Positions 1-64,000 of a stretch of 64,000 nucleotides of DNA are shown here, one piece after another. This stretch comes from Acididesulfobacillus acetoxydans (GTDB lineage: Bacteria > Bacillota > Desulfitobacteriia > Desulfitobacteriales > Desulfitobacteriaceae). The stretch covers positions 3,162,001-3,226,000 of the forward strand of contig NZ_LR746496.1 in NCBI RefSeq assembly GCF_902729405.1, given 5' to 3'. Positions within the stretch are counted from its first letter, which is position 1. Each line of letters opens with the position of its first letter. Under the pieces are notes generated by a model. That model saw only the letters and a program-made list of their open reading frames with translations, ran no database searches and was not told the origin of the DNA. Both the position numbers and the translations under genes were made by a program.

Positions 1-2186
1 CGGCCGGTAGCCGTCACTGTCTGTTGAAAAGTCGTGTGAATCAAACCGTCCCGGACCTGAGCCGAAAGCCCGTTGACATACGTAGACATGAGCTTGTTTA
101 ACTGTCGGTAATCCAGAATCTTTCCGATCAAAGGATGAGCCGCCCGGAGTTCTTCCAAAGTCTCCGCATCGGTCGAATATCCCGTTTTGGTCTTTTTAGC
201 CGGCGGCAGACCCATTTTTTCAAATAAGATCTTACCCAGCTGCTGGGTGGAATTAATGTTGAAATGCTCACCCGCCTGCTCATAGATCTCCTGTTCCAGA
301 CTTTTCAAAGCACCCCGCAGTTCCCGGCCAAATGATTCCAACTGCGGCAGGTCTACGCGAAGCCCGGTCCGCTCCATCCGGGCCAGGACAGGGCTCAGGG
401 GCTCCTCCACTTCTTTAAGCAAAGCCCAAAGTTCCCAGTGTTTCAGTTCCTCCTCCATCTTAGCCCAAATCTGAGCCAGGGCAGCCGCTTCTCCGCTCAA
501 ATCCGCAAACGGCTCAGTCTGAGGAAAGTAATCGCGCACCAAATCCAGCGGAGTGAACTTCGTCCGTGCGGAATTGAGAAGATAAGCCCCCAAGCTGAGG
601 TCTATTCTCAGGCCTTGAAGCGCATTCCCTTCTTGCTGCAAAAGGGACGACAGGGCCTTGTAATCGACGACGACTTTCTCCACCGCCGCATCCCGCAAAA
701 GCTCAGACCAGGCCGCCTCCACCCGGGAGGAGACTTTCCCTTTTTCCAACCGGTAGGTCCGGCCCGCCGCGGCTATGGCCCATGCCTGCCACTGTCCCCA
801 ATGCGGACTCGCCCCCGCAAAACGATAAGCCAGGCTGAGAACGGCCCCCGTCTCCGCCCAGGTCTGAAATATCTCCAGCCATTCCTTGTCGCCCAGGGGA
901 GTCTCCGGCCATTCTTGAGGGTATTGTTCGCGGTGTTCTACCCGGTGTTCTTCGCGGCGTTCTCCCCGGCTTTCTTCACCGTGTTCTCCCCAGCCGTCTT
1001 CGCGGCCTTCTCCCGGCCCCGTTGGCCGTTCCGCGGCAGGTATCCCTTCTTCTCCCGGCCTTATCCCCGCCGGTTCCGGCGATAGCGGTTCTGCCGCGGC
1101 CCCGAAGGCCGGCACCGAACCTCTTGCGGGCACCGGCTCCTGCTCCGGAGCCATTCCTCCTTTGGGCACCGGCCCGGCCTCCGGCAACGCCCCTCCTGCG
1201 GGCCCGAACCCTCCCTCCGTCACGATCCCGCTATCCGCCGCCGGGTTCGTACGGTGCGTTTGCTGCCGGTCCGCGGACCCCGCAACCGACCCGGCTCCGC
1301 TCCCGGCCCCGGCCGCACCGCCATAGCGGCCGGCGAAAAGGCGGGCCACACTGCGCAGATCGTAGTCATGGAGAACTTTTAAGGCCCGGTCATACGGAGG
1401 CTGCCGGTAAACGAACTCATCCAGGGAGAATTCCACAGGAACGTCTTTTAACATAGTGGCCAGTTTTTTGCTGAGCAACGCCTGCTCCGCATAGTCCTCC
1501 AGACTTTGCCGGAGTTTCTTGCCGGATACCTGAGCGCACCCGTTTAGGGTTTCTTCCACACTGCCGAACTGCCACAACAATTTCAGGGCCGTCTTTTCCC
1601 CTATGCCGGGAACCCCCGGAATGTTGTCTGAGGCATCACCCATCAGACCTTTGAGATCGATGATCTGGGACGGGCGCAATTCATATCGTTCCCACAGGGC
1701 GGACTCATCATAAGCCTCCACCTCGCTGATCCCTTTTTTGGTCAGAAAGACCGTGGTCCTGGGAGAAACGAGCTGCAAAGCGTCCCGGTCGCCCGTGTAA
1801 ATCAGGGTCTCCCAGCCCCTCTCCTCAGCCCCGGCTGTCACCGTCGCGATCAGGTCATCCGCCTCATACCCGGCATATTCCAGGATCGGCACGGCTAAGA
1901 CTCCTAAAATTTCTTTCAGAAACCCAAACTGCGGCCTCAACGCTTCCGGAGTCGCTTTCCTCTGCGCTTTGTAAGCGGCATATTGTTCGATCCTCACGGT
2001 TGCTTTCGTCTTGTCAAAGGCAACCACCCAGTAGTCCGGTACCTGCTCCTGCTGCAGCCTAAACAGCATTGTCAAGAAGCCGTGCAGGACATTCGTGGGC
2101 CGCCCGTCGGCGGCCGTCAACATCGGCAGCGCATAAAAAGCCCGATTGGCTAAACTGTTCCCGTCCAGAATCACGATTCGGGGCAT
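1..2186 (-). CDS. polA: DNA polymerase I, partial (3' end outside window)
   Basis: DNA polymerase I: gap filling, Okazaki-fragment processing and repair synthesis. The ATG at 2186 follows a strong purine-rich SD, and about 728 codons are present; the frame runs off the window start. Residues 1-280 are the 5' nuclease, with MPRIVILDGN at the start and the GLMGDASDNIPGVPGIGEK helix-hairpin-helix stretch. Residues about 430-580 resemble a degenerate 3'-5' exonuclease domain, and the polymerase domain begins near 600 (FNINSTQQLGKILFEKMGL). Unusually, residues about 284-429 form a Pro/Gly/Glu-rich low-complexity linker. Its distal part has four-residue units such as REEH, RVEH and RGER, encoded by roughly 12-bp repeats. 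Most PolA proteins lack so long a linker here. Family assignment is certain; whether the linker is tolerated or functional is not known. Confidence 0.97.
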   Translation of the reverse strand, partial: MPRIVILDGNSLANRAFYALPMLTAADGRPTNVLHGFLTMLFRLQQEQVPDYWVVAFDKTKATVRIEQYAAYKAQRKATPEALRPQFGFLKEILGVLAVPILEYAGYEADDLIATVTAGAEERGWETLIYTGDRDALQLVSPRTTVFLTKKGISEVEAYDESALWERYELRPSQIIDLKGLMGDASDNIPGVPGIGEKTALKLLWQFGSVEETLNGCAQVSGKKLRQSLEDYAEQALLSKKLATMLKDVPVEFSLDEFVYRQPPYDRALKVLHDYDLRSVARLFAGRYGGAAGAGSGAGSVAGSADRQQTHRTNPAADSGIVTEGGFGPAGGALPEAGPVPKGGMAPEQEPVPARGSVPAFGAAAEPLSPEPAGIRPGEEGIPAAERPTGPGEGREDGWGEHGEESRGERREEHRVEHREQYPQEWPETPLGDKEWLEIFQTWAETGAVLSLAYRFAGASPHWGQWQAWAIAAAGRTYRLEKGKVSSRVEAAWSELLRDAAVEKVVVDYKALSSLLQQEGNALQGLRIDLSLGAYLLNSARTKFTPLDLVRDYFPQTEPFADLSGEAAALAQIWAKMEEELKHWELWALLKEVEEPLSPVLARMERTGLRVDLPQLESFGRELRGALKSLEQEIYEQAGEHFNINSTQQLGKILFEKMGLPPAKKTKTGYSTDAETLEELRAAHPLIGKILDYRQLNKLMSTYVNGLSAQVRDGLIHTTFQQTVTATG
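905..1340 (-). repeat. In-frame low-complexity repeat tract in the polA linker
   Basis: Degenerate tandem repeats, about 12 bp per unit at 925-1015 (variants of TTCTCCCCGGNN on the plus strand) and looser Pro/Gly-coding repeats at 1070-1335. The frame stays open through the whole tract. It falls exactly between the 5' nuclease and exonuclease-like domains of PolA. Confidence 0.8.
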
Positions 2187-2365
2187 CTGTGCCCCCCCTT
2201 TCTTCTCCAACCACCCAGGCAGTACGGTTTTTTCTCTACCACTCAGACCTTAGCATAGAAAAAAACTCATCCAATTCGAGATGAGTAGTTCCGTTTCCTT
2301 TTTCCCCTGCCATTTTACCGCAAGAAGCGCTGAAGTGCAATCTTTGCCGGCTTATCGACCACCGG

Positions 2366-2510
2366 GAAGCCCCGGACATCCGGGCATCGACACTCTAACG
2401 AAAGCCATCGGCAGAGATTAGACTGTTGGTCCTCATTAATGTAAAATGGGTAAACAGGTCTTGAACTACCTATGCAAGGGATGGGACAGGCGAAGCCCGG
2501 ACATCCGGCA
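2366..2510. repeat. Pair of directly repeated small hairpins
   Basis: Two near-identical blocks, 2366-2386 and 2492-2510, share the palindromic core CCCGGACATCCGGG (second copy CCGGACATCC GG without the outer pair). They lie in the 382-bp gap between polA and the DUF4491 gene. I see no coding region I trust there. The function is unknown; the position is upstream of the plus-strand gene at 2569. Confidence 0.55.
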
Positions 2511-2568
2511 CTGAACAATCAATCGATTAAGGGTTCCGGTTTATCGAAGGTTTATCGGAGGTGCACAC

Positions 2569-2856
2569 GTGAATTTTAAGGGTGTCCTGATTGGACTCAT
2601 GGTCTTTGTCATTATTGGAGCATTCCACCCCATCGTGATCAAAAGCGAGTATTATTTTTCGAAACGAATCTGGCCAATCTTTCTCCTAATCGGAGTGCTG
2701 CTGCTCGGCGCTTCCCTGTTCATCCACAGCGAAACGGGCTCCGCAATTTTTGGTGTCATCGGGTTCACCTGTCTCTGGAGCATTAAGGAATTGAAAGAAC
2801 AGGAAGAACGCGTCAAAAAGGGCTGGTTTCCGAGCAATCCAAAGAAAAGAGAATGA
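2569..2856 (+). CDS. DUF4491 family small membrane protein
   Basis: A 95-residue integral membrane protein recognisable as DUF4491: MNFKGVLIGLMVFVIIG at the start, the HPIVIKSEYYF segment and the C-terminal CLWSIKELKEQEERVKKGWF signature. Three hydrophobic segments lie at about residues 5-22, 34-51 and 56-72, followed by a basic cytoplasmic tail. The start is GTG, placed by a GGAGGT SD six bases upstream. It is a single gene between two minus-strand genes. The biochemical role of this family is not known. Confidence 0.85.
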   Translation: MNFKGVLIGLMVFVIIGAFHPIVIKSEYYFSKRIWPIFLLIGVLLLGASLFIHSETGSAIFGVIGFTCLWSIKELKEQEERVKKGWFPSNPKKRE

Positions 2857-2883
2857 CCGGAGAAACCAACTCGTCCTTGCCAC

Positions 2884-4653
2884 TTAGCCCTCCAACTCAG
2901 CCTGCACCAGAACGGCATTTTGACGGCTTACCGCTCCCGCGCCTCCGAAGATTGTGTAGGGCAGGCCCTGAAATTTATGTAAGAAATTCCTCGTGTCCCG
3001 GTCCAGTCTGTCCGGCAGGAGTACGAGGGGCTCATCCCAGAATCCGGCATAGGCAGAACCTGCCAGAGCGTCCGGATAATTGCGGCCTGTAACGAGACAC
3101 ACCCCTCCCGGAGAATCCGGATAGAGGGCCGTAAGCAAAGCCCGGCTCGTGGCGTAACGATCGGTGCCCCCATATCGCACCACCGTCCCCGCCAAAGTCT
3201 TAAGCTCTTGAGCCACCTCCGCACTGACGGCTCCTTCTCCCCCGACTATGATTATCTTCGCCGGTTTAAGGGCCGCCAGATAATCCCGAACTGGCCCGGG
3301 GAGGGAGTCCGAAGGCACCGGCAAAATCGGACAGCCCTGGGCGGCGGCGTAAGCCGCGACTGTCAGCGCATCGGCATAGCCGGCGTTCGTGACCACAAAG
3401 GCCATACCTCCGCCGGAAGGATTGAGATTCTCATCGATCTTTAAAGCCGTAGCCGTCCGATCCGACCCACCCAGTCTGATAATGTCAGCTTGCGGTATGC
3501 CGGATCTCGCCAGTTCCCTCTCTGCCTCCGGCCCCACCGCGGACGTCCCCCCCAGGATATAGACCGACCCGGATTTCGCCAAATGCGCCCCGATGTAGTT
3601 CAAGGCGGGTTGTGCCTGCGCCGGACCCTTACCCACCAACAGGATAGGGGCATGGTATTTATGACTCAGGACAGAGCCGGTAAGAGCATCGGGCCAATTG
3701 TCACCGGCAGCCAGAATCACCGCCGGAACCCGGCCGGGATAAGTGGCTTGCGCGATCAGCCCCGCCGTGGCAAAGCGATCCGTCCCCCCGATTCTCATAC
3801 CGTTATCGCCCAGATTCTCAGCCACCTGCCGACCCGGCCAAACCTTCCCGGGGAGCTTAGCTTGCATTGCGTGCCAAACCAATTTCCCCAGTAGACGATA
3901 GCCTGCCGCGTTGGGATGAATGTCAAAGAGATCGGGCAAATATCTTTGCGGATCCGCGGCAATAGCCCCCTCCGTGGACACGAATGTCACCCCCTCCGAG
4001 GAGGCCGCCGTACTTAAAGCACTATTGAGCCGGGCCAGAGCCGCTCTGAGCGGTGCTTGCTCCCCCTGCGGCAAACCCCAAAAGGGATTATAATACCCCA
4101 GCAGGCAGACCTGAGCCCGCGGGGCCAAGGTCTTAATTTGTCTCAGGATCTTCTTTACATTATCTTCTACTTGGGCTGTCACCCGCTTGACCGTGTCCGG
4201 ATCCACAGACACGGTTCCTTGCTGCCAATCAATGCGGAGCGTGTCCAGAAGATCGTTGGCTCCGATATCCAGGGTCACCAAATCCGCCTGGGACAGGCGT
4301 TTTTGGATGCCGAGTGAATCCCGGTTTCCCGGCAGATCCACATGCTTGTTCTCTCGCAGCTCTTGCAACTGATCCTGAGTTGTAAAGCCCGGCACGGCGT
4401 AGCGTTTATCAAACTGAGCCAAAAGCCCCGCGGCTCGCAGATCATCTGCCACATAATCGGCATAGCCTTTACCCAGAGTGCCATTGGGCGCATACCCGGC
4501 CGCTAAAGAATCGCCCAAAGCCACATCGTTCAGTTTAGCCGGTACCGCCCCCAACCGGATCGAACCCGCAAAAGCGGCGACGCTCACCAGGAGCACCGCC
4601 AAAAAAACTAACTTCACCCGATGAGAACGGTTTCCTTTTCTGGACACTCCCAC
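2884..4653 (-). CDS. Secreted SGNH hydrolase with three cell-wall-binding repeats
   Basis: An exported two-part protein of about 589 residues. I chose the GTG at 4653 because GGTGGAGGAT precedes it at good spacing; the frame stays open upstream to 4764 without a comparable SD. A basic N-terminus and hydrophobic stretch form a signal peptide. The SGNH/GDSL-type esterase domain follows: LGDSLAAGY (block I serine), DIGANDLLD (block III) and DIHPNAAGY (block V Asp/His). The C-terminal half has three cell-wall-binding type 2 repeats with RIGGTDRFAT, RLGGSDRTAT and RYGGTDRYAT. Such repeats anchor clostridial proteins to wall polymers. Likely a wall-attached lipase or deacylase; the substrate is unknown. 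Confidence 0.9.
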   Translation of the reverse strand: MGVSRKGNRSHRVKLVFLAVLLVSVAAFAGSIRLGAVPAKLNDVALGDSLAAGYAPNGTLGKGYADYVADDLRAAGLLAQFDKRYAVPGFTTQDQLQELRENKHVDLPGNRDSLGIQKRLSQADLVTLDIGANDLLDTLRIDWQQGTVSVDPDTVKRVTAQVEDNVKKILRQIKTLAPRAQVCLLGYYNPFWGLPQGEQAPLRAALARLNSALSTAASSEGVTFVSTEGAIAADPQRYLPDLFDIHPNAAGYRLLGKLVWHAMQAKLPGKVWPGRQVAENLGDNGMRIGGTDRFATAGLIAQATYPGRVPAVILAAGDNWPDALTGSVLSHKYHAPILLVGKGPAQAQPALNYIGAHLAKSGSVYILGGTSAVGPEAERELARSGIPQADIIRLGGSDRTATALKIDENLNPSGGGMAFVVTNAGYADALTVAAYAAAQGCPILPVPSDSLPGPVRDYLAALKPAKIIIVGGEGAVSAEVAQELKTLAGTVVRYGGTDRYATSRALLTALYPDSPGGVCLVTGRNYPDALAGSAYAGFWDEPLVLLPDRLDRDTRNFLHKFQGLPYTIFGGAGAVSRQNAVLVQAELEG

Positions 4654-5035
4654 TGCTCTATCCTCCACCCTGTTCATCAACACTCTAATTCTAACATACA
4701 GCGCCAAACATTCGATACCTAAATACCGCTGTCCTTTGCCCCCGCAGCCGGATAGGCCTTTCAAAGACTCATTAGGAAGGCCCCTGCCATCTGACGACCA
4801 TTACTGTAAATGTAACTGTGACCCGGGCCCGGCATTTCCTATCAGTATTTCCTCTGCTGAAATTAGCTTATCACAAACTACCCAGGCAAAACAGCCTAAC
4901 CTTATATGATCCGCACAGAACATCCGACGAGTGCAGCAATAATTCGACTTCCTCCCAAGTTGCATTATCATCCTGCTTGATTTCGCTGTACTTCTTTGAT
5001 AAGGGTACCCTGCTTAGCTTTATCGTGACAATAAG
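4654..5035. other. Intergenic stretch with no supported gene
   Basis: Between the SGNH hydrolase and the terminator near ptsH. I find no ORF with a convincing SD or family resemblance and no clear RNA element. It contains the upstream region of the SGNH hydrolase, including an in-frame extension that I judge untranslated. Confidence 0.5.
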
Positions 5036-5075
5036 AAACGGCCTCCTTACGCTGTTGCGTTAAGAAGCCGTTTTT
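5036..5075. terminator. Possible bidirectional rho-independent terminator
   Basis: An inverted repeat (AAACGGC...GCCGTTTTT with internal TTACGC/GCGTTAA pairing) followed by a T run on the plus strand and a weaker T-rich run on the minus strand. It lies about 65 bp past the ptsH stop, so it could end the minus-strand ptsH transcript. Confidence 0.6.
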
Positions 5076-5140
5076 GTGTATCTACAGCCGCTGTTTAAAC
5101 GAGCGCCGGTTTCACTGCCCTTCCGGCTTGGCCTTTTGGA

Positions 5141-5410
5141 TCAATTGGCCTCCTCTTGAGCCAGCTGCTCCGCAAACTGAGCAAACCTATCCAGAACCTG
5201 CTCCGCCTTATCGCCTTCGACGGTAACCTGAACCCTGTCGCCCTGGCTGATCCCGAGTCCGAGAATTGCCAAGAGACTTGTGGCGGGGGCAGATCTTTCC
5301 CCTTTGCTCAGCGTAATCTTCTCCGCGAAATCCTTGGCGAAAGCTACCAGCTTAGCCGCCGGACGCGCATGCAGTCCCGACCTGTTCTTTATAATGATTT
5401 CTCTTTCCAT
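5141..5410 (-). CDS. ptsH: Phosphocarrier protein HPr
   Basis: HPr, the phosphocarrier between Enzyme I and the sugar-specific EIIA of the PTS. It has 89 residues, normal for the family. The active-site histidine is His14 in NRSGLHARPAA. The regulatory serine is Ser45 in TSLLAILGLGI, the position phosphorylated by HPr kinase in Bacillota for CcpA-dependent catabolite repression. The gene starts 15 bp after the nagB stop and is the last gene of the nag arm. No ptsI lies in the window, so Enzyme I must be elsewhere. Confidence 0.97.
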   Translation of the reverse strand: MEREIIIKNRSGLHARPAAKLVAFAKDFAEKITLSKGERSAPATSLLAILGLGISQGDRVQVTVEGDKAEQVLDRFAQFAEQLAQEEAN

Positions 5411-5425
5411 GAGAAGTCGGCCCCC

Positions 5426-6139
5426 TTATAGTTTTATGTCGGTCAACACAGTCAGATCGCCGTGCAACTGCAAAATGCTCGCCGGTACCTCCGTACCCAC
5501 CGGGCCGTAGAGCACCTTACGCAAGATATCGGCTTTCGCATCCCCGCTGACCAACAAAAGAATGCGCCTAGCCTGCATGATTGTTCCGATACCCATTGTT
5601 ATGGCCTGACGCGGGACCTCGGCCTCCCTGTTAAAAAAACGCGCATTCGCCTGTATCGTAGCCGGGGTAAGGTCCACCACGTGCGTCCGCACCTCCAAGT
5701 TATGCGAGGGTTCGTTGAACCCAATGTGCCCGTTCAGCCCCAGGCCGAGCACCTGCACATCAATGCCCCCCGCACGCTCAATCGCCTGATCGTAGCGCCG
5801 GCACTCCGCGGCCAGGTCGGTCCGGTCACCTCTCGGGATTTCCGCCGCCTCAGGCGCCAGGTCGACTTTACCCCAAAAATGCTCCCGCATGAAGGCTGCG
5901 TAACTCTGGGGATGGCTGGGCAGCAAGCCCACATACTCGTCCAGATTAAATGCCCGTACCGCCCCAAAGCTCACCAAACCTTCCTGAAACAGCCGGACCA
6001 GATAGTGATACATCCCGACCGGAGTTCCGCCCGTGGGCAGCCCCAGCACGGAATCGGGCGACGTGAGAATTTCCCGGGCAACCCAACGCGCCGCCGTCTG
6101 CCCCAAAGCCTGATTGTCTCTAACCGTGATAATTTCCAC
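5426..6139 (-). CDS. nagB: Glucosamine-6-phosphate deaminase
   Basis: Converts glucosamine-6-phosphate to fructose-6-phosphate and ammonia. It has 237 residues, the short Bacillus-type NagB rather than the allosteric 266-residue enterobacterial form. Motifs: LGLPTGGTPVGMY (phosphate loop), FNLDEYVGL (catalytic Asp) and LGLGLNGHIGFNEP (His/Glu relay). An SD-like GGAGG lies upstream in CGAAGGAGGCGGCAG. It lies between nagA and ptsH in the same orientation, giving deacetylation, deamination and phosphotransfer in one transcript. Confidence 0.97.
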   Translation of the reverse strand: MEIITVRDNQALGQTAARWVAREILTSPDSVLGLPTGGTPVGMYHYLVRLFQEGLVSFGAVRAFNLDEYVGLLPSHPQSYAAFMREHFWGKVDLAPEAAEIPRGDRTDLAAECRRYDQAIERAGGIDVQVLGLGLNGHIGFNEPSHNLEVRTHVVDLTPATIQANARFFNREAEVPRQAITMGIGTIMQARRILLLVSGDAKADILRKVLYGPVGTEVPASILQLHGDLTVLTDIKL

Positions 6140-6289
6140 GTTCTGCCGCCTCCTTCGTTTTCATCCTCTCAGCCGTAAAGTCCGTCCGACATCTGCGCCG
6201 TCCGGCAACCCGTCTCTACACGCTCTGATCGAATACTTGCTCCGTCTTTACCCCTATCTTTCTCATCACACTCGCTGTCTCTCCTCAGT

Positions 6290-7507
6290 TTAATCGAACA
6301 CCGGCTCTCCGCGCAGCCAGACTTGACGGAGGTCAAATTCGGACGACAGGCGCAGGAAAGTGGCTTCTTTGCCCACTGACAGGCTTCCCAGCCTACTATC
6401 CACTCCCAACATCCTAGCCGGATTGAGAGTAGCTGCCCGCACGGCCAAATGCACGGGATAATGCGCCGCCCTCAAAACCCGCAAGCCCTGGAGCAAGGGA
6501 AAGGCACTGCCTGCGATAGTGCCGTCTGCCAAACGGGCCACTCCGCGCTGAACGAAGGTCCGCTGCCCCCCCAGTTCATACTCCCCATCCGGCATCCCCA
6601 CCGCACGGGTTCCATCCGACACCAGGACCACACTTTCGTCCGCCTTAAGACGCAATACCAGTTGAAGAATACTGGGGTGGATGTGAACGCCGTCCGCTAT
6701 GAGCTCAAGCGAGATTCTGTCATCCATCAGGGAGGCCGTCAAAAGACCGGGCTCCCGGTGATGAATTCCGGGCATGGCGTTGAAAGCGTGCGTTACCCGG
6801 GCCAGGCCCCAACCCGCAGCCTCCAGCATCTTGTCATAAGAAGCGGACGTGTGGCCGGCGGACGGAAGGATTCCGCCATCCCTGCAAGCCTCTATCAGTT
6901 CCCGGGCATCGGGCCGTTCAGGCGCTAAAGTTAGGATGCGCACCAGTCCGGGATAGTCATGCACAATCCGCCGCACAAAATCGGCCGCTCCGACCGAATC
7001 TTCCGGCCAAATTCCCTCTGCCGCCTGAGCTCCCTTATAATTCGGAGACAAAAACGGCCCTTCCAGGTGAACCCCCAGGAACTCCGCCCCCGCCGTCGCT
7101 CGGTCCTCTGCACGGCAGAAATTTTCCCCGGCACGGCCCGCCCCGGCGTTCGCCGCGAAACGCGCCCTCAATTCTGAGAGCACTTGCAGAATCTCCCCCG
7201 GAGCTGCCGACATGGTTGTCGCCAAAAAAGCGGTCGTGCCCTCTCGGAGGAGAGCGCCGCGAACAGCATCCAACGCGGCGGTGGTCCCGTCCATCGTATC
7301 AAAACCGCCGGCCCCGTGCACATGGGTATCGATTAAACCCGGAACCAAAAAGTCACCATTCAGATCCCACTCGACCTCGGGACTCGGGCCAGGTGCCCTC
7401 GAGCGCAGGACCCGGTCAATTTTCCCTCCGGAAAACCAAACCTCGCCGTCCGGGTAAACCCCATCCGGCAAAACCAATCGCGCACCACCGATTTTCATGT
7501 TCTTCAT
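6290..7507 (-). CDS. nagA: N-acetylglucosamine-6-phosphate deacetylase
   Basis: Removes the acetyl group of GlcNAc-6-P, giving glucosamine-6-P for NagB. It is an amidohydrolase-superfamily TIM barrel of 405 residues. Visible motifs: LIDTHVHGAGGFDTMDG (metal site), LGVHLEGPFLSPNYKGAQ, LPSAGHTSASYD, VTHAFNAMPGIHHREPG and VSDGTRAVGMPDGEYELGG. Residues 135-150 carry a small GAGRAGENFCRAEDRATAG insertion relative to typical NagA. The start is fixed by GGAGGCGCGGAA directly upstream. It is separated from nagB by 150 bp, with no terminator seen. Confidence 0.97.
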   Translation of the reverse strand: MKNMKIGGARLVLPDGVYPDGEVWFSGGKIDRVLRSRAPGPSPEVEWDLNGDFLVPGLIDTHVHGAGGFDTMDGTTAALDAVRGALLREGTTAFLATTMSAAPGEILQVLSELRARFAANAGAGRAGENFCRAEDRATAGAEFLGVHLEGPFLSPNYKGAQAAEGIWPEDSVGAADFVRRIVHDYPGLVRILTLAPERPDARELIEACRDGGILPSAGHTSASYDKMLEAAGWGLARVTHAFNAMPGIHHREPGLLTASLMDDRISLELIADGVHIHPSILQLVLRLKADESVVLVSDGTRAVGMPDGEYELGGQRTFVQRGVARLADGTIAGSAFPLLQGLRVLRAAHYPVHLAVRAATLNPARMLGVDSRLGSLSVGKEATFLRLSSEFDLRQVWLRGEPVFD

Positions 7508-7701
7508 TTCCGCGCCTCCGGCTCATCATAAACTCAACCTCTTAGGCAAATAGCGGGCTGTGCAAAAACTATCTGCAGACCGCCTGTATAGAACCGACCG
7601 TTCGTCCCCAGGCTATACCGAAACTTGCCGAAGTAATCCCGCGTCTCCTCCAAGGACATTAAGCAGAAGGCCTCTGCTTCAGCCAAAAATGCCCAAGCCG
7701 T

Positions 7702-8181
7702 CTACTTGAGCCGGTATCTGAGGACCACATCCCTGCCGGCTTCAACAACAGGTCGGTCACCCGGTCGCATCTCAGCTACTTTATCGGCATTGGATATGAC
7801 CACCGGAGTGACGAAAGACATTCCTTTCTCGGTCAAAGTCTTCCGCTGTATTTTGAGAACCGGATCTCCCGCTCGCAGCGTGACCCCCTCCTCGGCCAAT
7901 CTTTCAAAGCCCTCGCCATTAAGTGTGACGGTGTCCATGCCGACGTGAACAAGTATTTCCAAGCCATTGCCCAAAACCATGCCAAAAGCGTGATTTGTGC
8001 GGAAAATAAAGCTCAGCTTACCGTCTGCCGGAGCCAGGACGATGTCTCCCTCTGCCTCAATCGCGATCCCGTCTCCCGCCATTTTTTGGGCAAACACCGG
8101 GTCCGGTACCTGTGCGAGCTGCAAAAGCTTGCCGCTGACCGGAGCCACAAGTTCGTAAGGTTTCTTGAAGATATTCAACAT
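7702..8181 (-). CDS. PTS glucose-family EIIA component (stand-alone)
   Basis: A soluble EIIA of the glucose superfamily, accepting phosphate from HPr and passing it to an EIIB domain. About 159 residues. The phosphorylated histidine is in EILVHVGMDTV; the preceding His in FRTNHAFGMV is the second conserved one. I chose the ATG at 8181, because GGAGGA abuts the ATG two codons upstream. The plus-strand permease at 9812 has IIC and IIB domains but no IIA, so this is its natural partner. Expression is predicted to be controlled by GlcT through the leader at 8223-8272. Confidence 0.93.
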   Translation of the reverse strand: MLNIFKKPYELVAPVSGKLLQLAQVPDPVFAQKMAGDGIAIEAEGDIVLAPADGKLSFIFRTNHAFGMVLGNGLEILVHVGMDTVTLNGEGFERLAEEGVTLRAGDPVLKIQRKTLTEKGMSFVTPVVISNADKVAEMRPGDRPVVEAGRDVVLRYRLK

Positions 8182-8222
8182 TTTCATTCCTCCGTTGTAA
8201 TCCGTCGTGTATTACAAAAACT

Positions 8223-8272
8223 AAAAAGCACGAGTTTTTGCAACTCGTGCCTGTCTTAACAGTGACACGTCG
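8223..8272 (-). promoter_or_regulatory. GlcT-type RAT antiterminator overlapping a terminator, upstream of EIIA
   Basis: On the minus strand a RAT-like sequence, CGTGTCACTG followed by AGGCACGAGT, overlaps the 5' arm of a terminator hairpin (GCACGAGTT...AACTCGTGC, then TTTTTAG). The layout and the CGTGTYACTG/AGGCAYGAG blocks match what I recall of the ribonucleic antiterminator of the Bacillus ptsG leader bound by GlcT. The gene for a GlcT-like protein lies just upstream. Confidence 0.85.
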
Positions 8273-8280
8273 ATGCTTCT

Positions 8281-8309
8281 AGTATAGTAACCCCGGCACC
8301 ATCTGTCAA
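8281..8309 (-). promoter_or_regulatory. Sigma-A promoter of the EIIA-nagA-nagB-ptsH arm
   Basis: Minus-strand TTGACA (8304-8309) and TATACT (8281-8286) separated by exactly 17 bp. It is positioned to transcribe the RAT/terminator immediately downstream. Confidence 0.88.
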
Positions 8310-8344
8310 CACGCATAAAGAGCACCTGCTCATTTAGCTTATAG

Positions 8345-8414
8345 CTTATCCTCTCCTTGCTCCCGTAAATCCCTCTCCTTGCTCCCATAAATTCCTCTCC
8401 TTGCTCCCGCAAAT
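8345..8414. repeat. Three 22-bp tandem repeats between glcT and the EIIA promoter
   Basis: Three copies of a unit close to CTCTCCTTGCTCCCGTAAAT lie between the glcT stop codon and the EIIA promoter. Copies differ at one to three positions. No hairpin with a T tract is formed, so a terminator role is unlikely. Confidence 0.75.
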
Positions 8415-8417
8415 TTC

Positions 8418-9275
8418 TCATTTGCCCCCTACCCTTCTCTCGGCATCCCTCAGTTTTTCGATATGCACAGCAATGTACCCGACTTCATCGGGGACCACCT
8501 TCTTCCCAATCGTTTCTTCCAGCAGAACCGCTACTTTTTTGGCAATAGCGTAAGACTCTTTATATTCCCGTTTTATGCTTTTCAGCAGCCTGTTCTTGAT
8601 GAGCGCTCCCTTAAGAAGCCTCTCCACCGTGAAGCGGATGTGGGTCACGAAACGGGCATAATCCAACGAAGTCTTGTCAATCTCCAGACCCAGTTTATCC
8701 TCCACCAGCTCGCAGATGGAGTTTGCCAGAAAAGCGTATTTAATCGTGTTGGATAGTTTGCCCTGGTTACGCGCGGAGTGAATGTGCAGAGCAATGAACC
8801 CGATCTCGCCATCCGGGATCCGGACAGCGGTCCCCTTTTCTAAAATGGCGGCCGCTTTAAGCGCGAGGGCATATTCCCGGGGATAAAGTGTCTCAGTTTC
8901 GATGAGAAAAGGATTGACGATTTCGTCATGCTGCCTGAGCCTATGCAGGGCAAAAGCAATGTGATCCGTCAATGACACGTGGATCTTTTGATCAAGCTCT
9001 TCGTTGAGTTCACGGCTGAACATGAAAATGACCTCTTCACACAGGCCCACCGTCTTGGCATCCACTTGAGTGATAAGCTCCGAGAACTTCTGCCTGTTCT
9101 CGTCCTCCAGGGTAAAAACCTTCTCGATTAAGGCGCCGTCCTGGAAAGCATCGCCTGCACGCAGGCCGAAACCTATCCCTTTGCCCAGGAGGACTTTCTC
9201 CTGCTGACCGTCCGTAACCCAGAGGACGTTATTGTTAAACGCTTTATGCACCGTATATTTGTCTGGCATTCCCAT
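8418..9275 (-). CDS. glcT: GlcT-type PTS transcription antiterminator
   Basis: RNA-binding antiterminator of the BglG/SacY family that binds RAT RNA and prevents a leader terminator from forming. It has 285 residues: an N-terminal CAT RNA-binding domain (residues 3-60, YTVHKAFNNNVLWVTDG, LLGKGIGFG), PRD1 (about 65-170, with the DHIAFALHRL and HIHSARNQ histidines) and PRD2 (about 175-280, with FVTHIRFTVERL and VGYIAVHIEKL). PRD histidines are phosphorylated by PTS proteins in this family, linking activity to sugar flux. RAT-like leaders flank it on both sides: one upstream of EIIA, one upstream of the EIICB permease. Confidence 0.93.
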   Translation of the reverse strand: MGMPDKYTVHKAFNNNVLWVTDGQQEKVLLGKGIGFGLRAGDAFQDGALIEKVFTLEDENRQKFSELITQVDAKTVGLCEEVIFMFSRELNEELDQKIHVSLTDHIAFALHRLRQHDEIVNPFLIETETLYPREYALALKAAAILEKGTAVRIPDGEIGFIALHIHSARNQGKLSNTIKYAFLANSICELVEDKLGLEIDKTSLDYARFVTHIRFTVERLLKGALIKNRLLKSIKREYKESYAIAKKVAVLLEETIGKKVVPDEVGYIAVHIEKLRDAERRVGGK

Positions 9276-9378
9276 ATTCTTCCCACCGTTCTAATTCTCA
9301 AGGTTCGACTCGCAGGGTACCGGCCTGACTGAATCCGGAGCCTCTTGGTCAAAAGCAGGCCAAAACAGTCCGGTCCGG

Positions 9379-9407
9379 TTGACAGCCCCAAGGAATAAAG
9401 TTATAAT
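9379..9407 (+). promoter_or_regulatory. Consensus sigma-A promoter of the PTS permease
   Basis: A perfect TTGACA (9379-9384) and perfect TATAAT (9402-9407) with a 17-bp spacer. Transcription would start near 9414 and enter the RAT/terminator about 30 nt later. A fully consensus promoter fits control exercised mainly by premature termination. Confidence 0.92.
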
Positions 9408-9441
9408 GCAGACATAAGTCAATATTCTTTATAGCACACTA

Positions 9442-9512
9442 CAGCGTGTTACCGCAATGGGCATGAGCTGGGAAAGTTAAATTTTTCCCTGCTCGGCTCA
9501 TTTTGTTTTTTT
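9442..9512 (+). promoter_or_regulatory. GlcT-type RAT antiterminator and terminator upstream of nagE
   Basis: CAGCGTGTTACCG and GGGCATGAGC form a RAT-like element. Its 3' part is also the 5' arm of a long terminator (ATGAGC and TGGGAAA pairing with TTTCCC and GCTCAT at 9484-9501), followed by a T-rich run to 9512. The arrangement mirrors the minus-strand element at 8223-8272, so one GlcT could control both arms. Confidence 0.87.
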
Positions 9513-9811
9513 GCGCCTCAGTCTTTTTCCCTCGGGACCACTGCTTTTGCTTTCTTTTAGCACCGCTATTTTCTTTTAGCACCGTCGCTTTCTTTTAGTA
9601 CCGCTGTTTTTGCTTCTGCAAATTATTCTTCTTTTCAAATTATTTTTTTCACCTTGGTTTTTTTTCCCGACAGTTCTCTTTTTTCACACCAATGTTCTTT
9701 TCTCCGCCCTGTCTCCGTTCGTGTCTGTTTTTCCGCTGTTATTAATTTGGTTGGCGTACGAAACCGAATTAATATAAGTCATGATTATGATGAAAAATGG
9801 GAGGGAGATTT
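9513..9811 (+). other. Long nagE leader with degenerate TTTCTTTTAGCACCG repeats
   Basis: About 300 bp between the terminator and the permease start. It is pyrimidine-rich and holds three copies of a unit near TTTCTTTTAGCACCG at about 9551-9608. No ORF or structured element was recognised. It would be part of the untranslated leader once antitermination has occurred. Confidence 0.6.
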
Positions 9812-11206
9812 ATGGCTAACAAAGCTTTGGCAAACGCTCAAAGACTGGGCAAAGCGTTAATGACCCCTGTCGCCGTATTGCCTGCGGCCGCCCTGCTGCT
9901 TCGGCTCGGACAACCCGATGTCTTCAATCTTCCCTGGATGAGTGAAGCCGGGAACGCCATTTTCGGTAATTTGGCCCTAATCTTTGCCATAGGCATCGCG
10001 ATTGGTCTGGCCGAAGACAACAATGGCGTCGCGGGGCTCGCCGCCACCGTCGGGTACTTTGTCCTGACAAAAGTGGCCGTGACTTTTAACAAGACCATCG
10101 ACATGGGGGTCTTAGCCGGTATCTTGGTAGGCATTCTGTCAGGTTACCTCTACAATCGTTTTAAAGCGACTAAGTTGCCGGACTTTCTCGGCTTCTTCGG
10201 GGGAAAACGTTTTGTTCCGATCCTAACCTCTCTGACAACCTTGATTCTGGGTGTGATCATGGGCTACGTTTGGCCCCTGGTGCAAAACGGAATCAACGCC
10301 GTCGGCAATACCATCGCCTCTTCCGGCACCATCGGGGCCTTCTTCTTCGGACTCTTGAACCGTCTGCTCCTGCCTTTTGGCCTTCATCACGTTATTAATT
10401 CCCTCGTTTGGTTCCAATTTGGCACCTTTACGACACCGGCCGGCAAAGTCGTGACCGGGGATCTCACCCGCTTTTTTGCGCACGATCCCACGGCCGGAAC
10501 CTTCATGACCGGATTCTTCCCCATCATGATGTTTGGCCTCCCAGCGGCCGCTCTGGCCATGATTACAACCGCCAAAAAGGAAAACCGCAAAGCTGTCACA
10601 GGAATGCTGCTCGGTATTGCCTTTACTTCCTTCCTCACTGGCATTACGGAACCCATCGAGTTTTCTTTCATGTTCCTGGCGCCGGGGCTCTACCTCATTC
10701 ACGCCTTTCTCACCGGCACCTCCCTTGCTTTGTGCACGGCCTTGGGGATCCACGCCGGCTTCGGCTTCTCAGCGGGTCTGATCGACTACGTACTGAATTG
10801 GGGCATCTCGACCAAGCCCTATCTGTTGATTCCGATCGGCTTACTCTACGGTGCGATTTACTATTTCCTCTTTGTCTTCTTTATTAAAAAATTCGACTTG
10901 CCCACTCCCGGACGCGTAGATGACGAAGAATCCGTGACCCTGTCAGGATTGGGCAACAGCGAACTCGCCGGCCGGGCCGGGGACATCCTGGCAGCCATCG
11001 GTGACAAGGAAAACATTAACGTCATCGATGCCTGTGTCACTCGGATCAGGCTGACCGTCAAGGATCCAAATAAAATTGACGAGAACCGCCTCAAGCAAAT
11101 CGGCGCCACGGGTATCATGAAAATGGGCGGCAATAACTTCCAGATCGTCGTCGGCACGGTCGCCGATCCACTGGTGACCCACATCAAATCCCTCATGAAA
11201 AAGTAG
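9812..11206 (+). CDS. nagE: PTS EIICB permease, probably N-acetylglucosamine-specific
   Basis: Membrane permease that imports and phosphorylates an amino sugar. The ATG at 9812 follows GGGAGGGAGA. The 464 residues comprise an EIIC domain (residues about 1-360, with multiple TM segments, GLHHVINSLVWFQFG and GITEPIEFSFMF, the substrate-site Glu) and a C-terminal EIIB domain (about 385-464) with the phospho-cysteine in NVIDACVTRIRLTV. It lacks the EIIA domain found in many NagE/PtsG proteins; a separate EIIA is encoded at 7702-8181. GlcNAc specificity is inferred from nagA and nagB; glucose is possible because the regulation is GlcT-like. Confidence 0.88.
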   Translation: MANKALANAQRLGKALMTPVAVLPAAALLLRLGQPDVFNLPWMSEAGNAIFGNLALIFAIGIAIGLAEDNNGVAGLAATVGYFVLTKVAVTFNKTIDMGVLAGILVGILSGYLYNRFKATKLPDFLGFFGGKRFVPILTSLTTLILGVIMGYVWPLVQNGINAVGNTIASSGTIGAFFFGLLNRLLLPFGLHHVINSLVWFQFGTFTTPAGKVVTGDLTRFFAHDPTAGTFMTGFFPIMMFGLPAAALAMITTAKKENRKAVTGMLLGIAFTSFLTGITEPIEFSFMFLAPGLYLIHAFLTGTSLALCTALGIHAGFGFSAGLIDYVLNWGISTKPYLLIPIGLLYGAIYYFLFVFFIKKFDLPTPGRVDDEESVTLSGLGNSELAGRAGDILAAIGDKENINVIDACVTRIRLTVKDPNKIDENRLKQIGATGIMKMGGNNFQIVVGTVADPLVTHIKSLMKK

Positions 11207-11323
11207 AGCCCGCACCTAATGACCCGCCTCATAATCCCAACCACCTAGGGCATGACACATCGGCCCAGTTCAACGCCGCGCACGCGACGGCCATACATTC
11301 ACTTTAGAAGGGAGAAGAACAAT

Positions 11324-12253
11324 ATGGCAAAAAGAGTACTCGATTGTTCGGCCTCGGACTTTCGCCACATGTCCGCGCAAGAGATCCTCGAAGGAATAGC
11401 CGCCGCCGAGGGCCGGACACTCGTAGCCGAAATTATCGGTGCCCTTCAGCCTGTCCTGATGTCGGTCAGCAACGCGGAGCTGGCCGCCGCCTTCGGGGCC
11501 GACATTCTTCTGTTAAACTTCTTTGATGTTTATGCCCCCGTCTTTCAGGGCTTGCCCGCGACTTCGCGTAATGAAGACTCGGTGATTCAGAACCTAGAAA
11601 GGCTCACCGGCCGCCTTATCGGGATTAACCTCGAACCGGTAGATCCGGACCAAGAAACTCTGGGGGAGATTCGTCCGCTCCCTCCGGGACGGCTGGCCAG
11701 CGCTGACACAGCTCGCGAAGCCTGCCGCCAGGGCACCCGCTTGATCATGCTCACGGGCAACCCCGGCAGCGGCGTCTCCAATCGGGCTATCTCCCGCTCC
11801 CTGCGGGCAATCCGGGACGCTTTGGGCAGGAAAATTATCCTGGGCGCGGGAAAGATGCACGCCGCCGGCTCGCGTCACGAAGCTGGAGCCAACCTGATTA
11901 ACCACGAGGACGTCGCGGAATTCGTCGCGGCCGGTGCCGACATCATCCTCCTGCCGGCCCCGGGCACCGTCCCCGGCCTTACAGTTGAATACGCGAAGTC
12001 TCTGGTCGACCGGGCGCACAGCCTGGGGGCGCTGACGCTGACAGTCATTGGCACCTCCCAGGAAGGTGCCGATCCGCAGACTCTGCGTCAAATTGCCTTA
12101 ATGTGTAAAATGACAGGCACCGACTTGCATCACCTGGGAGACGCCGGAGCTTTTTTGGGCATAGCCACCCCGGAAAACATCATGGCTTACTCCATCACGA
12201 TAAGAGGAAAGAGACACACCTACGCGCGCATGGCCCGCTCCGTCAACCGCTGA
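11324..12253 (+). CDS. PTS-associated DUF7916-type protein
   Basis: A 309-residue cytoplasmic protein. The ATG at 11324 follows GAAGGGAGAAG. It resembles the DUF7916 family, often labelled PEP phosphonomutase or haloacid dehalogenase-like and commonly encoded beside PTS genes. Features: LDCSASDFRHMSAQEI near the start, EGRTLVAEIIG, FGADILLLNFFDVY, IGINLEPVDP, MLTGNPGSGVSN, and AGADIILLPAPGTVPG. The alternating beta/alpha pattern suggests a TIM barrel. It lies 117 bp after the permease and probably shares its transcript. The enzymatic activity is unknown; a role in processing the imported sugar phosphate is only a guess from context. Confidence 0.65.
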   Translation: MAKRVLDCSASDFRHMSAQEILEGIAAAEGRTLVAEIIGALQPVLMSVSNAELAAAFGADILLLNFFDVYAPVFQGLPATSRNEDSVIQNLERLTGRLIGINLEPVDPDQETLGEIRPLPPGRLASADTAREACRQGTRLIMLTGNPGSGVSNRAISRSLRAIRDALGRKIILGAGKMHAAGSRHEAGANLINHEDVAEFVAAGADIILLPAPGTVPGLTVEYAKSLVDRAHSLGALTLTVIGTSQEGADPQTLRQIALMCKMTGTDLHHLGDAGAFLGIATPENIMAYSITIRGKRHTYARMARSVNR

Positions 12254-12346
12254 CTGCTGCCCCGCACGCTCCCGACGAAGGGACCGATTCCGGACTTTTT
12301 GCACCCCGCTCCGTCAACCGTTGACTGCCTGCCCCGCACGCTCCCG
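12236..12346 (+). repeat. Imperfect duplication of the gene's 3' end
   Basis: The last codons and the following bases (12239-12274) recur at 12310-12346, about 71 bp downstream: TCCGTCAACCGYTGACTG followed by CCCCGCACGCTCCCG. Only the second copy is followed by the matching inverted arm, so only it forms a terminator. Confidence 0.75.
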
Positions 12347-12360
12347 GCGTGCGGGGCTTT
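12331..12360 (+). terminator. Rho-independent terminator of the nagE transcript
   Basis: GCCCCGCACG, a short loop, then CGTGCGGGGC and TTT. A very stable stem placed 80 bp after the stop codon at 12253. Confidence 0.85.
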
Positions 12361-12626
12361 CCTATGGCAAAAGGTTTTCCTTAGCAATTTGATTTTCTTG
12401 GGGAACCGGAATGCGTGCCTGCCGGAAACCGCCGTGCATGAAACCGTTCCTTTTAGGTACTCTATAGCTGGGACAACACTGGCTTGGGTACCCTATAGCT
12501 GAGAAAACACCAGCGGTCCCAGCCCCCAAATCCTCAATTACATTCCGCTCATGCATTACAGTCACGAAAGAGATCGAATCTGACCCTGACGCAGATCTAA
12601 ATCCTGATCAGAAGAGGTGTTGCACA
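12361..12626. other. Intergenic stretch with a 24-bp direct repeat
   Basis: Contains two imperfect copies (12456-12479 and 12487-12510) of a unit beginning GGTACYCTATAGCTG, 31 bp apart. No promoter of consensus quality and no ORF with family resemblance was seen, other than the SD of the following small gene (AGAGGTG at about 12613). Confidence 0.5.
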
Positions 12627-12806
12627 ATGATCGGCGGTCTCAGTAATATCCTGGCGGTCGCCACCGGCCTGGCCATCATTATGGCGGGTTCCCTAATCTT
12701 CTATATCTTTCAAACCAAACTGTTCGCCAAATACAACAACCGGGTGAGGAATGCCATGGACAAAGCCCGCTCCGAGCCCCCTGTTCTGCCCGGCAAAAAA
12801 GTGTAA
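12627..12806 (+). CDS. Small single-pass membrane protein, 59 aa
   Basis: A short ORF (MIGGLSNILAVATG...) with an AGAGGTG SD at correct spacing. Residues 6-28 are hydrophobic and form one TM helix ending in IFYIFQTKLF. A basic, hydrophilic tail (KYNNRVRNAMDKARSE...) follows. I do not recognise a family. It sits downstream of the nagE unit and is convergent with the gerAB-like gene, so context says little. Confidence 0.6.
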   Translation: MIGGLSNILAVATGLAIIMAGSLIFYIFQTKLFAKYNNRVRNAMDKARSEPPVLPGKKV

Positions 12807-12903
12807 GGAGAGTATACGGACAGGAAGACAGTTCGCCCCACCCTGATCTGCGGCGGACTCGTCGGAAAAAGTACAGCCGCCCAAGAAGTGTTCGGGGCGG
12901 ATC

Positions 12904-13998
12904 TTAGGCACTCCCGCGCTTGCGCAAAATTAGGGCTGTGAGGAGCAAGAACACTTCCAGACCCACCTCAACCCCAAAGGCCAAGAGGGGAAAGGTGTAG
13001 TGCGTAAAAGTTGACTGCTCACCGCTGCCCGGAAAAGAAACCAGTCCGAACATCAATGCCAGCAAGGCCGCGGGGTAAACCAGAGGCTGATAGGTTTTAA
13101 GCCCCGCCAGTTGGGCGATCCCCAGGCTGAAAGCCCAAAGCAGAATAGCGGCAGCCACGATACCGGCTCCCACCAGGATCACCATCCATAAGATCTCGAT
13201 CCTTTCCAAATACGTACCGAAATGGACCATGCGGGCCAGCATAAGTCCCGGTGAATACATATTCTTGGTTTGCTCAACTCCGAATACGCCGGTGCTGAAC
13301 GCCGTCAGCATGCCGACAAAGAGCGTTCCCATACTGATGGCGGCGAATTTAGCCCGGAAGGCTTTCTCCGGCCTGTCGCAAACCGGCATAAACATGGCCA
13401 TTATGATACAGAGTCCGAAAAAGGCCTGGGCCAGAGGCGTGCCCTTCAGAGAGGGGATCACCCCGTTAGCAAACTGAGGCTTGAGCCGGCTTATATCAAT
13501 CAAAGGAATGACCATGAGGAACAAAACAATCCCACTGATGAAGAACAAGGGCCCCAAAACCTCGGTCATCCGGGCGCTGACTTCAATCCCTTTGCGGGCG
13601 ATGTAAGCGCTGACCAGGAAATTGCTGACCAAAATCACTTCATACGGGGTATCCGGCAGAAAAGCGATGTTGACCAGTCTGCTCAGGCCGCGAAGAAAAG
13701 TCGCGCAGGCCAGGAGAAAAAAGAGCGGGAAAATGATGCCGACGATTCTTCCCAGATACTTTCCCAAGAGGGTCATGCTGTACTGGACAAAATTTTCCCC
13801 CGGAAAGCGCAGTCCCATATAAGCGTAAAGAATGGCGACCAAAATATTTATGAACCAGCCGCCCAGAATCGAGAGCCAGGCATCCCTGCCCGCCGCGGCG
13901 ACCAGCATAGCCGGTATCTGGCTGGTGGAGACTGAGGTAACGATGATAAAAAGCAACCAGGCAAATTGTTTGGAATTGATAATCCCTTTCTCCGGCAT
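12904..13998 (-). CDS. Spore germination protein, GerAB/GerKB type
   Basis: B subunit of a GerA-type germinant receptor in the inner spore membrane: an APC-superfamily permease-like protein thought to sense the germinant. It has 364 residues and about ten TM helices. It starts MPEKGIINSKQFAWLLF, typical of the GerAB family, and SD GAAAGAAGGGGACCGG precedes the ATG. It is the last gene of the gerA-gerC-small-gerB group, about 370 bp after the small membrane gene; the gap has repeats and a hairpin. Confidence 0.92.
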   Translation of the reverse strand: MPEKGIINSKQFAWLLFIIVTSVSTSQIPAMLVAAAGRDAWLSILGGWFINILVAILYAYMGLRFPGENFVQYSMTLLGKYLGRIVGIIFPLFFLLACATFLRGLSRLVNIAFLPDTPYEVILVSNFLVSAYIARKGIEVSARMTEVLGPLFFISGIVLFLMVIPLIDISRLKPQFANGVIPSLKGTPLAQAFFGLCIIMAMFMPVCDRPEKAFRAKFAAISMGTLFVGMLTAFSTGVFGVEQTKNMYSPGLMLARMVHFGTYLERIEILWMVILVGAGIVAAAILLWAFSLGIAQLAGLKTYQPLVYPAALLALMFGLVSFPGSGEQSTFTHYTFPLLAFGVEVGLEVFLLLTALILRKRGSA

Positions 13999-14011
13999 CC
14001 GGTCCCCTTCT

Positions 14012-14366
14012 TTCGCTCTCTGCCCCCAGAACTCCGTGAAAGCCTCTGAAACTCTTGGTCAACTCCCGAATGTTCCTCTAAGCTCTCGAAACTTTCAGTA
14101 AACTTGCGAAATCCTCCGTCAACTCCCCGAACTCTCTCAACTCCCGCTAATCCCTGCAGACTCCTCCCTTCCGCCTTGTGATTCGGTTCTGCCGTCTCCC
14201 TCATAAGCAAACGGCTCAGTGGGCTGTTACCCGCCGCGCGCCGGAGCCGCACGCTGGCACAGGATGACTCCACGGCCCTGGATTAGTCCGACCTGCCCGT
14301 CCCGGCCGGTTGGGATAAAGACTTCGTAGGTTAACTCCCCAGCCGCATTGATGCGGCCTGGGGGCT
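14012..14366. repeat. Gap before gerB: degenerate 10-15-bp repeats, dispersed repeat copy and hairpin
   Basis: From 14012 to 14165 are many degenerate copies of motifs like AACTCCCGAA and TCTCGAAACT. At 14238-14284 lies a sequence clearly related to the 51-bp unit tandemly repeated at 23408-23520 (shared GCCGCACGCT and CACAGG blocks). At 14336-14366 a long palindrome (CCCCAGCCGCAT...ATGCGGCCTGGGG) follows the small membrane gene on the minus strand but lacks a clear T run. No gene supported. Confidence 0.6.
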
Positions 14367-14563
14367 TACTTAAAAATTGCCCGCCCCAGTGGGGCGAAGA
14401 CGTACTCCAAGAGCGCCGCCGGACCGGGCAGCCCCAGCCACCGGCTCACCCCTAAGAGCAAAGAAATTCCAAGCAGCCCGGACATGACGATAAGCTCTCG
14501 CCGTTTCTTCTGCTTATACAGAGGTATTCCTTCCACACCAAGTATGACGAGAACCGCAAGCAC
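14366..14563 (-). CDS. Small membrane protein within the ger operon
   Basis: A 65-residue ORF with a GTG start at 14563 just 17 bp after the gerC stop. It has two hydrophobic segments (residues 1-14 and 24-40), a basic loop KQKKRRE and a C-terminal hydrophobic helix. The SD is poor, so translation may be coupled to gerC. Small membrane proteins occur in some germination operons (for example GerAD-like), but I cannot assign this one to a named family. Confidence 0.6.
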   Translation of the reverse strand: MLAVLVILGVEGIPLYKQKKRRELIVMSGLLGISLLLGVSRWLGLPGPAALLEYVFAPLGRAIFK

Positions 14564-14579
14564 TAAGGCCGTGGCGGAC

Positions 14580-15782
14580 TCACTCCTTCCCGGCGCCGGA
14601 GCGGCTGGGATTGTTTATCACTCCGGTATTCACGATCTTTATCCGGCAGACAACCTCGAAGCGGACGGAAGGGAAAACGTCGTCCCAGTCCGCTTCCACC
14701 CGCTTCCACTCAGCCGGGTACTCCGCGCGCACATGCCTGCCAAACCCGACGAAATCAGCACCCAAACCACTCTCGGCATCCGTAACCGTCTCTTCAACCT
14801 GCCGCTTGATGACCTGCTCCGCTTCGTGCTCCAGCTTTTGCAAGGAAGCCGGATCATTGAGGTCGATCCCGACCGTCTCCGTCTCCCTTACGTTCGCCCT
14901 GGCGCTGCACTGGATTTCCATCGTGATCCCGCTTTCAGACACCTGGGGCACAATGTTTGTTTGGCCGGCGAGAATGCGCAGGGCACTTACCCCCGTCCCG
15001 CCGGCTCCGTCCAAGGTCACGTTTTGCCCTTGCGGCCGGTTGATGAGCCACATCAACCCTTTGGACTCATCCCGGGTGAGTATTCCCACCAGACGCTCCC
15101 CGGCAAAAATCCCGGTTCTGCTAATCATCAGGTTCTCGCCTGTCCCCGACCCCGACGGACTCCCCGGGTCCTTGACCAGCTGGACCAAGGGCAGGAAAGC
15201 GGCTCCCGGGACCCCATCGAAGCGGCAGTTTAAGCTATTGAGATTTACCTCCGGCACGAAGGCGTTTCTCTTTGACTTCTCCGCAATCATCTCCAAGCCC
15301 TTGGCAGGCAGGCGCTCCAGGGGTGTGCTTTGGGTTAGGATTCGCTTCGCGCTCCCGTCCGTGGCGAACATCAGAGTAGTGCTGCGTATTTCGGGATTCC
15401 GGTTCAAGGCGTCCAGCACATCCCCCAGGCCGGCCTCAGCCAACGTTTTACCAAAAATGACGATTTTCGTGTGGGCAAAATAAAGCCGCCGCGGCAGCTT
15501 CCGGCCCAATCGGGAAATGGCGTCAAAGACCGATTTGCCGGTGCCGCTGAGGGTCGTAAAGGACTTGCTCTCAGCGCCGGCAGCGGCACTTGCACCCGAT
15601 CTTTTCCCTGCAGCGGGTGTTATCACCTGCACGGTTAAAAGGATCGACTCGCTGCCGGGGACCCGGTCTAGGCCCAGCGCATAAACGATGGCCAGTTGGT
15701 CCGTTTCCCGGTAATCCCAACAGCCGCTCGTGAGCAGCAACAGCGCGAGCAGAACCGGGCCGAAGGCTATGGCTCTGCGCAT
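14580..15782 (-). CDS. Spore germination lipoprotein, Ger(x)C family
   Basis: C subunit of a GerA-type receptor: a lipoprotein on the outer face of the inner spore membrane. It has 400 residues. The signal peptide ends in the lipobox LLTSGCW, followed by the characteristic GCWDYRETDQLAIVYALGLD. The conserved RRLYFAHTKIVIFGKTLAEAG and the C-terminal GLGADFVGFGRHVRAEYPAEWK regions are typical of Ger(x)C. It lies 53 bp after the gerA-like gene on the same strand. Confidence 0.95.
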   Translation of the reverse strand: MRRAIAFGPVLLALLLLTSGCWDYRETDQLAIVYALGLDRVPGSESILLTVQVITPAAGKRSGASAAAGAESKSFTTLSGTGKSVFDAISRLGRKLPRRLYFAHTKIVIFGKTLAEAGLGDVLDALNRNPEIRSTTLMFATDGSAKRILTQSTPLERLPAKGLEMIAEKSKRNAFVPEVNLNSLNCRFDGVPGAAFLPLVQLVKDPGSPSGSGTGENLMISRTGIFAGERLVGILTRDESKGLMWLINRPQGQNVTLDGAGGTGVSALRILAGQTNIVPQVSESGITMEIQCSARANVRETETVGIDLNDPASLQKLEHEAEQVIKRQVEETVTDAESGLGADFVGFGRHVRAEYPAEWKRVEADWDDVFPSVRFEVVCRIKIVNTGVINNPSRSGAGKE

Positions 15783-15835
15783 GACGGTCCCCCCTTCCGG
15801 GGTTTCTTTTTCCTCCTGCCGGCCTGACCCGCTAG

Positions 15836-17446
15836 CTAGGGCTTGTTTTCGTCCGGCGGGCCCGGTCGCAGGAAAAACTTCTGCCTCTTCCTGTTTTGAA
15901 CTGCCAAGAGCCTCGGCCTCTCACCCATGGCCCACCAAGGCGCCCTGATCAGCATATCCTTGGCATCTTGTCGGTTAAACGGAGCAAAGGGGGCAAAGTA
16001 AGGTACGCCGAAGGAACGCAGGGATACTAAGTGGGCTTGAAAAACCAGCATGCCGAGCAGAATCCCGAACATGCCCAGGACCGAGGCCAAAAGCATCATG
16101 ACGAAGCGCAGCAGCCGGATGGCAGAGGCGAAATTATAAGAAGGAATCGCGAAAGATGAAATTCCCGTCAAGGCCACGACGATCACGGTTGCCGGCGACA
16201 CAATATTGGCCTCCACGGCCGCCTGCCCTATGACGAGCGCGCCCACAATGCTGACGGCTTGCCCGACCGGCTTGGGCAGCCTGACTCCGGCTTCGCGCAG
16301 GGCTTCAAATGTTATTTCCATCGCGAACACTTCGACTACGGTTGGGAACGGAACCCCTTCGTGCGCCGCCGTGATGCTGATGAGAAGCGGTGTGGGGATC
16401 ATCTCCTGGTGATAAGTGGTTACCGCTATGTAGACGGCGGGCAGAAGGAGGGCAAAGTTCAGGAAGAGGAAGCGGATCAACCGGATCATGATGACATAGG
16501 GATAGCGGTCGTAATAATCTTCGCTGGACTGCATGAACTGGAACATCATGGTCGGCACCAGCAGGACAAATGGGGTCCCATCCGTAAAGATCGCCACCCT
16601 GCCCGACAAGATCTCGGCCGCCACCTTATCCGGACGCTCACTGTGCTCAATCAGGGGGAGGAATGTCCAAGGAGTATCTTCGATCAGTTCTTCAATGTAG
16701 GCACTTTCCAGAATGGCGTCCACCTTGATGCGCGATAATCTTTCTCTCACTTCCATAACTAGCTTGGGATTCACTATCCCTTCCAGATAGGCAACATTTA
16801 CTTCCGTCTTGGTAACGGTGCCCAAAACCAATTTCTCCAACTTCAGGTCCGGTGTCTTGATTTTGCGCCGCAGCAGAGCCGTGTTCAGCCTTAAGGTTTC
16901 CGTGAATCCCTCTCTCGGACCCCGAACTACCCCTTCCGTGACCGGTTCCTCCACATTGCGGGCCTCAGACCCTTTGGCGCCGATCTTCAAGGCCCAGGCG
17001 CTCCCTTCCAGCAAAAGAACCGCACTGCCGGTGAGCACAGCCTCGCTCACCTCACCCAGACTCCCTATCTGCGCCACATTGGCCACCGCCAGGAACCTTT
17101 TCTGGATCTGAGCCATGCTCCCGGTACCCTCAACCCCCACTTGAAAATAGGTCATATCTTCCAAGGATTTCAGAATACTGTCGCCGACAATGCTCTCGTC
17201 TGTTAAGCCGTTGACAAACAGGAGTTGGGCGGGAACGGCGACCCTGCCGATACTTAACTCGCGATTGGTGAAATCACTGCAAAGCGCAAACATTTTCTGT
17301 AAGGCGGTTAAGTTTTGGGCTAAGGATGCGCTCAGGGGCTGTTCCGGCACTTCCGTCCGGGCCGGAGGCTGCGGCAGCCCGGGCGCTTGGCCGAACTCGG
17401 ATCTTGACTTGTGGGAACTTACCTTGCGGGTACGAAACGGCCACAT
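15836..17446 (-). CDS. Spore germination protein, GerAA/GerKA type
   Basis: A subunit of the germinant receptor, 536 residues. The N-terminal cytoplasmic domain (to about 280) carries NRELSIGRVAVPAQLLFVNGL, EAVLTGSAVLLLEG, REGFTETLRLNTALLRRKIK and GRVAIFTDGTPFVLLVP. The C-terminal half has five or so TM helices, including ALREAGVRLPKPVGQAVSIVG, a strong family signature. The ATG is preceded by GGAGGAGCGAGGAGA. It is the first gene of the germination operon. Germinant specificity cannot be read from sequence. Confidence 0.96.
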   Translation of the reverse strand: MWPFRTRKVSSHKSRSEFGQAPGLPQPPARTEVPEQPLSASLAQNLTALQKMFALCSDFTNRELSIGRVAVPAQLLFVNGLTDESIVGDSILKSLEDMTYFQVGVEGTGSMAQIQKRFLAVANVAQIGSLGEVSEAVLTGSAVLLLEGSAWALKIGAKGSEARNVEEPVTEGVVRGPREGFTETLRLNTALLRRKIKTPDLKLEKLVLGTVTKTEVNVAYLEGIVNPKLVMEVRERLSRIKVDAILESAYIEELIEDTPWTFLPLIEHSERPDKVAAEILSGRVAIFTDGTPFVLLVPTMMFQFMQSSEDYYDRYPYVIMIRLIRFLFLNFALLLPAVYIAVTTYHQEMIPTPLLISITAAHEGVPFPTVVEVFAMEITFEALREAGVRLPKPVGQAVSIVGALVIGQAAVEANIVSPATVIVVALTGISSFAIPSYNFASAIRLLRFVMMLLASVLGMFGILLGMLVFQAHLVSLRSFGVPYFAPFAPFNRQDAKDMLIRAPWWAMGERPRLLAVQNRKRQKFFLRPGPPDENKP

Positions 17447-17534
17447 TCTCCTCGCTCCTCCTCTGGCCCCAAGCTGACGCTAATGCTGCTGCTCTCCCCG
17501 TGGCACCCGCCTAAGACGGTGACGGACTATATGT

Positions 17535-17563
17535 TAGTATGCTAGGAACGCTGACGAAATAAC
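17535..17563 (-). promoter_or_regulatory. Possible sigma-G-type promoter of the ger operon
   Basis: Minus-strand CATACTA (17535-17541), matching the forespore sigma-G -10 pattern, lies about 90 bp upstream of the gerA start, with GTTATT (17558-17563) 16 bp further upstream as a weak -35. Forespore expression is expected for germination receptors. The -35 match is only partial. Confidence 0.4.
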
Positions 17564-17700
17564 CGTTCGGTTGCCGAATATACCCTTAACAAGGTTTGCG
17601 CCGCCCTTTTTCTGCTCACTCTTTACCACCCCCTGGAAGCAACTTAAGGGCTCACCAAATCGGTGCCATTCGCCTTCAAATACAAACTCAACCTCAGCTT

Positions 17701-17793
17701 CTATGGCATAGGATTTTTCCTCTTCCTATTTATTGTATTGAAATGTGCTCCTGCAGCAAAAAGCGCGCCGAAGTAAAAAAGGATTCCGTACAT
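17701..17793 (-). CDS. Unannotated 30-residue membrane peptide ORF
   Basis: ATG at 17793 with a near-perfect SD (GGGGAGGTGAACC). The peptide begins MYGILFYFGALFAAGAHF, one hydrophobic helix, and ends with a basic NRKRKNPMP tail. Upstream on the same strand are two hairpins: GGAAGCC...GGCTTCC, and CCCC-TATTTTAT-GGGG, whose second arm overlaps the SD. The architecture resembles type I toxin mRNAs or small regulated membrane peptides, but I recognise no family and see no antisense RNA. It lies upstream of the ger operon and downstream of the Phd/ParE pair. Confidence 0.5.
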   Translation of the reverse strand: MYGILFYFGALFAAGAHFNTINRKRKNPMP

Positions 17794-17895
17794 GGTTCAC
17801 CTCCCCATAAAATAGGGGAAGCCCACTGTCAAATAACAAGAGGCTTCCTTAAATTTATGGTTTTTCGTTTATAAACCGGCGGCCTATTCCAGAAA

Positions 17896-18213
17896 TTACA
17901 GCAGCCAAACGTAATCTTGCCGACAATCCATAACGGCCGTCACATAGACAGTGTTTTCCTGTATCAGATAAAGAGCCATATAATGCTTGCCAAACAGCAG
18001 CTTGCGGTATTTCCGAAAAGCGATCGCGTCATGCTCCAGCCATGGGTTGCGCTCCGGCATGGCGGCAAAGCTGTCGGTCATTTCAACAAAGATATCTATC
18101 AGTTTGTTGGCGGCCGGTACGCTGACATCGGCAAGAAAACGCGCATGAGAAATAAGCATATCCCAGGCAGTTTCCGTGATTTTTACCGTATACGGCTTAT
18201 TCTTTTCCGGCAT
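17896..18213 (-). CDS. RelE/ParE-superfamily toxin
   Basis: Toxin of a type II toxin-antitoxin pair, 105 residues. It has the RelE/ParE fold pattern: YTVKITETAWDMLISHARFLADV at the start, FRKYRKLLFGKHYMALYLI in the middle, and TVYVTAVMDCRQDYVWLL at the C-terminus. The ATG follows GGAGGTTTCC and overlaps the 3' end of the antitoxin gene by 17 bp, so translation is probably coupled. RelE-type RNase versus ParE-type gyrase inhibition cannot be decided here. Confidence 0.87.
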   Translation of the reverse strand: MPEKNKPYTVKITETAWDMLISHARFLADVSVPAANKLIDIFVEMTDSFAAMPERNPWLEHDAIAFRKYRKLLFGKHYMALYLIQENTVYVTAVMDCRQDYVWLL

Positions 18214-18481
18214 TGGAAACCTCCGCGACAGCCTTGCGCATCGCTGAGGCTGTTTCCTCTACGGAATAGGTACGCCCTTTTTGGATGTCGACCTCTGAGT
18301 GCATCAGCTTTTCTTTGAGCTTCAACATACTTTCGCGCCGGGCAAACGCCTCTATATCCATCACCACAAGATCGCCGCTGCCGTTTTTGGTCAGATAAAC
18401 CGGTTCGCCTGTGCGTTTGCATAGTTCGGAGATTTCATTGTAGTTCTTGCGTATTGCTGCGGAAGGCCGTATATTCATCAT
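18197..18481 (-). CDS. Phd/YefM-family antitoxin
   Basis: A 94-residue antitoxin that should bind DNA with its N-terminal half and neutralise the overlapping ParE/RelE toxin with its C-terminal half. Phd signature: MNIRPSAAIRKNYNEISELC, EPVYLTKNGSGDLVVMDIEAF. The SD AGGAGAGTG precedes two tandem ATGs (18481 and 18478). An inverted repeat at 18512-18540 in the promoter region is a likely autoregulatory operator. Confidence 0.9.
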   Translation of the reverse strand: MMNIRPSAAIRKNYNEISELCKRTGEPVYLTKNGSGDLVVMDIEAFARRESMLKLKEKLMHSEVDIQKGRTYSVEETASAMRKAVAEVSNAGKE

Positions 18482-18511
18482 TGCTCACTCTCCTATAAAA
18501 GCAGTAATGTT

Positions 18512-18540
18512 GTAGTATCATTGTATGCTAATTATACTAC
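18512..18540. promoter_or_regulatory. Inverted-repeat operator upstream of the antitoxin gene
   Basis: GTAGTAT and ATACTAC, seven bases each, flank a 15-bp AT-rich centre that contains a TACAAT-like -10 on the minus strand. It lies 31 bp upstream of the antitoxin start, where Phd/YefM complexes normally bind. Confidence 0.65.
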
Positions 18541-18734
18541 TCTATGCTGAGAATGTAAAACCTTATCCGGGTCACTTCACGGGAATTGGAAAACTTACCG
18601 GTTGCGTTGCCGCCCTTGTCCGCTTTGGCCAGTTCCGTATCAATCGCACCGCCGGGCACGTCAAAGTTCCCGGTAATGATATTAAATATTAAGTACGGTT
18701 CCCAGGATGAAGGCGTATCCTTACATTGAAACAT
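18537..18734 (-). pseudogene. Possible relic of a molybdopterin oxidoreductase
   Basis: A 65-codon frame containing FNIITGNFDVPGGAIDTE, which resembles the conserved TGN-x-x-x-PGG segment of molybdopterin-dependent oxidoreductases. Flanking sequence does not look like the rest of such an enzyme, so at most a short remnant remains. The nearby FmdE-like gene, a family often encoded beside molybdoenzymes, makes the reading more plausible. It could be chance similarity. Confidence 0.3.
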
Positions 18735-18940
18735 TTAAATATATTAGTTATAATGATCTTAAGAGCCTACAAAACTACTAAGCTTTAAGAGAGGATGTGT
18801 AAGACAATGGAAACCTAGGTTCACGATGATTAAAAGACTTATCAGCTAAAGTGCCCAGAGACGGTAATTATTGTGTGGCAATTAAAACTTAGAATAAGTT
18901 TCTGGATTATTAAATTGTACAAAGGGAAAGGATGATGTTT

Positions 18941-19579
18941 ATGGGTCCGGTTATTTCGGCAAAAGAATTGAAGTCGGCACAGGCTTTTCACGGGAATGTT
19001 TGTCTCGGGCTGCCCTTAGGTCTTCGGGCAGGACATGAGGCCTTGCAAGCGTTAGAAGTCTCCCGGGCGAAAGACAAAGAGTTGGTAGCGATAGTTGAAA
19101 TAGCCCCTGAACAGTTTTCGCACTGTTTTCTGGATGGGATCCAGTGGATTACGGGTTGTACACGTGGCAAGAATAACCTCCAGCTCAACCCCGTAGGCAA
19201 ATTTGCACTGACTCTCGTGGAAATTTCTCGTCACGCAGCCGTTCGGGTGAGTTATCAAGCAGCTTTTCTGGAAGAGTTTCTGAATTGGCCACCCGTTGCT
19301 GCCAAATGGAAGCGGCAAAAGGATTTTAAACCCGAAGCTGGTGAGATCGATCGTCATATAAATGACCTGTTAACCCGACCCGCATCCGAAATGTTTTCCA
19401 TTACACATTATGAAAACTACCCGGTAGTTTCCCCTACCATGGATTGGACCCATGAACGCTGTGCCGGATGCGGCGAGTTGGTCCTTGGCTCCTATACCCA
19501 TTTCTTGGGTAAAGAGGCTCTTTGTCCAGCGTGTTGGGGACAACGGGTTCATGCGAAGCGTGCCGAAGGAAGGGATTGA
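18941..19579 (+). CDS. FmdE-family protein with C-terminal zinc ribbon
   Basis: About 212 residues. The N-terminal FmdE domain begins with ELKSAQAFHGNVCLGLPLG, followed by LRAG, matching the F-H-G-H-x-C-P-G pattern with changes; the Cys is kept. Further marks: QWITGCTRGKNN and the C-terminal CAGCGELVLGSY...CPAC four-cysteine ribbon. The family is named for formylmethanofuran dehydrogenase subunit E but in bacteria is linked to molybdenum or tungsten enzymes of unknown relation. Several ATGs are close; I chose the one at 18941 for its spacing to AAAGG. TauE/SafE follows after two bases. Confidence 0.85.
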   Translation: MGPVISAKELKSAQAFHGNVCLGLPLGLRAGHEALQALEVSRAKDKELVAIVEIAPEQFSHCFLDGIQWITGCTRGKNNLQLNPVGKFALTLVEISRHAAVRVSYQAAFLEEFLNWPPVAAKWKRQKDFKPEAGEIDRHINDLLTRPASEMFSITHYENYPVVSPTMDWTHERCAGCGELVLGSYTHFLGKEALCPACWGQRVHAKRAEGRD

Positions 19580-19581
19580 CG

Positions 19582-20439
19582 ATGTTCGGTTTGGTAGCAG
19601 TCAGTGGTGGAGTGGCGGTCATCTCCTTCATTTTCTCCATGTTGGGGCAAGGAGGCGGCTTGGTCTACATGCCACTCTTCCATTGGGTAGGTTATGACAT
19701 CAAAACTGTTGCCATTCCCCTTGGAATCCTGCTGAGCGCAACATCAAAGCTCTTTGCTTTGCCCCAGTATCAGCGCCACCATCTGATCGATTGGAAAGGT
19801 GCCTGGCCCATGATGATAGCAGCCTTAGTTCTTGCACCCATTGGTGCTATGACGACCCCGTTCATTCCCAAAAATGTGGTGTTGTGGGGTTTCGTCGGCA
19901 TTTTATTGGTGGCAGCCGTCCGAACCTTGTTTGTGGTAAGGCAGCCGGACCCTGACACCGAGCTGCCATGGATCCGGCGGGCTGTACTCGGTTCTCTGGT
20001 TACGGGTGGTGCTGCCTTCATCGGAGGCTTGCTGGGCTTCGCCGGGGGATTTATTATCAGCCCACTGCTGATCTGGATGGGGTATCCTGCTAAAAAAAGC
20101 GCTGCCACGACAGCGGCTATCGCTGCCGTGTCCAGCCTGGCAGGATTCACCGGCCATACCACACACATGGCGATAACGGGAGGAATTTTGGTTCTGACGC
20201 TGGTAGGAGCGACGGCTGGCAGTGTAGCCGGATCCTGGTTTATGGCCAATAAAGTAAAGCCCTCTTGGATCAAAACATTATACGGATTAATACTCATAGG
20301 TGTTGCCGGCCAGCTCGCAGGCGAACCCTTACATCTAGGGAACGTATTGACAGCGGCAGGAGTGATATTTGCGGCGGGGTATTTGTTATTTCAAGTTTAT
20401 CAAAGGCGTCGGAGCCATTCACATATGTCAGCATCGTAG
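19582..20439 (+). CDS. TauE/SafE-family anion exporter
   Basis: Polytopic membrane protein of 285 residues with about eight TM helices in two repeats: SMLGQGGGLVYMPLF in the first and LLGFAGGFIISPLLIW in the second, the family's glycine-rich repeat signatures. Members export sulfite, sulfoacetate or other small organic anions. The start at 19582 is only two bases after the FmdE stop and has GGAAGGGA as SD, so the two are co-expressed. Substrate unknown. Confidence 0.92.
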   Translation: MFGLVAVSGGVAVISFIFSMLGQGGGLVYMPLFHWVGYDIKTVAIPLGILLSATSKLFALPQYQRHHLIDWKGAWPMMIAALVLAPIGAMTTPFIPKNVVLWGFVGILLVAAVRTLFVVRQPDPDTELPWIRRAVLGSLVTGGAAFIGGLLGFAGGFIISPLLIWMGYPAKKSAATTAAIAAVSSLAGFTGHTTHMAITGGILVLTLVGATAGSVAGSWFMANKVKPSWIKTLYGLILIGVAGQLAGEPLHLGNVLTAAGVIFAAGYLLFQVYQRRRSHSHMSAS

Positions 20440-20452
20440 GAGTAGCCATAAC

Positions 20453-20481
20453 TTGACAGACTATCTCTTTGATGCGATTAT
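20453..20481 (+). promoter_or_regulatory. Promoter of the arsR-like gene
   Basis: TTGACA (20453-20458), 17-bp spacer, GATTAT (20476-20481). It lies just after the TauE/SafE stop and about 45 bp upstream of the ArsR start, so the regulator has its own promoter. Confidence 0.7.
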
Positions 20482-20526
20482 CTAATTATATGAGAGTTGA
20501 AGTATCGTTGTCCGGAGGTAAACTGT

Positions 20527-20907
20527 GTGGGCTCCCTAAAGAAAATCGCAGAATTCTATAATGCTCTAGCGGATGAAACAAGGCTAACAATTCTGGAGAT
20601 GTTATCCAGGCAAGAAATGTGCGCCTGTGAGATTGTTGTTGGGGTAAGCCTTTCTCAACCAACAGTCTCCCACCATCTGAAAATCCTTAGACAAGCAGAA
20701 TTAATCACGGCCAAGAAAGATGGTAAATGGGTTTACTATACTCTCAATGCCGATGTCTTTCAATCATTTTTTCCTGAAGATAAACACTCAGTCATTGAGG
20801 ACTACGCTGAGCCTATCCGAAAGTTGCTCAATCAAAGACCATCTCCATCCCCATCTCCATTACACAGTAAGAATGCATCTTGTCTGCTCAAAATTGATGA
20901 GACCTGA
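20527..20907 (+). CDS. ArsR/SmtB-family repressor
   Basis: A 126-residue winged-helix regulator. I chose GTG 20527, with GGAGG eight bases upstream; the frame is open from 20497 but that start lacks an SD. Core motif: LADETRLTILEMLSRQEMCACE, then SQPTVSHHLKILRQA recognition helix and DGKWVYYTLN wing. The Cys-Ala-Cys in the alpha3 region resembles the CVC arsenite site of ArsR, so thiol- or metalloid-responsive derepression is possible. The tail has a small SPSPSP repeat. It probably controls the FmdE/TauE pair or itself; no target operator was identified. Confidence 0.9.
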   Translation: MGSLKKIAEFYNALADETRLTILEMLSRQEMCACEIVVGVSLSQPTVSHHLKILRQAELITAKKDGKWVYYTLNADVFQSFFPEDKHSVIEDYAEPIRKLLNQRPSPSPSPLHSKNASCLLKIDET

Positions 20908-20916
20908 CTCAAATTT

Positions 20917-20960
20917 CAAGAGCCTTTCACCACTTTTGGGCGTGAAAGGCTCTTGTTTTG
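20917..20960 (+). terminator. Rho-independent terminator after arsR
   Basis: CAAGAGCCTTTCAC pairs with GTGAAAGGCTCTTG across a short loop and is followed by TTTTGG. It starts 10 bp after the arsR stop. Confidence 0.92.
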
Positions 20961-21291
20961 GGAATTGTCTTCTTACGCTTCCTTCTTTACCTCTTTTTCG
21001 ACCTCTCTTTCAATTGTGGCGTTAGTATTAACAGCCGTTCAATTCCTTAAGACCCTTGCCCATAGAATGTCCTCCCCAATCGCTTTGTCAAGTTCCGGCA
21101 CTATGGCATCCTTTGCAACAGGAATGTCCATACCCTGCTTTCAAAATGCAGACGGCTTGCTGGAAGCGGGCCCTCGATCCCTGACCTTAAGAAACACGCG
21201 AAGGCTTGTAAATCTCTATAGATTACACCGAGTCAAGTGCCCCGCATGGCGCGAATCGTGACCTATCGTCAATAATATTTCTATAAAGCTG
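20961..21291. other. Intergenic stretch, possible minus-strand gene remnant
   Basis: About 330 bp with no supported gene. On the minus strand, around 21010-21150, short frames with coding-like composition (for example a fragment ending IGEDILWARVLRN, and a charged IEREVEKEVKKEA stretch) follow one another in different frames. They may be remains of a degraded gene, but no family could be named. Confidence 0.35.
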
Positions 21292-21322
21292 TTGACTCTC
21301 CTCCAAGGTCAGAGATTATGAT
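21292..21322 (+). promoter_or_regulatory. MerR-type promoter with 19-bp spacer
   Basis: TTGACT (21292-21297) and TATGAT (21317-21322) separated by 19 bp. Such an over-long spacer is the hallmark of promoters activated by MerR proteins through DNA untwisting. The spacer has a partial dyad (CTCT...AGAG). Confidence 0.72.
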
Positions 21323-21343
21323 ATATTCACGAGGTGAATCTTC

Positions 21344-22087
21344 ATGGAATACACGGTGAAACAAGTCGCTGAAATGACCGGTGTGACGGTCAAAACCCTT
21401 CATCATTACCACAAAATAAGTTTGCTCGCACCATGCAAGGTGACGGAAGCCGGCTATCGCCTGTATGGCAAAAAAGAGCTTGAGCGGCTTCAGCAGATTC
21501 TCTTTTACCGTGAACTTGATTTTTCCCTCGCCGATATTAAACAGGCTTTGGAGAGTGAATCCGATCGTTTAGAGTGCCTGGGCAGGCAACAGGAGCTGCT
21601 TTATGCGCAAAGGCAGCGTGCCGACCGCCTGCTCGTCACCATAGCAAAATCGATTCACTCAACGATGAAAGGAGAAAGCATGAGCACCGAGGAATTATTC
21701 GAAGGCTTTGATAAGCAGGGATGGGAAAAGGCCCTTAAGCCACAGCAGGAATACCTGAAAGAGAAATACAACGTCGACCTGACCAAGAAAGAGATAGACC
21801 CGAAGAAAATGAACGAGCAGGCGGCAGAAGCAAAACGATTTATGAACAGCATGCGGGATTTTCTCAGAGCGAAGCTTCCCGCGGATGATGAAACTGTGCA
21901 GAAGGCGCTGACAAAGCACCTCCAATTTTTGCAGGAACACGGTACGCAGATGGACGCAAATGCTTTTCTTGTCTCCACTCGATTTTTCGCACAGGATGAC
22001 TTTCACCGAAATATGCTGGAAGATCAGCAGATTGGGTTGAGTTATTACCTCCTTGCTGTTGCTGATAAATTTGCATCTCCCCAATAA
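21344..22087 (+). CDS. MerR-family regulator with TipAS antibiotic-binding domain
   Basis: A 247-residue activator. Residues 1-70 are the MerR winged helix (YTVKQVAEMTGVTVKTLHHY, GYRLYGKKELERLQQIL), then a dimerisation coiled coil, then a TipAS domain (residues about 120-245). TipAS domains bind thiopeptides or other peptide antibiotics, and in TipA and SkgA/Mta-like proteins activate drug resistance genes. The ATG follows GAGGTGA. The promoter with a 19-bp spacer directly upstream predicts autoactivation. No efflux gene is adjacent. Confidence 0.92.
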   Translation: MEYTVKQVAEMTGVTVKTLHHYHKISLLAPCKVTEAGYRLYGKKELERLQQILFYRELDFSLADIKQALESESDRLECLGRQQELLYAQRQRADRLLVTIAKSIHSTMKGESMSTEELFEGFDKQGWEKALKPQQEYLKEKYNVDLTKKEIDPKKMNEQAAEAKRFMNSMRDFLRAKLPADDETVQKALTKHLQFLQEHGTQMDANAFLVSTRFFAQDDFHRNMLEDQQIGLSYYLLAVADKFASPQ

Positions 22088-22431
22088 TACGGATGACCGC
22101 CTGAAACCGGCCAGCCCTAAGAGCCCAACACCCGGATCGCTCAGAATGACAACCTTCGCTTGGGCCGTGAACAGCCGACAGGATTTCTCGGCTCTTCACG
22201 GCCTTGCTTATACGCCCGAGCCGCCTCATCGCCGGGAAATTTAAGTCTCTTTCTATTCTCGTAAAATCGACAAAACGGCTCTCTCTAAGGTCTCCTTCCC
22301 CCATACATGATCAGCACAAAAAACTGCAGTTGCTTTCGACAAAGAGGCTGTCACCGAATGCTTCGCGCGGAAGCCCCTGGCTTCAGACGCCTTTAGGCAT
22401 GGGGGGGTTGACTGCCGGGCGCGGTTCGTAA
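22088..22431. other. Intergenic stretch without a supported gene
   Basis: Convergent gap between the MerR gene and murR. An inverted pair (GCCGTGAAC...CGGCTCTTCACGGC, about 22165-22203) could form a hairpin, but no T run follows. No coding or RNA feature recognised. Confidence 0.4.
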
Positions 22432-23262
22432 TCAGTCCGTCTTGTGCCGTGCTATGGCATTTCTCGTGGCCTCCAAAGCCGCATATACCCCCTCTTTGTC
22501 CAGGTTCGCCAGATACATGAAGACGATATCTACGATTACCAGCGCGCAGATTCTCGAGGCTGTCGCCGCCACGCGAACTTTCGGTTCTACGGCACTGATG
22601 CAAAGACAAATGTCAGCCAGGCGGCTCAGTGGCGTGTTACCGAATCGGGTGAGCGCGATAATTCTGGCTCCACTGGCTTTGGCGACCTCTGCGACTTCAA
22701 TGATGTCCGTGGTAGTTCCCGAATAAGACACGGCAATAAGAACGTCTTCTTCATGAATCTGTGCCGCCAGCGTGGCCCCCTGGTGAAAATCGTGAGCTGC
22801 GCTCACGGGCAGGCCAATGCGCATTAGTTTTTGCGCGATATCATCAGCGACGACTCCCGAGGCTCCGACACCTATCGTCACCGTCTGTCTTGCGGTTCGC
22901 AGGGCCTCCGCAATCGCTTTAACATCAGCTTCACGTAGGAGACGGAGCGTATTCTGAATCGACTGAATGTTGCTGTCCTCTACGGAATGCAGGATGCTGC
23001 CAAAGGAGTAGTCGTCGGACAGCTCTGTGTATTGTGCCTGGGGATTGGCCTGCAGATCGCTCGCCACCCGCAGCTTGAAGTCTTGATAGCCTTCAAAGCC
23101 GAGAGACTTCCACAAGCGAACGACAGCCGCGGGGCTGCTCTGGCTGGCCCGAGACAGGTCCTGTACCGCCATGTTCACGAATTCGGCCGGATGCTGCAGA
23201 ACGTAGCGGGCAATCTTGGCCTCTGACTCAGGCAGCCCGTTGAACGATTCCCTCAGTCTCAC
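22432..23262 (-). CDS. murR: RpiR-family regulator, probably MurR of the muropeptide cluster
   Basis: A 277-residue transcription factor. The N-terminal HTH_6 domain has LRESFNGLPESEAKIARYVL and AVQDLSRASQSSPAAVVRLW. The C-terminal SIS domain (residues about 115-250) has IGVGASGVVADDIAQKLMRI and LIAVSYSGTTTDIIEVAEVA, the sugar-phosphate loop. GTG 23262 has GGAGGG just upstream; an in-frame ATG at 23280 is the alternative. Clustering with murQ and a MurNAc/GlcNAc kinase suggests MurNAc-6-P is the ligand. A possible operator lies upstream of murQ. Confidence 0.85.
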   Translation of the reverse strand: MRLRESFNGLPESEAKIARYVLQHPAEFVNMAVQDLSRASQSSPAAVVRLWKSLGFEGYQDFKLRVASDLQANPQAQYTELSDDYSFGSILHSVEDSNIQSIQNTLRLLREADVKAIAEALRTARQTVTIGVGASGVVADDIAQKLMRIGLPVSAAHDFHQGATLAAQIHEEDVLIAVSYSGTTTDIIEVAEVAKASGARIIALTRFGNTPLSRLADICLCISAVEPKVRVAATASRICALVIVDIVFMYLANLDKEGVYAALEATRNAIARHKTD

Positions 23263-23327
23263 GAGCCCTCCGCCAGGCATATATAACACGGGCAACACCT
23301 GCTTTCTGCTGGAATCTGTAGAATCTA

Positions 23328-23404
23328 GTGAACTCGTTCAACGAAAGTTAAACATCACGATAGTCTCCAGTGACGATAGTCTCCAGTGACGATAGTCTCC
23401 AGTG
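23328..23404. repeat. Three perfect 16-bp tandem repeats beside a shared 13-mer
   Basis: 23357-23404 is three identical copies of ACGATAGTCTCCAGTG. The third copy runs into an inverted half (AGTGGAGACTATCG). Just upstream, GTGAACTCGTTCA followed by AACATC (23328-23356) recurs at 32167, next to hairpins that look like IS200/IS605 ends. Confidence 0.85.
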
Positions 23405-23407
23405 GAG

Positions 23408-23520
23408 ACTATCGCCGAAGCCGCACGCTATCACAGGCTGACCCCACGGCTGAGGATGACTATCGCCGAAGCCGCACGCTATCACAGGCTGACCCCACGG
23501 CTGAGGATGACTATCGCCGT
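23408..23520. repeat. 51-bp tandem repeat, two full copies plus a partial
   Basis: Units at 23408-23458 and 23459-23509 are identical, and a third begins at 23510. The unit starts ACTATCGCCGAAGCCGCACG and includes CCCCACGGCTGAGGATG. A diverged single copy lies at 14238-14284, so the unit also exists dispersed. No ORF of substance is encoded. Confidence 0.88.
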
Positions 23521-23669
23521 AGGCACCGGGCGTGAAATTATGCTTTTGTGCCGAACAGCCCGGCACAAGTCCGCTCCGGCAAGCGCCTCGACTTATGAGC
23601 CGCATGTATCGATCAGCCTGCACAGAGCCAAGGGCACAAGCGGCACAAGCTCCGCTCATAAGCCCTTTC

Positions 23670-24755
23670 TCAGTTGGGGACATCGGCAAAGGAAACTCCC
23701 AGGCCGGTGCCGCCGGGAAACATGAGTTTACCGTCGCGATATTCGGGGCCGCCTCTGGCTTGTTGGCTGCCAAGAAAATATGCGGCGTCCAGGTCTTTAT
23801 AGCGGCTGTCAAAGGCCGCTGACAAGGCTGCGGCCGCGGTGACGGAAGCCGGTCCTTCCATCATACTGCCTACCATCCAGTCAAGGCCGGCTTCTTTGAT
23901 GGTCTCAATCATCTTGATGGCAGGATAGAGGCCGCCGGTTTTCATAAGTTTCAAATTAATAATGTTCGCCGCCTGAAGATAGAGGACGTGGTTCAAGTCG
24001 TAGGCATCGAATATGCTCTCGTCCGCGGCAATAGGAAGAACGCTGTGCCGGGTCACCTCACGCAGGCCCAGTAAATCTTTCCTGTAGACGGGCTGCTCGA
24101 CAAACTCCACTCCAAGCGCGGCCAACTTGTCAATGGTTTCAAGACTTTCCTTGACACTCCAAGCTTGGTTGGCATCCACGCGCAAAACCATCTCCGTCCC
24201 CAGCGCCTCGCGGATTCGTTGGACACGCTCTATGTCCCGATCGTCACGGCCCCCGAGCTTTATTTTCAGGGAGCTGAATCCCGCCCTGACCCACTCTAAT
24301 GCTTGCTTTTCCATCGCCGATGGTGTATTCAGGCTGACGGTTACGTCCGTTTCCAGTTCGGATAAGTCGCGCCGGTTGAGATACTGTGCCAACGATACCG
24401 CCCGACGCTTGGCGCAAAGGTCATGGAGTGCAATGTCGACGGCCGCTTTGGCGCCGTTGTTCAGGACAACGGACTTCTGAATAGCCTCGAAAACCGTGAT
24501 TTCGTCCTCGAGATCGAGATCGGGCGCTTGAATAGCCGGCAAGACAAAGTCCGAAAGCGCAGCTGTGATAGATTGAGTGGTCTCACCCGTTATTTTTGCC
24601 GTCGGCGACGCTGAACCTACACCCAGAATCCCATCGTCAGTCCCTATGATAACACGGATATCCGTCACAGAATAGGCCGAGCGCAGAGACGTGTGAAAAG
24701 GCGTGCTGAGCGGGAGTTCCACGACCTCGATGGCAGTTTGAATTATGCGGCTCAT
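23670..24755 (-). CDS. Dipeptide epimerase (L-Ala-D/L-Glu type), enolase superfamily
   Basis: Epimerises the Glu of L-Ala-D-Glu released from peptidoglycan so that ordinary peptidases can use it. It has 361 residues from ATG 24755 (SD GGAGG, 8 bp away); the frame is open upstream. Enolase-superfamily catalytic marks: SLKIKLGG (Lys-x-Lys), VLRVDANQAWS (metal Asp), VEFVEQPVYRKD (metal Glu), PIAADESIFD (metal Asp) and INLKLMKTGGL (second base Lys). Placement between MurR and MurQ supports murein dipeptide catabolism. Exact dipeptide specificity is inferred. Confidence 0.9.
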   Translation of the reverse strand: MSRIIQTAIEVVELPLSTPFHTSLRSAYSVTDIRVIIGTDDGILGVGSASPTAKITGETTQSITAALSDFVLPAIQAPDLDLEDEITVFEAIQKSVVLNNGAKAAVDIALHDLCAKRRAVSLAQYLNRRDLSELETDVTVSLNTPSAMEKQALEWVRAGFSSLKIKLGGRDDRDIERVQRIREALGTEMVLRVDANQAWSVKESLETIDKLAALGVEFVEQPVYRKDLLGLREVTRHSVLPIAADESIFDAYDLNHVLYLQAANIINLKLMKTGGLYPAIKMIETIKEAGLDWMVGSMMEGPASVTAAAALSAAFDSRYKDLDAAYFLGSQQARGGPEYRDGKLMFPGGTGLGVSFADVPN

Positions 24756-24821
24756 TTTTATAACCTCCGGATAACGCAATTCTAGCGGCCGCTTCATCGG
24801 CCGATCGCCCAAGTGATTGCA

Positions 24822-24935
24822 AGGGAGTCGTTCCTTTAAGAATCAAGGGATCGTTCCACTGAGAATCGAGGGATCGTTCCTCCAAGAATTGAGGGATCGT
24901 TCCTCTAAGAATCGAGGGATCGTTCCTCTAAGAAC
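24822..24935. repeat. Five 23-bp tandem repeats between murQ and the epimerase
   Basis: Units near AGGGATCGTTCCTCTAAGAA plus TCG repeat head to tail with one to four differences. They fill the gap from the murQ stop codon to about 65 bp before the epimerase start. Each unit contains GGGATCGTTCC, itself nearly palindromic. Confidence 0.9.
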
Positions 24936-25879
24936 TAGATTTTGCGCTCGCGATTTGCGGCGGCGCCCTCTACAGTGTTGTTCGCTTCGCCCAAGGCAAT
25001 TCGGAGTATACCGTCTGCGTCCGCGAGTTTGGCTTCGGCCGTGGATTTGTCAACACCTGTTTTGGCCATGAGAATGGCGGTCTTTACGTGATCATTCGCT
25101 TGTTTCAGGACGCGTTCCGCCGTCGGGAGATCGACATCCGCCGTCGTCATGACCATGTGCCTGGCTCTCTTCAGCAGCTTCCTGTTGGTGACTTTCAAAT
25201 CCACCATCAGGTTGTGATAGACCTTGCCAAGCCGGAACATACTTGCCGTACTCAGCATGTTGACTATCAGCTTCTCCGCTGTTCCCGCCTTGAGACGCGT
25301 GGAGCCGCTCAGCACCTCGGGCCCCGTTGAAACCTCAATCGGCACGTCGGCATACTGACTGGCGGCCGCGTGAGGGTTACAGCTCACCGCCACCGTACCG
25401 CTTCCGACCATCTTGGCGTACTTGAGCCCCCCAACGACATAGGGTGTCCGTCCGCTCGCCGTCAGGCCCACCACCACGTCGTCCGCGCAGAGGTGAACCT
25501 GCTCAAGGTCAGCCCGCGCCGTAATCGCCTCATCTTCAGCCTGTTCCACAGCGTCAAACATGGCCCGGCGTCCGCCCGCTATAAGGCCAATGACCTGATC
25601 GGGAGAAGTGCGAAAGGTCGGCGGACACTCTGCCGCATCCAAGACCCCGATTCGGCCACTGGTTCCGGCACCGATATAGATTAATCTTCCCCCGCACTTA
25701 AGATGAGTGACAATGAGATCTACGGCACATTCTACCGCAGGCAGGGCCTGCGAGACAGCCAAGGGAACCGTAAGGTCTGCCTCGTTCATTATGTGGAGCA
25801 GATCCCTGGTCGTACTGATGTCCAGGTCAGCGTACCTCGGATCCGATTGCTCAGTTTGTAATTCCCAAATAGATTCCAT
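24935..25879 (-). CDS. murQ: N-acetylmuramic acid 6-phosphate etherase
   Basis: Cleaves the D-lactyl ether of MurNAc-6-P, giving GlcNAc-6-P, which NagA and NagB then use. It has 314 residues, normal length. Motifs: GRLIYIGAGTSGRIGVLDAA followed by ECPPTF (sugar phosphate loop and catalytic Glu), AEDEAITARADL (second Glu) and VVVGLTASGRTPYVVGGL. The C-terminal tail carries the conserved LKVTNRKLLKRA. A promoter with an overlapping inverted repeat lies about 175 bp upstream. The product links this cluster metabolically to the nag locus at 5-11 kb. Confidence 0.96.
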   Translation of the reverse strand: MESIWELQTEQSDPRYADLDISTTRDLLHIMNEADLTVPLAVSQALPAVECAVDLIVTHLKCGGRLIYIGAGTSGRIGVLDAAECPPTFRTSPDQVIGLIAGGRRAMFDAVEQAEDEAITARADLEQVHLCADDVVVGLTASGRTPYVVGGLKYAKMVGSGTVAVSCNPHAAASQYADVPIEVSTGPEVLSGSTRLKAGTAEKLIVNMLSTASMFRLGKVYHNLMVDLKVTNRKLLKRARHMVMTTADVDLPTAERVLKQANDHVKTAILMAKTGVDKSTAEAKLADADGILRIALGEANNTVEGAAANRERKI

Positions 25880-26051
25880 GTCAACCCACTTCCTAATTCA
25901 ATTCTCGCTGGTTGCTGCTCGCACCGAGCACTCCACTGTTTTTTTCCGCAAGGATTGCCACCCCCTGCCAATTATTCGAAGAGCGTTTTTTTACTGAGCA
26001 TTTTTGCGCTCAGCATTTTTCCTCATAGAACGAAAATTCATATCTAATAAC

Positions 26052-26083
26052 ATGATATTATTTTTCATGTATTTTTGCAATAC
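26052..26083 (-). promoter_or_regulatory. murQ promoter overlapped by an inverted repeat (candidate MurR operator)
   Basis: Minus-strand TTGCAA (26075-26080), 17-bp spacer, TATCAT (26052-26057). The perfect inverted repeat GTATT-GCAAA-AATAC (26069-26083) covers the -35. An RpiR-family regulator lies in the same cluster. The link to MurR is inference. Confidence 0.55.
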
Positions 26084-26097
26084 TACGAAATAAAACA

Positions 26098-27744
26098 TCA
26101 GGGAATCACCGGCAGAATGATGGCTGACGGGTGTTCCGCATCGTGATAGATGGTCTGGAAGGCGGCCTCTATCCGTTCACTTAAGCCCAACGGCTCGCCA
26201 GTATTCTGGTTGCGATCATACTTAGGAAACGCACTGGAAGCCACGTGGACGCAGATACGATGCCCCGGTAGAAACACATGCGCCGTGTTCCAGCAGTTGA
26301 TTTCATAGCAGCGAATACTGTCCGGTTCCACAAGTTCGGGAGCATCCATACCCTTGGAAAAACGAACTCTGATCATTCCGTCACACAAGCGCTGGGTATA
26401 ACCATCCGGCCACACGTCATGCAGCTGCACCATAAAATCGGTGTCCGGAGCGGATGTAGATGCATAGAGACAAGCTTTGACAGGGCCTGTGACCTCCAGT
26501 TCCTGCGTCAGCGGCTCACCGGTGTAGACGAGAACATCGTCTCGCCTATGGATTGCGCTATAGTCGTCCGGACCTCCGATTTGTAAGGATGTAGGTTCCG
26601 TGAGGAACGGGACCGGACGCCAGGGATTGTAAACATAACTGTCTCCTTTCTCCGCCTCAGGTTCCGCCAAGGAAAGAGTCCCGTCCCCGAAGCGGCTGTT
26701 GGCGTTTCCGCGGCTGTGCAGATACACAGAGGTGTAAACGGTACGAGCCAGGGGCCATTCGGCCTCTTCACGCCACCGATTTTTCCCCATGATAAAGATG
26801 GATATAGGGTGTTCCTCGTCAACCCCATTTCTTTGACCTTTCAGCCAACGGTCAAAAAAGCGCAGCTCCCGGCTCCGCAGATCCATCAAGGCTGCTTGCC
26901 CGAAATCAAGGTCTCCCATTCGAGTCGAGGTATTGACATTATGCCCCCACGGTCCCATGATCAACCGCTGCGACTTTCTGGCACTTTCACTCGGTGCCTG
27001 ATGGGTCATACCGGAGAAGTTTAAAGGAGTACCGATTTGCTCGTCATCATACCAGCCCGAGATATGCAGGACAGGCAGGTCGATTTCACGAAACCGGTCC
27101 TGATAGCAGGTTGCGCGCCACCAGTCGTCCAGTTGACAGTGATGGAACAGTTCCCGCCACAAAGGCATCTCCCTGCCTGATGCCTCATCCATAGTGACAA
27201 GAGGCAAGTGCGCATAGACCTGTTCCCAAGGCACCCGGTTAATGTTTTGCGGCACCCTGTCAGCTACGAGAAACTGCCAGCAAAGGTGCATGGGACCGGG
27301 AACGCCTGTCGGCCACTCCACGAACGGATCCGACGGCGATACGATGGGGACCATTGCTCTTAAGTGAGATGGGTGGGTCAAGGCGGTCAACCACTGGATT
27401 TTCCCGAGATAGCTTGCGCCAAGTGTCCCGACATTTCCGTCACACCAGGACTGCGCTGCCGCCCACTCAATCGTATCGTAACCGTCAAGGCCCTCGCCCC
27501 GATATGGCACAAAGGTCCCTTCACTGTCTCCGCGGCCGCGCACGTCGACTACGAGTAGGCCATAACCGCGGGCGGCAAACCAAAGCCCCTGCTCAACGTT
27601 CGGATCAGTACTCCGGCCGTACGGGGTTCGCATAACAATGACCGGCACCGCCTGTTCCGTATCGGGCAGATACAGATCCGCAGCCACTCGGATTCCGTCC
27701 CGCATGGTTATTCGCATTCCCCAGCGGTTTTTTACCTTGAACAT
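26098..27744 (-). CDS. CocE/NonD-family alpha/beta hydrolase
   Basis: A 548-residue X-Pro dipeptidyl-peptidase S15-type hydrolase. The N-terminal alpha/beta-hydrolase domain has RTPYGRSTDPNVEQ, VVDVRGRGDSEG and the nucleophile elbow GTLGASYLGKIQWL. The C-terminal half is the jelly-roll domain (VTGPVKACLYASTSAPDTDF, HVFLPGHRICVHVASSAFP). Members cleave acyl or peptide bonds of varied substrates. Inside a muropeptide cluster it may act on peptide or ester linkages of wall fragments, but this is only from context. No signal peptide is seen. Confidence 0.88.
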   Translation of the reverse strand: MFKVKNRWGMRITMRDGIRVAADLYLPDTEQAVPVIVMRTPYGRSTDPNVEQGLWFAARGYGLLVVDVRGRGDSEGTFVPYRGEGLDGYDTIEWAAAQSWCDGNVGTLGASYLGKIQWLTALTHPSHLRAMVPIVSPSDPFVEWPTGVPGPMHLCWQFLVADRVPQNINRVPWEQVYAHLPLVTMDEASGREMPLWRELFHHCQLDDWWRATCYQDRFREIDLPVLHISGWYDDEQIGTPLNFSGMTHQAPSESARKSQRLIMGPWGHNVNTSTRMGDLDFGQAALMDLRSRELRFFDRWLKGQRNGVDEEHPISIFIMGKNRWREEAEWPLARTVYTSVYLHSRGNANSRFGDGTLSLAEPEAEKGDSYVYNPWRPVPFLTEPTSLQIGGPDDYSAIHRRDDVLVYTGEPLTQELEVTGPVKACLYASTSAPDTDFMVQLHDVWPDGYTQRLCDGMIRVRFSKGMDAPELVEPDSIRCYEINCWNTAHVFLPGHRICVHVASSAFPKYDRNQNTGEPLGLSERIEAAFQTIYHDAEHPSAIILPVIP

Positions 27745-27775
27745 CGCATCATATCCTTTCTCGTAATAGGTCTGG

Positions 27776-28716
27776 TCAGTGACTCCGATTCTTGAAAGCC
27801 GTTCGGTTCACAAGGCGGCGCGCCCGTAGTACCGCACCTGCGGAAGGGCGTTCGGCAAGCCTGTTTAATTCCGCCCGGGGAAACACTGTCTGAAGTGAAA
27901 CCGCCAGATAATCACGAAGCACCGCCGAGAGGGTCAACAAGCTTCCGGAGAGCACCACGCGATTCGAAACATCATCATGCAGCCGGTTCCGTACGGACTC
28001 CACCATGCGAGCAAGACTCCTGGCGCTGCTCTTTACGATGCTCAGCGCGACCTCGTCATAAGGGGCCGCCCCCAGGACATATCTGGCAAAAGAAGCAACG
28101 GCTCCAATCGGATGGACAGAGTCGTAGATTTTGGCAATGAGATCTGAGGGCTGACGGAGATCAAAAGTTTCGCAGGCAAGATGCCATAACTCTGTCTTTT
28201 CCCCCCGGCCTTCGACGTACTGGACAGCGGCCATTAAGCCCTGCCGTCCCATGTCGAAGCCGCTCCCCTCGTCACCCAATAGACTTCCATATCCGCCGGC
28301 GCGAGCCGTATTTCCCCCCGGCTCTCCCCAACGGCAATACTTCCGGTACCGGCAATCAGCACAATACCCGATTTACCTTGTGTCCCGGCACTGAGTGCCG
28401 CGAAGGCATCGTTTGTCACTTCTACGACAGCTTGAGGATATTCTTCCTGAAAAAGCGTATGCAATGTCTGAACTTGCGCGGGGCGGTCGACACCTGCCAT
28501 GCATATCGACAGTCCCCGAATTTGTTCCTGAGCGCCGCTCAACTTCTCGATCCCCTGGCTTATAAGCGAGGTTACCACTGCAACCGCGTTCTCGGTTCCT
28601 ACCGTATTCGGGTTAGTTGCGGCACCCACAGACAAGGCGGTACGCTGTGATTCGCCGTCAACAATCATCACTTCTGTTTTGCTTCCTCCGCCATCGACAC
28701 CGATGTACAGAACCAT
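27776..28716 (-). pseudogene. MurNAc/GlcNAc kinase (BadF/BadG family), frameshifted
   Basis: ATP-dependent amino-sugar kinase of the BadF/BadG/BcrA/BcrD family, like MurK or NagK. The N-terminal part (ATG 28716, SD AGAGGTGAT) has LYIGVDGGGSKTEVMIVDGE, TNDAFAALSAGTQGK and GIVLIAGTGSIAVGE. The C-terminal part continues in another frame: AGGYGSLLGDEGSGFDMGRQ to RRLVNRTAFKNRSH. The switch is at a run of six C (28314-28319 on the plus strand). One added base would join the frames, so it is a mutation, phase variation or a sequencing error. Intact, it would supply MurNAc-6-P to MurQ. Confidence 0.88.
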
Positions 28717-29183
28717 ACTTATCACCTCTATGCAAAAGGGTGCACAACTGAACGATACGGGCGCACAACTGAAGAGTTTCCATGGCGCTTCCACACCAAC
28801 CCCGCGTGCGCCGACTTACTCAGCCGGATTAACGGACTAACATCGGAACTTTTGTGTCATTGGTTTATATTCCGTAATCTTGTCAAATGGCTACCCATGA
28901 TTTTTAACGGCTGGACTAACCTACAGATTATACTACCGCGACCCATCGGGCCCCGTCAACATGTTGTTCCAAGGTTTAGGCTACTTCGCCGAAAATTTCT
29001 TTCAGGGCGGACCCTCTGCTTCTCAGCCTCTCTCTCGACCCCCATGCCATTATCTTATCTGTATCTTACCTAAACAGAGTGAACTCGATGGATGAAACCG
29101 GTTCGTCCTGCGGCGAACAGTCCGCTCCGCCGGGCCGTTAGAGTTCCGGCCCGCGCCGCGAAACAGTTGGGGGAGTGTTTCAG
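28717..29183. other. Intergenic stretch without a supported gene
   Basis: About 470 bp between the kinase and the AmiE-like gene. A short duplication, GGGTGCACAACTGAACGAT and GGGCGCACAACTGAAGAGT, lies at about 28738-28777 in the kinase leader. No ORF with family resemblance and no strong terminator seen. Confidence 0.45.
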
Positions 29184-30257
29184 CTAAGGCTGCAAATTGA
29201 TCAAGGCTGCGGCAACGAGGTTATGAACACGCCCCCGCAAGCGGACAATGGTTTTGTTTTCGCGGCCATAGTGGACGTCGTTCGTCAAGAGAACGGACCA
29301 AAGCTTCGAGACGGGATCGAAAGCCAGACTAGTACCGGTGAATCCGGTATGACCGACCGTCGTATCCGGCCACAAATCCCCTGTATGGTCGTGAGCGTCA
29401 CCCCGGCACACCCATCCCAGAGCACGGCGACCGTCCAGGTGAGAGGTGTAACACTTAAGCGCCGCTTTGCGAACCGCTTCGGACAGTACCGGGTTTTCTT
29501 TGCTCAACCACATTTGAAGATATGCCACCATGTCTGATAAAGGCGCGAACAAACCTGCGTGACCGGAAACGCCACCCATGGTGTACGCATTTTCGTCATG
29601 CACTATGCCGACTTTTACACCGATATCGGGAAACTCCTCCGTCGCGGCTATCTGTCCGTATCGCTCCGGCGGCGGGCAGTAAGTGGTTTGCGCCATACCC
29701 AGAGGACGAAAAATGCGGTCTTGGGCGTACCTGTCAATGCGCTGACCGGTCACGGCCTCCACCACTTGTGCCAGCAGGATAAAGCCAATGTCGCTGTAGA
29801 CCACTCTTGTCTCAGGTGGGACCTGCGGCGACTCAGCCAGGATGAGAGCCAACACTTCAGCCCGTGACGATGCCGATTCGTAGTACTTTCGACCCGAAAC
29901 CAACCCAGAAGTATGTGTCAGTAAGTGCCGGACGGTGATTTCTGCTTTCTCGCCTTGCCCAAACTGGGGAAGGAAAAGCCCAATGGGATCGTTTAAGCGG
30001 ATGAGACCGCTGTCTATCAGCTGCAATATGCTCGGCAAGGTCGCCGTGACTTTCGTGAGAGAGGCAAGATCGAAGATCGTATCCCGACGCATGGGCCGGC
30101 ATTGCCCCTTGCGATTCTCGGCGTAGCCAACAACGTTTTCGTGAACCACCTCCGCACCGATGCCAACCGCATAAGCGGCCCCGGGTAAACGTGAAGCCTC
30201 GACTTCGCCTTCGAGAAAATCGTCCAGCTGTTTTAACTTCGCTAGGTTAAAGTCCAT
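29184..30257 (-). CDS. Serine hydrolase of the beta-lactamase/PBP family, AmiE (YbbE) type
   Basis: A 357-residue class C beta-lactamase-fold protein. Catalytic SxxK is in FDLASLTKVTATLP; the tyrosine motif is YSDIGFILLA (YSD rather than YSN); the third motif is VGHTGFTGTS. In Bacillus the related AmiE removes the stem peptide from MurNAc during wall recycling and is encoded with NamZ and MurQ, the same neighbours as here. There is no signal peptide, unlike secreted homologues, so it may act in the cytoplasm or be N-terminally reduced. An esterase function is the alternative. Confidence 0.82.
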   Translation of the reverse strand: MDFNLAKLKQLDDFLEGEVEASRLPGAAYAVGIGAEVVHENVVGYAENRKGQCRPMRRDTIFDLASLTKVTATLPSILQLIDSGLIRLNDPIGLFLPQFGQGEKAEITVRHLLTHTSGLVSGRKYYESASSRAEVLALILAESPQVPPETRVVYSDIGFILLAQVVEAVTGQRIDRYAQDRIFRPLGMAQTTYCPPPERYGQIAATEEFPDIGVKVGIVHDENAYTMGGVSGHAGLFAPLSDMVAYLQMWLSKENPVLSEAVRKAALKCYTSHLDGRRALGWVCRGDAHDHTGDLWPDTTVGHTGFTGTSLAFDPVSKLWSVLLTNDVHYGRENKTIVRLRGRVHNLVAAALINLQP

Positions 30258-30272
30258 GACCCACCCTCCTTC

Positions 30273-30788
30273 CTAGTTTTTATAAATCTCGAACTGTCTG
30301 ACTTCTCGATTGAAAGCCCCCAACTGTTCGGCAGACTCCATCAGGTAAGCCAGCGCGCGGCCCTGTTGGATAAACTCCCGCAGTTGGGACCCGCCGGCAA
30401 GCAAATCAATAAACGGACGACCCGGTCCGTCATTGTTCAGGAACTCAAAGCAACCGATATCATGAAGGTCGACGACCAGTACGTCTAGGTCCTCCAACAT
30501 CTCGGGAGTCGGCTTCTTGTTCGGACCATACAAGCTGATTGCGGGCAGACCCGTCGCCTCGTCCACACTCGTATCCACCCTCTCCCCTTCCTGGGCACAG
30601 TTCTTTACGCCATGCTCGGGGCCGAAAAGCTTGCTCAGCCGCCATCCCGCGGACTCCTCCAAGATACGTTTTGCCGGCTGGAAGCCGGCATGCGTCACTG
30701 CGTAGTTCGCAACAAGACCGACCCTTTTTCCGTAAAGCAAATCCGCCCTCTTGCTGAGTAATTCCTCAATTCCCAATCGAACCATCAT
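30273..30788 (-). pseudogene. namZ: NamZ (DUF1343) exo-N-acetylmuramidase with a large internal deletion
   Basis: Only 171 residues, against roughly 400 for the family. The first ~112 residues match the NamZ N-terminus: GKRVGLVANYAVTHAGFQP, KLFGPEHGVKNCAQEGERVD, AISLYGPNKKPTPEML and DVLVVDLHDIGC. The last ~55 match the C-terminus (GRPFIDLLAGGSQLREFIQQG). About 200 central residues, including much of the catalytic region, are missing; the junction is near 30450 and in frame. Intact NamZ releases MurNAc from the end of murein chains. This version is very unlikely to be active. It lies 15 bp upstream of the AmiE-like gene. Confidence 0.85.
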
Positions 30789-31081
30789 GCCCTCGCCTCT
30801 CTCGGCATTGGGCCAAAATCAGTGAGGGTGTTCACAATGACCCAAGCCGATCTTATCAGAAAGGCTTGCTTTGAGCAAGTTGTGGCGGCGCACTCGCCTC
30901 GGGACGCCTTGATGAATGCTAAAATAAGATGATCGGCAGCTGCGGCAAGATACTCCTGGTCCATATTTTCAATTTCTCCTCGGTCGCAGAGTTCAGCCAC
31001 TCTGGGATCGATCGGCATTTTGCCCAGAACCTCCGTTCCCAGCTCAGCCGCAATCGTTTCAATATGACTTTCCCCAAACAT
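30785..31081 (-). pseudogene. C-terminal fragment of a Mrp/NBP35-type ATPase
   Basis: A 98-codon frame whose first part, MFGESHIETIAAELGTEVLG followed by KMPIDPRVAELCDRGEIE, matches the C-terminal region of Mrp-family ApbC/NBP35 Fe-S carrier ATPases. The P-loop, switch and Cys-x-x-Cys regions are absent, and nothing resembling them lies upstream. The frame overlaps the namZ start by 4 bp, which may be chance. Probably the stump left by a rearrangement. Confidence 0.7.
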
Positions 31082-31316
31082 CTTTCGTTATCTCATTACT
31101 CCCGACTCATTACACCCCACTTAAACTATTTCGTCTTCTGACTTTTCATCCTTTCCGGTTCCTGTTATTGGCATATGCTGCTAACGATTTTAGTCCCGTT
31201 TCGGACGTATGTCAATAACGTCAAAAATAATTTCCCCGCTTCGAGAATGGTCTTGAAAGACATTCTCGCCCTTAGGTCTCTATTAATTTCTAAATCAACG
31301 GATAGGAGGAGACCCT
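31082..31316. other. Divergent gap with one hairpin
   Basis: Between the Mrp fragment and the decayed Xre gene. CGAGAATGGTCTT and AAAGACATTCTCG (about 31243-31269) can form a hairpin without a T run. No other feature seen. Confidence 0.45.
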
Positions 31317-31528
31317 GTGCCGTTTCATTTGGTCCACTATGAAAACTAGTCATTGACAAAAACATGACACGCCAAGATCTACGAACCGCCTTAAACCTAT
31401 CACCGTCGTGTTTGCTAAGATAAGTAAGGGGGAGTATACTTCACTTGAAGTTACTACATCGTCTCTGTGTTTTCCTAAACTGCCAACCGGGGGACCTATT
31501 GGAGTATGTACCAAAAGGGAGGATTCTA
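31317..31528 (+). pseudogene. Decayed Xre-family (HTH_26) regulator
   Basis: Pieces of one small Xre regulator appear in successive frames: KLVIDKNMTRQDLRTALNLS (from about 31337), then FAKISKGEYTSLEV (from about 31412), then LHRLCVFLNCQPGDLLEYVP (31452-31511). Together they cover the usual HTH_26 pattern WKLLIDKxMxKxDLR...LxKISKGExxSLEVLxRLCxxLNCQPGDLLEY. At least two frameshifts and a possible stop break it. It ends right at the SD of hicB. Confidence 0.75.
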
Positions 31529-31759
31529 ATGGAGCGGAAGTTTAATGTTGTCCTAAGCTGGGATGAAGAAGCTCAGGTTTACGTTGTAACGGTTCCAGTT
31601 TTGCCTGGTTGTGTTACTCAAGGCAAGGATAGGGAAGAAGCCCTAGAGCGTGCCGCAGAAGCTATTCAGGTCACTCTGGAGGGATTAGCCGCCACGGGAC
31701 GACCAATTCCCAACGGAGCGGGAGAAGCCTTAATCAGCGAGGTTGTGGTATCTGCATGA
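31529..31759 (+). CDS. hicB: HicB-family antitoxin
   Basis: A 76-residue antitoxin: FNVVLSWDEEAQVYVVTVPV, LPGCVTQGKDREEALERAAE, typical of the partial RNase H fold of HicB. The ATG follows AAGGGAGGATTCTA. The same frame is open upstream into the Xre remnant, but the SD fixes this start. It lacks an additional C-terminal DNA-binding domain. The last four bases overlap hicA (ATGA), giving coupled translation. Confidence 0.93.
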   Translation: MERKFNVVLSWDEEAQVYVVTVPVLPGCVTQGKDREEALERAAEAIQVTLEGLAATGRPIPNGAGEALISEVVVSA

Positions 31760-31986
31760 CTCGTATGCCAAGGGTGTCCGGAAAAGATGTTCTAGTAGCC
31801 CTAAAACGGGCTGGATTTACAGAGATCCGAGCTGTGGGTAGCCACCGGTACCTCAGCCACAAGGATGACCCTGCGCGTTGGGCGACAGTGGCTTATCATG
31901 GCAAGGAAACATTATCTCTGCAGGTTCTGTCAACGATTCTACAAACGGCAAAACTTTCCATAGATGAATTCATAGAGCTTCTTTGA
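31756..31986 (+). CDS. hicA: HicA-family mRNA interferase toxin
   Basis: A 76-residue dsRBD-like toxin that cleaves mRNA when free of HicB. Visible marks: VSGKDVLVALKRAGFTEIRA, the catalytic histidine in GSHRYLSHK, and VAYHGKETLSLQVLSTILQ. Gene order hicB-hicA is one of the two known arrangements. A good terminator follows 70 bp downstream. Confidence 0.94.
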   Translation: MTRMPRVSGKDVLVALKRAGFTEIRAVGSHRYLSHKDDPARWATVAYHGKETLSLQVLSTILQTAKLSIDEFIELL

Positions 31987-32052
31987 CCGTTGTGACGGCT
32001 TTGACCATCGCTAATCCCTACATCAAAACAAAGGGCCATAAGCAGATCAAAA

Positions 32053-32087
32053 AGGCGACTTCGGAAAGCTCCGAGCCGCCTCTTTTT
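32053..32087 (+). terminator. Terminator of hicBA
   Basis: AGGCGACTTCGGA pairs with TCCGAGCCGCCT around AAGC and is followed by TTTTT. Confidence 0.88.
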
Positions 32088-32166
32088 CTCTGTAATTTAA
32101 ATCTACTGAAGTTTCGCACCCTGCAAAGCCGCCTAAATCATGGGCAAAAACACCCTCGTGAGGCAA

Positions 32167-32269
32167 GTGAACTCGTTCAGCTTAAGCTGAACATCGGGAC
32201 TGCGGTGGGGGAGTCTACCCCCACCGAAACGGGGTACGTAGGACCCACTCCCACTTGTAGAAGTGGGAG
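32167..32269. mobile_element. Possible IS200/IS605-type end scar: three hairpins, no transposase
   Basis: Three closely spaced palindromes: TTCAGCTTAAGCTGAA (32176-32191), GGTGGGGGAGTCTACCCCCACC minus ends (32204-32225) and CTCCCACTTGTAGAAGTGGGAG minus ends (32248-32269). Subterminal hairpins of this kind mark IS200/IS605-like elements. The leading GTGAACTCGTTCA also occurs at 23328. No transposase or TnpB frame is present, so it would be a deleted or non-autonomous copy. Identification is inference. Confidence 0.45.
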
Positions 32270-32309
32270 TCTTACGCTTTGGATAAAATCCGCATGAACA
32301 CTGGGTTTC

Positions 32310-32336
32310 AAAAATAAAAAGGCCCGAAAGCCTTAG
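32310..32336 (-). terminator. Terminator downstream of tRNA-Leu
   Basis: Minus-strand AAGGCTTTCGGGCCTTTTTATTTTT, a short stem with a long T run, seven bases past the tRNA 3' end. Confidence 0.88.
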
Positions 32337-32342
32337 TATGCT

Positions 32343-32429
32343 TGGTGCCGAAGGCCGGGGTCGAACCGGCACGGTCGTAAAACCATCGGTTTTTGAGACC
32401 GACGCGTCTGCCAATTCCGCCACTTCGGC
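32343..32429 (-). tRNA. tRNA-Leu (CAA)
   Basis: An 87-nt class II tRNA. The acceptor stem GCCGAAG pairs with CTTCGGC, discriminator A and encoded CCA follow. The anticodon loop is CTCAAAA, with CAA at 32393-32395. A long variable arm and the GGTTCGACCC T-loop are clear. It starts 26 bp after the accA stop codon, in the same orientation and before a terminator, so it may be cotranscribed with accDA. Confidence 0.97.
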
Positions 32430-32454
32430 AACAGGTGACTCTGATATATTATCA

Positions 32455-33540
32455 TTACTCCAAAGCTTCGTCAAGGCTTATTTCCGTTTTTTCATCCGCT
32501 TGACCCGGGTCAGCTGGGTTAGCCGGGTTAACCGGGTCAGCCCGGCTAGCAGGCCCGGCCCCACTTTCCCGGCTCCCGTTCTCAACTTCCGTTCGAAAAA
32601 CACCGATCGCCCTCAGCTTTTCATAGCGTTCTTGCCGCAAAGCTTCAGGGCTCTCAGCCCTAAGGCGGAAGAGATGCTTGGCCAGAATCTTCGCCAGCTC
32701 TTCCGCGGTGCGCCTCGGATCCCGATGCGCTCCGCCCAAAGGCTCCCGGACAATTTCGTCGGCCACGCCGTATTTCAAGCAATCGACAGCCGTAAATTTG
32801 AGGGCCCCCGCGGCTTCCCGCGCTTTCGTCGAGTCCTTCCAGAGAATGGAGGCACAGCTTTCGGGCGAGATCACGGAATAAAAAGCGTACTCGAGCATCA
32901 AGACGACATTGCCGACTCCCAGAGCCAAAGCCCCGCCGCTCCCTCCTTCACCCAGGACTGTGGCCACGATGGGTACTTTTGCCTCTGACATCATGAGCAG
33001 ACACCGGGCAATCGCTTCGCCCTGCCCCCGTTCTTCAGCTGCCAAATCGCAGGCGGCCCCCGGCGTATCAATAAAGGTCAAAATCGGCCGGCCAAACTTC
33101 TCCGCTTGTTCCATGAGGCGCAAGGCCTTGCGATATCCCTCTGGATGAGGCATGCCAAAATTGCGCTGCAGATTTTCTTTGGTATCTTTCCCTTTGCAAT
33201 GGGCGACGACAGTAACCGGGACCCCCTTGAACCGCGCCAGTCCCCCCACAATGGCCCGGTCGTCGGCATAAAGCCGGTCTCCGCGCAGTTCGATGAAGTC
33301 CTCGAATAGCCAGGGAATATATTCATAGAAATTCGGTCGTTCCGGGTGACGGGCGATCTGTACCTTCTGCCAAGCGTCCAACTGGCCGTAGATTCTGCGT
33401 TTCAGCACGTTAGACTTGTGCTCCAGCGTCTGAATCTCCGTGGACAGATCAATCCCTTTTTCAGCCGAAAACTTCCGCAGCTCAGTGATTTTCTGTTCCA
33501 ATTCCAACAGGGGTTTTTCAAACTCCAACAGTTGAGTCAT
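32455..33540 (-). CDS. accA: Acetyl-CoA carboxylase, carboxyltransferase subunit alpha
   Basis: Alpha half of carboxyltransferase, which transfers CO2 from biotin to acetyl-CoA in fatty-acid synthesis. It has 361 residues, against about 320 usually. Core motifs: [54 protein letters not shown] and [20 protein letters not shown]. The extra length is a C-terminal tail with [16 protein letters not shown], coded by imperfect 9-bp repeats (GGGTCAGCT, GGGTTAGCC, GGGTTAACC on the plus strand, about 32500-32550). The gene overlaps accD by 23 bp. Confidence 0.97.
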
Positions 33541-34435
33541 AAATGGCCCCTTCCTGATGATAACGCAATAAGTTAGCCAGGACGGCGCGCATCCGACTGC
33601 GCTCGACCACTAAATCAATCTGACCGTGATCCTGATTGAATTCCGCCGTTTGCGCACCCCGGGGTAACTCCTGCCGAATGGTCTGTTTGATAACCCGCGG
33701 ACCCGTGAACCCGATCAAAGCCCCGGGTTCCGCTATCATGATATCGCCCACGGAAGCGTAACTTGCGGTCACTCCCCCAAAAGTCGGATCGGTAAGCACA
33801 GAAATGTAAAGGAGCCGTGCTTCTGCCAGCCTCGCCAGAGCCGCGCAGGTCTTGGCCATTTGATAGAGGGAAAGAATACCCTCCTGCATGCGCGCGCCTC
33901 CTGAAGTGGAAAAGATTATCACCGGAAGACGCAGGGCAATCGCCCGCTCAACGGCACGGCTGATGCGCTCGCCCACCACGGAACCCATGCTGCCCATCAT
34001 AAAGAAGCCTTCATTAAAAGCTAACACCACCGGCAGGCCCTCGATCAAGGCTCTGCCGGTGAGAACGCCCTCGGGCAGATGCGTTTTGGCCTGAGCCCCA
34101 TCGATCTTCTCGGAGTAACCGGGAAATTCCAAAGGGTCCACCGTCCGCAGTTCCGCATCCCATTCCTCAAAGCCGGCCTCGTCCGCAATTAATGCCAGCC
34201 GCTCTCGGGCCGATATGCGGAAATGATAGCGGCAAGTAGTACAAACCCGTCCGTTTTTCTCCAAGTCTTTGTTAAAGAGAACTTCCCCGCACTTCGGGCA
34301 CTTCACCCAAAGCCCGTCGGGAAGTTCTTTGCGGAGTTGCGCACCCTCTTGCCCATGTTCCGCCGGCAGCCGGTGCGGAGCGGGCACAGAGTTAAGCGTG
34401 ACATATTTTGGCTTGCGAAATATGTCTTTGAACAT
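33518..34435 (-). CDS. accD: Acetyl-CoA carboxylase, carboxyltransferase subunit beta
   Basis: Beta half of carboxyltransferase, 305 residues. The N-terminal four-cysteine zinc ribbon is [14 protein letters not shown] and CTTCRYH. Crotonase-fold marks: [59 protein letters not shown] and [20 protein letters not shown]. The start follows a short gap from the DUF2007 gene. The zinc ribbon binds its own mRNA in some bacteria, a possible feedback. Confidence 0.97.
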
Positions 34436-34437
34436 AC

Positions 34438-34638
34438 TTAATTCCCCATGGCACCGGTAATGATTTCATGGGCTTCTTCCGCTTCCGACTCGGGTACCAG
34501 TATCTCGACGGAAGCGTGATCACCGAGATGAGAGGAACCCACCTGCCGCAGCTGCACCAACATACCCTCGTCCGCAAGAACTTTCTTGTATTTCTCGGCG
34601 ATCGCTTTGTTGGGAGCAATATAAATTACCGTCCACAT
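34438..34638 (-). CDS. DUF2007-type small protein
   Basis: A 66-residue protein starting [20 protein letters not shown], with [19 protein letters not shown] at the C-terminus, the DUF2007 (putative signal transducing) ferredoxin-like pattern. SD AAGGAGG lies 11 bp before the ATG. It stops two bases before the accD start, so it is translated in the same operon. Homologues sit next to accD in other Clostridia as far as I recall. Function unknown. Confidence 0.85.
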
Positions 34639-34660
34639 CTGATTGAAAACCTCCTTGTAA

Positions 34661-34694
34661 AAGAGAAACATACCCTTGTGCCGAGGATATGTTT
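34661..34694 (-). terminator. Terminator overlapping the mtrB stop codon
   Basis: Minus-strand AAACATATCC pairs with GGGTATGTTT and is followed by CTCTTTT. The 5' arm begins within the mtrB stop codon, separating mtrB from the accDA operon. Confidence 0.72.
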
Positions 34695-34920
34695 AGCCCG
34701 TGCTGATTTCTCCATGTTTCGTGTAGACAATGGCATGACCGCGAATCTTCATTGCCGAAGTATTTTCGGTAAACTGGGCAATCCAGAGCTCCCCTTTATC
34801 AAGCTTCTCGGAATGATGAAATTTTGTATCTTTGCCACGAGTCAGTCCGACAATCGTGACCCCATTTTCCATGGCCTTGACCACAATGTAGTCACCGCTC
34901 GAATCGTCGGGTTCAGCCAT
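34693..34920 (-). CDS. mtrB: Trp RNA-binding attenuation protein (TRAP)
   Basis: TRAP forms an 11-subunit ring that, when loaded with tryptophan, binds repeated (G/U)AG triplets in trp leader RNA and promotes termination. It has 75 residues, the normal length. Highly conserved: [50 protein letters not shown]. The RNA-contact lysines and arginine (K of HHSEK; K and R of MKIRG) are present. The start ATG 34920 follows GCGAGGTGTTC. No trp gene or anti-TRAP is in the window. Outside Bacillus TRAP is sporadic, and here it lies alone between coaD and the accDA group. Confidence 0.96.
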
Positions 34921-35172
34921 ATTGAACACCTCGCCCTTGCTATATTCCACCGTGGGACCCCGCCCTCATCGTATTTCGCACCTAATTCCCTCTCCGACAT
35001 CCCTCTTTAAACCATCCTGCCCACCCAAAAACCGCGTCTTACAGAATCGGGCAGACATAAATTACCTGCCCTCACACCCGGCAGGGTCAAGTTGTCTTGA
35101 TAGCTCATAATACCATACCCTGGAATAATGTGCAAGAAAGCCGTTGGTCCGATTTGGCCTGATTCATCCGAT

Positions 35173-35673
35173 TCAACCCGGCGCCGGCCGTTCCCGCGCA
35201 TATTTTTCGATGAGAGCTTTTTCCACAACCGGCGGCACCAGGTCGGAAACAGCGCCGTTCAGACTGGCCGCCCATTTGATGGCACTGGAACTGATAAAAG
35301 AAAAATCGCTCTTGGTCATGAGGAACACGGTTTCTATATCCGGTGCCAACTTTTTGTTCATCAACGCTAACTGAAACTCATATTCGAAATCGGACATCGC
35401 TCTCAGGCCGCGAATAATGGCCACCGCTCCGCAGCGATGCGCAAATTCGACGGTCAATCCGTCGAAGGAGACCACCGTGACTGTGGGCATACCCGCCGTC
35501 ACCTGATACAACAACTCCACTCGTTCTTTCAGAGTGAAAAGCGGAGATTTGTTGCTGTCAGACGCCACCGCGATTATGACGCGGTCGAAGACACTGATCG
35601 CCCTTTGCAGAATATCCAAATGTCCGTTTGTCACCGGGTCAAATGTTCCCGGGTAAATCGCCACTCGTACCAA
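35173..35673 (-). CDS. coaD: Phosphopantetheine adenylyltransferase
   Basis: Fourth step of coenzyme A synthesis: 4'-phosphopantetheine plus ATP to dephospho-CoA. It has 166 residues. Nucleotidyltransferase marks: YPGTFDPVTNGHLDIL (T/HxGH), IIRGLRAMSDFEYEFQLALM and FSFISSSAIKWAASLNG (ISSxxxK variant of ISSTxxR). It lies downstream of dnaE on the same strand, 60 bp after it. Confidence 0.97.
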   Translation of the reverse strand: MVRVAIYPGTFDPVTNGHLDILQRAISVFDRVIIAVASDSNKSPLFTLKERVELLYQVTAGMPTVTVVSFDGLTVEFAHRCGAVAIIRGLRAMSDFEYEFQLALMNKKLAPDIETVFLMTKSDFSFISSSAIKWAASLNGAVSDLVPPVVEKALIEKYARERPAPG

Positions 35674-35733
35674 ATTAATCTCCTTTGCCCCTCTGCTTTT
35701 CTATCCCATGGCCCCGAAAATCCCCCGCCCCAT

Positions 35734-38700
35734 CTAGCGCGCTTTCCAAGCGACATTCCCTTCGCCAAGGAGGTCTATAAGGTAACGCGTCAGATCGTTT
35801 TCGCGGCCGACCCAGTACTCCCTTTCCCCTTCCACTAATTTGCGCCGGTCCGCGAAGAAAAAATACACGGGATGAGGGCCTCTAAACCTCCTCAGGATTG
35901 GCAAAACCATTTGCAAGAGCGGACTTGTCTCCTCAGGCAACTGAATATAGAGTCTCTCCCGCCGGACCTCAGTTCCTCGCGGCGTCCCAACCCCCTGCTT
36001 GGAATCCGGGCTCAGCCGGGTTTCTGATCTTACCCGGGTTTCTGATCTTGACCCGGTTTCTGATCTTGACCCGGTTTCTGATCTTGACCCGGTTTCTGAT
36101 CTTGACCCGGTTTGCGATTGTCGCAAGCTTTCGGCTCCCTGGGGTGCGCTTCCCTCCCGAATGCCGATTCCTGGCCTGATGCCGGGTTCCTCTCGCATCC
36201 CGGCTGCCTCTCGGACCCCGGCTTCCTCTCGCCTCCCCCCTCCTCTCGGTTCCCCCCGAGTCCCGGCCCTTCCCCAGCCCGGGCGGGGAACATACTTTTC
36301 CAGCGTCATAATCTGCTCGGCGAACACTCGCTTATCCTCATCCTGTATTACGTATCGTCCTTCCACCACGATCGCCTGGTCGTCACCCAACCCCTGCAAT
36401 TGGGGATACACTCTGGGAAAGACTAGAACGGGAATAGAAGCGCTTAAGTCTTCCAGGACGAAACTGGCCATCAGTTCCCCCTTTTTGGTCACATTTTGCT
36501 TCAGTTCGGTCAAAAGTCCGCTTAGAGTTACCCTCCCTTCTTCTGCGCTTTCCAGACAGGTCAAAATATCTGACGTTCTAATGGCCGCCATGCGGTCGTT
36601 TACATCTGAGAGGGGGTGTCCGCTGAGGTAAAGGCCGAGATATTCTTTCTCCATAGCCAGGATCTCCCGCCGGGCAAAGTCCGGTATCTCCGGCAAAGGA
36701 ACTTCTTCTGCTGTACTGTCCCCAAAATCGAAAAATGAGATTTGCCCGGATTCCCGGTCCTTTTGCCGCCGGTGCGCCAGCTCTAAAACCCCATCCAAGG
36801 CCGCCAGCCCTTGAGCGCGGCCACAGAGGGATTGGAAGGCCCCGGCCCGAATCAGACTTTCTAAGACCCGTTTGTTAAGAACCCTGCCGTCGACCCGCAA
36901 ACAGAAATCCGCCAAAGAACGGAAAGGTCCCGCCTCCCGCGCTTCCAAGACCTTATCCACCACATTGAGTCCGACGTTGCGCACAGCTGCCAAGCCGAAA
37001 CGAATCGCCCGCTCTTCCAAGGAGAAGCCTGTCCGGCTGAACTGTACATCGGGAGGCAGCACTTGAATCCCGTTGGCGCGCGCATCCTGTATATAGAAGG
37101 ACACTTTTTCCGGAGACCCCATAACCGAGCTCAAGAGGGCCGCCATAAACTCCAAGGGATAGTGGGCTTTTAGATAAGCCGTCTGATAAGAAATGACGGC
37201 ATAAGCCGTGGCATGTCCCTTGTTAAAACCATACTCAGCAAACTTGGCCATCAAGTCGAAGATCTCTTCCGCTTCCCGGCGATTTAGCCCCAGCCGCAAA
37301 GCTCCGGGAATCACCCAGCCTCCGGCCGCATCCTGAAGACCGTCAATAAAGTGGTGCCGCTCCTCCTCCATGATTTCTTTTTTCTTTTTCCCCATCGCCC
37401 TGCGCAGCAGATCCGCGCGTCCCAGCGAGTACCCGGCCAGGTCCCGGGCAATCTGCATCACCTGTTCCTGATAGACGATAATGCCATAGGTCGATTTGAG
37501 AATTGGTTCCAGTTGGGGGTGAAGGTAACTGGTCTTTCCCCCATGCTTGCGCCGGATAAACTCCGGTATTTGTTCCATGGGTCCCGGCCGGTAAAGAGCC
37601 TGAACGGCAATGATATCCTCAAAACAAGACGGCTTCAGTTCTTTCAGGAGGGTCCTCATACCGCTGCTTTCAAATTGAAAAATCCCTGTGGTGTTCCCGG
37701 AGGAGAGGAGACGGTAGGTTTCTTCGTCGTTCAAGGCCAGGTGTTCCAAGTCCAGTTCAATTCCCCGCGTCTCCTTAATCCGCCGGACACTTTCCTGCAG
37801 GACCGTCAGGTTGCGCAAGCCCAGAAAATCCATTTTCAGAAGACCGATTTCCTCCACCGTCTTCATGGGAAACTGAGTCATGAGGAGGCCGTCCGGCATT
37901 TTTTGCAAGGGCAGGTAGTTAGTAAGGGACTCCTTGGCTATTACGACCCCTGCGGCATGGGTTGAAGCGTGCCGGGGCATGCCTTCCAAAGCCCGGGCCA
38001 ATTCCATCAGCCGGTGCACATCCTCATCCTCAGCCGCCATCCGGCTCAAGTCGGGCGAAAGGACCAAGGCTCTTTCCAGAGTCATGCCCGGATCGGTAGG
38101 AATAGCTTTGGCCACTCTGTCCACTTTTCCCAACGACAGTCCTAAAACGCGCCCCACATCCCGTACGGCCGCTTTCGCCCCCAGCGTGCCGAAGGTGATG
38201 ATTTGACAGACCTTGTCGGCGCCGTACTTTTCGGTTACATAGCGGATCACGCGCTCCCGCCCGTCCGGGTCGAAATCAATATCGATATCCGGCATGCTCA
38301 CGCGTTCGGGATTGAGAAACCGTTCGAAAAGTAATTCATGTTGCAGGGGCTCCACCGCCGTAATCCCCAGCAGGTAAGCGACCATGCTGGCCGCCGCCGA
38401 ACCCCGTCCGGGTCCCACAGCCACTCCCTGACTCCGGGCATAACGGCAAAAGTCCGCGACGATGAGAAAATAGCCGGAAAAACCCGTCTGTTCGATCACC
38501 CCTAACTCATACTCCAAGCGTTCGCGTTCCTCCCCGGACCCCCGGGGATAAAAACGGGTAAAAGCCTCATGGCACTCTTCCCTCAAATAGCTGTTCAGGT
38601 CATACCCCTCAGGCACTTGAAAGTCCGGCAAATAGTGCTCCCCAAACCGGAAATCCACTTGACAACGTTCGGCAATCTTCAGCGTATTCTCCAGAAGTTC

Positions 38701-39486
38701 CGAGTGTTCGCCAAAGAGAAGGCTCATTTCCCGGCCCGACTTTAAAAACATTTCTTGGCTGGAAAAAGTCAGCCGTGCCGTATCCGCCAGGGTCTTCCCC
38801 GTTTGGATACACACCAAAGCGTCTTGAACAAAGGCATCCTCGCGTTCCACATAATGCACATCATTCGTAGCCACCACGGGAATGCCCGTCTTTTCATGGA
38901 TCTCCCAGAGTCCCCTGTTGACCTTGCGCTGATCGCTCAGGCCGTGGTCGTGAAACTCCAGGAAGAAATTACCGCGGCCGAAGATCCCTTCATATTCCAG
39001 GGCCGCCCGGTACGCGGCCTCCGGTCGGTCCTGCAGGATCTCCTCGGCGATCTCTCCCGCCAGGCAGGCACTCAGCCCGATCAGCCCCCGGGCGTGCTCC
39101 CGCAAAAGGTCCTTGTCCACCCGCGGTTTATAGTAGAATCCTTCAATAAAAGCCAAAGACACCAAGCGCACCAAATTGCGATACCCCTGTTCGTTCTCCG
39201 CCAAGAGCACTAAATGATTATTGCGCTCATCCCGTCCGGGGGTCCTATCGGTCCGCCGGAAAGGAGCAACATACACCTCACAGCCGATAATCGGCTTGAT
39301 TCCCGCTTTCCGGCAGGCTTTGTAAAAATCAATGACTCCGTACATGGCACCGTGGTCGGTGACAGCCAGGGCAGGCATACCCAAATCCTTGGCCCGGGCC
39401 GCCACCTTGTCAATGCGGGCGGCCCCGTCCAACAAACTGTATTCCGTATGGACATGGAGGTGAACGAATTCATTCACACTTTTCAC
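35734..39486 (-). CDS. dnaE: DNA polymerase III alpha subunit (DnaE)
   Basis: Replicative C-family polymerase, 1250 residues, somewhat longer than usual. The N-terminal PHP domain has FVHLHVHTEYSLLDGAARID. The palm has GPGRGSAAASMVAYLLGI and MPDIDIDFDPDGRE. Fingers, KGHATAYAVISYQTAYLKAH, tandem HhH and an OB fold (GRVTLSGLLTELKQNVTKKG) follow. Residues about 1065-1175 are low complexity, including an 18-bp tandem array encoding SETGSR units. An N-terminal start a few codons later (GTG 39477) fits the GGAGG better. The extra length is not an intein. Confidence 0.97.
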   Translation of the reverse strand: MKSVNEFVHLHVHTEYSLLDGAARIDKVAARAKDLGMPALAVTDHGAMYGVIDFYKACRKAGIKPIIGCEVYVAPFRRTDRTPGRDERNNHLVLLAENEQGYRNLVRLVSLAFIEGFYYKPRVDKDLLREHARGLIGLSACLAGEIAEEILQDRPEAAYRAALEYEGIFGRGNFFLEFHDHGLSDQRKVNRGLWEIHEKTGIPVVATNDVHYVEREDAFVQDALVCIQTGKTLADTARLTFSSQEMFLKSGREMSLLFGEHSELLENTLKIAERCQVDFRFGEHYLPDFQVPEGYDLNSYLREECHEAFTRFYPRGSGEERERLEYELGVIEQTGFSGYFLIVADFCRYARSQGVAVGPGRGSAAASMVAYLLGITAVEPLQHELLFERFLNPERVSMPDIDIDFDPDGRERVIRYVTEKYGADKVCQIITFGTLGAKAAVRDVGRVLGLSLGKVDRVAKAIPTDPGMTLERALVLSPDLSRMAAEDEDVHRLMELARALEGMPRHASTHAAGVVIAKESLTNYLPLQKMPDGLLMTQFPMKTVEEIGLLKMDFLGLRNLTVLQESVRRIKETRGIELDLEHLALNDEETYRLLSSGNTTGIFQFESSGMRTLLKELKPSCFEDIIAVQALYRPGPMEQIPEFIRRKHGGKTSYLHPQLEPILKSTYGIIVYQEQVMQIARDLAGYSLGRADLLRRAMGKKKKEIMEEERHHFIDGLQDAAGGWVIPGALRLGLNRREAEEIFDLMAKFAEYGFNKGHATAYAVISYQTAYLKAHYPLEFMAALLSSVMGSPEKVSFYIQDARANGIQVLPPDVQFSRTGFSLEERAIRFGLAAVRNVGLNVVDKVLEAREAGPFRSLADFCLRVDGRVLNKRVLESLIRAGAFQSLCGRAQGLAALDGVLELAHRRQKDRESGQISFFDFGDSTAEEVPLPEIPDFARREILAMEKEYLGLYLSGHPLSDVNDRMAAIRTSDILTCLESAEEGRVTLSGLLTELKQNVTKKGELMASFVLEDLSASIPVLVFPRVYPQLQGLGDDQAIVVEGRYVIQDEDKRVFAEQIMTLEKYVPRPGWGRAGTRGEPRGGGRREEAGVREAAGMREEPGIRPGIGIREGSAPQGAESLRQSQTGSRSETGSRSETGSRSETGSRSETRVRSETRLSPDSKQGVGTPRGTEVRRERLYIQLPEETSPLLQMVLPILRRFRGPHPVYFFFADRRKLVEGEREYWVGRENDLTRYLIDLLGEGNVAWKAR
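36033..36112 (-). repeat. 18-bp in-frame tandem repeat within dnaE
   Basis: Four or more near-identical units of ACCCGGTTTCTGATCTTG (plus strand), encoding repeated Ser-Glu-Thr-Gly-Ser-Arg. Looser repeats continue to about 36290 and encode Arg/Glu/Pro/Gly-rich sequence. The reading frame is kept because the unit is a multiple of three. Confidence 0.92.
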
Positions 39487-39802
39487 CCTCCGCTCAATCT
39501 CCGTTCCTCCTAACTATCCCATAATTTACCCCGGCATGCAAGCGCGATCAACCCATACAAAGGCCAAAGGTTTCCCTTAGGCAGACCTGTACACAGTCCC
39601 CCCTATTCTTTGTCTCATGAGCGCTTCCGTGGCGGCCCGCTCCTCCGGGAAACCGACTCTCTCGGAGAGCTCAATCCCCCGAAGAGCGAAATCGCGCAGC
39701 GGCATACTTCCCCGGGGCGGCTGACTTCGGCGGAACCGCTCTTACCCGAGCCGTAAACCTCTCCGACCCGACTGCATCCTTACTCGATCAGCCGATAAAC
39801 TC
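39487..39802. other. Intergenic stretch without a supported feature
   Basis: About 316 bp between the YtoI-like gene and dnaE, both minus strand. I see no ORF, RNA or strong terminator. It must contain the dnaE promoter, but no consensus pair stands out. Confidence 0.45.
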
Positions 39803-41119
39803 TCAGGCCAGTTTTTTGTCCCCGATGCGGGCAGTCATCAGCCCCTTAGCCAATAGAGTTCCTTCCCCGTTTACCACTTCAATTTCAATATTGCAATGTT
39901 TCTTGGCCACCAGGAGGAGCTTTCCTGAAATCCGGATTTGGGTCCCGACTTCCACCGGCTGCAGTTGATAAAGGGTGAAGTTTTCCGTAATCGCGTCCAG
40001 GCGGTATTGTTTGCGCAGGGCTATGTAGCCGACCATATTCATCACTGTCACGAGAACCCCGCAACTCATAGAGCCGAATTCGTTCACCATAAAGCGGGTA
40101 ATCTCACCTTCAATTGTCAGGTGATTCTGATCCTCCACATAACGAAAGCCGCTTAGAATCAAGTTATCGACCGTCTCCCCGAACTGCGGCTGTTTCTGCA
40201 CCTGTTGATAGGCCTCTATCACATCCTGCAGACTGAGGATCCCGACCAGTTTTCCCCGTTCGACCACAACCGCTATTTCCCAACCTTCCCAGACCATGAT
40301 CCGGGAAATGTGCGTGACCGAATCATCCCGCCCGACACAAAAAGGTTTGGCATTCATCACTTCCGTCACCGGGGTTGCCCACTCAGCCCCCGCCACTTCC
40401 ACCGCCGTGATCAAGCCGATGACTTCCATCTCCTCATTCACTACCGGAAAGCGGCTGTGTCCGGTTTGGGACGAAAGTTGATGCCAGTCCCCCACCGTCA
40501 TTTCATCGGTGACATAAATGACATCCCCGACCATGACGTCTTCTACAAGAATAAGTTCTTTCTCAATGAGACGGTCGTAAAGGGCGCGGTTGATCATGGT
40601 CGTCACAGCGAAGGTATCATAGGGAGACTGGATGACGACCAGCCCTTTTGCACGGGCCAGTTCCAAAATGTCCTCTTCCGGTTCCAAACCTCCCGTGATC
40701 AGGAGGGATGCTCCGTATTCCAAAGTCAATTTCTGCGCATCGTGGCGATTGCCCACAATACACAAGGAATCTTCCTCCAGATAGCGCTTCATGGCCTCCA
40801 GTTCCATGGCCGCGATCAGAAACTTATTGGGCGACTGGTTCAGGCGTTCGGCTCCGCAAGAGACAATCCCTTCCACGATCTGAGAGACCTCGTGCAGGGT
40901 CAGATCCTCGATCTGGCGCTCTTTCACTCCTTCGATGCGAATCGTACCGACTTTGGGAATGGAGCGCACAAACCCTTTGGTCTCCGCCTCTTTGATCGCC
41001 CGGTAAGCCGTACCCTCGCTGACATCCAGCTCTTTTGCGATAAAACGCACAGAAACCTTGCTGCCAATACCCAAGTTTTCAATAAAGCTCAAAATCTGCT
41101 GATGCTTTGTTTGGCTCAA
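39803..41119 (-). CDS. YtoI-like regulator: HTH, DRTGG, two CBS domains, hot-dog domain
   Basis: A 438-residue multidomain protein. Residues 1-65 are a winged HTH (QQILSFIENLGIGSKVSVRF, SEGTAYRAIKEAETKGFVRS), about 70-180 a DRTGG domain (ASLLITGGLEPEEDILELA), about 190-305 a CBS pair (VGDVIYVTDEMTVGDWHQLS, HISRIMVWEGWEIAVVVERG), and about 315-438 a MaoC/4HBT-like hot-dog domain (VLVTVMNMVGYIALRK). This matches B. subtilis YtoI. CBS domains suggest sensing of an adenine nucleotide; the ligand of the hot-dog domain is unknown. Two direct repeats in its promoter are candidate operators. Confidence 0.9.
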   Translation of the reverse strand: MSQTKHQQILSFIENLGIGSKVSVRFIAKELDVSEGTAYRAIKEAETKGFVRSIPKVGTIRIEGVKERQIEDLTLHEVSQIVEGIVSCGAERLNQSPNKFLIAAMELEAMKRYLEEDSLCIVGNRHDAQKLTLEYGASLLITGGLEPEEDILELARAKGLVVIQSPYDTFAVTTMINRALYDRLIEKELILVEDVMVGDVIYVTDEMTVGDWHQLSSQTGHSRFPVVNEEMEVIGLITAVEVAGAEWATPVTEVMNAKPFCVGRDDSVTHISRIMVWEGWEIAVVVERGKLVGILSLQDVIEAYQQVQKQPQFGETVDNLILSGFRYVEDQNHLTIEGEITRFMVNEFGSMSCGVLVTVMNMVGYIALRKQYRLDAITENFTLYQLQPVEVGTQIRISGKLLLVAKKHCNIEIEVVNGEGTLLAKGLMTARIGDKKLA

Positions 41120-41217
41120 AAGTAACGCTCCCCACCATATTTTATGGATTCGGGCCCGGCCGGGCGGACGGATCCAGCTTCTGGCCGGCCCCGCTCCCCA
41201 GCCGCTCGCCTGACCGT

Positions 41218-41253
41218 ATTATATCACACTCGACAGAATTCCACACTTGACAG
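41218..41253 (-). promoter_or_regulatory. Candidate ytoI-like promoter with two direct-repeat operators
   Basis: Minus-strand TATAAT (complement of 41218-41223) is preceded by two 12-bp direct repeats, CTGTCGAGTGTG (41225-41236) and CTGTCAAGTGTG (41242-41253), 17 bp apart and so nearly two DNA turns. They cover the -35 region. The downstream gene encodes an HTH protein, which suggests autoregulation. The -35 itself is not consensus. Confidence 0.45.
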
Positions 41254-41291
41254 GATCTTGCCCCCATCCGCTCAGCCATTACACGGTTCTT

Positions 41292-41477
41292 TTAACCTCT
41301 GTTGTCATGGCGGCGCCGCTGAGCCATGAGTCCGCCGATTCTTCCCGCCTCCTTGGCGCTCAGGGAATCCCAGCCCTTCGACTGGGCCTGTTCCAATAGC
41401 CCCAGTTCGGCGGCGATCTCCATCTTGAGTGGTTCCAAGGGGTCAATTCTTTTCAAGCGCGGCTTTTTCTCTTTCAT
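41292..41477 (-). CDS. Small acid-soluble spore protein, alpha/beta type
   Basis: A 61-residue protein with DPLEPLKMEIAAELGLLEQA, and WDSLSAKEAGRIGGLMAQR, matching the alpha/beta SASP pattern (EIAxELGL, L-x-x-x-x-x-G-x-IGG). SASPs coat and protect spore DNA and are degraded on germination. The Glu-Ala-Gly segment resembles the GPR protease site region. The start overlaps the stop of the upstream Cys-rich ORF (ATGA), and GGAGGTGCCAACCG provides the SD. Confidence 0.88.
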   Translation of the reverse strand: MKEKKPRLKRIDPLEPLKMEIAAELGLLEQAQSKGWDSLSAKEAGRIGGLMAQRRRHDNRG

Positions 41478-41617
41478 CGGTTGGCACCTCCGTGGTAGCT
41501 CTGAATATCTTTTTCAAAGAATGGGCAAACGGGTTCATGTTCACCCAAGCGGTATTCCAAACGGCAGCGGCCGTCTATGGCATAAAGGCATCCGGCTTGG
41601 CATAATTTCCGCGTCAT
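41474..41617 (-). CDS. Small Cys-rich protein, 47 aa, coupled to the SASP gene
   Basis: ATG at 41617 with SD GAGGAGATGAAGAC. The sequence has four cysteines: KLCQAGCLYAIDGRCRLEYR and later PVCPFF, spacing that could bind a metal. Its last codons contain the SD of the SASP gene and its TGA overlaps that ATG, so the two are translationally coupled. Small Cys-rich proteins of this kind occur in spore formers under misleading names (for example hydroxymyristoyl-ACP dehydratase), but I cannot name the family with confidence. Confidence 0.68.
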   Translation of the reverse strand: MTRKLCQAGCLYAIDGRCRLEYRLGEHEPVCPFFEKDIQSYHGGANR

Positions 41618-41653
41618 GTCTTCATCTCCTCAGCTAAAGTCTTGCCTATTTGC

Positions 41654-41690
41654 GAAAAAATTATCCCGCCGGATGAATCCAGCGGGATAA
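41654..41690 (-). terminator. Rho-independent terminator upstream of the Cys-rich/SASP pair
   Basis: Minus-strand TTATCCCGC, loop with GGATTCATCC, GCGGGATAA, then TTTTTT. It probably ends transcription coming from the GH18 gene, insulating the spore gene pair. Confidence 0.87.
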
Positions 41691-41838
41691 CAAGGCAATT
41701 TCGCAAAATGACCCCATGTTTAGCAATTTCCCATGCAGAGCGAATCGATCTTTTCGCAGAGCGGTCAAGACTTTTACCTCTCGGAGAACTGGGCGGCACG
41801 GGGGGCGACAATGTCCGCGCAGCCAAAGGCCGGAGGCT

Positions 41839-41893
41839 GGGGTTAGGGGTTAGGGGTTAGCGGTTAAGGGTTAGGGGTTAGGGGTTAGGAGTC
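41839..41893. repeat. GGGGTTA heptamer array
   Basis: Seven or so head-to-tail copies of GGGGTTA on the plus strand with two variant units (GCGGTTA, AGGGTTA). It lies just past the stop codon of the GH18 gene. G-runs at 7-nt spacing could form a G-quadruplex on the plus strand. Confidence 0.93.
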
Positions 41894-41903
41894 AGGAGTA
41901 AAA

Positions 41904-42971
41904 TCAGACGTACCTGCGCAAGACCTCCCAGAACTCAGGGTAGCTTAGGTCGAGGTCCCAAATGGCCACTCCCGCCAACCCCCTGTCCTGCGCGAGGTCC
42001 AACTTTTCCCCGGTGCTTCTGGGATCCTCGAAATATACCGTATGCCTGACCCCCGTCGTCTCGTAGGTAAAATAAGTGCTGTGCTGCTGGGCATCCCAAT
42101 GCAGGGGCGCTCTATACCGACCGGCGATCTCGAGTGCCCGCCGATAGCTCAGGGCCCGCGCCCCGCCCCTTTCCGACCAATCGTAGCCGTAAAGTCCCAA
42201 GCCGAGGAATATTTTATCTGCCGGCATATTCTCCAAAGCGTAATCTACGACCGCCGTCACCCAGGGCAGCGAGGCCACCGATCCCGGCGGGCTTCCGGGC
42301 CAATGCTCCTCATAAGCCATAACAATCACCGCGTTCATGTTCTGACTGATCGAAGTGTAGTCAAAAACGCCTGACCACGCCTTTTGCGGCTCATCAGAAG
42401 TCTTAGCCGGCACATTGAGGGTTACCGCCAACTTCTCACGCTGGAATCTTTGACCCCAATCGTTGAGGAAACGGGTAAACAGCGCTCTGTCCTCGGAACG
42501 AGCCCTTTCCAAGTCCAGGTTGACCCCGTAGCAGTGCATGCTTAGGACACTGTTGCGAATATTCTGCCAAACTAGATCCGAAAACGCAGAATCTCGCATT
42601 AGCCGGCTGAGCACAGGGACGGAAAACTGCCCTTGTCTCCCAATATTGCTGAAAACAGGCAATACTTTCACACCCATATGGTGTGCCTCCTGGATCAAAA
42701 CTGGGCTTACTCTCCCGTTTAACTGCCCGTTACTCTCTATTCCGATTTGGAACACCGCTAAGTAAGTCAAAAGGCTGCCATAACGCTCCAAATACCCAAA
42801 TCCTCCCGCCCGCTCATCAAGGCCGTTGTAAAAAGCCAAAGCTTTCAATGCCACGGCGCTCCCCCCTTCCGCCTTATGATATGCGGAAGTAAAGCAAACG
42901 GGCACAACCCAAAAAAGCACAAGCGACAAGAGCCCAACCCAGGCACGGACCGCGAAAACCTCAAGCGTCAA
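41904..42971 (-). CDS. GH18-type glycosidase, spore/wall hydrolase-like
   Basis: A 355-residue exported glycoside hydrolase family 18 protein, like the catalytic domain of YaaH/SleL-type N-acetylglucosaminidases. A signal peptide or TM anchor covers about residues 9-30. Marks: ALAFYNGLDERAGGFGYLER, the catalytic strand GVNLDLERA (terminal Glu the acid/base; the first Asp of DxxDxDxE is replaced by Asn), IVMAYEEHWPGSPPGSVA and FLGLGLYGYDW. It has no LysM domain, unlike SleL. The start is TTG 42971 with a weak SD; later starts are possible. Probably acts on cortex or wall murein. Confidence 0.87.
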   Translation of the reverse strand: MTLEVFAVRAWVGLLSLVLFWVVPVCFTSAYHKAEGGSAVALKALAFYNGLDERAGGFGYLERYGSLLTYLAVFQIGIESNGQLNGRVSPVLIQEAHHMGVKVLPVFSNIGRQGQFSVPVLSRLMRDSAFSDLVWQNIRNSVLSMHCYGVNLDLERARSEDRALFTRFLNDWGQRFQREKLAVTLNVPAKTSDEPQKAWSGVFDYTSISQNMNAVIVMAYEEHWPGSPPGSVASLPWVTAVVDYALENMPADKIFLGLGLYGYDWSERGGARALSYRRALEIAGRYRAPLHWDAQQHSTYFTYETTGVRHTVYFEDPRSTGEKLDLAQDRGLAGVAIWDLDLSYPEFWEVLRRYV

Positions 42972-43104
42972 GTATATTCTCTAGATCCCGGGATTTTGGC
43001 CCCTAGTTAACCCCATGGCCGGCATCTCTGTCCGACCGCAAACCCCTGATGCCCCGGCAACGTTTACAAGCCTAAGTCTCAACGCAAGCGACCGCTCAGG
43101 CAGG

Positions 43105-44133
43105 TCATTTCGAATGCCGGCGGCTAAACGCCAACAGCACGGCGGTTCGCCGGAACAAGATCACCAAGAGAAGGGCAAAATCCGCTACGAGCAAGGCAGC
43201 CGCCCAAACCCAGTACCCGGTCGCCCCCAGGACAGCCGTCAGGCCAAAGCAGGCACTGATTCCATACATGAGCAGCACCGCTTGCCGCTGCGTAAGTCCC
43301 GCGTCCAAGAGGCGGTGGTGCAAGTGCCCGCGATCGGCGGAGGCAATGGGAGAGCCCCGCAGTTTGCGCCGGACGATAGCAAACGTGAGATCGGCCAAAG
43401 GCATACCCAAAACCAGGAGAGGAAAGACCAAACCCAGGATCGTTGCGGTCTTCAAGAGCCCGGCAATCGAGATCCCGCCGATCATGTAGCCCATGAACAT
43501 ACTGCCGGAATCTCCCATGAAGACCCGAGCCGGGTGAAAATTAAAGAAGAGGAAACCCAAAGCGGCTCCGGCCAAAGCCAAAGTCCAGTGGGCGGCCGGA
43601 ACCTGATGTATGCGGCTGGCCGACCAAAAGAGCAAGAGCGCCGCTTCGAAACAGATGCCCGCAGCCAAGCCGTCCAAACCGTCCGAGATATTCACGGTGT
43701 TCACAAGACCCACGACCCAAAAGACCACCAGCACCAAGCCCAAGCCACCCAGGCTCAGGCTGCGGACCAAGGGCAGGGAAATCTGGTCCATGGAAAAACC
43801 GAAAAAAAGGAGAATGGCCGCGGCCGCAATCTGCCAGATAAGTTTCACCAGCGGCCTCATGCCTCGCACATCATCCCAAATTCCGACGGCCAAAATGAGA
43901 CTGCTGCCCAGAAAGAGCCCTGACAGCGTCTGATCCCATTTTTGAGTCACTGCCGCCGTCAACCAAAAAGCCACATAGATGGCCACGCCCCCCAGGCGGG
44001 GAATGGGGTGCTTGTGCACCCGGCGCGCGCCCGGATAATCAATGGCCCCCCATCTTTTCGCCAGGAGGATGGATAAAGGTGTGGCAACTACCGCCAAGAA
44101 CAAAGCCAGGGCAAAAGTCAGCCAATAAGACAT
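43105..44133 (-). CDS. tagO: Undecaprenyl-phosphate GlcNAc-1-phosphate transferase (TagO/WecA)
   Basis: Starts teichoic-acid or other wall-polymer synthesis by loading GlcNAc-1-P on undecaprenyl phosphate. It has 342 residues, about ten TM helices. MraY-superfamily marks: GARRVHKHPIPRLGGVAIY, AVGIWDDVRGMRPLVKLIWQ, VNTVNISDGLDGLAAGIC, FFNFHPARVFMGDSGSMFMG and the loop HLHHRLLDAG. D-D and HxHH motifs are intact. In a strain with a dlt operon, it may feed the polymers that are D-alanylated. Confidence 0.94.
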   Translation of the reverse strand: MSYWLTFALALFLAVVATPLSILLAKRWGAIDYPGARRVHKHPIPRLGGVAIYVAFWLTAAVTQKWDQTLSGLFLGSSLILAVGIWDDVRGMRPLVKLIWQIAAAAILLFFGFSMDQISLPLVRSLSLGGLGLVLVVFWVVGLVNTVNISDGLDGLAAGICFEAALLLFWSASRIHQVPAAHWTLALAGAALGFLFFNFHPARVFMGDSGSMFMGYMIGGISIAGLLKTATILGLVFPLLVLGMPLADLTFAIVRRKLRGSPIASADRGHLHHRLLDAGLTQRQAVLLMYGISACFGLTAVLGATGYWVWAAALLVADFALLLVILFRRTAVLLAFSRRHSK

Positions 44134-44195
44134 ACCGCTCTCCTTAAAGTATCATCTTCAAGTTTCATTAAACTATGGTGGTTTTCCTTGAAGTA

Positions 44196-45020
44196 TTATT
44201 CCTTGTGGTCCCGCAGCATGGTCTGCTGCCGCAAATCCAGGCAGGCACAGGAGAATTCCGGCGGGATCCGAGTCACGGCCCGGAGCAAAGTCCGGCCGGC
44301 CCACTTCGCTTCATTATAAAAGATGTCCGCCAGTTCCTCATGTTTCCAATCTTCGACGATTCCCTCAGCGAAATTGACCACGAGTTGAATCGAGGCATAG
44401 TGAGCCCCGATCTCCCGCGCCAAATACACCTCAGGGCACAAAGACTGCCCGACGACATCGGCTCCTAATTGTTTCAGCATCCGTACCTCGGCCGGGCTCT
44501 CAAAATGCCTGCCATCCGTACAGGCGTACACCCCACGGCGAAACACATAACCCGGAGGAGTGTTTTCCCTGATGCCGGCATAAAGTGCGTCAGACAAGTC
44601 CGGACAAATCGGCTGGCGCATAGTCAAAAGGTAAGGCAGCCCCAAGGAAACGTCTTTGCGTAATGAGAAATCCAGGTAATCATCCGGGAGCACAATATCC
44701 CTAGGCTTCAGGAGATGGTTGACGGCACCGACTCCCCCCTCGGTCAAGACATAACGCACACCACTCCCGTGAAAAACCCAAAAGATCTGCCTTGAGGCGT
44801 CGGCCCGGCTCACTCCTTCCCTCCACCCGTGCATACGGCAGGTGAGAATCTCTTTGCCCGCATAGCTGAAATGAACAAACTCCGGCGAGTCTCCGAAAGG
44901 CGTGGGAATGACCAGCTTCTCGGCTTTCATCTCGACCCCCGGCTCCTTTAAATCTTCGGGAAAAGAAATGGCATTCGTACTTGAACCCGCAATGATCCCC
45001 ACATCAATTCTTGGCAGCAC
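44196..45020 (-). CDS. MTAP/PNP-family nucleoside phosphorylase
   Basis: Phosphorolysis of 5'-methylthioadenosine or a related purine nucleoside. About 275 residues from GTG 45020, chosen for the AGGGGGGT SD; the frame is open upstream to 45101. Marks: IDVGIIAGSS, FVHFSYAGKEILTCRMHG, RYVLTEGGVGAVNHLLKPRD, YACTDGRHFESPAEVRMLKQ, VGQSLCPEVYLAREIGAHYA. The family's GTSGM-like start is GSSTN here and MHGWR replaces the usual RHGxxH, so substrate preference may differ. It lies 62 bp upstream of tagO. Confidence 0.85.
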   Translation of the reverse strand: MLPRIDVGIIAGSSTNAISFPEDLKEPGVEMKAEKLVIPTPFGDSPEFVHFSYAGKEILTCRMHGWREGVSRADASRQIFWVFHGSGVRYVLTEGGVGAVNHLLKPRDIVLPDDYLDFSLRKDVSLGLPYLLTMRQPICPDLSDALYAGIRENTPPGYVFRRGVYACTDGRHFESPAEVRMLKQLGADVVGQSLCPEVYLAREIGAHYASIQLVVNFAEGIVEDWKHEELADIFYNEAKWAGRTLLRAVTRIPPEFSCACLDLRQQTMLRDHKE

Positions 45021-45109
45021 CGTTAAAACCCCCCTGTTCACCAAGAGCACACCCGCCACAATCCCGGTGCGAAAACCGCACAAAATCGACCCCAGCCGCA
45101 ACCCGGCCT

Positions 45110-45250
45110 GTCAAAATTTCCATAGAGAGCCCTCCGCACCCCGACTGCGGGCGTCGCCCCAAACCAAAACTCCGAACCAAACCAAAAGCTTCGCACTGCA
45201 CCCGGACTGCAGGCTTCGCACTTAACCCCGACTCCGCACCGGAGCCTGAG
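45110..45250. repeat. Degenerate repeats upstream of the MTAP gene
   Basis: Repeated blocks such as CCCCGACTGCGGGC, CCCGGACTGCAGGC, ACCAAAACTCCG and GCTTCGCACT, about 25-35 bp apart, fill the gap between trmL and the phosphorylase gene. No coding sequence seen. Confidence 0.6.
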
Positions 45251-45262
45251 TATTCCGCCCGC

Positions 45263-45733
45263 CTATTCCAGCCCCGGAAAACCCCACTGCCGCAAGGCCT
45301 CGTAGACCACCACGGCCACCGAATTGGCAAGATTAAGCGAGCGTGCTCCGTGAATCATCGGCAGTCTCATCACCGTCTCCGGATAGCGGGCCAGGATTTC
45401 CGGGGCCAACCCCTTCGTTTCTTTTCCGAATAACAAATAGCTTCCGGGTTCAAAATGCATCTCGGAATAGGCCTGCTTCGCTTTGGTTGTAGCCAGATAA
45501 CGGCGACCCGACGGATTCTCTTGTTCAAATTCGGCAAAGTCTTCATATACGTGAACATCAAGCAAATGCCAATAATCAAGCCCGGCTCTTTTTAATTGCC
45601 GGTCACTGATGCTGAAACCCAACGGTTTAACCAGATGAAGCGACGCGCCCGTCGCGGCACAGAGCCTGGCAACATTTCCCGTGTTGGGTGGAATTTCCGG
45701 TTCCACCATCACCACATGCAAGGCCTTCGTCAA
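45263..45733 (-). CDS. trmL: tRNA (cytidine(34)-2'-O)-methyltransferase
   Basis: SPOUT-family methyltransferase that methylates the wobble nucleotide of tRNA-Leu species. It has 156 residues, normal length. Marks: MVEPEIPPNTGNVARLCAAT, LHLVKPLGFSISDRQLKRAG, LLFGKETKGLAPEIL, RLPMIHGARSLNLANSVAVV, which form the knotted SAM site. A tRNA-Leu(CAA) gene, a likely substrate class, is at 32.4 kb. Confidence 0.96.
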   Translation of the reverse strand: MTKALHVVMVEPEIPPNTGNVARLCAATGASLHLVKPLGFSISDRQLKRAGLDYWHLLDVHVYEDFAEFEQENPSGRRYLATTKAKQAYSEMHFEPGSYLLFGKETKGLAPEILARYPETVMRLPMIHGARSLNLANSVAVVVYEALRQWGFPGLE

Positions 45734-45963
45734 AATATCCCCTCACTATCAAATTGTCTGTCCCTATTATAACCTGAAAATGAGGGGAAACCCAAATAAT
45801 TGTGCCGACACCAGGCGATATTTTGCCGGTGCCCGTGGATATTCGCCTCTTTTTTTGCTAGAGTAGAAGGGTCACCGGCCGTACCCCCACCCCGAATAAG
45901 ATCCCGAATTCGTTCTTTCCGTTGGCCGGAAGCGCCAGACCCAGAAGATCAGACGGGACACTC
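45734..45963. other. Divergent intergenic region between trmL and lrp
   Basis: Contains CCCCTCA (45742-45748) and TGAGGGG (45780-45786) flanking a TATTATAAC box, possibly operator arms around the trmL promoter. No ORF or other RNA feature seen. Confidence 0.4.
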
Positions 45964-45993
45964 TTGTTCTATCACAGGTACCTATGCTATTAT
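45964..45993 (+). promoter_or_regulatory. Probable lrp promoter
   Basis: TTGTTC (45964-45969), 18-bp spacer, TATTAT (45988-45993), about 50 bp upstream of the start codon, which has AAGGAGGGC as SD. Confidence 0.5.
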
Positions 45994-46044
45994 GTTGTTA
46001 TGCAAGACGCATATCCTGCTTAAATTTCAAAAGGAGGGCTAACC

Positions 46045-46542
46045 ATGCTTTCAGAACCGGACCGGCGCCTGCTCAAACTGTTGGAACAGGATTGCCGTTT
46101 GACGCCACAAGAGCTCTCCATTCAGACGGGCCTAAGTGTGGAACATATTACGACCCGCATTCACGAATGGGAAAAAGAGAAGGTCATTGTCCAATACCGT
46201 CCTTTAATCAATTGGGATCGCACCGGGGATGAAAAAGTCTCCGCCCTCATCGATGTCAAAGTCCTGCCCCAACGCGGATTCGGTTTTGACAAGATCGCCC
46301 GGCGCCTGCAAAAATTCGCCGAGATTAAAGCAGTTTATCTCATATCCGGCGGATACGACCTCTCTCTCCTCATTGAGGGCCGTACCATGCAGGAAGTGGC
46401 GCTCTTTGTCGCGGAAAAACTTGCCCCTCTCGAACATATACAGAGCACGGCTACCCATTTTGTCCTGCGCCGCTATAAGCAGGATGGGGTTGAACTCACC
46501 GGGGGAGACGAGACGCCTCAACGTCTCATGGTTTCACCGTGA
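46045..46542 (+). CDS. Lrp/AsnC-family regulator
   Basis: A 165-residue feast/famine regulator. N-terminal HTH: LLEQDCRLTPQELSIQTGLS followed by VEHITTRIHEWEKEKVI. The C-terminal RAM domain (about 70-150) contains VSALIDVKVLPQRGFGFDKI and YLISGGYDLSLLIEGRTMQE. Its stop overlaps the GTG start of the following aminotransferase gene (GTGA), implying coupled translation. Lrp-aminotransferase pairs of this kind are frequent in Bacillota, where the regulator probably senses the amino acid used by the enzyme. Confidence 0.92.
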   Translation: MLSEPDRRLLKLLEQDCRLTPQELSIQTGLSVEHITTRIHEWEKEKVIVQYRPLINWDRTGDEKVSALIDVKVLPQRGFGFDKIARRLQKFAEIKAVYLISGGYDLSLLIEGRTMQEVALFVAEKLAPLEHIQSTATHFVLRRYKQDGVELTGGDETPQRLMVSP

Positions 46543-47699
46543 GACACTATCTCAACTCTACCGTAGCGAACCTGCCGCCTTCCGGCATCCGTAAGTTTTT
46601 CGACCTCGTCGCCACCATGGAGGGTATTATCTCCCTGGGTGTCGGGGAACCGGATTTTGTCACTCCCTGGACGGTTCGGGAAAGCGGGATCTTCTCCTTG
46701 GAGCAAGGGCAGACCATGTATACCAGTAATGCCGGTCTTCTTGAACTCAGGCAGGAGTTGACCCAGCATTTGGCCAAAACTCAGGGGATGCTCTACAATC
46801 CCGAAACGGAAATTCTCGTGACGGTGGGCGCCAGCGAAGCGGTGGACCTAGCCATGCGCGCCCTGCTCTCACCCGGGGACATCGTGCTGGTTCCCGACCC
46901 TTCCTATGTCTCCTACGGTCCCTGTGCTATCTTGGCAGGAGCCGGTGTTCGCTATGTCCCTACCCGGGCCGATCAGGATTTTCGTTTGCGGGTCGAGGAT
47001 TTGCAGCGGGTCTATTCACCAGAGGCCAAACTTCTCGTCCTATCTTACCCCAACAATCCCACGGGAGCGATCATGACCCGGGAGGATCTCTTGCCCATCG
47101 CCCAATTCGCGGCCGAACATGACCTCTTGATCCTCTCCGATGAGATCTACTCGGATCTCACTTACCAAGGGACCCATACCGCCTTCGCCGCTCTTCCCGG
47201 CATGCGCGACCGGACCTTGCATCTAAGCGGCTTCTCCAAATCCTACGCCATGACGGGTTGGCGCATCGGCTATGCGGCCGGTCAGTCCGACCTAATTCAA
47301 GCCATGACGCGCATTCACCAATACACCATCCTTTGCGCTCCGATCACGGCCCAGGTAGCCGCCATTGAAGCTTTACGCGCAGCCGAACAAGCTAAACGGG
47401 AGATGGTGGAAACCTATGACCACCGGCGGCGGCTCATGGTACACGGTCTGCGGGAGATGGGCTTATCCTGTTTTGAGCCTCTCGGCGCCTTCTATGTTTT
47501 CCCGGACATCACGGCAACCCGCCTCTCGGCGGAAGATTTTGCCGAGCAACTCCTGCGCGAGGAAAAAGTCGCCGTCGTACCCGGAACGGCTTTCGGACCA
47601 TCCGGGGAGGGACACGTCCGTTGCTCCTACGCTTATTCGACCGAACAATTGGAAGAAGCCCTGGAGCGGATTTCCCGTTTCGTCAAGCGCCGGCTCTAG
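46539..47699 (+). CDS. Class I/II aminotransferase (PatA/AspC type)
   Basis: PLP-dependent aminotransferase, 386 residues. Marks: ISLGVGEPDFVTPW, VTVGASEAVDLAMRALLSPG, VLSYPNNPTGAIM, LILSDEIYSDLTYQG, the PLP lysine in SGFSKSYAMTGWRIGYAAG, and the C-terminal substrate Arg in GHVRCSYAYS. Start GTG 46539 overlaps lrp by four bases. Aspartate or aromatic amino acids are the usual substrates of this subgroup. Specificity cannot be fixed from the sequence alone. Confidence 0.92.
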   Translation: MRHYLNSTVANLPPSGIRKFFDLVATMEGIISLGVGEPDFVTPWTVRESGIFSLEQGQTMYTSNAGLLELRQELTQHLAKTQGMLYNPETEILVTVGASEAVDLAMRALLSPGDIVLVPDPSYVSYGPCAILAGAGVRYVPTRADQDFRLRVEDLQRVYSPEAKLLVLSYPNNPTGAIMTREDLLPIAQFAAEHDLLILSDEIYSDLTYQGTHTAFAALPGMRDRTLHLSGFSKSYAMTGWRIGYAAGQSDLIQAMTRIHQYTILCAPITAQVAAIEALRAAEQAKREMVETYDHRRRLMVHGLREMGLSCFEPLGAFYVFPDITATRLSAEDFAEQLLREEKVAVVPGTAFGPSGEGHVRCSYAYSTEQLEEALERISRFVKRRL

Positions 47700-47852
47700 C
47701 GGCACCCGCACAGTTCCTTTTCTTCGGGCTGCCTGTCCCTGTGCCATACTCTTTCGGCTTGGGTTCTTCAAATTTCCTCTTTCGTCAACGTAAGCAGCAG
47801 CACATTGATCCGCACCAGCCGGCGCCGAGATGCTTTGAGCAGGACTTCCCCG

Positions 47853-49205
47853 TCAGTCGTTGTCCCCGGCTGCGAACTCAGAGGCGCCATAGGCTTCGAT
47901 CAGCGGCGGGACGGCCCCGCCCTGCTTCCGCTCCGCCAGCCAATGCCGAAGACGTTTGTCTTGGGCATTTTTTAAAGCCAAGAAAGCATTTCTCTGCAAT
48001 ATCCCTTTACCGCGCCAGCCCGCGGCCGTCCAGCCAAACTTCTCCCGGAAAGCGGGCTTTGTCAGGAGAAGGGTTTGGAAGAGATCAACGCCTCGGAACA
48101 AGAGAGCAGCCGCAACCGGGTTCGGCCGAAGGCCGGCATCCCGCGCCGCATTCTCTTGAGCGCCGACACCCCCCACGGAATCCGGTTTGATGCTCACATT
48201 GCGCGCAACATCTCCGGCGGCGCCGGCATCCCGGGTTGGCTCCCGGTGAGCGCCGAGGTCCGGTACCGGCTCCGGTTGCATGCCGCGACCCTCTACGGCG
48301 CAGCGCCGGATCCCGACAGCCCGCGCAGCCTCCTTTAGGGAGCCGACGTCCTCAGCGGGGTCTCCCTGAGCGGCATCCCCTGCCTGAGCCCCTGCCGCCC
48401 GCCTTCGCTCCGTTTGGATCTCTTCGTACAAGCTTGCCTCCTGCCGCAAACGCAGCCTGTTGTGCGGGCAGACCTCTTGGCAAGTGTCACAGCCAAAAAT
48501 CCTGTTTCCCAGCAGAGAAGCCTCTCGGCCGGAGAGAACCTCCTTGGTCTGGGTCAAGTAAGACAGGCAGCGGTCTGCGCGGAAATCTGGCTGCCCCAGA
48601 ATTTGGGCGGGGCAAGCTTCCAGGCACAAACCGCACTCCCCGCATCCAGCAGGCACGGGCGTATTCGGTGCCAGTTCACGATCCAGAAGGAGGAGTGCCA
48701 AAGCCAGAAAAGAACCAACCCCCGGGACAATCAACTGCTGATTGCGCCCGATCCAACCGACTCCCGCCTGCACAGCCCAAAATCTCTCCACCAAAGGCCC
48801 GGTATCCACCTGTTGCCGGATTTCCCGGCCGGGCCAGCCGGCGGCCCGCAGCAATTGTTCCAAAGCGGCCAATTTCTTTCTTAGGACAGCGTGGTAGTCC
48901 TCACCGACAGCCGAACGGGCGATCACCCCTTCCCCCTGTAACGGGGGCAAGGACAATGGGAAAGGATAAGCCAACACCATGACTGTCCGGCACTCCGGCC
49001 AAACCTCCCGCGGGTCCGTGCGCTGCCGCAGGGACGCCCGGACGAAAGGCGTGACGAGTCCCAGCCGTTCCCTGCGCAACAGGACCCCCTCCAGGTCCGC
49101 CCGCCGCTCTGCCTTGGCAAAGCCTACCCGGACAAATCCCAGCTCCCGCGCCCGCTCGGCCATACACTCTTTCCAGTCCGGTCCGTCGTCCTCGCGGACA
49201 CCCAT
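47853..49205 (-). CDS. queG: Epoxyqueuosine reductase with low-complexity insertion
   Basis: Cobalamin- and Fe-S-dependent enzyme for the last step of queuosine tRNA modification. ATG 49205 has GGGAGGTAGGTCAG upstream. About 450 residues, well above the usual 310-390. Two ferredoxin motifs are intact: CGECGLCLEACP and CDTCQEVCPHN; QVDTGPLVERFWAVQAGVGW is the cobalamin/substrate region. After the second cluster, residues about 265-375 are Ala/Gly/Asp/Pro-rich with imperfect repeats (RDAGAAGDVARN, RDAGLRPNPV), absent from most QueG. The conserved C-terminal RGKGILQRNAFLALKNAQD resumes afterwards. Confidence 0.92.
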   Translation of the reverse strand: MGVREDDGPDWKECMAERARELGFVRVGFAKAERRADLEGVLLRRERLGLVTPFVRASLRQRTDPREVWPECRTVMVLAYPFPLSLPPLQGEGVIARSAVGEDYHAVLRKKLAALEQLLRAAGWPGREIRQQVDTGPLVERFWAVQAGVGWIGRNQQLIVPGVGSFLALALLLLDRELAPNTPVPAGCGECGLCLEACPAQILGQPDFRADRCLSYLTQTKEVLSGREASLLGNRIFGCDTCQEVCPHNRLRLRQEASLYEEIQTERRRAAGAQAGDAAQGDPAEDVGSLKEAARAVGIRRCAVEGRGMQPEPVPDLGAHREPTRDAGAAGDVARNVSIKPDSVGGVGAQENAARDAGLRPNPVAAALLFRGVDLFQTLLLTKPAFREKFGWTAAGWRGKGILQRNAFLALKNAQDKRLRHWLAERKQGGAVPPLIEAYGASEFAAGDND

Positions 49206-49292
49206 CTGACCTACCTCCCTCGCCGGCACCCATCGGGTCCGTCTTCCCCGCAGACACCCATCAGCTTCGCCCTCCTGCCCCCATTCATCTGT
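49188..49292 (-). repeat. Three ~35-bp repeats spanning the queG start
   Basis: On the minus strand GATGGGTGTCYGCGRGGA followed by GACGGACC recurs three times, and the last copy contains the queG start codon and first codons. Duplications therefore produced an upstream in-frame extension with GRRTRW-like repeats that overlaps the end of cca. Confidence 0.7.
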
Positions 49293-50865
49293 GGCGGCCT
49301 CTGAATTTCCTCCACTCTTTGACCAGCCAAGCCTCATCTTCGAGGGGAAACCCTTCAGCGAGCGCAACCTCAGAGCGGATGAATTCCCGGAAACGGCCTA
49401 TTTCCTCCCCAGCCAAACCATAATGGCGGGCAAACGCCAGGAACGGCTCCCAGTCCAGTCGGGCCAGGCGGTCTGCGAGGTCCTCGCTTGCTCTCCGGAT
49501 CTCCTCACAGATCCGTTCCAACCGTGCGCTGTCTTCCGGCACCCTTGCTTTGCCGCCGAAAAAATCCGCCCGCCAGAGGGCGAGCAGGTTTTCCAGGCGC
49601 TCCGGATCAAATCTGCGCCCATTCCAACCATAACGCCAAGCAAATCTTTTGGCTTTATCCCGCAGGCTCCCCGGGCTTTTTTCCCCGCGTAATTCAGCCA
49701 AAAAAGCCAGGGTTCCGGCCATATGATTTTCGACGAGAAAGAGAAGCTCCCGTTCTCCGCCCCGACGGGGCTCATTGAGAAACATGGACCAAACGTAACG
49801 GGGCAAAAGGGTCTTCACGATCCTGGCGCTTTCCCGCTCATGTCCGAGGAAATGCCTCTTGCCGTCCGGCACCCAGGCAAAACCGGAAAAGCCGCTTGGC
49901 GGTCCCATCCGTTTGACCTGAATGCACTCGGGGTGATGGTCCAAGCGCGCCCCGCGCACTTCCGCGGCTTTTCCCTGCCAACGCTCCCCTCCTGTGCCCA
50001 GAAGTTTAAATCCTTCTATCCTCCACTCGCCGGCGACTCGTTCGACCTTGCCCCCGACTCGGCATTCCCGGCTGGCCGTATCCCATTTTCCCAAATCATG
50101 CCACAGGGCGGCCAAGCGTAACAAGAGCCGAGGAGGGGTATTCTTCACCACCTCGAGCGTGTGCTCCCAGGCATCCTTAGTGTGGTAACGATTCTGCTCC
50201 AGCCCCTGCAGACGGGCCAATTCCGGCAGATAGGCCTGCCAATAACCGAGATCGGCGAGCATGAGCAAACCCTCCGTCACCTTGTCCAGAACGAGAATGC
50301 GGGCCAATTCCGCCGTAACCCGCTCGGGTGCCGTTTCGCCCAATTGGGGCAAAGCCCTTACGGCGGCACGCCAAGTCCCGGGCTCAACCCGGAAACCGTA
50401 CTGCACCGCCAGGCGAACCAAGCGCAGAACCCGGATGGGATCTTCCCCAAACCGGTCTTCGGCTCTCCCGCACGCGCGCAGCAACCCTAAGCGCAGGTCG
50501 GACAAACCCTCTAACGGATCGACAAGTTCCCATGTTCCCACCCTGACATAGAGAGCATTTAGGGTAAAGTCACGCTGCAAGGCATCCTCTTCCAGGTCCC
50601 CGGCCGCCTCTCCGATATCCAGCCGCTCCTGACCGTCAAACAGGGTCACCGTCGGTTTTCTCTGCCCCAAACGGTGGGGAAAATAACCCCACTCCCGCAA
50701 CCGTTCTTCTACGGCTGCGACCGGAAGGGCAATGACTGCGTCGAGGTCTTTGCTGGGGTGGCCGAGGCAATCGTCACGCACGGCGCCGCCCACGATATGT
50801 ACCGGAGTCAGTTCATCTAAACGCTGTAAGACTGTCTGCTGAAAAGGGGTGCCGAACACGGCCAT
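49285..50865 (-). CDS. cca: CCA tRNA nucleotidyltransferase with HD domain
   Basis: Adds or repairs the 3' CCA of tRNAs. About 526 residues. The class II nucleotidyltransferase head: VHIVGGAVRDDCLGHPSKDL (GG and DxD), LEEDALQRDFTLNALYVRVG, GLLRACGRAEDRFGEDPIRV and RLVRLAVQYGF. An HD domain follows (WHDLGKWD). GGAGGA lies directly before ATG 50865, so GTG 50859 two codons later is equally likely. It overlaps the 3' end of the upstream ORF region, and dagK ends 50 bp upstream. Confidence 0.93.
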   Translation of the reverse strand: MAVFGTPFQQTVLQRLDELTPVHIVGGAVRDDCLGHPSKDLDAVIALPVAAVEERLREWGYFPHRLGQRKPTVTLFDGQERLDIGEAAGDLEEDALQRDFTLNALYVRVGTWELVDPLEGLSDLRLGLLRACGRAEDRFGEDPIRVLRLVRLAVQYGFRVEPGTWRAAVRALPQLGETAPERVTAELARILVLDKVTEGLLMLADLGYWQAYLPELARLQGLEQNRYHTKDAWEHTLEVVKNTPPRLLLRLAALWHDLGKWDTASRECRVGGKVERVAGEWRIEGFKLLGTGGERWQGKAAEVRGARLDHHPECIQVKRMGPPSGFSGFAWVPDGKRHFLGHERESARIVKTLLPRYVWSMFLNEPRRGGERELLFLVENHMAGTLAFLAELRGEKSPGSLRDKAKRFAWRYGWNGRRFDPERLENLLALWRADFFGGKARVPEDSARLERICEEIRRASEDLADRLARLDWEPFLAFARHYGLAGEEIGRFREFIRSEVALAEGFPLEDEAWLVKEWRKFRGRHR

Positions 50866-50915
50866 TCCTCCATGCCCGAAGATTTGCTCTCCTCTGCCCG
50901 CCGGCTTCCTCCACC

Positions 50916-51827
50916 TCAATGGAGAACGTCAATTTTCGGCCCGCTCCGAATCACCCAGGGACTCTTCGGGCCCCATTCCCCGTCAAGATCGGAATAGACC
51001 GGCCGGTCGGTCGCCAACCGCACCTCCGCTGTTTGGAAGAGGATTAAACGCTCGCTGGCCATCCTCTCTCCCGTGAGCAGCCCCAGAAAAAGCCGGAGCG
51101 TTTCCGGCCAGCCGCTCTGGCGAATGATGACCAGGTCCAAGAAGCCATCGGTCAAAGACGCCCCGGGCACAAGCTTGCGCAGACCGCCCACGGACATGCC
51201 GTTTAAAGCCAGCATTAAAAGAACTTCTTCCTCATAATGTTGCCCCCGGTGGGTAAATTCAATGCGAAACGGCCGGAAAGAGGGCAGGGTTTCCAACCCT
51301 CTCAAATAGTAGGCGAGCTGCCCCAGGGCATTTTTGACCCGGATGTCGACGGTTGGGGAAACATCGGTCAGCAAGCCGGCACTTGCCACATTGACAAAAT
51401 AGCGGTCATTGATCACTCCGACATCCATTTCCAGAATTCGCCCTTTGGCAATCACCTGACAGGCCTCGGGGATCTTCTTGGGTAAATTCAGGGAATAAGC
51501 CAAATCGTTGGCCGTACCCACCGGCAGGATCCCGAGCCGCGGCCGCTTCCCGGGAGGCAGCTTCATCAAGCCATTGACCGCTCGGTGGATAGAGCCGTCC
51601 CCGCCGGCAATCACCAGCGTGTCCACCTCGGAACATTCCGCGGCGACGGCCTCCAGGTCCTGAGGAGAACCGGTCCTGTGAATCAAAACCTCGTAGCCGC
51701 TATCCTGGAAAATCCGGATGACAGTATCAAATTGGTAATTGAATTTTCGACGGCCCGCATAGGGATTATAGACCAGGCAAAGCCGCTTCCTGTTCAGACC
51801 CTTCACTATGAGACTCTCACCTTCCAT
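50916..51827 (-). CDS. YegS/DagK-type lipid kinase
   Basis: Diacylglycerol-kinase catalytic domain protein of 303 residues that phosphorylates a lipid such as diacylglycerol or undecaprenol. Marks: CLVYNPYAGRRKFNYQ, LVIAGGDGSIHRAVNGLMKL (GGDGT variant), GILPVGTANDLAYSLNL, and GVINDRYFVNVASAGL. The C-terminal FLDLVIIRQSGWPETLRLFL and the Asp/Glu-rich YSDLDGEWGP are typical. Adjacent four bases before it is a small membrane protein gene. Confidence 0.93.
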   Translation of the reverse strand: MEGESLIVKGLNRKRLCLVYNPYAGRRKFNYQFDTVIRIFQDSGYEVLIHRTGSPQDLEAVAAECSEVDTLVIAGGDGSIHRAVNGLMKLPPGKRPRLGILPVGTANDLAYSLNLPKKIPEACQVIAKGRILEMDVGVINDRYFVNVASAGLLTDVSPTVDIRVKNALGQLAYYLRGLETLPSFRPFRIEFTHRGQHYEEEVLLMLALNGMSVGGLRKLVPGASLTDGFLDLVIIRQSGWPETLRLFLGLLTGERMASERLILFQTAEVRLATDRPVYSDLDGEWGPKSPWVIRSGPKIDVLH

Positions 51828-51831
51828 GAGC

Positions 51832-52269
51832 TCACTTTTTCCTGTCCTTGCGGGAACGCTGAGACAGCGGCCGGCCCTGCCGCTTGGCCACCCGCGCCTT
51901 CAGGAAACGAACTATGAGGAAGAACGCCAGGAGGAAAAAGGCGGCGACAATGGCTGATCCCAGGTAAACGAGCAGATGGGGAAAGCCCAAGCCCGGCCCG
52001 GGAAGTTCCGGCGAGGTCAAACCAAAGATCAACCCGGCCATGACAAAGAGAAGCGCTTCCGCCATTAACCCGTGCAGAATCCCAATCCAAAGCTGAAGGG
52101 AACTCAACTTTTTCCGGAAAGCCTTGTACCAAAACAGGCTGACCGTAACCAGAGCCGTCAGCAGAAATACAGCCGTCCCCCCCAGGCCGAAGGCCAGCGT
52201 GAAATCAATATCCGCTCCCACGCCCCATAAAAATCCTGCCAAGAGTATGGCAATCCACTTCGAAGCCAC
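51832..52269 (-). CDS. Unknown membrane protein, 145 aa
   Basis: Four predicted TM helices (about residues 5-20, 27-50, 60-85, 97-122) and a very basic C-terminal tail (ARVAKRQGRPLSQRSRKDRK). It stops four bases before the lipid kinase start and begins 19 bp after the dehydrogenase stop, so it is in that operon. I do not recognise a family. Co-occurrence with a lipid kinase suggests a membrane-lipid role, without proof. Confidence 0.65.
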   Translation of the reverse strand: MASKWIAILLAGFLWGVGADIDFTLAFGLGGTAVFLLTALVTVSLFWYKAFRKKLSSLQLWIGILHGLMAEALLFVMAGLIFGLTSPELPGPGLGFPHLLVYLGSAIVAAFFLLAFFLIVRFLKARVAKRQGRPLSQRSRKDRKK

Positions 52270-52288
52270 GCCATTCCTCCTCCCGGAG

Positions 52289-53239
52289 TCAGTAACCTTT
52301 GCTCAAATCGATCCGGTTTATCATTCGCCCGAAGTCGGGATAGACGCTCAGATTCTTGAGAAAGATCGCAAAAGTTCTCTGATTGTAATGGGGTGAGCGC
52401 CCGCCGATGTGGGGCGTCACTACCACGTTGGCCATAGTCCAGAACGGGCTCTCGGCCGGCAAAGGCTCCTGCCTGAACACATCGAGAGCGGCGGCCCCTA
52501 CCCGGCCCTCCCGCAGAGCGGCCAAGAGGGCCGGTTCGTCCACGACCGGTCCCCGAGCCACATTAATAAAATAAGCACCCTTTTTCATGGCCTTAAACCG
52601 TTGAGCATTGAAGAAACCCGCCGTGGCCGGAGTGAGAGGCAGGAGAACAACCACCACATCGCTCATAGCCAAAAAATCCCCCAAAGCCGCCAAATTCCCC
52701 ACTCGGTCATAGGCCGGATGACTGACACCGCTGTGGGAAATACCCAAAACCGTCATGCCGAAAACCCGGCACTTCTCGGCGACCGCTGCGCCGATGCGCC
52801 CCGCCCCGACAATACAGACGGTCTTGGCATAGAGTTCCTCCAGCTTCAGGGCAGAGTCCCAAACCTTTTTTTCCTGCTGCCGCATGTAAACCTGAGCCCG
52901 GCGAAAAAGCGTGAGCATGCTCCACATGATGTGCTCCGTCATTTGAATCTGATGCGCCCCCCGGGCGTTGGTCAGGGTAATTCCCCGTTCCGCCAGCGCC
53001 GGCAGCGGATAATTATCCACTCCGGCCGACATGGCCTGAATCCAACGCAACCGGGGCAAGCGGGTGAGATTCTCCGCCGTAACTTCCGGTCCGAAGGTCA
53101 CAAGAATCTCCGCCTTTTCATCCACTGCATTCAGCTCTTGGACATAGATATATTCGGCATCTTTGACAATGTTCCGGACTTCTGCTCGCCGCTCCTCTTT
53201 GATCGGCAGCGTACTTAAAATTCTCAACTTGTTCTCCAC
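52289..53239 (-). CDS. D-isomer-specific 2-hydroxyacid dehydrogenase
   Basis: NAD(P)H-dependent reductase of 2-oxoacids, about 316 residues from GTG 53239 (SD GGAGAGGG); upstream in-frame codons to 53290 look untranslated. Rossmann motif VCIVGAGRIGAAVAEKCRVF; catalytic Arg in FINVARGPVVDEPAL, Glu in DVFRQEPLPAESP and His in VVTPHIGGRSPHYNQR. The N-terminal SAGVDNYPLPALAERGITLT is also typical. Substrate unknown. Confidence 0.9.
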   Translation of the reverse strand: MENKLRILSTLPIKEERRAEVRNIVKDAEYIYVQELNAVDEKAEILVTFGPEVTAENLTRLPRLRWIQAMSAGVDNYPLPALAERGITLTNARGAHQIQMTEHIMWSMLTLFRRAQVYMRQQEKKVWDSALKLEELYAKTVCIVGAGRIGAAVAEKCRVFGMTVLGISHSGVSHPAYDRVGNLAALGDFLAMSDVVVVLLPLTPATAGFFNAQRFKAMKKGAYFINVARGPVVDEPALLAALREGRVGAAALDVFRQEPLPAESPFWTMANVVVTPHIGGRSPHYNQRTFAIFLKNLSVYPDFGRMINRIDLSKGY

Positions 53240-53360
53240 CCCTCTCCGCGAACCAAACCTTTCTCGGCGAGTAAACCTTATTATAACCATTATAACCGAA
53301 ACGCAAAAGATGTCCTCATCCTCAAAAAAAGCTGGGCAAAACCAAAATATCGGCTACGGA

Positions 53361-54479
53361 TTATGATTTGAGATTCTCCGGGTTAAGTCCCTCCAGCTCT
53401 TTCAGCACAAAGCGCCCGTCCTTGCGCACCAGAACATCGTCGAAGTAAATCTCGCCCCCGCCGTACTCGGGGCGCTGGATACAAACGAGGTCCCAGTGAA
53501 TGGCGGATTTATTGCCGTTGTCACAATCATCATAACAGGACCCCGGCGTGAAATGAAAGCTCCCGTCGATTTTTTCATCAAATAGCGTATCTTTCATAGG
53601 CGTCTGGATATAGGGATTGACCCCCAGCGCGAATTCTCCCACATAACGGGCGCCTTCATCCGTATTAAACACCGCTTCCACTCGCTCAGTGTCATTAGCC
53701 GTCGCCCGCATGATCTTGCCCTTTTCAAAGTGGAGGACGATGTTTTCATAGGTGAACCCTTGGAAAACGGCCGGCGTGTTGTACGAGATGACGCCATTGA
53801 CAGACTCTTTCACCGGCGCCGAGAAAATCTCGCCGTCCGGAATATTCAAATGCCCGTCACATTTTATCGCCGGCAAGCCTTTAATGGAAAAGGAAAGATC
53901 CGTCCCCGGCCCGACGAGGCGCACCCGGTCCGTACGTTCCATCAGCTCCTTCAACGGATCCATGGCCTTGGACATCAAGCTGTAGTCCAGGTTGCAAACA
54001 TCAAAGTAAAAATTCTCGAACCCTTCAATACTCATATTCGAGAGCTGTGCCATGGAGGCATTGGGGTAACGCAGAACGCACCAGTGAGTCCGCGGCACTC
54101 TTTGATCTAGATGAACCGGTTTGGAATAATAGGATTGGTAAATTTTCAGCTTTTCACTGGGAACATCCGCCCATTCATTGACATTTTCTCCCGAGCGCAC
54201 CCCGATATAAGCCTGCATCTCTTTCATCCGGGCCAAATCCCAACGGGTCATCGCTTGGGCCTGCTCCACTGTCAATCCTTTTAATATTTCGCGTGTTAGA
54301 GTATGATCACTGATGGAGAGAAAAGGAACCCCTCCCGCCTGGTAGGCCGAGCGTATCAAGGCTTGAGCCAAGGGGAGCTCCAAGCCGATGACTTCAATCA
54401 AAATCTTGTCCCCGGGCTGTAGCCTGACCGCATAATTGATCAGGGTATCCGCCAGTTTTTCCACACGTGGGTCTTTCAT
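53361..54479 (-). CDS. M29-family aminopeptidase (AmpS/PepS type)
   Basis: A 372-residue metalloaminopeptidase related to AmpS, aminopeptidase II and aminopeptidase T. Marks: KLADTLINYAVRLQPGDKIL, DLARMKEMQAYIGVRSGENV, HWCVLRYPNASMAQLSNMS, ICDGHLNIPDGEIFSAP-like segment (IKCDGHLNIPDGEIF), TPAVFQGFTYENIVLHFEKG and the metal-binding region SAIHWDLVCIQRPEYGGGEI. The SD GGAAGGAAGG precedes the ATG. Broad N-terminal peptide degradation in the cytoplasm is expected. Confidence 0.93.
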   Translation of the reverse strand: MKDPRVEKLADTLINYAVRLQPGDKILIEVIGLELPLAQALIRSAYQAGGVPFLSISDHTLTREILKGLTVEQAQAMTRWDLARMKEMQAYIGVRSGENVNEWADVPSEKLKIYQSYYSKPVHLDQRVPRTHWCVLRYPNASMAQLSNMSIEGFENFYFDVCNLDYSLMSKAMDPLKELMERTDRVRLVGPGTDLSFSIKGLPAIKCDGHLNIPDGEIFSAPVKESVNGVISYNTPAVFQGFTYENIVLHFEKGKIMRATANDTERVEAVFNTDEGARYVGEFALGVNPYIQTPMKDTLFDEKIDGSFHFTPGSCYDDCDNGNKSAIHWDLVCIQRPEYGGGEIYFDDVLVRKDGRFVLKELEGLNPENLKS

Positions 54480-54524
54480 GTAAGAGCACCTTCCTTCCTA
54501 ATTTAACGACCGAACTCCCTGCGA

Positions 54525-54650
54525 CCGGTTCCCCGGCCATCCTCATACTGGAACCTTACCGCCAAGTGCCTCCGGCTGAACCTTCCCTCCAAGGCCCTCC
54601 GCTAAAACCAGGTCTCCAAGTTCCTCAGGCCGGAACCCTCTCAAGGGTAC
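54525..54650. repeat. About four degenerate ~27-bp repeats upstream of the M29 gene
   Basis: Minus-strand units near GGTTCMGGCCKGAGGMACTT followed by GG recur about every 25-30 bp in the gap between the MBL hydrolase and the M29 aminopeptidase. Individual copies differ strongly. No coding feature. Confidence 0.65.
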
Positions 54651-54697
54651 TTCAAGATATTCTTCATGAAACGTAATTTTCCTCTTTCCGCTTAACT

Positions 54698-55594
54698 TTA
54701 TGTACGATAATAGTAGCATTTCCCGCTGATCACACTCTTCTCCAAGGCTTTCGCCTTGGCCAGGTAAGACAGGAAGGCCCCCGCGGTCGCGAATGTCATC
54801 TGGTATTGGGCAATATCCGGATCCAGCGCCGCCGAAACAATGATCTGCTCGGTGACCTCCTCCCGGGTCAAGGGCTGATCACACCACTTCTGGATCTTCA
54901 TCAAGTACTCGTCGATGCGAGCCTTGTTCTGGGCACACAGCGTTTGGATCGACGAATAAACCTGAGAAGCGTGGGACAAGACCACCGCACTAACCTCTTG
55001 CGCGCTTAAGCGTTCAAGCGTCTGCAACTGTTGTTCGACATCCAGGAGAAAAGGAAAGCCGTATTTCGCCATGATCTCTTCGCTGAACAGACTGTCTCCG
55101 GCAAAGAGCACCCCGTCCCCGGTCAGCACTCCGATTTGGTCATATGTGTGCCCCGGCAAAGGAATAATGCGATAGCGTTTGTCCCCAAACTCCACCTCTC
55201 CTTCCGGTACGGTTCCCTCCAAAGCCAGAACCGGTCCTTTGTGGAAACGCCCTTCCAACTCCCGCAAGGGACTGGCGCCGAAGAGGGCTCTGCTTTCCAG
55301 AAGGTTATTCGTCAGATAGATAGCCTCCCCCGCACTGGCGTAGCGTTCAAGTCCTGTGTATTGCTCCTTGAGGAATTTCACCGCTCCGAAATGATCCGGG
55401 TGAGCATGCGTGAGGAGCACATATTTGGCTTTCAAGTGTTCTGCTTCCAAAGCCTGGGCCACCGCCCGGCCCGCCGCGCTGTCGATGCCGGCGTCTATGA
55501 GCAAAACCATTCCGTTCTTATACCGGACCACGCCCACGTTGGTCGCTCCCGGACAATAATAAGTATGTCCGTTAATTTTCTCCAAAGTGCCCAT
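54698..55594 (-). CDS. Metallo-beta-lactamase-fold hydrolase
   Basis: A 298-residue MBL-fold protein. ATG 55594 follows GGAGGTAAC; the open frame upstream lacks support. Metal motif LLTHAHPDHFGAVKFL (HxHxDH), IIPLPGHTYDQIGVL (second His) and LFAGDSLFSEE (bridging Asp). The third helix-rich C-terminal domain (about 200-298) resembles that of the CzcD/thiolesterase-like branch with an added dimerisation module. Likely a glyoxalase II- or lactonase-like enzyme; substrate unknown. Confidence 0.88.
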   Translation of the reverse strand: MGTLEKINGHTYYCPGATNVGVVRYKNGMVLLIDAGIDSAAGRAVAQALEAEHLKAKYVLLTHAHPDHFGAVKFLKEQYTGLERYASAGEAIYLTNNLLESRALFGASPLRELEGRFHKGPVLALEGTVPEGEVEFGDKRYRIIPLPGHTYDQIGVLTGDGVLFAGDSLFSEEIMAKYGFPFLLDVEQQLQTLERLSAQEVSAVVLSHASQVYSSIQTLCAQNKARIDEYLMKIQKWCDQPLTREEVTEQIIVSAALDPDIAQYQMTFATAGAFLSYLAKAKALEKSVISGKCYYYRT

Positions 55595-56015
55595 GTTACC
55601 TCCGTCCAAGGCTGTGCTTGCAATTTGCCGTATTCCTTTCTCCGGCACTCGCATTTTATCTAAGGCTGTATCCACCCGGATATTGTGGCACTGGACATAT
55701 TATAGCACCGGAGGGAGCCCTGTCCAGCCGGGGGCAATATGCAAACTGGGATCGGGTGAAAACACATGCTCAGATGGGCACCGGGATATTGAACCCCTCC
55801 ACAAGGGCCGGATGGCGGGGCTTTTGGGAAGCAACGGCTGCTCTTGCTTATCTGTAGACATTGAGTCTCGTTACATTGGATCTGATCACAATGAATCCAG
55901 TCACGGCGTGGTATAATAATTACCGAGGTGAGTCGTGTGGTGAAGCCAGAAGTTTCGAATCCTGGCTGCAGCTTGCCGGAAAGTGCGACACTGGACGACA
56001 CCTGCGAGGTGACCC
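55595..56015. other. Divergent region with a small upstream ORF before the RluA gene
   Basis: TATAAT at 55912-55917 is a good plus-strand -10, without a consensus -35. GTG 55937, with GAGGTGA five bases upstream, opens a frame of about 29 codons that ends at 56026 inside the RluA start region. A hairpin (GCCAGAAGTTTCGAATCCTGGC minus ends) lies within it. The remainder shows nothing. Confidence 0.35.
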
Positions 56016-56924
56016 ATGCTAAATGAGACTTCACACAATAAGTGGAAATACACTCTCCAGCCCGAAGATGAAGGCAAAAAATACGAAGAGATCTTGAAGC
56101 GCCGCCTGCACTTTTCACGGCACCTTCTACAAGGATTGAAACAGGGTGAGCGCGCCTGGGTCGACGGCCGTTTCACCTTCCTCAGTACGCGCGGCCACAG
56201 CGGTGAGACCCTCAGCCTCGCCCTTCAAGCCGAAGAAGTCGCCAATATCGAAGCGGAGCCCCTGCCGCTGCACATCGTTTATGAGGATGACTACCTCCTG
56301 GCAGTCAATAAACCTTGGGGCCAGGTTGTCCACCCGACCCCCCGTTATCCGCGCAGCACTCTCGGCAACGCCGTCGCCTGGCATTGGCAGTCCCAGGGCC
56401 AAGAGCATGTTTTTCGCCCCATCCATCGCATTGATCGTAATACCTCCGGCCTGGTCCTCATTGCTAAGAACCGGTTTGCCCACCAGCAGCTGGCTTGGCA
56501 ATTAGAGCACGGCTGGGTGCAAAAGCGCTACATAGGCTTTATCAGCGGCCAAATCACTGAGAACAGCGGTCAAATCGACGGCCCCCTCAGACTTGTCCCG
56601 GGCAGCTTCATTCTGCGCCAAGTACATCCGCAAGGTCAAAAGGCCCTCACTTTCTTCCGGGTGCTCCGCCGCTATCCCGCCGCCACCCTGCTCGAATTCG
56701 ACTTGAAGACTGGACGCACCCACCAAATCCGCGTCCACTGCCAGTCTATGGGCCATCCCCTGCTCGGGGACGACCTCTACGGCGGAGATACAGCTCTCAT
56801 CGGACGCCAAGCCCTCCATTCTTTCTCGTACAGTTTCAGACACCCCGCCTACGGCCGCATCCTCACCCTGCGGGCTCCCTGGCCTGCCGACCTCCTGGAT
56901 CTGACGCGTGCACTCGCCCTTTAG
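56016..56924 (+). CDS. RluA-family pseudouridine synthase
   Basis: Isomerises specific uridines in rRNA or tRNA. It has 302 residues. An S4-like N-terminal domain (about 10-75; ILKRRLHFSRHLLQGLKQG) precedes the catalytic domain: HIVYEDDYLLAVNKPWGQVV, HRIDRNTSGLVLIAKN (catalytic Asp), QKRYIGFISGQ and LLEFDLKTGRTHQIRVH. The ATG follows GAGGTGACCC. Target site cannot be predicted between RluC/RluD-like paralogues. Confidence 0.93.
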   Translation: MLNETSHNKWKYTLQPEDEGKKYEEILKRRLHFSRHLLQGLKQGERAWVDGRFTFLSTRGHSGETLSLALQAEEVANIEAEPLPLHIVYEDDYLLAVNKPWGQVVHPTPRYPRSTLGNAVAWHWQSQGQEHVFRPIHRIDRNTSGLVLIAKNRFAHQQLAWQLEHGWVQKRYIGFISGQITENSGQIDGPLRLVPGSFILRQVHPQGQKALTFFRVLRRYPAATLLEFDLKTGRTHQIRVHCQSMGHPLLGDDLYGGDTALIGRQALHSFSYSFRHPAYGRILTLRAPWPADLLDLTRALAL

Positions 56925-57012
56925 GCCGCTCATTCCGGGGCAGCCGCGTCCGTCGACCTGCCGAGCCTTACCCACCCCCTTCGAGGCGACGGTTTACCGA
57001 AAACTTTCATAC

Positions 57013-58323
57013 TCATAGTCCTTTCTTTGGCCGGTTATAACCGCGCCCACCGTAGGGCTGCAACCGCTCCAGCCACTTCGCTTCAAGTTTCTTCAATTCT
57101 TCTTTCTTGTCAAAATAGCCCTCTTCCTTTTCCTTCAACACCTCCAACACCTCAAATACAAAGGCTTTCTCCCCATACAAGTTCCAGTCCTGCTGAAGCT
57201 CTTTGCAGGTGTGCCCTCCTCCCTCTAATTGCATAACTTTCCCGTTGATAGTCTTGAGATTGGGAGTGGCTACCACGAACATCTTTCCGTTCTTGGTGTT
57301 TCTTATTTGATAGACACCGGCTTCGGTCTTCATTTCCTTGTACTGCGCTTTCAGTTCCCCTCTTTGGTCCACTTTCTCATCTTCTCTTTCCTTCGCTTCG
57401 TTTTTCCGGTCCGCACCTTCGTCTTTTTGCAAGCCCACACCCCTCTCCCCTGCTTCATCTTCCCCCGTGTCGCCTAGAAACCCCTGGTCTTCAGTCTCTT
57501 CACTCTTTCCCGCCGCATCCCCTTCTCCACCCTCTGATGCGCCCATCCGGCCTGCGGCGCCATCCTCTTCCTCCGTTCCCCGCGCGCTTTCTTTCAGCCA
57601 ATAACGGCTGCCGTCAGGAAGCCTCTTCATAAATCCATACTCAATCATAGAGCGGCGCAAAGCCACGTAGTCCACATAGACACTTTTTAGAATCTCGTTA
57701 ACTTCCTTTTCGCTATAAAATCTGCCCTCCGCAAAACGCTGGGCAATCTGCCGCAATACCGCCAGTTTGCTTTTTTCCTTCATATGCAGCGTCTGCAACG
57801 GGCCGTTTAAGCCATGAGGAAAATACTTTTTGAGGATCCTCTCGTTTTCTGGGTCGGAAAGGAGGTGCCGGCCATCGATCATTGTCCCGCTTGCCGACGG
57901 AGGGATAAGTGCGGTGGGCTTGCTTTTCTTAGCCTTTAATAATTCCATCAAAGTCAGGAACAAGCGGGCCTGGCGTTCTTTCTCCTTGAGAACGAAACGG
58001 TGGTTGCGGATGGTGGCTGTGCTGCCGATTTGCATATCCCGTTTGATTTCTTCGTCACTCTTGCCCAGATAAAAGAGCCTGAGAAGCTTGTTCTGATGCT
58101 CGGTCAGACCGGTAAATCTCTTGTCCAAATGAATGAGAAACTCAAACATTGAACCGTGGGTTTCCTCGATATGAATGCGTATATATCGTTGTGCTTCATA
58201 GAGAACACTCCCGTGCTCATAAACGACCCCCTTCTCAATGCTCCTGCCGCAAGCCAGGCATCTGTAACCATCCGGCTCTTCGCAGTAACCGTTTTTGAGT
58301 TCCGCCAGCGACGCCCGTTCCAA
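57013..58323 (-). CDS. DUF2087 regulator fused to a GIY-YIG domain
   Basis: A 436-residue composite. Residues 15-30 hold a CLACGRSIEKG cysteine pair. Residues about 70-120 look like a LuxR-type HTH (TGLTEHQNKLLRLFYLGKSD, STATIRNHRF). About 155-245 is DUF2087 (LKKYFPHGLNGPLQTLHMKE, ILKSVYVDYVALRRSMIEYG). About 248-325 is an acidic low-complexity linker, and about 330-436 a GIY-YIG module (AGVYQIRNTKNGKMFVVATP). DUF2087 proteins are small transcription regulators. GIY-YIG normally cuts DNA; here it could be a divergent binding module. Its own promoter lies at 58392-58420. Confidence 0.82.
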   Translation of the reverse strand: MERASLAELKNGYCEEPDGYRCLACGRSIEKGVVYEHGSVLYEAQRYIRIHIEETHGSMFEFLIHLDKRFTGLTEHQNKLLRLFYLGKSDEEIKRDMQIGSTATIRNHRFVLKEKERQARLFLTLMELLKAKKSKPTALIPPSASGTMIDGRHLLSDPENERILKKYFPHGLNGPLQTLHMKEKSKLAVLRQIAQRFAEGRFYSEKEVNEILKSVYVDYVALRRSMIEYGFMKRLPDGSRYWLKESARGTEEEDGAAGRMGASEGGEGDAAGKSEETEDQGFLGDTGEDEAGERGVGLQKDEGADRKNEAKEREDEKVDQRGELKAQYKEMKTEAGVYQIRNTKNGKMFVVATPNLKTINGKVMQLEGGGHTCKELQQDWNLYGEKAFVFEVLEVLKEKEEGYFDKKEELKKLEAKWLERLQPYGGRGYNRPKKGL

Positions 58324-58391
58324 GCGTTCACCGAGATCTGCGTGTTCCGTGTCTAAACACTTCCTTATTTAGTATGCTTATGTCCAAACAC

Positions 58392-58420
58392 ATCTTAATA
58401 TTGTTTGCTCTATGTGTCAA
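58392..58420 (-). promoter_or_regulatory. Promoter of the DUF2087/GIY-YIG gene with repeated GTGTTTRGACA
   Basis: Minus-strand TTGACA (58415-58420), 17-bp spacer, TAAGAT (58392-58397). Immediately downstream, GTGTTTGGACATA and GTGTTTAGACACG are a direct repeat about 33 bp apart, possible operators for the encoded HTH protein. Confidence 0.72.
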
Positions 58421-58456
58421 CAAAAAAGAACCGGATTCACTTCGAACCCGGTTCCG
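58421..58456 (-). terminator. Terminator of the DUF4179 transcript
   Basis: Minus-strand GAACCGG, loop, CCGGTTC then TTTTTTG. The T run abuts the TTGACA of the next promoter. Confidence 0.9.
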
Positions 58457-58490
58457 ATAGCCGCACCCGGATGATACGTTTGACGCCCAC

Positions 58491-59437
58491 TCACTTAAAC
58501 CCCGGTGTAACCGGCACCTCCATCTTCCACGGTCCTCTGACCCAGACAATTACAGAATCCACCGCCACGGTCAGCCGAGAATCCCTAGACTCTTTGGGAA
58601 CCGGTATTTCAAACCACTCCATGCTTCCTGACGGGCTCATCCTGCTGGCCCAGGAACTCAGTTCCTTTCCATTAACGCTGATGTGCGCCAAGCCCAGGCT
58701 GCTTATCGTAGCCCCATCAACAGAATTTGAGTGAACATAGAATCTTAACCAAGTACCGTCTTGGCTTACTATTTCCTCTTTGACAAGCTGGGAATCACTA
58801 AAGCAACTTCTCTGATATTGGCCGGCAAAACCGTGTACCCAGCCCAGAGATTCTCGCAAGCCCCCGTGCCGGCCCCTGCCTGACCAATAGGCCCGCCCCT
58901 ATATGGATAGCGCCTTCCTGCCGAATCAACCAGATAGGAGCTCCGCATATCCGGAAGGCCCCCTTGGACATAGGCCATCACTGAAGTTCCCTTGCGGTCA
59001 GCCAATACCCCGTTGATGTCTATTTTTACCCCTGCCCTTTCCGCCCGGACCGGATAAACAGCGACCAGGTTAACCTTATCGGTGGAGTGCAGGCCAAACC
59101 CCGGAATATACGAAAGCATGCTGTTCACGGCCGCTATAACGTTATTGGGACCCGTGCTCAAGATAACCAACAAAATTGCAGCCGCCGCGGCAGTTACATA
59201 CCACCATTTGACGTAATGCCGTTTTTTCAATGCTTCACAGCGCTCGCGGCCCAACTCACATAGGTCGTTTCCCGGCTCGCTGCATACCCTCCGCAGGGTG
59301 CGTTCCTTAATTCTTTCCACCCTCGCCGGGTCGGGATCAACAGAAAGGTTCTCCGTTACCTCCATGAGGTCATCAATGTCATCCGGGACCCGCAAACGTT
59401 GCAGTACCTTTTCAATATCCATTTGACTCTCGTCCAT
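58491..59437 (-). pseudogene. DUF4179 membrane protein (anti-sigma-like), frameshifted
   Basis: Two overlapping frames belong to one protein. The first (59437 to 58769) has a cytoplasmic N-terminus, a TM helix (WWYVTAAAAAILLVILS) and the DUF4179 start (VNSMLSYIPGFGLHSTDKVN). The second (from about 58800 to 58491) continues with LVKEEIVSQDGTWLRFYVHS and WFEIPVPKESRDSRLTVAVD. The overlap at about 58790-58805 shows where one base has been gained or lost. DUF4179 proteins are usually paired with an ECF sigma factor; none is present here. No homopolymer explains the shift. Confidence 0.75.
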
Positions 59438-59443
59438 TTCCCC

Positions 59444-59974
59444 TCATCTCCCATCGGTTTCCTCCGTGCTAAATCGATTATCCGTTGGATGCCGAAAAAA
59501 CGTCCGGTTAAACCATCCTTCCAGACCCTTCTTGTTGACTTCTTCAAAAAAGAAAACTCCTCCTGGCAGCAAAACCCGCGCAATTTCTCTTATGGCTCGT
59601 TGCCAATCCTCCACATGATGCAAGATCGCAATGTCAAATGCGACATCAACAGAGCCATTGCGTTCATCAATATCCGTGACATCCCCCATTGACAGCAGAA
59701 GTTTTCCCGGAATATATCGGGACAATCTCCTGTAAGCCAAATCAACCATCTTCTTGTCAATATCAAAAGCGTGTACTTCCTTCACGTCATAGTGCTTTAG
59801 CAATGCTTCCGTCCATATACCGCTTCCGCATCCCACTTCGAGAATCTTTTTCTGCTCGAGACTACCGGCGGTTAAGCCGACCTTGCCGAACCTTATTTTC
59901 TTAAGATAGTATTCTACTGAGGACGTACGCAGCGGTTGATTCATGAAGAACCTTTCCAGACTATTGAGTATCAT
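59444..59974 (-). CDS. Class I SAM methyltransferase, probably C-terminally shortened
   Basis: A 176-residue Rossmann-fold methyltransferase. Motif I is ILEVGCGSGIWTEALLKH, followed by VHAFDIDKKMVDLAYRRL, DVAFDIAILHHVEDW and VLLPGGVFFFEEVNKKGLEG. The sequence stops at RFSTEETDGR, where homologues of this type usually continue about 40 residues, and the stop lies a few bases before the DUF4179 start. A deletion joining the two genes may explain both the short end and the missing sigma gene. Substrate unknown. Confidence 0.75.
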   Translation of the reverse strand: MILNSLERFFMNQPLRTSSVEYYLKKIRFGKVGLTAGSLEQKKILEVGCGSGIWTEALLKHYDVKEVHAFDIDKKMVDLAYRRLSRYIPGKLLLSMGDVTDIDERNGSVDVAFDIAILHHVEDWQRAIREIARVLLPGGVFFFEEVNKKGLEGWFNRTFFRHPTDNRFSTEETDGR

Positions 59975-60233
59975 GCGAAGACACCCCTCCTCTGGCTTAT
60001 GGCTTGAAAGTCATTGTCCTCACTTAGCCAACCTCAAGTTTCTGAATAGCATAGGGAAAATCCGTGTAAACGTTGCACCTATTTCACCTCTTGCACTTCG
60101 GCTCAGCGACCATAATTGTCTCACACGATTCTCAGCAAATTCTAAGAAGTCCCGCCTATAATGGATGGCGTATTCCCAAAGGGCCGCACGAGCGGCACAA
60201 TGAACCGCATGAACGTGACGAAGGAGAAAAACA
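59975..60233. other. Divergent region upstream of the dlt operon
   Basis: TATAAT at 60157-60162 is about 70 bp upstream of dltC and is the best -10 candidate; no consensus -35 at 16-18 bp. The repeat GCCGCACGAGCGGCACAATGAACCGCA (split, 60183-60209) precedes the SD AAGGAG. No gene seen. Confidence 0.4.
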
Positions 60234-60521
60234 ATGCATAACCAAACGACGACCGAACCTAATGCTGAGGCAAATAATCAAGCAAAAATCCGTTCGGTAA
60301 TTTTGTCCGCCTTAACTGACATCTGCGGCACGGCAGAAGTCGCAGACAACCTTCAGCTCGACCTTTTTGCCCATGGCCTCCTTGATTCCTTCGGTCTGGT
60401 CGAGCTCATGCTGACCATCCATGAACAATTGGGCTTAGAGATTGCACCCACCGAAGTGGAGCGGGAAACGTGGTCGACCCCGGAAAAAATCATCGGCTAT
60501 CTGGAAGGGAAAGCCAGATGA
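60234..60521 (+). CDS. dltC: D-alanyl carrier protein
   Basis: Acyl-carrier-like protein that receives D-alanine from DltA on its phosphopantetheine arm. It has 95 residues, with about 15 extra N-terminal ones (MHNQTTTEPNAEANNQ). The attachment serine is in GLLDSFGLVELML. SD AAGGAG is seven bases from the ATG. It is the first gene of the dlt operon here; its stop overlaps the dltD start (ATGA). Confidence 0.94.
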   Translation: MHNQTTTEPNAEANNQAKIRSVILSALTDICGTAEVADNLQLDLFAHGLLDSFGLVELMLTIHEQLGLEIAPTEVERETWSTPEKIIGYLEGKAR

Positions 60522-61723
60522 TCCGCCGGCGCTTGGCACCTCTGGGCCTGGCCCTCGGGCTCTTTTTCCTTACCATTCTGGCAGTCGGACCCCTTACCCG
60601 CTGGTGGGTCAGCCGCTCGCTCAAACCCGGGATGATCGAAACCGCGAGCGAGAACCTTATTCCTTCGCTTTTCCAGGGAACCCTTTTACAAAGTATAGCC
60701 TTAAAGGACCCGGCCATAGTGCCCATGTACGGGTCCTCCGAGTTTAATCACGGAGGCCCTTACAATCCCACCAAGCTATTTGCCGGTAGGCCGACCGGCT
60801 GGACCCCTTACCTGGTAGGGCACGCGGGCTCCCTGGATCTGATCCAGGCCCTCTATGCCGGAGCTCAGGATTTGAAAGGCAAAAAGATCGTCCTTTCTCT
60901 CTCGGCCCAGTGGTTCCACCCGGGGGGAATCGCCCAAAATACGTTCGCCGCCAATTTCTCCGTCTTACAAGCCTACCAGATGCTTTTTAACCCTGCGTTA
61001 ACTGTCCAAACCAAGGAAGCTCTGGCTCAACGCCTGATTCAATTTAATGAAGTCAAGCACTCTTATCCGGTACTGGAGGGACTGCTCAAATATTACGACC
61101 GTCCCGACCCCATTTCCCGTCTGATGGAAGCCTTGTATTGGCCCGCCGCCAGGGTTGAACTGGCGTCTTTGGAAATTCAGGACGCGAGTAAAACCCTTCA
61201 GGTTCTCCACCACCTACCGGCAAAAGAAATCGCTAAAAATGCCCAAGATCCGTCTTGGAAGACCTTACCCCCTTGGTCTCAAATGCTCAAAAAGGCAACG
61301 GCAGACGTGGCCAAGGTGGAAACCAACAACCCTTTTGGCATCAACAATAATTTCTTTAAAGGTAAAGTCAAAAACCTGCAGAAGTTCAAAAACTCTGCGC
61401 GGAAAGGGCGTTTCTATCCCTCTCCCGAATATGCTGATCTCAACCTCTTAATGCGGGTACTGAAAAACGAAGGGGCAGACCCCGTTTTTTTGATTCAGCC
61501 GGTCAATGGCCCTTGGTATGACTTCACCGGATTTCCCAAATGGCAGCGGCAGAAGTATGACGAGCAGGTCCGCGCTCTGGCGCACCGCTACGGCTTTGCC
61601 TTGGCGGATTTTACCAACCACGCCTATGACAAATATTTCATGGATGATCCGTCTCATCCCAGTGAGAAAGGATGGGTTGAATTCAATGAAGCATTGGATC
61701 GCTTCGTTCATCAAAAACCCTAA
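60518..61723 (+). CDS. dltD: Teichoic acid D-alanyltransferase DltD
   Basis: Membrane-anchored SGNH-like enzyme that transfers D-alanine from DltX/DltB to teichoic acid. About 401 residues from ATG 60518. N-terminal TM helix (APLGLALGLFFLTILAV). The catalytic serine is in VPMYGSSEFNHGG; the Asp/His pair is in YFMDDPSHPSEKGWVEF. The 3' end overlaps dltX by 38 bp in another frame. Confidence 0.95.
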   Translation: MIRRRLAPLGLALGLFFLTILAVGPLTRWWVSRSLKPGMIETASENLIPSLFQGTLLQSIALKDPAIVPMYGSSEFNHGGPYNPTKLFAGRPTGWTPYLVGHAGSLDLIQALYAGAQDLKGKKIVLSLSAQWFHPGGIAQNTFAANFSVLQAYQMLFNPALTVQTKEALAQRLIQFNEVKHSYPVLEGLLKYYDRPDPISRLMEALYWPAARVELASLEIQDASKTLQVLHHLPAKEIAKNAQDPSWKTLPPWSQMLKKATADVAKVETNNPFGINNNFFKGKVKNLQKFKNSARKGRFYPSPEYADLNLLMRVLKNEGADPVFLIQPVNGPWYDFTGFPKWQRQKYDEQVRALAHRYGFALADFTNHAYDKYFMDDPSHPSEKGWVEFNEALDRFVHQKP

Positions 61724-61838
61724 GACGGTTTGGGTGACCCGGGTCATTTATTACTACCTGATCCTGATGGGGCTCTTTATCCTCTATCTGGTGGGAAAAC
61801 AGCACACCCCGCCGCCGTTTATCTACAATGGCTTCTAA
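61686..61838 (+). CDS. dltX: DltX, small membrane subunit of the D-alanylation machinery
   Basis: A 50-residue single-pass protein: VWVTRVIYYYLILMGLFIL as TM helix and the C-terminal PPPFIYNGF, matching the conserved FIYNEF-type tail that carries D-alanine in recent models of the Dlt system. It starts inside dltD (38-bp overlap) with a weak SD (AAAGGAT, distant). Such small genes are often missed. Here it lies between dltD and dltA rather than at the front of the operon. Confidence 0.88.
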   Translation: MKHWIASFIKNPKTVWVTRVIYYYLILMGLFILYLVGKQHTPPPFIYNGF

Positions 61839-61979
61839 AAGGAATAATTACGGAAACCAGACCGTTCGCCGCGAACGTTTCAGTGGAGCACCCGGCGAAC
61901 GCAGAAGCCGAAGTTAGGCTTGCATACTACCGATTTTTGTGCTTTCCGATGTGCACATAAAGACGAGGGAAGTGAAAAA

Positions 61980-63797
61980 ATGCTTTTACAGCAAATCGAG
62001 CACTGGGCGGAAGAGACACCGCAGCATCCGGCCCACAGGCACCGAGAGCAGTCTCTGACCTATGCGGAACTCAACGCTTACTCTGATGCCTTGGCCGTAT
62101 GGCTGCGGGAGAGGGTCGCTCGTGATTATCACAGTGATCACAATAAGCACAAGCGTCTTCCCGTCGTCATCTATGGCCATAAAGAAAGTGAGATGCCCGT
62201 TCTTTTCCTGGCCAGCGTCAAAGCCGGTCATCCCTATATCCCCATAGATACATCCGTTCCCCCCGAACGTTTGCGCAAAATCCTGGAGACCTCCCAAGCC
62301 GCGGCCGTACTCTCCCCCCAAGTGCTCCCCGCAGCGGTGAAAAGGAGCGGTTTCCTGTGGCAAGAGCAAATTCACCTGGGTGATCTCCACTCTTTGGCAC
62401 CCCTTGGAACCCACCGCAAGCCCGAATGGCAGATTGGCCCCGACGATGTCTGGTATATCATCTTCACCTCCGGCAGTACCGGTGAACCCAAAGGCGTGCA
62501 AATCACACGGCGCGCTTTGGAGAGTTTTGTCACTTGGGTCAACCGCCAGTACTGCCCCCGCCGGGGGGAAGAGGTCTTCCTCAATCAAGCCCCTTTCTCT
62601 TTCGATTTGTCCGTCATGGACCTGTACATGTCCTTGAGCAACGGAGGAACGCTCTGGAGCGTGGACCGGGAGCAAATCGCGAATGCCAGGGAATTGTTCC
62701 GGTCTTTAGCAGAAGCACACCTGAGCTATTGGGTGTCGACACCCTCCTTTGCCGAAATGTGTCTTCTGGATCCGGGCTTTGCCTCGGCACTCCTCCCCGA
62801 TCTGCGGTATTTTCTCTTCTGCGGCGAAGTCCTGCCGAACGACGTGGCCTCCCGCCTCTTGGCACGTTTCCCCCAGGCTCGGGTCATTAACCTTTACGGT
62901 CCCACAGAAGGCACCGTCGCCGTATCCGGGGTTGATATCAGTGCGGAAATGGCCGAAAACTCCGAACCACTCCCTGTGGGTGAACATTCCCCGGGTTGCC
63001 GGATTTATATCTGTAACTCGGACGAACTCGACACCAACAATCAAAGTCACCTCGAGACGGACAACTGCAACCGCCTTGAAGCAGGCAACCTGAGCTGTCT
63101 TGAAACAAACAATGGGGGCCGTCTTGAAACGGACAGCGGGAGCCGCCTCGAAACGAACAACGAGCAACGTCTCGAAACAGTTTCGCTGCTCAAACCTCTC
63201 CCTGCAGGAGAAAAAGGGGAAATCGTCATTGTCGGTCCCAACGTCAGTATCGGCTATCTCAACCATCCCGAACTGACAAGACAAGCTTTCTTTGCCTGGA
63301 GAGAGGAGGGCGGCACCCAGCGGGCCTACCGCACCGGGGACATCGGCTGCCAGCGCGACGGGCGGTTATTTTACCTGGGTCGGAGGGATTTCCAGATCAA
63401 GTTGCACGGATACCGGATCGAGTTGGGAGAAATCGAGGAACAGTTGCGCAAATTGCCCGGGGTCGAAAATGCGATCGTGCTCCCGCTGGAGCGGCGGGGC
63501 AAAACTGCGGCCCTGCAAGCTTTCGTCAAGCTCTGCGCTGATATTACCGTCTTGTCGGCGGCGAAGCCCCGCGAGACGACAGAACCCCGCCAGACGACAG
63601 AACCCCGCGAGACGACAGAACCCCACGGACAAAACTACTCGTTCGATTTGGGACAACACTTGCGAAAACAGTTAAGCCGGGTCCTGCCCGCCTACATGCT
63701 GCCGCAGCGCTACATCTTCATCCGCAACATCCCTCTGACGGCCAACGGCAAAGTGGACCGCAGAGCACTGCTAGGAGGCCACTATGATCCCGTATGA
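61980..63797 (+). CDS. dltA: D-alanine--D-alanyl carrier protein ligase with two repeat insertions
   Basis: Adenylates D-alanine and loads it on DltC. ATG 61980 follows GAGGGAAGTGAAA. 605 residues, about 100 more than usual. ANL motifs: IIFTSGSTGEPKGVQITRRA (P-loop), APFSFDLSVMDLY, VINLYGPTEGTVAVSG, YRTGDIGCQRDGRLFYLGRR (hinge Asp), and the catalytic lysine in PLTANGKVDRRALL. Insertion 1, residues about 355-402, is a repeat of 8-residue LET-x-N-x-x-R units. Insertion 2, about 525-550, repeats TTEPRE. Both lie in surface loops between conserved strands. Confidence 0.95.
   Translation: MLLQQIEHWAEETPQHPAHRHREQSLTYAELNAYSDALAVWLRERVARDYHSDHNKHKRLPVVIYGHKESEMPVLFLASVKAGHPYIPIDTSVPPERLRKILETSQAAAVLSPQVLPAAVKRSGFLWQEQIHLGDLHSLAPLGTHRKPEWQIGPDDVWYIIFTSGSTGEPKGVQITRRALESFVTWVNRQYCPRRGEEVFLNQAPFSFDLSVMDLYMSLSNGGTLWSVDREQIANARELFRSLAEAHLSYWVSTPSFAEMCLLDPGFASALLPDLRYFLFCGEVLPNDVASRLLARFPQARVINLYGPTEGTVAVSGVDISAEMAENSEPLPVGEHSPGCRIYICNSDELDTNNQSHLETDNCNRLEAGNLSCLETNNGGRLETDSGSRLETNNEQRLETVSLLKPLPAGEKGEIVIVGPNVSIGYLNHPELTRQAFFAWREEGGTQRAYRTGDIGCQRDGRLFYLGRRDFQIKLHGYRIELGEIEEQLRKLPGVENAIVLPLERRGKTAALQAFVKLCADITVLSAAKPRETTEPRQTTEPRETTEPHGQNYSFDLGQHLRKQLSRVLPAYMLPQRYIFIRNIPLTANGKVDRRALLGGHYDPV
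63045..63184 (+). repeat. 24-bp in-frame tandem repeat in dltA
   Basis: Five to six units encoding LETDNCNR, LEAGNLSC, LETNNGGR, LETDSGSR and LETNNEQR. The period is 24 bp, so the frame is unaffected by copy number. It sits between the A-domain strands VGEHSPGCRIYI and LPAGEKGEIVI. Confidence 0.92.
63561..63630 (+). repeat. 18-bp in-frame tandem repeat in dltA
   Basis: Three to four units of CCCCGCGAGACGACAGAA, encoding PRETTE/PRQTTE. Located in a loop of the C-terminal subdomain before the catalytic lysine. Confidence 0.93.
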
Positions 63798-64000
63798 CAG
63801 CTTTTCCTTCTTCTTATGGCTTCTCATTCCCATTCTTCCCGCCATCGTCTTGGGCCTCAGCCAAGCTTCTCCCAGAACGCGCTCCCTTTGGATTATGCAC
63901 GTATCCGTCGGCATGCTCTATTTAATTCTGCGCCCCCTCACTTATTTTACTCAGGCCGTCGTTTATTTTGTCTTCGAGTACGCCCTGGTCCGCACTTATC
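63784..64000 (+). CDS. dltB: DltB, N-terminal part (3' end outside window)
   Basis: Membrane-bound O-acyltransferase-family protein that passes D-alanine across the membrane. Only 72 codons are in the window: MIPYDSFSFFLWLLIPILPA and further TM segments, matching the DltB N-terminus. ATG 63784 follows GGAGG and overlaps the dltA end by 14 bp. Confidence 0.92.
   Translation, partial: MIPYDSFSFFLWLLIPILPAIVLGLSQASPRTRSLWIMHVSVGMLYLILRPLTYFTQAVVYFVFEYALVRTY

Follow-up and report, generated by a model that had tools for sequence, protein, structure and literature searches.

In the bglG-bglF operon of Escherichia coli, the antiterminator gene is flanked by two RAT/terminators within a single transcript. 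In Bacillus subtilis, GlcT is governed by an EIIB-mediated scheme of PRD phosphorylation that leaves antitermination off without sugar (PMC12445079), and the genes nagAB and nagP are controlled by the GntR repressor NagR (PMC3648570). In Enterococcus faecalis, NagY controls its own transcript and the EIICBA protein NagE—the system being described as NagY/nagE/hylA—and has 26 direct targets, 23 of them with a RAT (PMC9981650, PMC12502629). From these descriptions, antiterminators for GlcNAc (NagY itself) and antiterminators with multiple targets are already known; among the titles and opening abstract lines listed for open-licence papers, none concerned a two-RAT GlcNAc locus under the control of GlcT, and an earlier clostridial description is possible.

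The locus considered here lies in a 64,000-nucleotide stretch of DNA (hereafter, the window; contig positions 3162001-3226000) from the single-contig, 4.52 Mb genome of Acididesulfobacillus acetoxydans, which has been described as having 4.52 Mb, 53.7% G+C, and a close relationship to Peptococcaceae bacterium CEB3 (PMC8982180). This sister strain (hereafter, CEB3) is its genus mate. In window order, the minus strand carries HPr-nagB-nagA-EIIA and then the glcT-like gene, and the plus strand EIICB and a DUF7916 gene (Table 1), such that the glcT-like gene shares the strand of the EIIA arm and the EIICB arm alone diverges from it. The open reading frame of EIICB opens at 9797, with its probable start behind a ribosome site at 9812, and that of the DUF7916 gene, whose membership in the EIICB arm is uncertain, runs from 11252, with a probable start at 11324.

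Table 1. Features of the locus, in window coordinates, with model scores in bits
Feature	Position	Strand	Remarks
HPr-family protein	5141..5410	-	His14 and Ser45 kept; one of seven in the genome
nagB, glucosamine-6-phosphate deaminase	5426..6139	-	TIGR00502 284.5 vs. cut-off 236.9
nagA, GlcNAc-6-phosphate deacetylase	6290..7507	-	TIGR00221 281.1 vs. cut-off 225.65
Weak hairpin, terminator-like, at the stop codon of EIIA	7691..7711	-	-11.2 kcal/mol; CEB3 counterpart -3.6, does not form
PTS EIIA, glucose superfamily	7702..8187	-	PF00358 150.4 bits; TIGR00830 136.4 vs. cut-off 97.5
Intrinsic terminator A with T tract	8213..8252	-	Stem 8252-8226, -15.8 kcal/mol, z -5.7; tract end by eye
RAT A, EIIA leader (ACGTG...GAGT class)	8243..8270	-	Model R1, 34.3 bits
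Promoter A, TTGACA-N17-TATACT	8281..8309	-	11/12 sigma-A consensus; CEB3 hexamers the same or nearly the same
glcT-like antiterminator gene	8418..9275	-	PF03123 (CAT_RBD) and two PF00874 (PRD) stretches
Promoter B, TTGACA-N17-TATAAT	9379..9407	+	12/12 sigma-A consensus; identical hexamers in CEB3
RAT B, EIICB leader (GCGTG...GAGC class)	9444..9468	+	Model R1, 29.5 bits
Intrinsic terminator B with T tract	9459..9512	+	9459-9499 folds at -22.9 kcal/mol, z -5.0; tract end by eye
11-bp hairpin or dyad, EIICB 5' UTR	9742..9772	+	Retained in CEB3; occurs once in the genome
EIICB, GlcNAc type by model	9812..11206	+	TIGR01998 585.1 vs. cut-off 553.2
DUF7916 protein, 3' of EIICB	11324..12253	+	PF25509 410.2 bits

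The glcT-like gene is flanked by two RAT/terminator leaders. A preliminary description of this DNA had placed near-perfect sigma-A promoters at both, which the consensus matches of promoters A and B bear out; sites with at most one mismatch and spacers of 16–18 number six in the 64 kb window, compared to none or one in each of ten Markov simulations. The RATs are 25–28 nt long, with RAT A starting a few nucleotides past the expected transcription start and RAT B about 30 nt past its own. It had also been noticed that RAT-like elements share bases with the terminators, and indeed both are RATs of the GlcT type that overlap their own terminators, by 9–10 nt for RAT A and by 10 nt for RAT B. Folded alone, RAT A reaches −8.0 kcal/mol and RAT B −4.5 kcal/mol, such that each terminator is the more stable structure; for this reason, the terminators should win without a stabilising protein, and the default state should be off. 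Relative to shuffled sequences, RAT A alone is only slightly more stable (z −1.67) and RAT B alone no more stable (z +0.44). The promoter scan found no promoter for the glcT-like gene itself, and scanning found no minus-strand terminator between that gene and promoter A, so that, with the switch off, transcripts of glcT may likewise stop at terminator A. Searches of the whole window against Rfam at the gathering threshold returned one tRNA as the sole match, and at E ≤ 10 the region 8100–9900 returned four matches, all far below gathering scores, with no family for either leader.

The intergenic DNA around the leaders also contains repeats. Between the stop codon of the glcT-like gene and promoter A lies a 22-nt tandem repeat (8349–8419, 3.2 copies) whose minus-strand copies contain the ribosome-site-like GGAGAGG. 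Between terminator B and EIICB lies a T/C-rich stretch of about 220 nt (approximately 9507–9727) that includes a 19-nt tandem repeat (9551–9610, 3.2 copies); this stretch is missing from CEB3, whose leader is shorter by that length.

Both RATs stand alone in the genome by the searches that we used. The pattern CGTGTYACN{6,16}RGGCAYGAG, derived from the two window RATs themselves, matched twice in 4.52 Mb—at RAT A and RAT B—and its reversed control did not match. We also built a covariance model (R1) on 18 different RATs, among them both of those in the window; it recovered RAT A and RAT B at E-values of 2e-4 and 3e-3 in a genome scan that scored 150 of 2186 first-look candidates, a recovery that is partly by construction because both are in the model; the same 150 of 2186 candidates yielded no third RAT at E ≤ 10. 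Over the 18 sequences, 88.3% of the cells of the RAT stem were paired, with 22 double-change cells and a covariation score of 0.335, values reached by none of 500 shuffles (control scores were 0.185 for shuffled sequences and at most 0.185 for slid structures). Two further counts stayed within the range of the shuffles: pairs in which both sides changed numbered 5 (vs. 4.0, with 137 of 500 shuffles reaching 5), and additional pair types numbered 12 (vs. 12.0, with 338 of 500 reaching 12). A loose text pattern for RATs, tried over 19 loci, gave many chance-looking matches and was replaced by R1; the RAT-like element that a text pattern picked out at locus L067 presumably resembles the LicT type, and we take the RAT of B. 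subtilis to be of the same class as those in the window.

Related loci preserve this arrangement to varying degrees. CEB3 retains both RATs and the order HPr-nagB-nagA-EIIA-glcT-EIICB, its promoters and RATs being nearly unchanged in otherwise diverged intergenic DNA and its terminators still identifiable despite minor indels and sequence changes. Across 20 named GlcT-like loci (L047–L066, with the CEB3 locus L046 standing for L047), two RATs were found in eight (CEB3, L052, L053, L054, L055, L056, L060, and L061), one RAT in another eight (L051, L057, L058, L062, L063, L064, L065, and L066), and no R1 match in four (L048, L049, L050, and L059), with some loci ending at contig ends. All 24 R1 matches outside the window, from 25 related or control loci, lie 42–361 nt upstream of EIIA, EIICB, or nagB; five of these 24 (24.4–29.6 bits) are absent from the model. 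Class and position go together—ten of ten ACGTG-type RATs outside the window precede EIIA, 11 GCGTG-type RATs precede EIICB (nine), nagB (one), or EIIA (one), and the remaining three (ACATG, TCGTG, and CCGTG) precede EIICB—and the window fits this rule, with its ACGTG-type RAT A before EIIA and its GCGTG-type RAT B before EIICB. Five more distant loci (L067–L071) had no R1 match at E ≤ 1. Twelve weak matches in other CAT_RBD loci (14.2–20.4 bits, E 0.013–0.49), perhaps RATs of the LicT type, were excluded from the counts. Gene order differs in Caloramator australicus (L060), where it reads glcT, RAT, nagB, RAT, EIICB, DUF7916, EIIA, HPr; the DUF7916 gene thus follows EIICB there, and CEB3 carries a 27-residue remnant of it (positions 10556–10636 of the CEB3 locus). 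At the scale of the phylum, a survey of 398 genomes with strict filters and 18 candidates scored per listed genome found an R1 match (E ≤ 0.02) in 48, 12 of which had two or more; 47 of the 48 also encoded a CAT_RBD protein, compared to 67 of 398 overall (hypergeometric P about 7e-44, uncorrected for kinship).

The antiterminator that had been proposed to lie between the leaders is indeed encoded there. Its CAT RNA-binding domain matches PF03123 at 62.8 bits (cut-off 25), which places it in the BglG/SacY family, and in its two PRDs (PF00874) the histidines H105, H164, H212, and H271 are invariant across seven aligned proteins. The name GlcT, given to it earlier, holds in that GlcT is the nearest model (the LicT model scores 231.5), but the equivalog for the glucose PTS antiterminator, NF047357, is missed by 4.9 bits (315.1 vs. 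a cut-off of 320), and “GlcT-like” is the safer term. The same cut-off is missed by the proteins of CEB3 (317) and C. australicus (308.2) and passed by those of Clostridium rectalis L052 (337.6) and Evansella L065 (397.2); for the L067 protein, it is the LicT model that is passed (369.4). A quick tree of 67 rows was made with SH-aLRT support only and no bootstrap, leaving out 18 locus names that were repeats of one gene or stood for proteins that were short, fused, or distant. It places the window protein and that of CEB3 in a 20-row clade (SH-aLRT 100) of Clostridium, Caloramator, Pelosinus, and Lucifera proteins. This clade includes the NF047357-passing protein of L052 and is separate from the Evansella GlcT group and the LicT-type L067, and on this tree the phylogenetic place of the window protein is with GlcT rather than LicT. 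Its best match in the PDB is 3rio, “PtsGHI operon antiterminator” (E 3.5e-41).

Within the genome, the product of the glcT-like gene is the sole CAT_RBD match. Among 80 close genomes, only the source genome and CEB3 encode a CAT_RBD protein, and an EIICB at 98–100% identity is likewise confined to this pair; three more close genomes encode a 52–53% identical EIICB in a 669-aa frame (E ≤ 1e-60). This restricted distribution makes acquisition from a Clostridium-like donor likely, though the G+C content of the cluster (0.549) equals that of the window (0.545).

We propose that the locus is a PTS-controlled antitermination switch of the BglG/SacY/GlcT type that acts on two targets, EIIA(-nagA-nagB-HPr) and EIICB, and assign this reading a probability of about 0.82. 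It builds on the promoters, RATs, terminators, and overlaps described above, on the single antiterminator, and on conservation and covariation at the sequence level. Given that the only CAT-domain antiterminator of the genome lies between two GlcT-type RATs, one protein switching both arms would be the simplest reading. Following the scheme described for GlcT of B. subtilis (PMC12445079), when sugar is absent PRD1 of the GlcT-like protein would receive phosphate from the phosphorylated EIIB of the linked EIICB, which would keep the protein inactive, and RNA polymerase from either promoter would stop at the leader terminator. During sugar uptake, EIIB would instead hand its phosphate to the sugar, and the GlcT-like protein would be dephosphorylated, dimerise, and bind RAT A and RAT B, blocking both terminators—such that EIIA(-nagA-nagB-HPr) and EIICB would be switched on together. 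A tentative extension, on which we place limited weight, is that the two RAT classes, with their compensating pairs (ACGTG...AGT and GCGTG...AGC), are old and separately kept, and are read at different strength by one antiterminator, setting a fixed order or ratio in which the catabolic/EIIA/HPr arm and the transporter arm are induced, with the cluster HPr feeding back on PRD phosphorylation; the lineage of the window and CEB3 would probably have acquired this GlcNAc-dedicated GlcT branch from Clostridium-like bacteria.

Rival readings overlap in mechanism with this explanation, and their odds are not exclusive. One concerns the signal. The earlier suggestion that the switch is linked to amino-sugar genes agrees with the assignment of EIICB, which passes the GlcNAc model TIGR01998, as expected of a GlcNAc-specific EIICB, and fails the glucose models (TIGR02002, 500 vs. 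591.8; NF008301, 443.7 vs. 647), and with the position of nagA and nagB after EIIA. For these reasons, GlcNAc would be the most likely signal sugar, with glucose or glucosamine possibly acting as signals too. If the switch were instead one for glucose, or dual for glucose and GlcNAc, EIICB would carry glucose, glucose would be the signal, and nagA and nagB would simply ride along. Several lines of evidence lean this way: the window EIICB has the top PF02378 score among the genome's five matches (258.6 bits vs. 54.5–171.4, the 171.4-bit match belonging to the lactose/cellobiose family), the described strain grows on glucose (PMC8982180), and the clostridial PTS cbe4532/cbe4533 complemented both glucose and GlcNAc mutants of E. 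coli (PMC4706839). Moreover, the sister GlcT loci of Caloramator are split, with an EIICB of glucose type in L061 (TIGR02002, 799.4) and of GlcNAc type in L060 (TIGR01998, 573.8 vs. 553.2); for the L052 EIICB, TIGR01998 is the best model, at a score below its cut-off (543.1). Against this stand the model results for the window EIICB itself and the nag genes behind EIIA, and we consider a glucose switch unlikely.

A second alternative is that antitermination governs only part of the locus, with EIIA and EIICB responding and nagA-nagB-HPr uncoupled by a hairpin or a promoter of their own. In the proposed switch, these three genes would be co-transcribed with EIIA, as we infer from their arrangement. 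The hairpin at 7711–7691, at −11.2 kcal/mol and followed by ATTTTTGG, together with the gap of 194 nt before nagA, could uncouple them in the window, and the Clostridium loci L052 and L056 have their nagA some 3.5 kb downstream of the EIIA-side RAT rather than directly after EIIA. In CEB3, on the other hand, the EIIA-nagA gap is only 33 nt and the hairpin's counterpart folds at only −3.6 kcal/mol, no minus-strand promoter of at least 9/12 was found within the window's EIIA-nagA gap, and in C. australicus a RAT stands directly before nagB; partial control thus seems rather improbable to us. The CEB3 NagA (positions 5721–7070 of the CEB3 locus) carries, close to its N terminus, a short-repeat insert (PSAEVPGSSTG-like) that is absent from the window NagA.

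One element of the preliminary description found no support, namely that the last gene of this arm encodes the general HPr. HPr-family genes number seven in the genome, and the window has no EI match, all four EI N-terminal-domain matches of the genome lying elsewhere. The cluster HPr is 28–41% identical to the five copies aligned out of the six others and 31% identical to the HPr of two Caloramator loci; the sixth copy (L002) reads identical to the L001 copy. Identical HPr proteins occur at genome positions 848268 and 1630368, each behind nearly identical dehydrogenase genes, with two equal-scoring EIIC matches about 6 kb upstream of these copies, and the region seems duplicated. At genome position 1699265, an EI N-terminal domain lies in a frame of 264 aa, compared to 573–586 aa for the three other EI matches, and is perhaps truncated.

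That the RATs are functionless relics or chance hairpins, with a DNA-binding repressor (acting, for example, at the 9742–9772 dyad) or catabolite repression setting expression instead, is highly improbable: although the dyad is conserved in CEB3 and promoter B has a dre-like site with two mismatches close upstream, at 9346, the RATs are conserved, covarying, and unique genome-wide, the dyad occurs at one genome place with up to three mismatches allowed, and one-mismatch cre-like sites in 4900–12500 lie only at 10993 and 12438, the two-mismatch ones being inside glcT and nagA. For catabolite repression or NagR, these cre- and dre-like sites were the candidates that the region offered. The single occurrence of the dyad led us to reject it as a multi-site operator; it is more likely an RNA hairpin, and the two base changes that separate the window from CEB3 keep its RNA pairing via G-U.

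The two-target switch that we favour suggests that a GlcT-type system, familiar from B. subtilis and its uptake of glucose, tracks the EIICB with which it is paired—the GlcNAc type in the window, CEB3, and C. australicus, and the glucose type in Caloramator fervidus. Its two conserved RAT classes offer a natural test of one antiterminator reading two RNA targets, and on this view these acidophilic sulfate reducers would be expected to regulate their use of GlcNAc, whose source may be cell-wall debris.

Compared to described systems, the locus combines familiar parts in a different layout. In E. coli bglG, both RAT/terminators are on one transcript, whereas in the window they are on two diverging transcripts. 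With the B. subtilis GlcT/ptsGHI system it shares an RNA-binding domain with two PRDs, an antiterminator gene beside an EII gene, and a RAT overlapping a terminator (PMC12445079); however, B. subtilis has one RAT, before ptsG, and a glucose signal, whereas in the window there are two RATs, the EIICB is of GlcNAc type, EIIA is separate, and nagA and nagB are present. NagY of E. faecalis, too, is an antiterminator of the BglG/SacY family; it serves a GlcNAc PTS and has several targets with a RAT (PMC9981650, PMC12502629). The printed NagY RAT differs by eye from the window RATs in the lower stem, and, unlike the NagY system, the window's genome has two RATs, with nagA and nagB behind one of them and no RAT found before glcT. 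Closest in plan are the loci of Clostridium, Caloramator, and Pelosinus (L052–L056, L060, and L061), which, like the window, have two RATs along with a GlcT-like gene, one RAT ahead of EIIA (or nagB) and the other ahead of EIICB. Because these relatives share both the two-RAT plan and the amino-sugar genes, neither is peculiar to the window; what sets it apart from them is the position of glcT between the two leaders and the placement of nagA-nagB-HPr behind EIIA.
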